Origin: a virus | IMG/VR virus record: IMGVR_UViG_3300025120_000600 | Span: 1 to 22,803 of that record | Length of the DNA stretch: 22,803 nt | Direction: 5' to 3' (one strand) | In this document: positions 1 to 22,803 of the stretch, piece after piece | Layout of the letters: every line of letters starts with the position of its first letter | Position numbering within the stretch: position 1 is the first letter of the stretch | Made by a program: the position numbers and the translations under genes | Notes under the pieces: generated by a model | Told to the model about the DNA's origin: nothing | Seen by the model: only the letters and a program-made list of their open reading frames with translations | Databases searched by the model: none

Positions 1-96
1 TTCTTCTTTAGATGTGTGTAAGTTATCTATAACTCCGCCTACACCTTTTACTAGGTCGGCTGCTCCACTACTAAATATTTTTCCTAATATGCTCAT
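1..96 (-). CDS. Putative three-helix phage holin, N-terminal fragment (cut by window edge)
   Basis: An ATG at 96 opens a reading frame that stays open to the window edge, giving 32 residues that start MSILGKIFSSGAADLVKGVG and continue with a Gly/Val/Ile stretch and TSKEE. This start resembles the N-terminus of the GTA-type 3TM holin family, which usually begins with a short amphipathic Gly/Ala-rich segment followed by acidic residues. The membrane helices that would prove it lie outside the window. The start lies 2 nt after the TAG of the preceding zincin-motif gene, so the two are probably co-translated. If it is a holin, it would permeabilise the inner membrane at lysis. The fragment is too short for a firm call. 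Confidence 0.55.
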   Translation of the reverse strand, partial: MSILGKIFSSGAADLVKGVGGVIDNLHTSKEE

Positions 97-98
97 AA

Positions 99-479
99 CT
101 ATTCGTATTTAAAATTATCTTCAAAATCTCTTAAAAGTAAATTACCTTTAAGATATGCTTCCATTTCCATTTTTCTCATATGATCATCATCTTGAGCGTA
201 TGTAGGTGAAGAAGCATCACCTAATTTAAGATCACCTCTTTCATTTTGTATATGGTGTATCATTTCATGACAATATGATCTTAATATGTCTTTATTGTGT
301 CTACCAGTAACAAATAAAACTATTGTTTGTGTGTTAGGAGCATAATAAGCTGTTCTACCAAACAGTTTTTCAGCGTTATCTTCGTCTTGACGTAAGATAA
401 GTTTAGGCGCTTTTTGGATATCGTATTTTTCCTTAGCGTCTAAGTATAATTCTTTTAATGCTCCTTTAAAATCTAACAT
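99..479 (-). CDS. Small zincin-like putative metallopeptidase (HExxH)
   Basis: This 126-residue protein has a zinc-metallopeptidase signature HEMIH at residues 71-75, preceded by a short hydrophobic strand (TIVLFVTG, 52-59). A Glu-rich helix EMEAY follows, in which Glu105 or Glu107 could be the third metal ligand. The layout resembles minimal SprT/ImmA-type zincins, but I cannot place it in a named family. No signal peptide or membrane segment is visible, so it probably acts in the cytoplasm or in the virion. The start ATG overlaps the stop of the preceding gene by one base (TAATG), and a putative holin follows. That position would suit a lysis or late maturation role, which is inference only. 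Catalytic function is plausible because both His and the Glu are intact. Confidence 0.7.
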   Translation of the reverse strand: MLDFKGALKELYLDAKEKYDIQKAPKLILRQDEDNAEKLFGRTAYYAPNTQTIVLFVTGRHNKDILRSYCHEMIHHIQNERGDLKLGDASSPTYAQDDDHMRKMEMEAYLKGNLLLRDFEDNFKYE

Positions 480-904
480 TATGCTTCTGGTTCTTCTTCA
501 GCTGGTTCTTCAGCTGGTTCGTCTGTAGGTGTGTCTGTTGGTTCTGTGTCTCCAGTTTCGCCTGTTTCTTCTTCTCCGCCCATTTGTGGGTCCGTTAGTA
601 ATTTATTTATTTGTTTTATTGCTAGGTTTTTTTCTTCTATATCACCTAAAAAATATTTTTTACCACCTATTTTTACCATTAATGAAAATTGTTCTAAATA
701 AATCATAAATGAAGTCCCATTTACTAAACGAACTTCATATGAAGGTGGAACAGTATTTGCTGCTTTTAATCCTTTTACATATCTAATAAGTGGACTTAAT
801 CTTAAATCTAATTTTAAAGCATCTACAATTTCTGGTGGTGCAGGATATTTTTCCTCCATTAAGGTAGAAATTGTTTTTTTAATGTGTTCTCTAAGTTGTT
901 TCAT
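479..904 (-). CDS. Unknown protein with N-terminal amphipathic helix and acidic tail
   Basis: This 141-residue protein is not assigned to a family. Residues 3-18 form an amphipathic helix (LREHIKKTISTLMEE) like those at the start of three other proteins in the window. The middle (about 45-105) alternates hydrophobic strands with charged turns (YEVRLVNGTSFMIYLEQF) and looks like a small folded beta domain. The last 30 residues are almost entirely Glu, Thr, Pro and Asp, a disordered acidic tail that includes a duplicated PAEE unit. It overlaps its upstream neighbour by one base at TAATG and is itself followed by a TAATG overlap. The helix plus acidic tail would suit a scaffold-associated or internal virion protein, but no function is shown. 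Confidence 0.65.
   Translation of the reverse strand: MKQLREHIKKTISTLMEEKYPAPPEIVDALKLDLRLSPLIRYVKGLKAANTVPPSYEVRLVNGTSFMIYLEQFSLMVKIGGKKYFLGDIEEKNLAIKQINKLLTDPQMGGEEETGETGDTEPTDTPTDEPAEEPAEEEPEA
494..517. repeat. Short tandem repeat (2 x 12 bp) in the acidic-tail coding region
   Basis: The 12-mer TTCTTCAGCTGG occurs twice head to tail (494-505 and 506-517). It encodes the repeated Pro-Ala-Glu-Glu unit in the C-terminal acidic tail of the gene at 479-904. It is a minor in-frame duplication whose copy number could vary without disturbing the frame. Confidence 0.6.
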
Positions 905-2643
905 TATTTTTTTATTGCTTTAGCTACTGCTTTTCTTCTATTTTTTAAATAATCATCTGTTTTATCTACATCCCCATCATTATCAATGTCATCATCTTCT
1001 TGTCCTACTGGGTCTAATTTTTCTTGAGTTAATCCAGATGCTAAAGCTTTTTCATCCATTTCCATTCCTGTAGTTGCTTCTGAAGGATTATTAATTATTT
1101 TAGTAGCTGAGTTTTTAAATTCTTTTTCACTCATTTCTAATTCTAATTTTAATTTTTTATATCCTTCATATTGTTTTCTAGCTGTAGAACAAAATTGTTC
1201 TGGTACTTGTATACCTTTAGTAGCATAAGCTTGAATAATTTCTTCATTTGTCATTCCTTTATCAAAATCTTCAAAGAATTTTTTCATAGCGCCTTCCATA
1301 AGGATAGCTTTATTTTTATGACTTTCCATATGTTCAGTGATAGAAGTATTTTCTCTTTCTTTAATGTATTCTTCCATCATAGTGTCAAGTTGGCCAACTT
1401 TTTCTTCTCCATCTAAATAATGTTTAGCTTTTACTAAGTAATCTTTAGATTTAATTATTTTTGCTTGCCACCAGTGTGGAAAATCTACTTCACCTTCCAT
1501 ATCATCATACTTGTCTACCATTTTGTATAATTCAGAAGCATATTTTGCTATTCTATATAAGTCTTTTTTTAGTGAGTGTGGTTCATCGTCTTGATGTCCT
1601 AAGTCTAAATCTTCATTCATGTCTGTTAGTTTTACGTCTATGCCTTTTTTGGCTAATTTTTCTGCTTCTGCAGCGTCGTTTGTTGTTACTGATCCTTCTT
1701 CTTCTCTTATAGTCATATCATTTGCATATTTATTCATTGCTAAGGCCTGATCCTTATTTATACCTTTTAAGTCTTTAGGAAATGATATTCCATATTTATC
1801 TTCAAATCTGTTTTTATGCCATTCTGGTGTACGTACTGGATCTTTAGCTCCATTTACTTTATCGAATACTTTTTTAATTCTTCCAGCCATATCTTTTGGA
1901 GCCATATCTTGTTTAACATCTGTTTTAAACATAGGTGCTTCTTTAAATAATTCTTTATCAGTAATTTCTCTACCTAATGATTTTTCAAATGCTTTAATCA
2001 TATCTACTTCAGTGGAAGCGCCTCGTTTAAGTTGTTTAATAATTCTTACTAATTCTTTTTCAGAAAAATCATAATCAACTTTAATTTCATCTATAGATTC
2101 AAATTGAGATGATTGTGTTCCCCCTTTTGGTGCTGTGTAATCTTTTGCTAAATCATTAAACATTACAAATAAATAAATATTACCATAAACCCCTGATGGA
2201 GATGCATCTGATATTTCGTAATCTTCTATGTATTCTTTAAATTGAGTGTATGTTTTAAGTGCTGCTTGTTTTGCTGCTGCTTTTGATCTTTCTATTCGAT
2301 CTACTGTTTCTTTACCAAACATACCTGGTCCACCATTAAAGTGTGGAAATTTAAAAAATGTCCCACCTGATCTTTTATCTAAAAATGATGAAACTTTACT
2401 ATCTTCTCCAACAAGTTCATTATAGTGTACATCAGCATTATCTAACATTTCTCTAACTAAAGCAAGAGTATCTGGGTCAAATGATTTTGGTTGTTGGAAT
2501 TCCATTACACCTGGTGGTCTACCTGTTTTAGTGAATCTACTTTTAGATTGACCCTGAGAAGTTAAAGTAGCATCTCCATAAGCGTCAGCACCCACTTCAT
2601 TAATTGCATCTTTAACTAATTGTATTACGTCTTTTTTTTTCAT
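904..2643 (-). CDS. Large composite phage protein with C-terminal EF-hand-like loop
   Basis: This 579-residue protein has unknown function and a composite build. Residues 1-18 form an amphipathic helix with the pattern seen in neighbouring proteins (VIQLVKDAINE). Residues 345-415 carry a dense helical module with an HQDDEPH stretch and the motif VDFPHWWQAKIIK. Residues 445-515 form a second helical module (GAMKKFFEDFDKGMTNEEII onward). I recall both modules from other proteins of marine T4-like phages. The C-terminus (552-563) is a canonical 12-residue calcium-loop pattern with Asp at positions 1, 3, 5, 9 and 12, Gly at 6 and Val at 8, followed by a basic helix. It starts 1 nt after the preceding stop. 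Virion or scaffold association is inferred from context, and no enzymatic motif was found. Confidence 0.7.
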   Translation of the reverse strand: MKKKDVIQLVKDAINEVGADAYGDATLTSQGQSKSRFTKTGRPPGVMEFQQPKSFDPDTLALVREMLDNADVHYNELVGEDSKVSSFLDKRSGGTFFKFPHFNGGPGMFGKETVDRIERSKAAAKQAALKTYTQFKEYIEDYEISDASPSGVYGNIYLFVMFNDLAKDYTAPKGGTQSSQFESIDEIKVDYDFSEKELVRIIKQLKRGASTEVDMIKAFEKSLGREITDKELFKEAPMFKTDVKQDMAPKDMAGRIKKVFDKVNGAKDPVRTPEWHKNRFEDKYGISFPKDLKGINKDQALAMNKYANDMTIREEEGSVTTNDAAEAEKLAKKGIDVKLTDMNEDLDLGHQDDEPHSLKKDLYRIAKYASELYKMVDKYDDMEGEVDFPHWWQAKIIKSKDYLVKAKHYLDGEEKVGQLDTMMEEYIKERENTSITEHMESHKNKAILMEGAMKKFFEDFDKGMTNEEIIQAYATKGIQVPEQFCSTARKQYEGYKKLKLELEMSEKEFKNSATKIINNPSEATTGMEMDEKALASGLTQEKLDPVGQEDDDIDNDGDVDKTDDYLKNRRKAVAKAIKK

Positions 2644-2644
2644 C

Positions 2645-2884
2645 TTAAAATTTTGTCATTTTAGTTCTATTAGGATTAGAAAAAGCTGGTTCATGTTTAT
2701 AATGACCTCCATCACCCCCATATATGCTTTTATTTGTATAATTTTCTATTTCATCTTTATCATCAGCAAAAGGTCTAGGAGAGGTAATATTATTACCATC
2801 TGTGGCGTTTCCACCACTACTACCCGTACCCATGTATTCTTGAATAGTGGTTCTGATTAATTCTCTAAGACCCTTCTTTGTCAT
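2645..2884 (-). CDS. Small protein with capsid-targeting-like N-terminal helix
   Basis: This 79-residue protein begins with the amphipathic helix LRELIRTTIQE at residues 6-16. A Gly/Ser/Asn-rich, probably disordered remainder follows, ending in a basic stretch. The helix ends in I-Q-E, which matches the (L/I)-x-E cleavage rule of the T4 prohead protease gp21. The layout therefore resembles T4 internal proteins and small core proteins with a removable capsid-targeting sequence. Its start lies inside the end of the upstream gene (20-nt overlap, different frame), and its stop is 1 nt before the next start. It has no Shine-Dalgarno sequence. A packaged or core peptide is a reasonable guess, not a demonstrated role. 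Confidence 0.65.
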   Translation of the reverse strand: MTKKGLRELIRTTIQEYMGTGSSGGNATDGNNITSPRPFADDKDEIENYTNKSIYGGDGGHYKHEPAFSNPNRTKMTKF

Positions 2885-3470
2885 TTAATTCTTTTTTTAA
2901 ATGTTCACGTCGTATTTTAGTAGCTTCTTTTACTTTTTGATTCCACTCTTTTTTATTAATACCACCATTCCATTTTTCAACTACACCATCTTCTGACACA
3001 AAACTTGAATTTGATGTGTTTATTGCATCTAATAAATATGACTCCATTTCATTTACTATATCAAGTGAATTTTTTACTTCAAGTTTTTTAATGTAATTTT
3101 TATATTCACCTTTATTTTTTAATTTATGTTCAAATTCTATAACACAATCATGACATTTTTTATGTATTTTATAATTTGGTTTATCTAATCTTTTTTTCAT
3201 TATTTTACCACAACAAGGACAACTTAAAGGCATAAAAACCTCTTTTTTAATTATATCTAATTTTGATACTGTTTGTTTAATACCATTTTTAATTGTCCAT
3301 GTTTTTCTTCCTTCTATCCAAACATCGCCCTCTTTGTAATCTTTAGTTTCTTTTTTGTAACCTATTTGTATACCCGTAGACGCATTTGCTTTACCCTTTA
3401 TTAGGTTACGCATTCTATTTACGTCTGTTTGTTTAAACTCTTTATTTAATCCTTGTACTTTTTGTTTCAT
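2865..3470 (-). CDS. Zinc-ribbon-like protein of unknown function
   Basis: This 201-residue basic protein has two Cys-x2-Cys knuckles, C84-C87 (within CPCCGK) and C106-C109 (CHDC), spaced as in a zinc ribbon. An N-terminal segment contains GDVWIEGRKTWTIKNG (48-63), probably a small beta unit. The C-terminal third is helical and Lys/Glu-rich. Zinc ribbons of this type often bind nucleic acid or stabilise small phage proteins, but nothing here identifies a target. The last 20 nt overlap the next gene in another frame, so the two are probably translationally coupled. It lies 8 nt after the preceding stop. It could be a transcription or packaging accessory, or a nuclease relative lacking visible catalytic residues. 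Confidence 0.65.
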   Translation of the reverse strand: MKQKVQGLNKEFKQTDVNRMRNLIKGKANASTGIQIGYKKETKDYKEGDVWIEGRKTWTIKNGIKQTVSKLDIIKKEVFMPLSCPCCGKIMKKRLDKPNYKIHKKCHDCVIEFEHKLKNKGEYKNYIKKLEVKNSLDIVNEMESYLLDAINTSNSSFVSEDGVVEKWNGGINKKEWNQKVKEATKIRREHLKKELNDKEGS

Positions 3471-3478
3471 AACTTGTT

Positions 3479-4300
3479 TTAATCTATACTTCTACCTAAT
3501 TTTTGATCTCTTTTCATAGCAGACTTTTTTCCTCTAATAAATTTTTCTTTTGCATAATTAAATTCAAAATCATCTACAAATACTTTGTCAAACCAATTTT
3601 TTGCTTTATTATTAAATTTAATTATAACGTCTCCAAATTGTCTTCTTACTTTATCCTTCCAATCTTTTAATGCTTCTGGATCTCCTATTTGACTCATACT
3701 ATCATCTAAATTAGGAAATGAAATATTATCGCTATAATAAGGTTCACCTGTTTGAGGACGTATAAATTTTTCATTTTGGTAATATTCAGGAAAAGATGAT
3801 TTAAGTGTTTCAAAATCTAAATCGTCTAATAGGACTTCATAAGTGTAAGGTAAATTTTGATAACTTTTTTTTTCATTTATATTACCATATGTTTCACAAG
3901 GATTTTTTCCACAACCACAATTTTTTTCTTCTTGTAAATATCCTAATTCAGTAGATAATTCTCTTAAACTGTCTGGGATATCATCTGAAGCTAGATTTCT
4001 GTCGTTTTCTTCATCTTCTTCGTCTCTAGCTTCTTTTTTAAGTCTAGTAATTTTTTCAAATTCTTCTTTAGAAATTTTTCCTTGTAAAAGTTGTAATACA
4101 TATTTAGTAACATCTTCACCTGTTTCTTTATTTACCATTTGCATTTCATCTAGATCTTCTTTATCCATCATGTCTTTAATGTAAGCTGCTTTTGGGTCTT
4201 CAGGTAATGTATCTATTACCCCTTTTCTAACTAGACCCATAAAATATAATTTAGCTTTTTGGTCTAATGATAATTCTTGAATTCTTTTTTTAATGTCCAT
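3479..4300 (-). CDS. Unknown acidic protein with a central Cys cluster
   Basis: This 273-residue protein is not recognised. Residues 1-50 are helical, and 75-110 are highly charged (acidic run DEEDEENDR) and probably flexible. A compact cysteine cluster, C128, C130 and C135 (CGCGKNPC), follows a predicted helix and could bind metal. The C-terminal half (about 150-273) is rich in aromatic and acidic residues and ends with a Lys/Arg-rich stretch (KFIRGKKSAMKRDQK). The start is ATG with an A-rich leader and no Shine-Dalgarno sequence, 10 nt after the preceding stop. It lies between the ligase-like fusion enzyme and the zinc-ribbon protein in the same transcription block. No function is proposed. 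Confidence 0.6.
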   Translation of the reverse strand: MDIKKRIQELSLDQKAKLYFMGLVRKGVIDTLPEDPKAAYIKDMMDKEDLDEMQMVNKETGEDVTKYVLQLLQGKISKEEFEKITRLKKEARDEEDEENDRNLASDDIPDSLRELSTELGYLQEEKNCGCGKNPCETYGNINEKKSYQNLPYTYEVLLDDLDFETLKSSFPEYYQNEKFIRPQTGEPYYSDNISFPNLDDSMSQIGDPEALKDWKDKVRRQFGDVIIKFNNKAKNWFDKVFVDDFEFNYAKEKFIRGKKSAMKRDQKLGRSID

Positions 4301-4310
4301 TTTTTATTTT

Positions 4311-6140
4311 TTAAAAATCTGAGGCCATACCTCCTAATATAAATTTTCCAGTGATTTTAAAAGGAACTTTAGATATGCTTTCATCCCTAATTACTACACC
4401 TTCGTGTTTGTCAGCGGAACCCATAGGTGAATCTAATACTTTAAGTACTTCATCTCCTAATTTTTCAGTTGCAAGATACGTTGTAAATCCTTGTACTGCT
4501 TTTTTTCTGTCTTCAGCGTCGTCAAACAATCCATCTATGTTTTCTCCATTAAGAATAGCTAGATAAACTTGTTTAGATACAGCGCCTACTTTTTTATTAT
4601 TTACAGTACTACTGTCTGGTTTGTATCCTACGTTCATAAATATAAAATCTTCTTCAGGGATATTGTCTAGTGAATTTAACCACTGTCCTAAAGATTTTGT
4701 TTCTGACGATTCACCTGAATTAACTGTGTAATTTTTAGACAACGCGCTACTAAAATTAGGTTTATTTTTTAATTCTGTAGGTACAGATCCATAAACTTCG
4801 TAGCCTCTTTTTTTAGCTGTAGGTTTTAAGTTGTTTAATAATGATTGTAAATCATCTTTGCTGTAAGATACTTCTGAAGACACTCGTTTAGTTAATGGTC
4901 CTCTTTTACCTTGTACTTCTTTACTTTCTATTTTATTTAAACCATGAATTGCAATAAAATTAGAACCATAATCTTGTACGTTTGTTTTTCCACTAACATA
5001 CTCCATATTAAATAGTATGTTTGGGTCATCAAATGCACCTAATTTTCTAAGATCATTTTGAATAGCAGGTAATGCTTCATTAAACATATCTAATACTTCT
5101 CCTCCTATTTTAACCATTCCATGACCTTTACCAAATCTAGCTAGTAAATCATCCTTTGTAATTCCTTTTAAATCAAGTTCTTTTTTAGAACCTCTATCCA
5201 TTACAAATTGTTTTTTACCATCTACATCTATTAGTCTAATAGAACTATTTACACCGTCTATTTTTATAGCACCTGGTTTTTTATCTAATGAGTCAGCTGA
5301 CTTTTCAAATACATCTAATAATGATTTACCATTGTTTACATTTGGTAAATTAAATGGGTGGGCCATGTGCCCTGCTGCTCCACCTTCTGTTAGTAGTATT
5401 TCATTGATAATTTCTTTCCACCATGCTTTAGTGAATGTAGCTTCTTTTTTCATTCGTTTAGTTTTTCTTTTTAAAGTGCCTTTTAAATAATCAGGTACTT
5501 CCATATACTGATCTCCTTGTTTAGCTGTGTCTTTTTTAAGACGTTTAAGATTTTTAGCATGTTTAGCTTTTTCTTGATTATTCATTGTACCCATCATCAT
5601 TTCTTCTAATGATGAAACTAATTCCCATGCTCTATCTTTTTGTTCGTCTTCTAAAAAATTAGGAATAAATTTTTGAAATAATTCTTTATTACCATTTTTA
5701 ATAAATTCTCTCATTTTAGTACCTGACACACCTCCTGCTTGGGGTGGTACTAAAGTTGTTTCAAATTTAATTCCTCTTGGTTCTGCAAATTTATTAATGT
5801 TTTTAAAACGAGCGTCATTTATATCTTTTTCACCCATTCCTAAATAAATTGTAGATTCTTCAGGGGCTTCATTTTCTACAAAATCATACACGTCTTGTAC
5901 TGGGGAATTTGAATTTGAAGCTACTACTGTTATTTTTTTAGAAATTGGATCTGGATCATTATTAAGATAAAGATCCCATAATTGTAAAGAAATTTCTCTT
6001 GTAATACCATCTCGCTCTTTAGCACCAATTTTTACTATTACATTTTTAGCATCAGTATTTTGAGCTAACCATATAGCCATATTATAATGACCAGCATGGG
6101 GAGGTTTAAATCCTCCAGGTAAAAGCGCGATTCTTTCCAT
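4311..6140 (-). CDS. Fused nucleotidylyltransferase (HxGH) and ATP/NTP-dependent ligase-like protein
   Basis: This 609-residue protein joins two nucleotidyl-transfer folds. Residues 1-160 form a cytidylyltransferase/NMN-adenylyltransferase-type domain. It opens with LLPGGFKPPHAGH (the HxGH site is H15/H18) and closes with SGTKMR (139-144), the equivalent of the ISxTxxR motif. A basic linker follows, then a helix KAWWKEIINEILLTE (238-252). Residues 255-609 look like the covalent nucleotidyltransferase/ligase superfamily, with KIDG (nucleophile K293), NMEY (motif III-like, E380), FIAIHG (IIIa-like), EGVVIR (motif IV, 580-585) and FKITGK (motif V-like, 594-599). RNA or DNA ligation, end repair or cofactor salvage are all possible. 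The substrate cannot be read from the sequence. It is the first gene after the 17-bp intergenic element. Confidence 0.8.
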   Translation of the reverse strand: MERIALLPGGFKPPHAGHYNMAIWLAQNTDAKNVIVKIGAKERDGITREISLQLWDLYLNNDPDPISKKITVVASNSNSPVQDVYDFVENEAPEESTIYLGMGEKDINDARFKNINKFAEPRGIKFETTLVPPQAGGVSGTKMREFIKNGNKELFQKFIPNFLEDEQKDRAWELVSSLEEMMMGTMNNQEKAKHAKNLKRLKKDTAKQGDQYMEVPDYLKGTLKRKTKRMKKEATFTKAWWKEIINEILLTEGGAAGHMAHPFNLPNVNNGKSLLDVFEKSADSLDKKPGAIKIDGVNSSIRLIDVDGKKQFVMDRGSKKELDLKGITKDDLLARFGKGHGMVKIGGEVLDMFNEALPAIQNDLRKLGAFDDPNILFNMEYVSGKTNVQDYGSNFIAIHGLNKIESKEVQGKRGPLTKRVSSEVSYSKDDLQSLLNNLKPTAKKRGYEVYGSVPTELKNKPNFSSALSKNYTVNSGESSETKSLGQWLNSLDNIPEEDFIFMNVGYKPDSSTVNNKKVGAVSKQVYLAILNGENIDGLFDDAEDRKKAVQGFTTYLATEKLGDEVLKVLDSPMGSADKHEGVVIRDESISKVPFKITGKFILGGMASDF

Positions 6141-6152
6141 TAACTATATAGT

Positions 6153-6169
6153 TTTGTAATAAATATAAA
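6153..6169 (-). promoter_or_regulatory. 17-bp intergenic element, copy 1 (candidate promoter)
   Basis: The plus-strand sequence TTTGTAATAAATATAAA lies in the 32-nt gap between the primase and the fused nucleotidyltransferase. Read on the minus strand it is TTTATATTTATTACAAA and ends 12 nt before the ATG at 6140. It matches the copies at 11370 and 21969 with one or two substitutions. It could be a phage promoter core close to the start codon. Its TATATTTA core resembles the Bacteroidota -7 box (TAnnTTTG), and the other strand contains AATAAATA, close to the T4 late box TATAAATA. Confidence 0.55.
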
Positions 6170-6172
6170 CCT

Positions 6173-7096
6173 TTACGACAAGGCTAATTTCTTTTTCATT
6201 AACACAGAAGCTGTTAATTTTGTCGCATTGTGTAATAATTTTGTGAAAGCTTCAAAACCTAATTCAGATGGGTCTTTATCATCCATTTCTATAAGATAAA
6301 CTTTTTTTCCGTAGCCCATAAGTGTTTCAGCGTGTTTAAAAGCATCTTTAAGAGCATCTTCATCTAAAGCAAGATATATTTTTTTAACATTTGATTTAAT
6401 TATTTGTTTCATTAAAGAATCAGAAATTCGTTTACCAAATAAAGGAATCGCATTACGTTTTATAGCCATTGCATCAAATGCACCTTCGCATAAAATAATG
6501 GGTAAATCCCAGTTTATATACATTTCGAACCCAATTATATCCTTGGTACTGGAAGCCAACTTATGTTTAATATACGCGTTTTTATCAAATGATCTACCAA
6601 CATAATAATTTAAAAAGCCATCTTTATCGTACGAAGGTATTACAACCATGTTTCTTAAGTCGCCTTGTTCGCAATAATGTAAATCATACTTAACTACATC
6701 TTGGGGTGTGATTCCTCGTTGATTTAAATAATGTAGCGCGTGTTTCGACAATATCGCTGAAGACGACATAATAGGCGTTACTCCCGATGGTAATTGCAAG
6801 GAACCCGATGGTACTTTAACTGTAGTTTGTTTTCTAAAACTGTATTGAGAGTCAATGTCTTTTAAAATTTCGTATGCTTTTGGTGATGCACTTACTGCTT
6901 TAAGTAGTTTGAATGCTCTGTGTCCTTTATAACCACAAACCCAACATTGGAATTTTTGGGTTGATAAATTTAGGGTTAATTTTTTCTTATGGTGGTTGCA
7001 AGAAGGACAAGTAAATACAGCTTCATCTCCTCCACGAGCTGACTTACTTTTACCTAAAATTGATTCTAATAACTGTTTTAATAAATCTTCTTTCAT
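6173..7096 (-). CDS. DnaG/T4 gp61-type DNA primase
   Basis: This 307-residue protein would make RNA primers for phage DNA replication together with the replicative helicase. The N-terminus carries a zinc ribbon with C30-x2-C33 and C51-x2-C54 (CPSC and CWVC). A primase core containing a Toprim domain follows: the acidic motif CEGAFDA has Glu204, and LALDEDA has Asp245 and Asp247, the metal-binding residues. At about 300 residues it is short, like T4 gp61, and lacks the long helicase-binding C-terminus of bacterial DnaG. Its ATG overlaps the stop of the GIY-YIG gene (ATGA). Its local base composition is visibly less AT-rich than the flanking structural genes. A replication gene between structural blocks is notable. 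Confidence 0.87.
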   Translation of the reverse strand: MKEDLLKQLLESILGKSKSARGGDEAVFTCPSCNHHKKKLTLNLSTQKFQCWVCGYKGHRAFKLLKAVSASPKAYEILKDIDSQYSFRKQTTVKVPSGSLQLPSGVTPIMSSSAILSKHALHYLNQRGITPQDVVKYDLHYCEQGDLRNMVVIPSYDKDGFLNYYVGRSFDKNAYIKHKLASSTKDIIGFEMYINWDLPIILCEGAFDAMAIKRNAIPLFGKRISDSLMKQIIKSNVKKIYLALDEDALKDAFKHAETLMGYGKKVYLIEMDDKDPSELGFEAFTKLLHNATKLTASVLMKKKLALS

Positions 7097-7521
7097 CTAA
7101 AGTCTCTATCGTAAAACTTACCTAATATATTATCATTAAGATATTTTTTATCTTCTAAAACCTCTAATATAAATTGGTATTTGCATTCTAGGTATGTAAG
7201 TTCTTTTTTATTATAAGCCACTTGTAAAATTGTTCTTTCCAAATCATCATCATTTGCATCTTTAATAAACGCATGTGATCCATAGTAAGTTTTCCAATCG
7301 CTTTCCTTTAATACTCTTTTGTATACTGGTGGACGACCTTTACCTTCCCATAGGGCTTTTTCTTTTTTACCTAATTTTTTCTTTAAATTATAAATTAAAG
7401 ACTTTTTACCAATGTATCTCTTTCCTGTTGGAATGTGAGTTGTTTGATAAATGAAACCAAATGCTCCTTCTGGGAGGTCACTTATTTCATTAATTTGTTT
7501 GTTTTGATAGTACCATTGCAT
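7093..7521 (-). CDS. GIY-YIG endonuclease-like protein (SegE type)
   Basis: This protein of about 142 residues resembles the SegE-type GIY-YIG family of T4-like phages. The signature reads GFIY then YIG, about 13 residues apart, near the N-terminus. It is followed by KTYYGS, a conserved Glu in TYLECKYQF and Asn residues in YLNDN, all expected of the fold. Such proteins cut DNA as free-standing homing endonucleases or act in DNA processing. I place the start at the ATG at 7521 rather than the GTG at 7527. It is two codons downstream, puts the GIY motif at the usual distance and uses the common start codon. The gene ends in an ATGA overlap with the primase, so the two form a small replication or mobile pair inside tail genes. 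Confidence 0.77.
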   Translation of the reverse strand: MQWYYQNKQINEISDLPEGAFGFIYQTTHIPTGKRYIGKKSLIYNLKKKLGKKEKALWEGKGRPPVYKRVLKESDWKTYYGSHAFIKDANDDDLERTILQVAYNKKELTYLECKYQFILEVLEDKKYLNDNILGKFYDRDFR

Positions 7522-7544
7522 ATACACAATGTACGAAGGCTATT

Positions 7545-9623
7545 TTAGGTATCCCAGCGAAGTACGAAAGTAGTGTCAGTTTCGTTTGATGTTCTTATAG
7601 GTTGAGCCATTTTACCTACTACTAATAATTCATTATTTTCATTATATAGACCAATTGTAGTAACATAAGGTTTAAAAGCTGAGCTTGTTTGAAAAGTAGC
7701 CATTTCTTCTTCATTTATTGATCCTATTTTTCTTGCTGAAATATTTGTTGTATTATTAAATTCATGTTCTTCAACTGTACATTGGTATTCATGTTCATAG
7801 ATTTGGTGTGAACCTTGAAATTGTAAAGTATTTATAGTACCAGTACTTGTGGTATCTAACATACCTAAATATTTAGGAAGAGTTATTGTTACAAACCCAT
7901 TTTTATAAAATATATTCCCAATGTAAGGTGAACTATTACCATGGTTTAAATGAAATCCTATCTGAGTATTTGTTATTGCTTTATTGTATATTTGGATTTG
8001 GCTTAAAGAACCACTTAAATATTTTTCTTTACCACCTTTACTACCTATATAAACATTAGCTGTATTTTGAGTTTGTTTTGTAATATTATCTGATCCTGAA
8101 ATTCCCGTCCCTACACCATTTATAAAAATTTCCATTTGGGAATCTTTACATCTACAAGTTATGTGTTGTTGGGTACCTGGTGTGTAAGATGCACTATAAG
8201 TAGTAGTAATTTTACCGTCTGATCTTCTAAAAAATATTTCTTTATTAAAAGTATATATTTCAAAAGGAAATTGAGGTTCTGCTTCTATTTCATAAGGTGT
8301 ATTATAAGGGTTAGAAGCTGAATTATGTAATTTAGGGAAATTACCTGGATTTGCTTCTTTAGTTGTACTTTTAGAAATTAAATAATAATCTATATCTGTT
8401 CCTAAAGTAAATGTTGATGAGACTGATCCATCTACTTTTTGGTTAAATTGAGCTGTTGCTGTTACTGTTGTATTTCCTATAGTACCAATTGTAGGAGGGG
8501 TATCTAATTGTTTTATAGTTACAACATCATTGACAGCTGTTGCTACTAATTTACCATTATGGCCTGTAGAACCGTTAATAGCATTAGCTAAATTTGTTGC
8601 TTTTACATTATCTTTATTTGCAGTAGCTTGGGCTATTTTCCATTGAATAGATGTTATCCCCGAACCTAAATTTGATGCATTAGCACCTGCTGTGCATCTA
8701 TAAATTACAGTAGTTCCATCTGAAGATATTAATGTTAAATTTTCATTACCAGCAGCAGAAGCTGTTATATTATTAGTATTAATTGTTAATTGTCCTACAG
8801 TAGGAGGTTTTACATTTGTCCAAAATGAAATAGTAAAATCATCTCCTGGGTTAAAATTAAAGTCTCCTTTATGACCTACTTTTATAGAAGGTGATATTGT
8901 ATCATTAAAATCTATACAAGGAAAATTACCACCATTTAATGTTTGTGATGAAAAATTAACGTTTTTATATTGAAGTAAATTATGAAAATAACTGTCATCA
9001 TATTCATCTCCTTCTGGTGTACTATATGAAGAAATAGGGTTTATCCTTTTAACACCATCTAAATAAAAATACTGGTCTACCCCATCAACAGTATAACCAT
9101 CGTAAACATTTAAATCATATCGTTTAAAACCATTTACTGGTCCTATATCTAAAACACGTGAACGTACATCTGTTTCATAATTAGTGTCTATAAGATCTTT
9201 TTGATCATATCTTACAAGATTACCATATCCATCATCTATAACTTCAAATGCACTTGAAGACAAATAAAAAGATCCTGGTTTAATTTCATGTCCATACAAA
9301 CCCATAGGGATAGATAATACCCTAAAATGTTCATATAATTTTCTTTGGTGTTTTAAATAATTTAAATCATCATGACCAAAATATTTTTCGCCAGTTGATA
9401 CATTATGAATTTTATTAAAATTTCTATAAAATAAATTATCTATTTGACTATATTTTATAGCCCCTGGACCATGTAAATCTATAGATTCTGAGGTCCATTT
9501 TCCTGTGTAATGATTTATTGAATTAGAAGAAGCTGAAGATGATACAAAATTATATTGTTTGTGAGCATTAAAAGGAACTATTGCGTAATCTTGTGGTGTA
9601 AATTTTTTATATACAATTGACAT
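7545..9623 (-). CDS. Modular tail fibre/adhesin-like protein with split LamG domain
   Basis: This 692-residue protein is probably a tail fibre or surface-binding virion protein. The N-terminal 1-150 region contains the element HEIKPGSFYL (112-121), shared in weaker form with the next gene upstream. A LamG/concanavalin-like sandwich starts at about 253 (FTISFW) and resumes at about 410-560 (EIFINGV, then a strand YLSGSLSQIQIYN). Between them, residues 275-408 form a separate Thr/Asn/Ala-rich beta domain. The C-terminal 80 residues (612-692, with YVTTIGLYNENNELLVVGK) match the C-terminus of the 9636-10661 protein. LamG folds bind glycans or mediate trimer contacts. Receptor binding is inferred. 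No collagen or chaperone motifs were seen. Confidence 0.72.
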   Translation of the reverse strand: MSIVYKKFTPQDYAIVPFNAHKQYNFVSSSASSNSINHYTGKWTSESIDLHGPGAIKYSQIDNLFYRNFNKIHNVSTGEKYFGHDDLNYLKHQRKLYEHFRVLSIPMGLYGHEIKPGSFYLSSSAFEVIDDGYGNLVRYDQKDLIDTNYETDVRSRVLDIGPVNGFKRYDLNVYDGYTVDGVDQYFYLDGVKRINPISSYSTPEGDEYDDSYFHNLLQYKNVNFSSQTLNGGNFPCIDFNDTISPSIKVGHKGDFNFNPGDDFTISFWTNVKPPTVGQLTINTNNITASAAGNENLTLISSDGTTVIYRCTAGANASNLGSGITSIQWKIAQATANKDNVKATNLANAINGSTGHNGKLVATAVNDVVTIKQLDTPPTIGTIGNTTVTATAQFNQKVDGSVSSTFTLGTDIDYYLISKSTTKEANPGNFPKLHNSASNPYNTPYEIEAEPQFPFEIYTFNKEIFFRRSDGKITTTYSASYTPGTQQHITCRCKDSQMEIFINGVGTGISGSDNITKQTQNTANVYIGSKGGKEKYLSGSLSQIQIYNKAITNTQIGFHLNHGNSSPYIGNIFYKNGFVTITLPKYLGMLDTTSTGTINTLQFQGSHQIYEHEYQCTVEEHEFNNTTNISARKIGSINEEEMATFQTSSAFKPYVTTIGLYNENNELLVVGKMAQPIRTSNETDTTFVLRWDT

Positions 9624-9635
9624 TCAAATGACATT

Positions 9636-10661
9636 TTAGTAATCTAATTTAACTCTAATAAGTGCTTCTTTTGTAAAATCTTTAGTAACTGGTTGACTTA
9701 ATTTAGCTACTGCTAATAAATCACCATTATCATTATACATTCCTACTGTTGTTATGTAAGATGTAGGATTGTCAATCATTGAATTTAATAACACATTTCC
9801 ATTATTATCTATAAATGATGGATTTGTAGTATAATTAAATTCAAAATTTCTTGCTCTAGCAAAATAATAAGTTGATGATACTTTTTCTTCACTATCAACT
9901 ATAAAGCTAGCTCCTGTGTGTATTTTATTTAAAAATTTAAGATGATTGTCTGATTGGTTATTTGTAGTTACATCTGTAGCTAATGCTAAACCACCATCTG
10001 CTACTGTAGCATCTAAACAGTCTGCATTCAGAACTATAAATCCAGAATCTGGATAAAAGAAACCATATGATCCACTATTAGTAACACTAACATTGCTTGA
10101 ACCAAATCTTACTCCATTTGAACCTGATACTATATTAAATTGTCTACCAGCATTTGTAGTTGTTGAAGAACCTGTTGAAGTAATTGAATCATCTGTTAGT
10201 ATTTGAGTTCCTATTTTTAGGTTTAAAGATCCTGGTTTTAAATTATGTTTATATCTAGATCTATTTACATTAATTACATAAATATCATCTGGTGTGTGGT
10301 CTGTAAATTTAAAATCAGATGTTTCTGAACCAAATACTAATTGTCTATATTGACTGTATATATTTCTTGATGGGCTTTTTCCAAACCCCCCTACAGCATG
10401 CGTAAAGTGTTCAGAACCAGATCCTAATCTATGACCATAAGCTACAGCATATTGTACTTCTGCAGTTGTATCTGAAGCAGGATCAGCATTGTAAACCTCT
10501 ATAAAATGTGCTCCCGAACTTGTTGGTGATGTAAAAACTGCTTGTGTTGATGAAGTTAAATGTGCTGATGTTAATTCATTTGTGTTATTAGTCCACGTAG
10601 AAGTTGTTATTCTTGCTGTGTCGTTTACTATATCTGTTTGTGCGAATCTTACGAATGACAT
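9636..10661 (-). CDS. Tail fibre-like protein paralogous to its downstream neighbour
   Basis: This 341-residue Ser/Thr/Asn-rich beta protein shares two elements with the 692-residue product of the next gene. These are HNLKPGSLNL (139-148) and the whole C-terminal module 268-341 (YITTVGMYNDNGDLLAVAK and flanks). It lacks the LamG insert, so it looks like the short version of the same architecture. The region between holds a Gly/Ser/Asn-rich segment (about 155-200) and the strand SGFIVLNADCLDATV. It is probably a virion surface or baseplate-attached fibre protein. It starts at an ATG with an AT-only leader, 13 nt after the preceding stop. The two genes likely arose by duplication and then diverged by domain gain. 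The exact role is not determinable. Confidence 0.65.
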   Translation of the reverse strand: MSFVRFAQTDIVNDTARITTSTWTNNTNELTSAHLTSSTQAVFTSPTSSGAHFIEVYNADPASDTTAEVQYAVAYGHRLGSGSEHFTHAVGGFGKSPSRNIYSQYRQLVFGSETSDFKFTDHTPDDIYVINVNRSRYKHNLKPGSLNLKIGTQILTDDSITSTGSSTTTNAGRQFNIVSGSNGVRFGSSNVSVTNSGSYGFFYPDSGFIVLNADCLDATVADGGLALATDVTTNNQSDNHLKFLNKIHTGASFIVDSEEKVSSTYYFARARNFEFNYTTNPSFIDNNGNVLLNSMIDNPTSYITTVGMYNDNGDLLAVAKLSQPVTKDFTKEALIRVKLDY

Positions 10662-10674
10662 ATTTTATATTGTT

Positions 10675-11358
10675 TTATTTTAATGTTATACCTGTTTGAG
10701 CTTGAACATTTTGTAATCCTTGCTGAGTTTTACTTATTTCTACTGGTATTGTTACTCTTGCTCCTGTGTCTCTTCCTTCTACTGTTAAAGTAGTTAATAA
10801 TTTACTATTATTACCAAATAATGATGTACTATTAAGTGCTGTTAAGTTTATAGAATTACTACCTGCTATTGTTTGACTAAATGAAGATCTTGCTGTTAGA
10901 TTAGCTGTTGATGTTTGACCACCAAAACTAGATAATAATCTTCTATCTGCTATTGTATATAAATATCCTCCTGGTTCTGATTGTGCGCTAATATCATTAA
11001 AATTAAGTGTTGAAGGACTTAAAGTAAATGAAGCTCCTAAATTTAATGTTATTTTAGGTACATTAGCTGTTACTATTGGTAGTTTTGAAGTTCCTGAATT
11101 TAATGTAATTAATCTATGAAGCATTATATTTCCTTCATCAGGTATAGCTTCAATTAAAGGCATATTTTCAATTGCTTCACCCGCAAATTGGGAACCATTA
11201 GGGTGGTCTTCATTAAATAAAGTGTAGTCGATTTCATCATCGCCTAAAGCAAATTGTGTTATGTTAAATGCTCCTAAACCTCCTTGAGAAAGTAATTCAC
11301 GTCCTCTTTTAGTTAATATAGCGTCTACTGTTATTGAAGTATTGTCTAAGTATCCCAT
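10675..11358 (-). CDS. Putative tail/baseplate-associated structural protein
   Basis: This 227-residue protein is not assigned to a named family. Its N-terminus (MGYLDNTSITVDAILTKRGR, then FALGDDEIDY at 36-45 and a NEDHPNG stretch) resembles proteins I recall beside fibre genes in uncultured marine T4-like phages. Residues 95-227 are Ser/Thr/Asn-rich and probably all beta. It ends with a typical fibre-type sequence. It is the first gene downstream of the second 17-bp element and precedes the two paralogous fibre-like genes, so it probably works with them in the tail tip. No catalytic motif, signal peptide or membrane segment is visible. Confidence 0.6.
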   Translation of the reverse strand: MGYLDNTSITVDAILTKRGRELLSQGGLGAFNITQFALGDDEIDYTLFNEDHPNGSQFAGEAIENMPLIEAIPDEGNIMLHRLITLNSGTSKLPIVTANVPKITLNLGASFTLSPSTLNFNDISAQSEPGGYLYTIADRRLLSSFGGQTSTANLTARSSFSQTIAGSNSINLTALNSTSLFGNNSKLLTTLTVEGRDTGARVTIPVEISKTQQGLQNVQAQTGITLK

Positions 11359-11369
11359 TGTTATTGTAT

Positions 11370-11386
11370 TTTGTTATAAATATATA
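11370..11386 (-). promoter_or_regulatory. 17-bp intergenic element, copy 2 (candidate promoter)
   Basis: The plus-strand sequence TTTGTTATAAATATATA fills the centre of the 43-nt gap 11359-11401. Read on the minus strand it ends 11 nt before the ATG at 11358. It is nearly identical to the copies at 6153 and 21969. The plus strand contains an exact TATAAATA, the T4 late promoter box, but in the orientation away from the downstream gene. No Shine-Dalgarno sequence lies between the element and the start codon. Confidence 0.6.
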
Positions 11387-11401
11387 TGTTTTTAAAAAAT
11401 A

Positions 11402-12115
11402 TTATCTTCTTGGTGATTGATTTTTAAATTTAGTTGTTTTTTCAATTAAACCTGCTTTTTCTAAATAATATTCTACGTTGTTTTTTACTTTTTCATGACA
11501 GTTTTGTGGTATTAATACAAACCCAGCATCACCTAAACCATCATTTAATTCACTTTCTTTATCCATATTTACTATTAAAGTAGGTTCATCTCTTAAAACA
11601 GATAATTGATGACTAGAAAAAGGATAAAAATAAGCAGCATTTATTGTTCTTGTAGTAGTTGTAGATCCAAGTACAGAATCATGTATTTCATAAGTGTATG
11701 TTCTTTCTGTTGATATTGATGAAGTTATTGTAGTTTTATAATCTCTTATTCCTCCTAATTCTGTTATTGGAATAAAACCATTATAGTTGTGACTATTTTT
11801 TGTACTTGCTCCTACCGAAGAAGATTCTACATTTTGTAAAAATGCTGTTGATTTAGCTGATACTCTATTAAAACCTGTTTTAAATGACCCTGTTGAGTCA
11901 TTAAATCCTAAGGCAGTGTGGGGGTGACTAATTTCCATAGTACCAATAGATTCTTGTCTATTATTGGGGAGTGCATATTCTCCTTTCATAAAAGTAACAT
12001 AGAATTTATTATTATTTTTAGCTATTTCCCAATAAACAACATCATCATAAAATGCTTTTATATTCCCCGCTGATTTTAAAGGTTTGTAACTGCTAATACT
12101 TCCTGCTATTGCCAT
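11402..12115 (-). CDS. Unknown putative virion protein
   Basis: This 237-residue protein is not recognised. The N-terminus (MAIAGSISSYKPLKSAGNIK) and the middle are Ser/Thr/Tyr-rich with alternating hydrophobics (FYVTFMKGEYALP, TYTYEIHDSVLG), typical of a beta-structured tail component. The end is helical and basic (CHEKVKNNVEYYLEKAG). It starts 1 nt after the stop of the 12117-12980 gene (TAATATG) and is the last gene before the second intergenic element. It could be a baseplate, collar or fibre-adaptor protein. Only context supports a structural role, since no motif does. Confidence 0.55.
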   Translation of the reverse strand: MAIAGSISSYKPLKSAGNIKAFYDDVVYWEIAKNNNKFYVTFMKGEYALPNNRQESIGTMEISHPHTALGFNDSTGSFKTGFNRVSAKSTAFLQNVESSSVGASTKNSHNYNGFIPITELGGIRDYKTTITSSISTERTYTYEIHDSVLGSTTTTRTINAAYFYPFSSHQLSVLRDEPTLIVNMDKESELNDGLGDAGFVLIPQNCHEKVKNNVEYYLEKAGLIEKTTKFKNQSPRR

Positions 12116-12116
12116 A

Positions 12117-12980
12117 TTAATTTCTTGGGTTATTTGATACGTTTTGAGCTACTAAATTTCCTGAGAATGTAAATCCTACTGAAGCTGTTAATGGAGCTAA
12201 TTCTGAACTCATTGTTGTTAAATTTAAATCACCTGTGTAATCATTTAATTCACTAGGTAAAGATCCTACAAAACTAAATGAACTAGTAAATAAAGATTGA
12301 CTTGCAGCTGCTGTCATACCATATCCAAATAATCCTGGACCTTCTAGGCTTCCTGTGTAAACATCTCCTACATTATTTCTTATAGCATGGCCTCCAAATA
12401 CACCATCTTCAAAACCATTTTCATTAGCTGTATATCCATAAATTTTCATTAATGATCCTCTATTGAATTTTACAAAATGAGATGTTTTTAAAGAATTTTG
12501 TACTGTTTTATCTATTAACCTCATATTTACTTCTGATCCTTCAAAAAAGTCTCTTGTAATATATCTTTTAAAAGCTTTTTCTTCTCCTACAGTTCCTGTA
12601 TTTATATCTATTATGCTTTGTCTATTTACTATTTGGACTTCGTCTGTTTCTATATCAATTAATAAAATCCTATCTATAGTAATATAACTATGTCCTACTA
12701 TAGATGTTCTAGAAGGGTCTTCATCATCTCCTCCTATAACAGTAGTCCCTACATATAAAGCTGCTATTTTATTTTCTATTACAGGGAGTTTACCATAAGT
12801 TATGTCTCCTGTTGTGAATGTATTTATTGTAGATCCTTTTAATTGGGTTCCTTCTGATCTTGCTTTCCAAAATCTAGTGTCTACTATTGCATCATTAAAT
12901 TCAACATCATAGCTTTTACTAACTGAAGTATCTGCTGATACATCTCCTGTGTAATAATTTATATTAGGTGTTTGTGGCAT
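12117..12980 (-). CDS. Unknown putative tail protein
   Basis: This 287-residue protein is not recognised. It is Ser/Thr/Asn/Gly-rich. The N-terminal part (NYYTGDVSADTSVSKSYDVE) is followed by beta-like stretches (YITIDRILLIDIETDEVQIV, 99-118) and a loop-rich Gly region (GGHAIRNNVGDVYTGS). The C-terminus is low-complexity with TGDLNLTTMSSELAPLTASV. It lies 2 nt after the stop of the 1159-residue gpI-like/LamG gene and 1 nt before the next start. This suggests co-expression and a shared position at the tail tip. No membrane or catalytic feature is visible. Confidence 0.55.
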   Translation of the reverse strand: MPQTPNINYYTGDVSADTSVSKSYDVEFNDAIVDTRFWKARSEGTQLKGSTINTFTTGDITYGKLPVIENKIAALYVGTTVIGGDDEDPSRTSIVGHSYITIDRILLIDIETDEVQIVNRQSIIDINTGTVGEEKAFKRYITRDFFEGSEVNMRLIDKTVQNSLKTSHFVKFNRGSLMKIYGYTANENGFEDGVFGGHAIRNNVGDVYTGSLEGPGLFGYGMTAAASQSLFTSSFSFVGSLPSELNDYTGDLNLTTMSSELAPLTASVGFTFSGNLVAQNVSNNPRN

Positions 12981-12982
12981 AA

Positions 12983-15900
12983 TTAAAAGTCAGTTTCTTT
13001 ACCATTTCTTAATGTTCTATAATACCTACTAGATATTTTTCCTTTAGTTGCATTTCCTAATAAAACATTTGAATTATGAGAAATATATCCATCTGGTTTT
13101 CCAGTAGTTGGGTGAGGATTTATGGGAGCTTGTGATGAATGATTATTTTCAAAATTAGCATCTCTTAAAAAAGGATTTGTATAATTATCAAAAATATTAA
13201 TATTACCATTTGTTCCTTGTTCTGTTCTTTGTTCATTAGTTAATGTAGATAATAAATTATTAGTAGTTACTACTGAACTGTTAGATAAGTTATATAGTTC
13301 GTTTATAGTTTCTCCTTTTACTTCTGCATTAATAGCTCCATGTAGACCTGTAGTCATTGTTTGACCATCACTTCTTACAGGCATTGTTCTTTGAAATTTA
13401 TTTCTTTCTAAATAATGTGGTTCAATTAATAAACCTGTTTTAGTGTTTGCTTTCCAAGGGACCCATTTTTCTATTATTTTAAATAGTGTATGATCTACAT
13501 GTTGGATTAGTTTTATATAATCCCAATAATTATATCTAAGATGCACTTTTTTAAAATAATAATCTTTTATTTCTTTTAAATCTGTATATTGGGAAGATGA
13601 TTGAGCTGATGGTAAAGGTGAACCTATATAATCATCTAACCTAAATGAGCCTAAAGTGTAAAGTATATCTTCATTTATTTCCATTGTAGGAGAAAAATGT
13701 ATACCTAAATCACTAAAATCTTGTGGTTGTCTATCTAATGTTGATATTTCTCCTTTAGTAAATGGTTGTAATATATTATCATCTACAGTACCTGTGTCAA
13801 TTCTAACTTTTTCACTTGTCATTGATCTACCTACTGTATCAGGTGTAGGTAAATGGTGATCTTCTACTATTTCTTCATAAACTGTACCTCCTGTAGTATC
13901 TGCTATTGTGTTAGCCTTTATAAGTGAAATGTCTGGTGGGTGGTTTTCTAAAGTTTCTACATCAGTACTTCCTAAGGGTAATCTAATAATTACATTACTA
14001 AATGAAGATGAAATTGAATTACCACTATACATAAAAGGTTCAAGTGAATGTTTTGTAAGTGTTGTATCTGTAAGTTCTTCCCCCCAATTACATTTTAATT
14101 CTTGAATTGAACCTTCATATCCATTTGTTCCACCATAAACATACGTTCTTCCTGCTCCTGAATTAGCTCCAAAAGTATTAGCAAAATTATTTCCATCCCA
14201 AGTGCCTGTATGTTTAAATGTATTTTTTAGGTGGTTAGTTTGATAAGCTCCAAAATTAACATCTGTTCCTGTTCCCATTAAATGTAGGTTCCAAAAATTA
14301 CCATTATATAAAGGAAAATAACTAGTAGATGCTCTAAGATTAGATCCCTGTTTTAACTGAATTCTACCAAATGTAGATGCATCATTACTTGAACTTATAT
14401 CATTACCTTCATATTTATCTAAAGTTAATTGTAATCCATTAGCATCAGCAGTAGTATCACCTAAACTTAAAGCTATACCTTCATTGCCTTTTACTGGTTT
14501 AATTCTTAATTCTACAGTTTTAGATGTGCGTCCTGCTATGTTATTTGTTTTCCAAGGAAAACGAACTATATAATCATTAGTAGCTAATGATGATGTTATT
14601 TTTAAAGCTAAACTTGATTTTTGATAAGTAAATGTTTTATAAAAATCAGCTGGATCTACATCTTTTAAAGCAAGACCTGATATGGGTGTTGAACCACCAT
14701 ATTCTTTTATATTTAAAATAGTTGAAGGTAAACCATAACAAGCCATTAATGCTCTAATTCCTCTTTCTGTTCCTTTAGTTTTTAAAAGATAAGGTGCATT
14801 ATGATATAAACGTTTCCAAACTTCTTTTGTTATGTCTTGTTTAGCTACTGAACCAGCATTTGATGCTGTTACTAGTGTTTGGTTAGTAGGTGTATCATAA
14901 AACAAACTACCTGTTGTACCTTGTCCTAATATATATTCTATTAAGTTAGAATTTTCAAATTGGTCAAAAGCATCTATACCTAAAGCTTTTAATTGATACC
15001 AAACTAAATCTTTTGAAACCCCCCTTGTATGGTGTGTATCATTTACTTCAGTAATATGTTTTATATGAGTCCATATATGATCAAAATGTTGCCCTATCAT
15101 ATTAACAAAAGATAAATAAAAATTATTTTCTCCATTTTCTACTATATGATTAGGGATTAATTTTTCTAAATTATATGGATTATCATTATCATATCTAGAT
15201 GCTGAATGTAATTGTCCATTTGCTACAGAAGTACCATAACCTTCTTCTCCTAACCAATTAATTGCTTGTGATGATGTTGTAGGGTATAATTGAAAAGGAT
15301 AACTTGTTGATGATTTGGGCCAAGTATATAGATTAGTTCCTTCTGTAAAGTATAAGAATTTTTCATATCCATCAAAGTTTTTTATAACATTTTGTTTTTT
15401 AATATTTATGTCTTCTTTATTAGTTAATGTAAAAGAAGAAGCAGAAGCATTACCTGTAATAGTATTTATTTTTCCTAATTGTGTGTCATATAACTCTATT
15501 AAGCTTAATTTATATTTAAAATTATGTAAACGTTCTGTGGCACTACCAAAATGTACAAAATTTTCAAAATGAGAAGGTATATCTATTGTTTCAGTACTAG
15601 AAGATACAGGTCTAACATAATCATAAGAAATTTCAGGAATATCCCTATTTTCTAATTGATTTAAAAGATTATTATATGAAGATGTTAAACTATAATTTAG
15701 TACATTATTAAAATCTTTATAAGAAGAAGGAATACTACTATTAGTTCTAGTATCTATATTGAAATTAGGTTGTAAAAACTGATTTCCATCTTGTTCATCT
15801 CCTATACCTGTTAGGTCTAAGTTTAAATCTACTATTAAAAATAGAGGATCTATTATTTCTTCTATAATACTAAAAGAATTTTTTAATGATATAGAAGGTG

Positions 15901-16462
15901 GAAGTGGTTCATAAGTTTTTATAAGTAACTCATGTTTAGATACTAAATCATTTAATAAAAGATTAATACCAACAGCTTCTGTGTTTGGAAATTTTAATAT
16001 AAAGTCTTTAAAATATGGAGTACTATCCCTTTCTGAAATATAATTTTTTACTCCTAAATCAAAACTTTTATTATTAATTCCATCAGATATAGCTCTTATT
16101 TCTCTTCGGGAAGGAGATATTTCTTTTAGATTAAAAGATGTACCATTAAATATTTTTGGTCTGTATACACATAGTTTTAATTTATATTTACCTACACTAA
16201 AACCATTAAGTCTAAGTAAATTATTAAAGTCTATTTTTATTTCATTTGATAAACCATCTTTATCTTTGTTTAATAATCTATAAAATGCATTTCCAATCCC
16301 AATTGTAGAAATTAATTCATCATTTAAAGTGTGGATTTTTAATTCTAAATAATCTTCAGATTTACCAAATCTTTTATTTAAGTCTCTAAAAGAAGTAGTG
16401 TCAAAACTTAATTTTACTTCTGATGATATATCTGTTATATTAAATTGATTATTATGGCTCAT
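12983..16462 (-). CDS. Large tail protein: gpI-like region fused to a LamG-like domain
   Basis: At 1159 residues this is the largest protein in the window. Residues 445-590 contain a helical region with TRGVSKDLVWYQLKALGI and then LLKTKGTERGIRALMACYG (559-577). This resembles the Gly-Thr helix motif of P2 gpI-type and related baseplate proteins. Residues 640-810 look like a LamG/jelly-roll domain (KTVELRIKPV, NFWNLHLMG, YEGSIQELK). The C-terminal third has another conserved-looking helix, HTLFKIIEKWVPWKANTKTG (991-1010), then LIEPHYLERNK. The N-terminal 1-440 is unassigned and beta-rich. It probably links the baseplate to fibres. The start is an ATG 1 nt after a TAA, and the sequence AGAGGA upstream is also coding for the previous gene. 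Confidence 0.68.
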   Translation of the reverse strand: MSHNNQFNITDISSEVKLSFDTTSFRDLNKRFGKSEDYLELKIHTLNDELISTIGIGNAFYRLLNKDKDGLSNEIKIDFNNLLRLNGFSVGKYKLKLCVYRPKIFNGTSFNLKEISPSRREIRAISDGINNKSFDLGVKNYISERDSTPYFKDFILKFPNTEAVGINLLLNDLVSKHELLIKTYEPLPPSISLKNSFSIIEEIIDPLFLIVDLNLDLTGIGDEQDGNQFLQPNFNIDTRTNSSIPSSYKDFNNVLNYSLTSSYNNLLNQLENRDIPEISYDYVRPVSSSTETIDIPSHFENFVHFGSATERLHNFKYKLSLIELYDTQLGKINTITGNASASSFTLTNKEDINIKKQNVIKNFDGYEKFLYFTEGTNLYTWPKSSTSYPFQLYPTTSSQAINWLGEEGYGTSVANGQLHSASRYDNDNPYNLEKLIPNHIVENGENNFYLSFVNMIGQHFDHIWTHIKHITEVNDTHHTRGVSKDLVWYQLKALGIDAFDQFENSNLIEYILGQGTTGSLFYDTPTNQTLVTASNAGSVAKQDITKEVWKRLYHNAPYLLKTKGTERGIRALMACYGLPSTILNIKEYGGSTPISGLALKDVDPADFYKTFTYQKSSLALKITSSLATNDYIVRFPWKTNNIAGRTSKTVELRIKPVKGNEGIALSLGDTTADANGLQLTLDKYEGNDISSSNDASTFGRIQLKQGSNLRASTSYFPLYNGNFWNLHLMGTGTDVNFGAYQTNHLKNTFKHTGTWDGNNFANTFGANSGAGRTYVYGGTNGYEGSIQELKCNWGEELTDTTLTKHSLEPFMYSGNSISSSFSNVIIRLPLGSTDVETLENHPPDISLIKANTIADTTGGTVYEEIVEDHHLPTPDTVGRSMTSEKVRIDTGTVDDNILQPFTKGEISTLDRQPQDFSDLGIHFSPTMEINEDILYTLGSFRLDDYIGSPLPSAQSSSQYTDLKEIKDYYFKKVHLRYNYWDYIKLIQHVDHTLFKIIEKWVPWKANTKTGLLIEPHYLERNKFQRTMPVRSDGQTMTTGLHGAINAEVKGETINELYNLSNSSVVTTNNLLSTLTNEQRTEQGTNGNINIFDNYTNPFLRDANFENNHSSQAPINPHPTTGKPDGYISHNSNVLLGNATKGKISSRYYRTLRNGKETDF

Positions 16463-16463
16463 A

Positions 16464-18059
16464 TTAGTATCCTCTTATTTGATCTTCTAAATTGCTTAAT
16501 TTACCCTTATTACTATATTCATTAATATGATTATCTATTTCTTCTTGAACTTGTCTTACTGCCCAATCTTGATAGGTAGATGATGGGTCTTTTACCCAAA
16601 ATAATTGACCTGTTGATACTGCTATTCCTTCTATAGTTTGTGTTTGTAAACTTCTTTCTGAATCAAATTGAAAATAGTATCGTTCAAATTTTCTATTTCT
16701 TATTTCAGCTTGTAAGTCTTCTAAATCTTCAACTGTTTGGCTTTTCCAATCAACGCCATATTCTTGAGGTTGATTATAATAAAGATTATTAATGGTAGGA
16801 TTATAAATAGGTGCACCTCCTGCTATTCCTCCTCCAATAAGTCCTCCTAGTAGTGTTCCAACACCAGGAATAAACATTGATCCAATTGCTGCTCCTGTTG
16901 CTGCTGAAGATAAATAGTCATTTACTTCTTCTCGTCTTCTGTTTTTTTCTAGTCTATATTCACCTTGGGAAAGATGACCAGATATCATACTTTTAGGATA
17001 TATATTGTTACCTAAACCATAAATACCTTTATTATCTTTAGCTTCATGCTTTGCTATAATATTATTCATTATATTTTTCCAATTAATTTTTCCTGCGTCT
17101 CCAAATTCTCCACCATTATAATAAATTCTTATATCGCCATCTTTATCTCCAGGTACTCCAAAAGGTGTTAAATCTTCAGGAGGTACATTTCCAGATAAAC
17201 TATCTTCTATTGTTATACCTTCAAAAGGTGTTTTATTTTGTAATTCTGACATTAAAAAATTAATTTCTGCTCTGTCTAATTCTGATATTTTTATATTTTC
17301 AGTTAATATAGTTATATTACTTGCTGCTTTATTAAATTGTGCTAATGATAAACTCCAATCAGCTGATTCATTAATTGCTGTTCCTTCTGGCCATTTTGGT
17401 AAAGAATCCCAGGTTTGTTCTGTAACTCTAGTCCAACTATCTTCTCCCGTTAAAGGTTTTCCATCAGCATTTGTTATTCCTAATGTTTTTTTAAGTTGAG
17501 TAAAGGGTGAAGGATTACCTGAATTAGATACTCTTCTTAATCTTCCTTCTTGCATTATACCTAATTTACCACCTGCTCTAATAGCTGTTCCATTTCTAAA
17601 TAAAGGATGTTCAGTAGGTGTTTGTATCATTGTAGTTTCTAAATCTACTATTTTATCTATTAAATTTTGTATTTTATTTTCTTTAGGATCTTCATATCCA
17701 CCTATGTATTTTGTACTTTCTTCAATTAAAAAAGTGTGTGATCTTTTTCCTTGTTTAGGAATATCATAAAATAATTCTTGATATAAATTAAAAAAGTTAT
17801 TAGGTGAAATACGTTCTTTTGTTTTTGTTATTTCAGAAAAACCTCTATCTAATAATTCACCTATATTATTTTGTCCATAATGTCTTTTTTGTAATTCTAT
17901 TAATTCGCCCTCAAAAGGTTTTTTAATAGGTGAAACTGGTTTTCCACCATTATCTAAAATATAATTACCCTTTGTTCCTGTAGGTTTAGAAAAATTGGGC
18001 TTATTATCTTCTATAATAGGTTGAATAGATTGAAATTGTATTTGATTATTTTTAGCCAC
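16464..18059 (-). CDS. Tail-associated protein with internal glycine-zipper segment
   Basis: This 531-residue protein is not assigned to a family. Residues 384-415 form a striking Gly/Ala-rich hydrophobic stretch (SAATGAAIGSMFIPGVGTLL followed by GGLIGGGIAGG), a glycine-zipper pattern typical of membrane-inserting or tightly packed helices. The N-terminal region (50-145) is helical and charged. Residues 296-320 carry a Gly/Asp-rich loop (FGVPGDKDGDIRIYYNGGE). The C-terminus (440-531) is helical with a Trp-containing strand FWVKD. It has a GTG start whose G is the last base of the previous TAG, giving a 1-nt overlap and probable coupling. Its place between a fibre-like gene and the gpI-like gene suggests a tail role, perhaps contacting the host membrane during ejection. 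Confidence 0.6.
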   Translation of the reverse strand: MAKNNQIQFQSIQPIIEDNKPNFSKPTGTKGNYILDNGGKPVSPIKKPFEGELIELQKRHYGQNNIGELLDRGFSEITKTKERISPNNFFNLYQELFYDIPKQGKRSHTFLIEESTKYIGGYEDPKENKIQNLIDKIVDLETTMIQTPTEHPLFRNGTAIRAGGKLGIMQEGRLRRVSNSGNPSPFTQLKKTLGITNADGKPLTGEDSWTRVTEQTWDSLPKWPEGTAINESADWSLSLAQFNKAASNITILTENIKISELDRAEINFLMSELQNKTPFEGITIEDSLSGNVPPEDLTPFGVPGDKDGDIRIYYNGGEFGDAGKINWKNIMNNIIAKHEAKDNKGIYGLGNNIYPKSMISGHLSQGEYRLEKNRRREEVNDYLSSAATGAAIGSMFIPGVGTLLGGLIGGGIAGGAPIYNPTINNLYYNQPQEYGVDWKSQTVEDLEDLQAEIRNRKFERYYFQFDSERSLQTQTIEGIAVSTGQLFWVKDPSSTYQDWAVRQVQEEIDNHINEYSNKGKLSNLEDQIRGY

Positions 18060-19213
18060 TATCTAACTACTTTAAAATGATAATTATTATCGTATACTGT
18101 TGTTCCTTCGTTATTTGTATGTTTAAATAATATTCTATAATTTCTTTCAGGTTGCAAACCTTTCATATATAATTTAAAATACATTCCTTCATTATCTGCG
18201 CTTAATTTTGTAAATGTAGTGTCAAATGGTATAACTTCTTCTTCTGTGTGTGCATCTCTTACGCTATAACATGAAGCTGTTGTAAAATATCCTGGGTTTA
18301 AATAATTAGATGAAGAAGCAAATTGTCTAACTGGATATTTATCTCTAACATGTATTCTAAAAGTTGTTTCATCATTCTGATTATATTCTTCTTGGTTTCT
18401 ATATAATGAAACACTTAATTCACCATTTTGTTTTGCAGATGATTGTTTAGAATGTAAACTATCATCCCATTTAAAAACTAATCTTGGTGGATAAATTGTA
18501 TGAGTATCTACTGAAAAATATTTTATTTCTCCAAAACTACTAGATGTATCTTGTTCTACAGAATCTGGTTGTTTTATTAAAAAACCATGATTAGTTATTC
18601 CTGTGGGATAAGTACTATTAGCAAATAAACTTGCTGAATGTTTTTGTACTATAGAAGTTACATTTATGTTTGTATCTAAACTATCACTATTTAAAAATTG
18701 TTGTGATCCTTGAAAAGCACTACCTGTATACCAAACTCCTCCTCCTTTAGTAATTCCAGAAGCTTCTATAGAACCTGTTGAAGCTACGGCAAAACTAGCA
18801 GTTAACCATTGTGTTTTTGCAATATCATTGTCTCTATATATCCATGAACAACCATTTGAACTTATTGGTAAATTAGAGAATCTTCCTGTTCCTTCATTCC
18901 ATGATTGTGATATAGCAAATACTTCTAAATTTAAAGTAGATTCTAAATTTTTATGTTCTGATGATAATAATTGTAAAGCTACTTTTGATGTTCCATTATT
19001 AAAAATAGATGAACCTATTTTATCAGATATAGTGGATTTTATTTCTTCATTTTTAAATTTAATTAAAGCTCTTGATGGGTAATATCTTGAATCTGAACTA
19101 CCTTTTTCTTTAACGATTTCTAAAATTTCATCATGACCTGTATTTAATTTAGTTCTATCAGGGTGACTGTATATTGTAGCGTCTTTTTCGGGAAATATAA
19201 AATAGTATGCCAT
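18059..19213 (-). CDS. DNRLRE/CBM96-like beta-sandwich tail protein
   Basis: This 384-residue protein has an N-terminal region (1-245) that resembles DNRLRE/CBM96-type sandwiches. It begins with DATIYSH, then has SRALIKF, VFAISQSWNEGTGRF (98-112), NGCSWIYRD and INVTSIVQKHSASLF, and later a GFLIKQPD strand. These correspond to the conserved strands and the W-E-G motif of that family. Residues 265-384 look like one Ig/FN3-type domain (LSVSLYRNQEEYNQND onward, ending NYHFKVVR). Such folds bind carbohydrate or act as fibre modules. The gene lies 1 nt after the gp6-like stop (TACTAATATG) and may attach to the baseplate wedge. The assignment rests on motif spacing only. Confidence 0.6.
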   Translation of the reverse strand: MAYYFIFPEKDATIYSHPDRTKLNTGHDEILEIVKEKGSSDSRYYPSRALIKFKNEEIKSTISDKIGSSIFNNGTSKVALQLLSSEHKNLESTLNLEVFAISQSWNEGTGRFSNLPISSNGCSWIYRDNDIAKTQWLTASFAVASTGSIEASGITKGGGVWYTGSAFQGSQQFLNSDSLDTNINVTSIVQKHSASLFANSTYPTGITNHGFLIKQPDSVEQDTSSSFGEIKYFSVDTHTIYPPRLVFKWDDSLHSKQSSAKQNGELSVSLYRNQEEYNQNDETTFRIHVRDKYPVRQFASSSNYLNPGYFTTASCYSVRDAHTEEEVIPFDTTFTKLSADNEGMYFKLYMKGLQPERNYRILFKHTNNEGTTVYDNNYHFKVVR

Positions 19214-19214
19214 A

Positions 19215-21107
19215 TTAGTATGTTGTTACACGTCCTTTAATGTCAGTGTTTAGATTTTTAATTTCAAAAATACTTGGATCTAAAGCAGGATAAATAACTC
19301 CTTTTCTTGTAGCTCCTTCAAAATCATATTTGTATTGTGAATAACCTAAAGCTGTTCCGCTTTTATTTGTAAATGTTAATTTTTCTACTGATTGTACTCC
19401 TACTACAGATGATAATAAATTTTCAACTTCTGATTTTATAATAGGTTGGTTTATTTGCCATTTATCTACATTAAAATATTCTTGTAATTCAGCTACACAG
19501 TTTAATATTATTTCATTATTATTATAATTTTTAAATACTATAATTTCAAAATCAAGTTCAAAATTGATAACAAATGCATTTTTAATATTAACAGCATCTG
19601 TTAGCATTCTATATTGTTCAAGATATGTTTGTAAATTTGTTTTTGTAGCTGTGTTAAGATTTGTTAAATTTTTATTATTATTATATCCTAAAGTGTATAA
19701 ATTTAAAGCTAATGGATTACGAATTCTATTAAATTCATTAGATAAAGGGGAAATTTGATCATCTTGAACTATATAAGCTTTAGCTACTCTACCAAATTTA
19801 GAAGGCATACTCATAGTTCTAATAATATAATCTTCTTTAGTTACAGTTCTTTGTTGAGTAGCAAATTGGGCCATTGTATTTTCTCTAATTTCTTCAATTG
19901 AATCACCATCACCTCCTCCTTTAGCTGCTTCTGGGTTATTTACAGCTACTGATGTTTTTACAAAGTTAAGTAATGAACCATTTAAATTAGGATTATTAGA
20001 AATAAGTAGTGTGTCTGCTTCTGTGATTGTATTAGCATTTACGTTTGAAGTTATTCCTCCTCCTACTAAATATTTTACAGTTAATGTTGTGTTAGAAGGT
20101 ACTTGACCATAAGCTTTAGTCATTAAAAAGTTTGAAGGATCATATGCTGTGTCTAATTTACTTCTTCCATCTTTAATTCCTAAACCTATATTATCGGGAT
20201 TTGGTATTATTTGTTCGTCTGCTTTATCACTATTACCTGCCCCAAATTGTATTTCTAATTGATTGTTTGCTTTAAATCTAGAAACAAATCTTCTTGATGA
20301 TTTTATTATTTTAAGTAAATAAGGTGTTTCACCATTAAATCCTAATAATTCAGGATCATTAGTTCCTACATTTTCTTCTTCTTGAAAAATTATATCTTGT
20401 GCTAAATAAGGTACTTCATAATATTCATTTCCATCTGTGTCTTTTATAGATTCTATAGATAAAATATTAGTATCAAATAAAGTTAATGTTTTAAACGCTT
20501 CTGCTGCACCACATGTAAATGTTTGTTCTTTAACTTGCCCAGATATTGCTTTTGTTCTTTTCTTTAAAAGATAATATTCAGGGTTATTTGAACTATCATA
20601 TTGATATATACTAAGTTCTGTTGGATCAAAACTTGAAGATACTTTAAAATCTACTTCATTACTAATATAAAAAGTAGAACCTTCAGTAGAATTAAATGTT
20701 GAATTTGGGTTAATTTGTAAACAATAATTAAAATCAGGTTGATAGTCTCCACTAGTTCCTGTTGAAGGTATTAATTGAAATAATTCTAAATCAACACTAG
20801 ATGCATCTATTACTTTAGGCTTATAACCCATAGCATAAGCTAAATTAAATAGATTTTCTTTTTCTTTAGCTAATAATAAAAAAGATTCTTGTAATTGTGT
20901 ATCTGTATAATATGATAAAACATCTCCTACGTAAGCTGCCATTTCCATAAACATCATACCTGGATTACCTTCACTAAAATCATTAAAATTATTAGGAAAA
21001 TATACTTCTGCAAAGTCCATTAATTGGTCTTTAAAAGAATTATAATCTTTACTTAGATATTTTATATCTTTATCTTGTGTTTTATTTGATACTTTTGAGT
21101 AAGCCAT
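19215..21107 (-). CDS. gp6: Baseplate wedge protein gp6-like (Baseplate_J)
   Basis: This 630-residue protein is a T4 gp6-like wedge subunit, about the usual family length. gp6 forms the dimers that build the inner ring of the contractile-tail baseplate. The N-terminus has the family's typical helical segment (YLSKDYNSFKDQLMDFAEVY, then GNPGMMFMEMAAYVGDVLSY and LLLAKEKENLFNLAYAMGY). The Baseplate_J signatures are KYLVGGGITSNVNAN (345-359), and NPEAAKGGGDGDSIEEIREN (391-410) followed by QQRTVTKEDY (418-427). The next gene upstream encodes the gp25-like partner, the same order as in many myophages. ATG at 21107 is 1 nt after the previous TAA. This is the strongest evidence for a contractile tail. 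Confidence 0.9.
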   Translation of the reverse strand: MAYSKVSNKTQDKDIKYLSKDYNSFKDQLMDFAEVYFPNNFNDFSEGNPGMMFMEMAAYVGDVLSYYTDTQLQESFLLLAKEKENLFNLAYAMGYKPKVIDASSVDLELFQLIPSTGTSGDYQPDFNYCLQINPNSTFNSTEGSTFYISNEVDFKVSSSFDPTELSIYQYDSSNNPEYYLLKKRTKAISGQVKEQTFTCGAAEAFKTLTLFDTNILSIESIKDTDGNEYYEVPYLAQDIIFQEEENVGTNDPELLGFNGETPYLLKIIKSSRRFVSRFKANNQLEIQFGAGNSDKADEQIIPNPDNIGLGIKDGRSKLDTAYDPSNFLMTKAYGQVPSNTTLTVKYLVGGGITSNVNANTITEADTLLISNNPNLNGSLLNFVKTSVAVNNPEAAKGGGDGDSIEEIRENTMAQFATQQRTVTKEDYIIRTMSMPSKFGRVAKAYIVQDDQISPLSNEFNRIRNPLALNLYTLGYNNNKNLTNLNTATKTNLQTYLEQYRMLTDAVNIKNAFVINFELDFEIIVFKNYNNNEIILNCVAELQEYFNVDKWQINQPIIKSEVENLLSSVVGVQSVEKLTFTNKSGTALGYSQYKYDFEGATRKGVIYPALDPSIFEIKNLNTDIKGRVTTY

Positions 21108-21108
21108 T

Positions 21109-21516
21109 TTAACTATAATTTATTTGTATTGAGTCTTCTGTTTCATCTAATGTAATCGAATATGTTAATGTAAGAGAAACTCTATATTGGTCTATATTTT
21201 GTTTTAAAGAAATATCAGTTATTATTATTTCAGGAATCCAAAATGCTAGTTGTCCATTTATATTTTCTTGTAATGTAACCTCATCTATACTATTTTCAAA
21301 TAATTGTCCTTTTAAACCAATACCATAAGTAGGATGATTTAATCTTTCACCTGGTACTGTAAGTAATAAATTTAAAAGATTAGCTTTTAGTTGTTCTTTA
21401 GTTGTTTGTGTACCAGAAGTCATATTTTTATCATTCAAAGGAAAAGCTACCCCAATCCTAGCATTATTATTAAGATCTAATGGGTTTATTCTTTTTATAT
21501 TTTGAATTAATGGCAT
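21109..21516 (-). CDS. gp25: Baseplate wedge protein gp25-like (GPW/gp25 family)
   Basis: This 135-residue protein has the length and layout of the gp25/GPW family, the small wedge component that nucleates sheath attachment in contractile tails and type VI secretion. The family core is visible: IGVAFPLND (21-29), a helix with EQLKANLLNLLLTVPGERLNHP (41-62), the loop TYGIGLKGQLFE (63-74), then a helix and C-terminal strands WIPEIIITDISLK and YRVSLTLTYSITL. The family's E-P-R region appears as PGERLNHP. The neighbour encoding gp6 follows after 1 nt. The stretch AGGAAG upstream of the ATG is one of very few Shine-Dalgarno-like sites in the window, although it also encodes the Lys/Gly/Arg end of the previous gene. 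Confidence 0.88.
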   Translation of the reverse strand: MPLIQNIKRINPLDLNNNARIGVAFPLNDKNMTSGTQTTKEQLKANLLNLLLTVPGERLNHPTYGIGLKGQLFENSIDEVTLQENINGQLAFWIPEIIITDISLKQNIDQYRVSLTLTYSITLDETEDSIQINYS

Positions 21517-21519
21517 ATG

Positions 21520-21954
21520 TTATCTTCCTTTTTTCTTATCTATTGCTTTCATTAAACCACTATAATTTCTTGTAACAGCATTTGCTACTGAATCAGGCAT
21601 TCCTGTTGTATCCATAGGTAACGGAGCTCCTGTTGCAAAAGGTTGAGCCATACTTACAGGTGATTGAGCTGTTTGTGTATTAGTATTACCCATTGCTGTT
21701 TCATTTAGTAAATCATTTAATGTATTATTGCTTACAAAATTTTGTTTTTGTTTAATAGGTTTTTTACCCATTATTTTTTCTTTTAAAGATGATTGTTGTG
21801 GAACTTCAACTTTTCTTTCAGTGTGTTCTACTATAGTTGGTTTAAGTTCATCACGTAAATCTTCTTTAAGTGATTTAATTTCTCTGCGTAACGCATAATC
21901 GATTTCTTCTCTAACTACTTTTCTAATTAGACTTTCAAAAGTTTTTGCTTTCAT
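21520..21954 (-). CDS. Small basic protein with N-terminal amphipathic helix, beside gp25
   Basis: This 144-residue protein is not assigned to a family. Residues 4-55 form a long, highly charged helix (FESLIRKVVREEIDYALRRE onward) that begins with the I-R-x-V-V-R-E-E pattern shared with several proteins in the window. Residues 65-125 are Gln/Asn/Thr/Pro-rich and probably disordered. A final short helix (NYSGLMKAIDKKKGR) is basic. It is the first gene after the 17-bp element at 21969 and is followed by gp25-like after 3 nt, so it likely belongs to the baseplate block. It could be an assembly factor or a minor virion component carrying a targeting helix. I see no enzymatic residues. Confidence 0.65.
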   Translation of the reverse strand: MKAKTFESLIRKVVREEIDYALRREIKSLKEDLRDELKPTIVEHTERKVEVPQQSSLKEKIMGKKPIKQKQNFVSNNTLNDLLNETAMGNTNTQTAQSPVSMAQPFATGAPLPMDTTGMPDSVANAVTRNYSGLMKAIDKKKGR

Positions 21955-21968
21955 GTTATTAATTGTTA

Positions 21969-21985
21969 TTTGTTATAAATATAAA
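21969..21985 (-). promoter_or_regulatory. 17-bp intergenic element, copy 3 (candidate promoter)
   Basis: The plus-strand sequence TTTGTTATAAATATAAA sits in the 42-nt gap 21955-21996. Read on the minus strand it ends 14 nt before the ATG at 21954. It shares 16 of 17 positions with each of the other two copies. The gap has no GC-rich hairpin, so no factor-independent terminator is evident for the preceding gene. The element would drive the baseplate block from gp25 leftward if it is a promoter. Confidence 0.6.
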
Positions 21986-21996
21986 AATTTTAAAAA

Positions 21997-22803
21997 TTAG
22001 TTTATTTTTGGTTTATAAATTCTATGTTGTGGTTTAGAACCATCAAAAATATATGATCCACGTACATCTTTTTGTTGGGATGTTTCTCCTAGTTCACTAT
22101 CTAAAAAATTATTTAGTTTATCTATATTAACTGTTTCGGTACCATCACCATTATCAGTTATAAGATCTCCAGCAGGTATACATCCTTTTATATAATCTGC
22201 AAATAATCGTGCTATTAGATCTAAAAAACTAACTATCATTTCTAATAATGTAGAAAATAAAGCTAATATTTTAGGTAATATATTAAAAATAATCATTACT
22301 GTTCCTAATATTTTTAAACATTTAGTTGTAAAACCTTTTATAGCTTCAGTGTATTTTAAAATAAATCCTCTTGCTTTATCTATAGCATCACTAATTACTT
22401 TTTCTACACCACCAGCTGCAAATAAAGATGTAAAGAAATTTAATGCTAATAAAGATGCTGTTACTAATATTTCAAATGCTATTACTAATGCTTGAAATAT
22501 AGCTAAAATAGCTGTTATAGTTCCTATTTTTTCAGCTGCTTTTCCCATTTTTTCTTGTAATTTTGTTAATTTTTTAATAACACTTTCACAAATATTTTTT
22601 CCAGAATTTAGTCCACCTTCTAATTTGTTTTTTGTAAATTTTACAACTTTTATAACTTCTAAATCACAACTATATCCCATTAATTTATTTATTATTTCTT
22701 GTTTAGTTGGTAATTCTTCTTTAACTCTTTGTATAGCTTCTCCTTTTGCCTGTTGTTTTAATTCTTGTTGAGCATCATATGCAGATTCATCTGCATTATT
22801 AAC
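21997..22803 (-). CDS. Hydrophobic membrane-like protein of unknown function, C-terminal part (start outside window)
   Basis: The reading frame is open from the stop at 21997 to the window edge, so 268 residues are visible and the true start lies beyond 22803. The ATG at 22680 is internal, because 41 in-frame codons precede it (VNNADESAYDAQQELKQQAK and onward, helical and charged). Two long hydrophobic regions follow: ITAILAIFQALVIAFEILVT with the next 20 residues, and ILGTVMIIFNILPKILALFS with MIVSFLDLIARLF after it. Each could hold one or two membrane helices or a helical hairpin. It lies just before the gp25/gp6 block, across a 42-nt gap. Its role may be a tail-tip or ejection-related membrane protein, but this is inference. 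Confidence 0.62.
   Translation of the reverse strand, partial: VNNADESAYDAQQELKQQAKGEAIQRVKEELPTKQEIINKLMGYSCDLEVIKVVKFTKNKLEGGLNSGKNICESVIKKLTKLQEKMGKAAEKIGTITAILAIFQALVIAFEILVTASLLALNFFTSLFAAGGVEKVISDAIDKARGFILKYTEAIKGFTTKCLKILGTVMIIFNILPKILALFSTLLEMIVSFLDLIARLFADYIKGCIPAGDLITDNGDGTETVNIDKLNNFLDSELGETSQQKDVRGSYIFDGSKPQHRIYKPKIN

Follow-up and report, generated by a model that had tools for sequence, protein, structure and literature searches.

Why would a phage join, in one polypeptide, a HIGH-type adenylyltransferase and a domain that resembles the catalytic part of nucleic acid ligases? This question is raised by a gene of the IMG/VR record IMGVR_UViG_3300025120_000600, a 22.8 kb fragment of an uncultured tailed phage which, in its whole length, is referred to here as the window. 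The sequence-only reading of this DNA had placed the fusion at 4311-6140, and the open reading frame is confirmed there, with the minus strand as the coding one (the plus strand has no open frame over this interval, with stops throughout) and a product of 609 aa. The motifs that it listed (HAGH, SGTKMR, KIDG, NMEY, EGVVIR and FKITGK) are each found where it had located them (Table 1), and in 20,000 shuffles of the fusion protein that kept its composition they never occurred in order. Since homologues of the fusion protein, both near-identical and diverged, occur in independent contigs, and since the two domains are under purifying selection (dN/dS of ~0.08-0.2 for the C-terminal domain and of 0.08-0.4 for the N-terminal one), the frame is a real gene. 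An assembly artefact was ruled out, given that the same fusion is seen across many independent contigs.

Table 1. Features of the fusion gene and of its neighbours in the window (residues are those of the fusion protein; the arrow marks the predicted cut)
Feature	Residues	Positions	Strand	Basis or remarks
Fusion ORF: HIGH-type adenylyltransferase domain and ligase-type nucleotidyltransferase domain (putative)	609 aa	4311..6140	-	ATG at 6140, stop at 4311
N-terminal domain, NMNAT-like HIGH-superfamily fold	1-180	5601..6140	-	AF2, Foldseek, weak NCBIfam/Pfam matches
HAGH	15-18	6087..6098	-	H18 invariant; H15 and G17 vary in sister group
SGTKMR	139-144	5709..5726	-	S, G, T and R invariant
Linker	181-251	5388..5600	-	Insertion place of variable modules in longer relatives
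LTE↓GG, domain boundary	250-254	5379..5393	-	Fits the L/I-X-E rule of the T4-type prohead protease; cleavage predicted
C-terminal domain, ligase-type covalent nucleotidyltransferase-like	257-609	4314..5372	-	
GHMAHPF signature	257-263	5352..5372	-	H258 and H261 invariant
Motif I, KIDG, predicted nucleotidylated Lys293	293-296	5253..5264	-	Invariant in 79 rows; T4 Rnl1/Rnl2 register
Motif III, NMEY (E380)	378-381	4998..5009	-	Alignment of C-terminal domains, Rnl1 profile
Motif IIIa-like, FIAIHGLN	395-402	4935..4958	-	
Motif IV, EGVVIR (E580)	580-585	4386..4403	-	
Motif V, FKITGK (K595)	594-599	4344..4361	-	Usual KxK has Thr at the second Lys
Zn-ribbon protein, downstream neighbour		2865..3470	-	No Pfam family, marginal PHROG matches only
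DnaG-like (Zn-ribbon and Toprim) primase, upstream neighbour		6173..7096	-	
SegE-type GIY-YIG protein, upstream		7093-7527	-	PHROG 447, labelled 'NAD synthetase'

Relatives and domain architectures

A scan of IMG/VR with the single sequence gave 45 loci; with an alignment of the C-terminal domain, more than 500 stretches were confirmed and 80 of them retained. These form clade A, the clade of the window. A second one, clade B, with more than 570 relatives, was reached via the Microcystis phage Mel-JY01 and two uncultured jumbo-phage records, and both clades are clearly homologous (hhalign E 2.5e-12). No relatives were found in the bacterial and archaeal genome contigs scanned. The C-terminal domain belongs to a virus-only set of three clades, the third of which, the DUF6267 domain of cyanophages, is joined to the other two on weaker evidence.

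Within clade A, there are fusions of 609 aa like that of the window, fusions of 550-650 aa whose HxGH domain is more distant, forms as long as 770-1480 aa in which additional modules separate the two ends, and stand-alone C-terminal domains of 350-365 aa, while in a genome of 180 kb (L091) the two domains are encoded by separate adjacent genes. Three relatives (L010, L014 and L023) have a C-terminal domain 72-81% identical to that of the window and an N-terminal domain only 42-46% identical, so the adenylyltransferase module is swapped for another of the same type, and not lost. The modules between the constant ends change among the long relatives (L006-L023 and L053-L079) and include DUF192, SET, HAD-like (DFDDT), DUF6973-like and, below threshold, RegB-like ones. 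A HAD 3'-phosphatase was ruled out as a fixed third part, its motif being found in 9 of 83 clade A fusions. In L047 (5440-7097), the C-terminal domain is split over two overlapping frames, which reflects either a frameshift or an assembly error.

The N-terminal domain: an NMNAT-like adenylyltransferase fold

The AF2 model of the N-terminal domain (pLDDT 91.5) matches NadD, NadM and CoaD in the PDB (Foldseek, best E 1.6e-6), and both the [HT]xGH and the SxTxxR motifs of the HIGH superfamily of nucleotidylyltransferases lie on its Rossmann-type fold. The cytidylyltransferase/NMNAT-type domain recognised from the sequence is therefore borne out, with NMN/NaMN adenylyltransferases as the closest members of the superfamily, and the SGTxxR motif fits NMNAT rather than CoaD. 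Family models give only weak matches: the domain falls under every cut-off of the NCBIfam models for NMN/NaMN adenylyltransferases (the best being TIGR00482, with 18 bits vs 112), Pfam gives only a sub-threshold match to CTP_transf_like at the N-terminus of the fusion, and PHROGs gives weak matches of the fusion protein to 'cytidyltransferase'. The balance tips slightly towards NMN or NaMN as the substrate. The domain shares with NadM, NadD and NadR the fold, the [HT]xGH and the SGTxxR motifs, but, unlike them, it has no Nudix or kinase partner, its sister groups carry GxHH and most of the genomes lack NAMPT.

Were both active sites as intact as they had seemed in the window? K293 and E380 of the C-terminal domain are indeed invariant, whereas the complete HxGH is not: in 72 rows of the N-terminal domain, H18, S139, G140, T141 and R144 are invariant and H15 and G17 are not, and GxHH stands in place of HxGH in most of clade B and in roughly one third of the clade A proteins. 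The last His of the motif is kept in this change (L025-L044, L002 and clade B). HxGH domains also occur in other company. In the phage immuto (L003, 7125-9845), one is joined to a Pol-beta-like start (GSVKAGSKADFGDLDIIV), and in L116 (9280-11238) another is attached to a possible degenerate nucleotidyltransferase (ENLDGS) and adjoins the stand-alone clade B domain of that locus.

The C-terminal domain: a probable, divergent ligase-type nucleotidyltransferase

Seven residues (K293, D295, G296, N298, E380, E580 and K595) are invariant in 79 distinct C-terminal domains, and they include, in order, the KxDG Lys, the motif III Glu, the motif IV Glu and the motif V Lys of the superfamily of covalent nucleotidyltransferases. 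H258 and H261, from a new N-terminal signature (GHMxHPF), are invariant in the same set, and an H-x-x-H is also present at the start of the clade B and DUF6267 domains.

Structural searches were less decisive. With the AF2 model of the C-terminal domain (pLDDT 87.8), Foldseek gave no PDB match below E 1e-3; the matches at E 0.05-0.6 comprise T4 Rnl1, an archaeal RNA ligase, a Naegleria ligase, TbREL1 and DNA ligases, plus unrelated proteins, with GMP synthase and DnaK also among the top ones. In the structure check that had been proposed, the N-terminal half matched NadD, NadM and CoaD, and the C-terminal half reached ligases only at those E values. In BFVD, the domain strongly matches 'cytidyltransferase-like' proteins of uncultured phages, and a protein of Synechococcus phage S-PM2 with E 4.5e-4. 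PDB sequence searches with the fusion protein and with the C-terminal domain profile gave only chance matches (an ATP synthase subunit and a thymidylate kinase), and Pfam has no match over this domain in the window protein.

Among the profiles compared with Rnl1 and Rnl2 against shuffles, the one combining clades A and B stood out. It aligns with an Rnl1 profile of 37 sequences at E 0.0027 (hhalign), with the motif I Lys and the motif III Glu in register with those of T4 Rnl1, and this was equalled by none of 60 column shuffles; with Rnl2, E was 0.03 and motif I was in register. As a yardstick, Rnl1 compared in the same setting with Rnl2, its known homologue, reaches only E 2.5e-4. The clade B profile alone was no better than shuffles against Rnl1 and Rnl2 (4/60 and 8/60 as good).

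The order of motifs I, III, IIIa, IV and V is common to the C-terminal domain and to T4 RNA ligases 1 and 2 (Rnl1, PF09511; Rnl2, PF09414). Unlike them, the domain has no Pfam match, its motif V reads KxT, it is fused to an HxGH domain and it lacks a family-specific C-terminal domain: the chain stops ~14 aa past motif V, with no recognisable OB or ligase domain. Moreover, motifs III and IV are separated by ~200 residues, vs 68 in Rnl1 and 105 in Rnl2. With regard to LigA, neither domain Ia nor PF01653 is recognised in the window protein by Pfam, and one clade B member shows a weak LigA match, covering motif I only.

The ligase-type assignment of the sequence-only reading thus holds, as that of a divergent member, on the basis of motifs, invariance and the profile comparison with Rnl1 and Rnl2. 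These lend moderate support, short of proof, to its placement in the covalent nucleotidyltransferase superfamily, and a covalent Lys293-AMP intermediate is to be expected with good confidence. The opposite reading, in which the ligase-like motifs are due to chance or descent in a protein that is not a nucleotidyltransferase, agrees with the failure to match any solved structure confidently, but it is highly improbable in view of the invariance of seven motif residues across 79 sequences, the in-register profile match and the strong constraint on the domain.

Coupling of the two domains and the reversed fusion with DUF6267

How constant is the association of both domains? Among the fetched loci (closely related and overlapping contigs included), clade A comprises 97 fusions with the HxGH domain first, four cases with a separate HxGH-bearing gene and five uncut frames with none seen; the respective figures for clade B are 50 fused, one adjacent and three uncut with none seen, and for DUF6267 they are 55 fused with the HxGH domain last, 67 in adjacent genes and two uncut with none seen. 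The exceptions are thus about ten among the uncut frames of the three clades, and in L029-L031 the C-terminal domain is present and no HxGH domain is seen nearby. Both parts stay together in hundreds of phages of marine and fresh waters. The pairing recurs in three divergent clades, with either domain first or with the two in neighbouring genes, and it gives the functional coupling that had been suggested far stronger support than the sequence by itself could. That the fusion is unusual, as had also been said, is not supported: uncultured marine phages commonly carry it, and in S-PM2 it is found in reversed order. It is a real architecture, not an artefact, and it is undescribed in the literature searched, where no NMNAT-ligase fusion and nothing on 'cytitidyltransferase' or DUF6267 was found.

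The reversed form is represented by S-PM2d138 (591 aa), in which a DUF6267 domain (Pfam E 1.6e-111) that bears KWDG and PEGFVAIVDGKAVKI precedes a TxGH adenylyltransferase domain. In most other cyanophages both parts are adjacent genes, annotated for example as 'hypothetical' and 'cytitidyltransferase' in P-HM1, and DUF6267 (PF19782; cyanophages, T4-GC 71) is found either beside that gene or fused with it. DUF6267 resembles the C-terminal domain of the window in the N-terminal HxxH, the KxDG, EG.V and K motifs, the long distance between motifs III and IV and the coupling with HxGH, and differs from clades A and B in the domain order, in having D instead of E in motif III and in giving no significant direct sequence match. 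Indeed, the direct comparison of the clade A and DUF6267 profiles failed (36/60 shuffles as good), that of clades A and B with DUF6267 gave E 0.12 (7/60 as good), and Pfam found no PF19782 match in the clade A and B genomes; against Rnl1, DUF6267 has motifs IV and V in register at E 0.02-0.05. None of 15 genome records, a small sample picked for having one of them, contains both DUF6267 and a clade A or B domain. A common origin is nonetheless proposed because of the fold match in BFVD, the HxxH...KxDG...EG...K layout, the long III-IV spacing and the same partner; the link is weak by sequence and draws mainly on the fold match (E 4.5e-4).

Genomic context

In 43 of the 89 clade A loci, the gene directly upstream belongs to the family of the DnaG-like primase. 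Downstream, the Zn-ribbon gene is conserved in 56 of these 89 loci and in 73 of the 75 from clade B, jumbo-phage records included. The label 'NAD synthetase' of PHROG 447, which is also borne by a protein of the Flavobacterium phage immuto (L003), is probably a propagated mis-annotation. Beyond the primase and GIY-YIG genes, the window encodes baseplate proteins, and clade A and B genes also adjoin tail and terminase genes. S-PM2d138, in turn, is surrounded by gp43, UvsX, gp41, MazG, gp61 and NrdA.

Fifteen records, some of which are fragments whose absences are not proof, were searched for related functions: NAMPT, an ATP-type DNA ligase and an NAD-type ligase domain were found in 1/15 each, RNA_ligase above cut-off in 3/15, the Rnl1 family in 2/15 and a T4-type prohead protease in 13/15. 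The complete genomes of S-PM2 and P-HM1 have none of the searched ligase families. PADLOC found nothing, and a scan for promoters and terminators was uninformative.

What would the fusion do?

The preferred reading, tentative as a whole and somewhat short of probable, is that of a virus-specific two-part nucleotidyl-transfer enzyme, devoted to end joining and to the making or recycling of the donor. The second part (aa 257-609), a minimal ligase-type nucleotidyltransferase akin to T4 RNA ligase, would form Lys293-AMP and pass the AMP to a 5'-phosphate end, sealing a break in DNA or RNA in the course of replication or repair by the phage. The first part (aa 1-180), a HIGH-superfamily adenylyltransferase of the NMN/NaMN type, would make or regenerate a dinucleotide donor, turning the NMN released by NAD+ use, with ATP, into NAD+. 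The joining of nucleic acids by the fusion enzyme is an even call, and the recycling of NAD+ between both parts is doubtful. Of the roles suggested by the sequence-only reading, NAD-linked end repair and RNA repair are still conjectural. The two-part reading fits the replication neighbours (the primase in clade A and the replication genes around S-PM2d138) and the scarcity of DNA-ligase families and of NAMPT in the 15 records; against it stand the missing PDB match of the C-terminal domain below E 1e-3, the Thr in place of the second Lys of motif V, the tail and terminase neighbours, the loci L029-L031 and the weak sequence link of clades A and B to DUF6267. Ordinary NAD+ salvage is argued against by the lack of NAMPT, since phage NadM is reported always to come with NAMPT/NadV (PMC9503650); the NMN set free when a ligation consumes NAD+ would be one supply at hand and would explain the pairing. 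The use of NAD+ is a guess, because the Ia domain with which LigA binds NAD+ is not recognisable here. Rnl-type enzymes usually take ATP as their donor, and ATP use, a capping reaction or independent functions of the two parts once cut apart are possible as well.

If joining is right, the family has a concrete gap to fill. Cyanomyoviruses are reported to lack the T4 gp30 DNA ligase, for which undetected distant homologues were named as one possibility and a true absence with use of the host ligase was judged more probable (PMC2984593). Clades A and B and DUF6267, which in the cyanophages examined sits in the replication block, are a candidate for this 'missing' ligase of marine T4-like phages. 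A bolder and unlikely version is that marine T4-like and related phages swapped the T4 DNA ligase for this unrecognised family and an NMN adenylyltransferase that is fused to it or encoded beside it. Such an NAD+-driven ligase would refuel itself, the NMN of each ligation being re-adenylylated on the spot. Beyond the ligase question, a probable catalytic fold is provided for a large group of phage proteins, Pfam DUF6267 included, whose labels so far are just 'cytidyltransferase' or 'unknown function', and, if the two active sites cooperate, this would be a new coupling of NAD metabolism to nucleic acid joining.

A rather unlikely alternative sees the fusion as a polyvalent-type precursor packaged in the phage head, where the prohead protease would cut at L/I-X-E↓GG, so that the domains act apart in the new host and their fusion reflects packaging, not joint catalysis. 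The boundary site LTE↓GG conforms to the processing site of T4-type head-packaged (CTS) proteins, T4 gp21 cleaving after L/I-X-E (PMC9026906); [LI]xE↓GG is present in 81/87 clade A and 50/72 clade B proteins (131/159), within a low-pLDDT stretch of the AF2 model, and 13 of the 15 records have the protease. Furthermore, the short leaders of stand-alone C-terminal domains end at such a site (MNLIKILLSE↓GG, MIKLKSL..SLLLE↓GG and MKFLKSYEEFLNENLILE↓GG), and a separate HxGH protein (L082) starts with MKTFEQYIKEN, similar to T4 capsid-targeting sequences. The variable modules of the long forms (DUF192, SET, GNAT-like) resemble the many unrelated enzymatic modules of polyvalent proteins (PMC5512222), but in the long relatives, unlike in these, two ends (HxGH and nucleotidyltransferase) stay constant while modules come and go. 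A term search of that text retrieved ATP-grasp RNA ligases, mentioned only generally, and no adenylyl- or cytidylyltransferases. In ~24 of the 159 proteins, GG is kept and preceded by M, C or D instead of E, which suggests a structural reason, and the DUF6267 clade, in its replication gene block, keeps the pairing without any site; cleavage is therefore not the whole story.

Could both parts work together in other ways? In a 5'-end modification, the HxGH domain would either place AMP or CMP on a 5'-phosphate or build a dinucleotide cap, and the ligase-type domain would transfer or remove the capped end. Nucleotide transfer to phosphates is the chemistry of both folds, capping enzymes also carry motifs I, III, IV and V, and a chain that ends ~14 residues past motif V without a recognisable OB or ligase domain is compatible with it. 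The profile match is, however, to RNA ligases, and no phosphatase or methyltransferase is a constant partner, which makes capping improbable. The NMNAT-like fold also recalls phage-encoded NadM and NadR, which serve to replenish NAD+ against NAD-depleting host defences (PMC9503650); the N-terminal domain would then be the working part, and the C-terminal one would modify NAD-derived metabolites instead of nucleic acids. This is quite improbable, as NAMPT/NadV is absent from 14 of the 15 records (some of them fragments), no Nudix or ribosyl-kinase fusion is seen and PADLOC was negative.

Other features of the locus

A small putative metallopeptidase (CHEMIHH; 99-479, minus strand) adjoins the locus, and in L070 (2944-6978) the C-terminal domain continues, in one fused protein, into a similar HExxH domain and a GNAT-like one. 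Several proteins of the window (479-904, 904-2643, 2645-2884 and 21520-21954, minus strand) have leaders that are alike and amphipathic, such as MTKKGLRELIRTTIQEY and MKKKDVIQLVKDAINE, and these are possibly capsid-targeting sequences. The C-terminus of the 904-2643 protein bears a tail, DDDIDNDGDVDKTDDYLKNRRKA, common to the PHROG 'cytidyltransferase' 764 and several phage families without assigned function, a recurrent acidic tail that is possibly Ca-binding.
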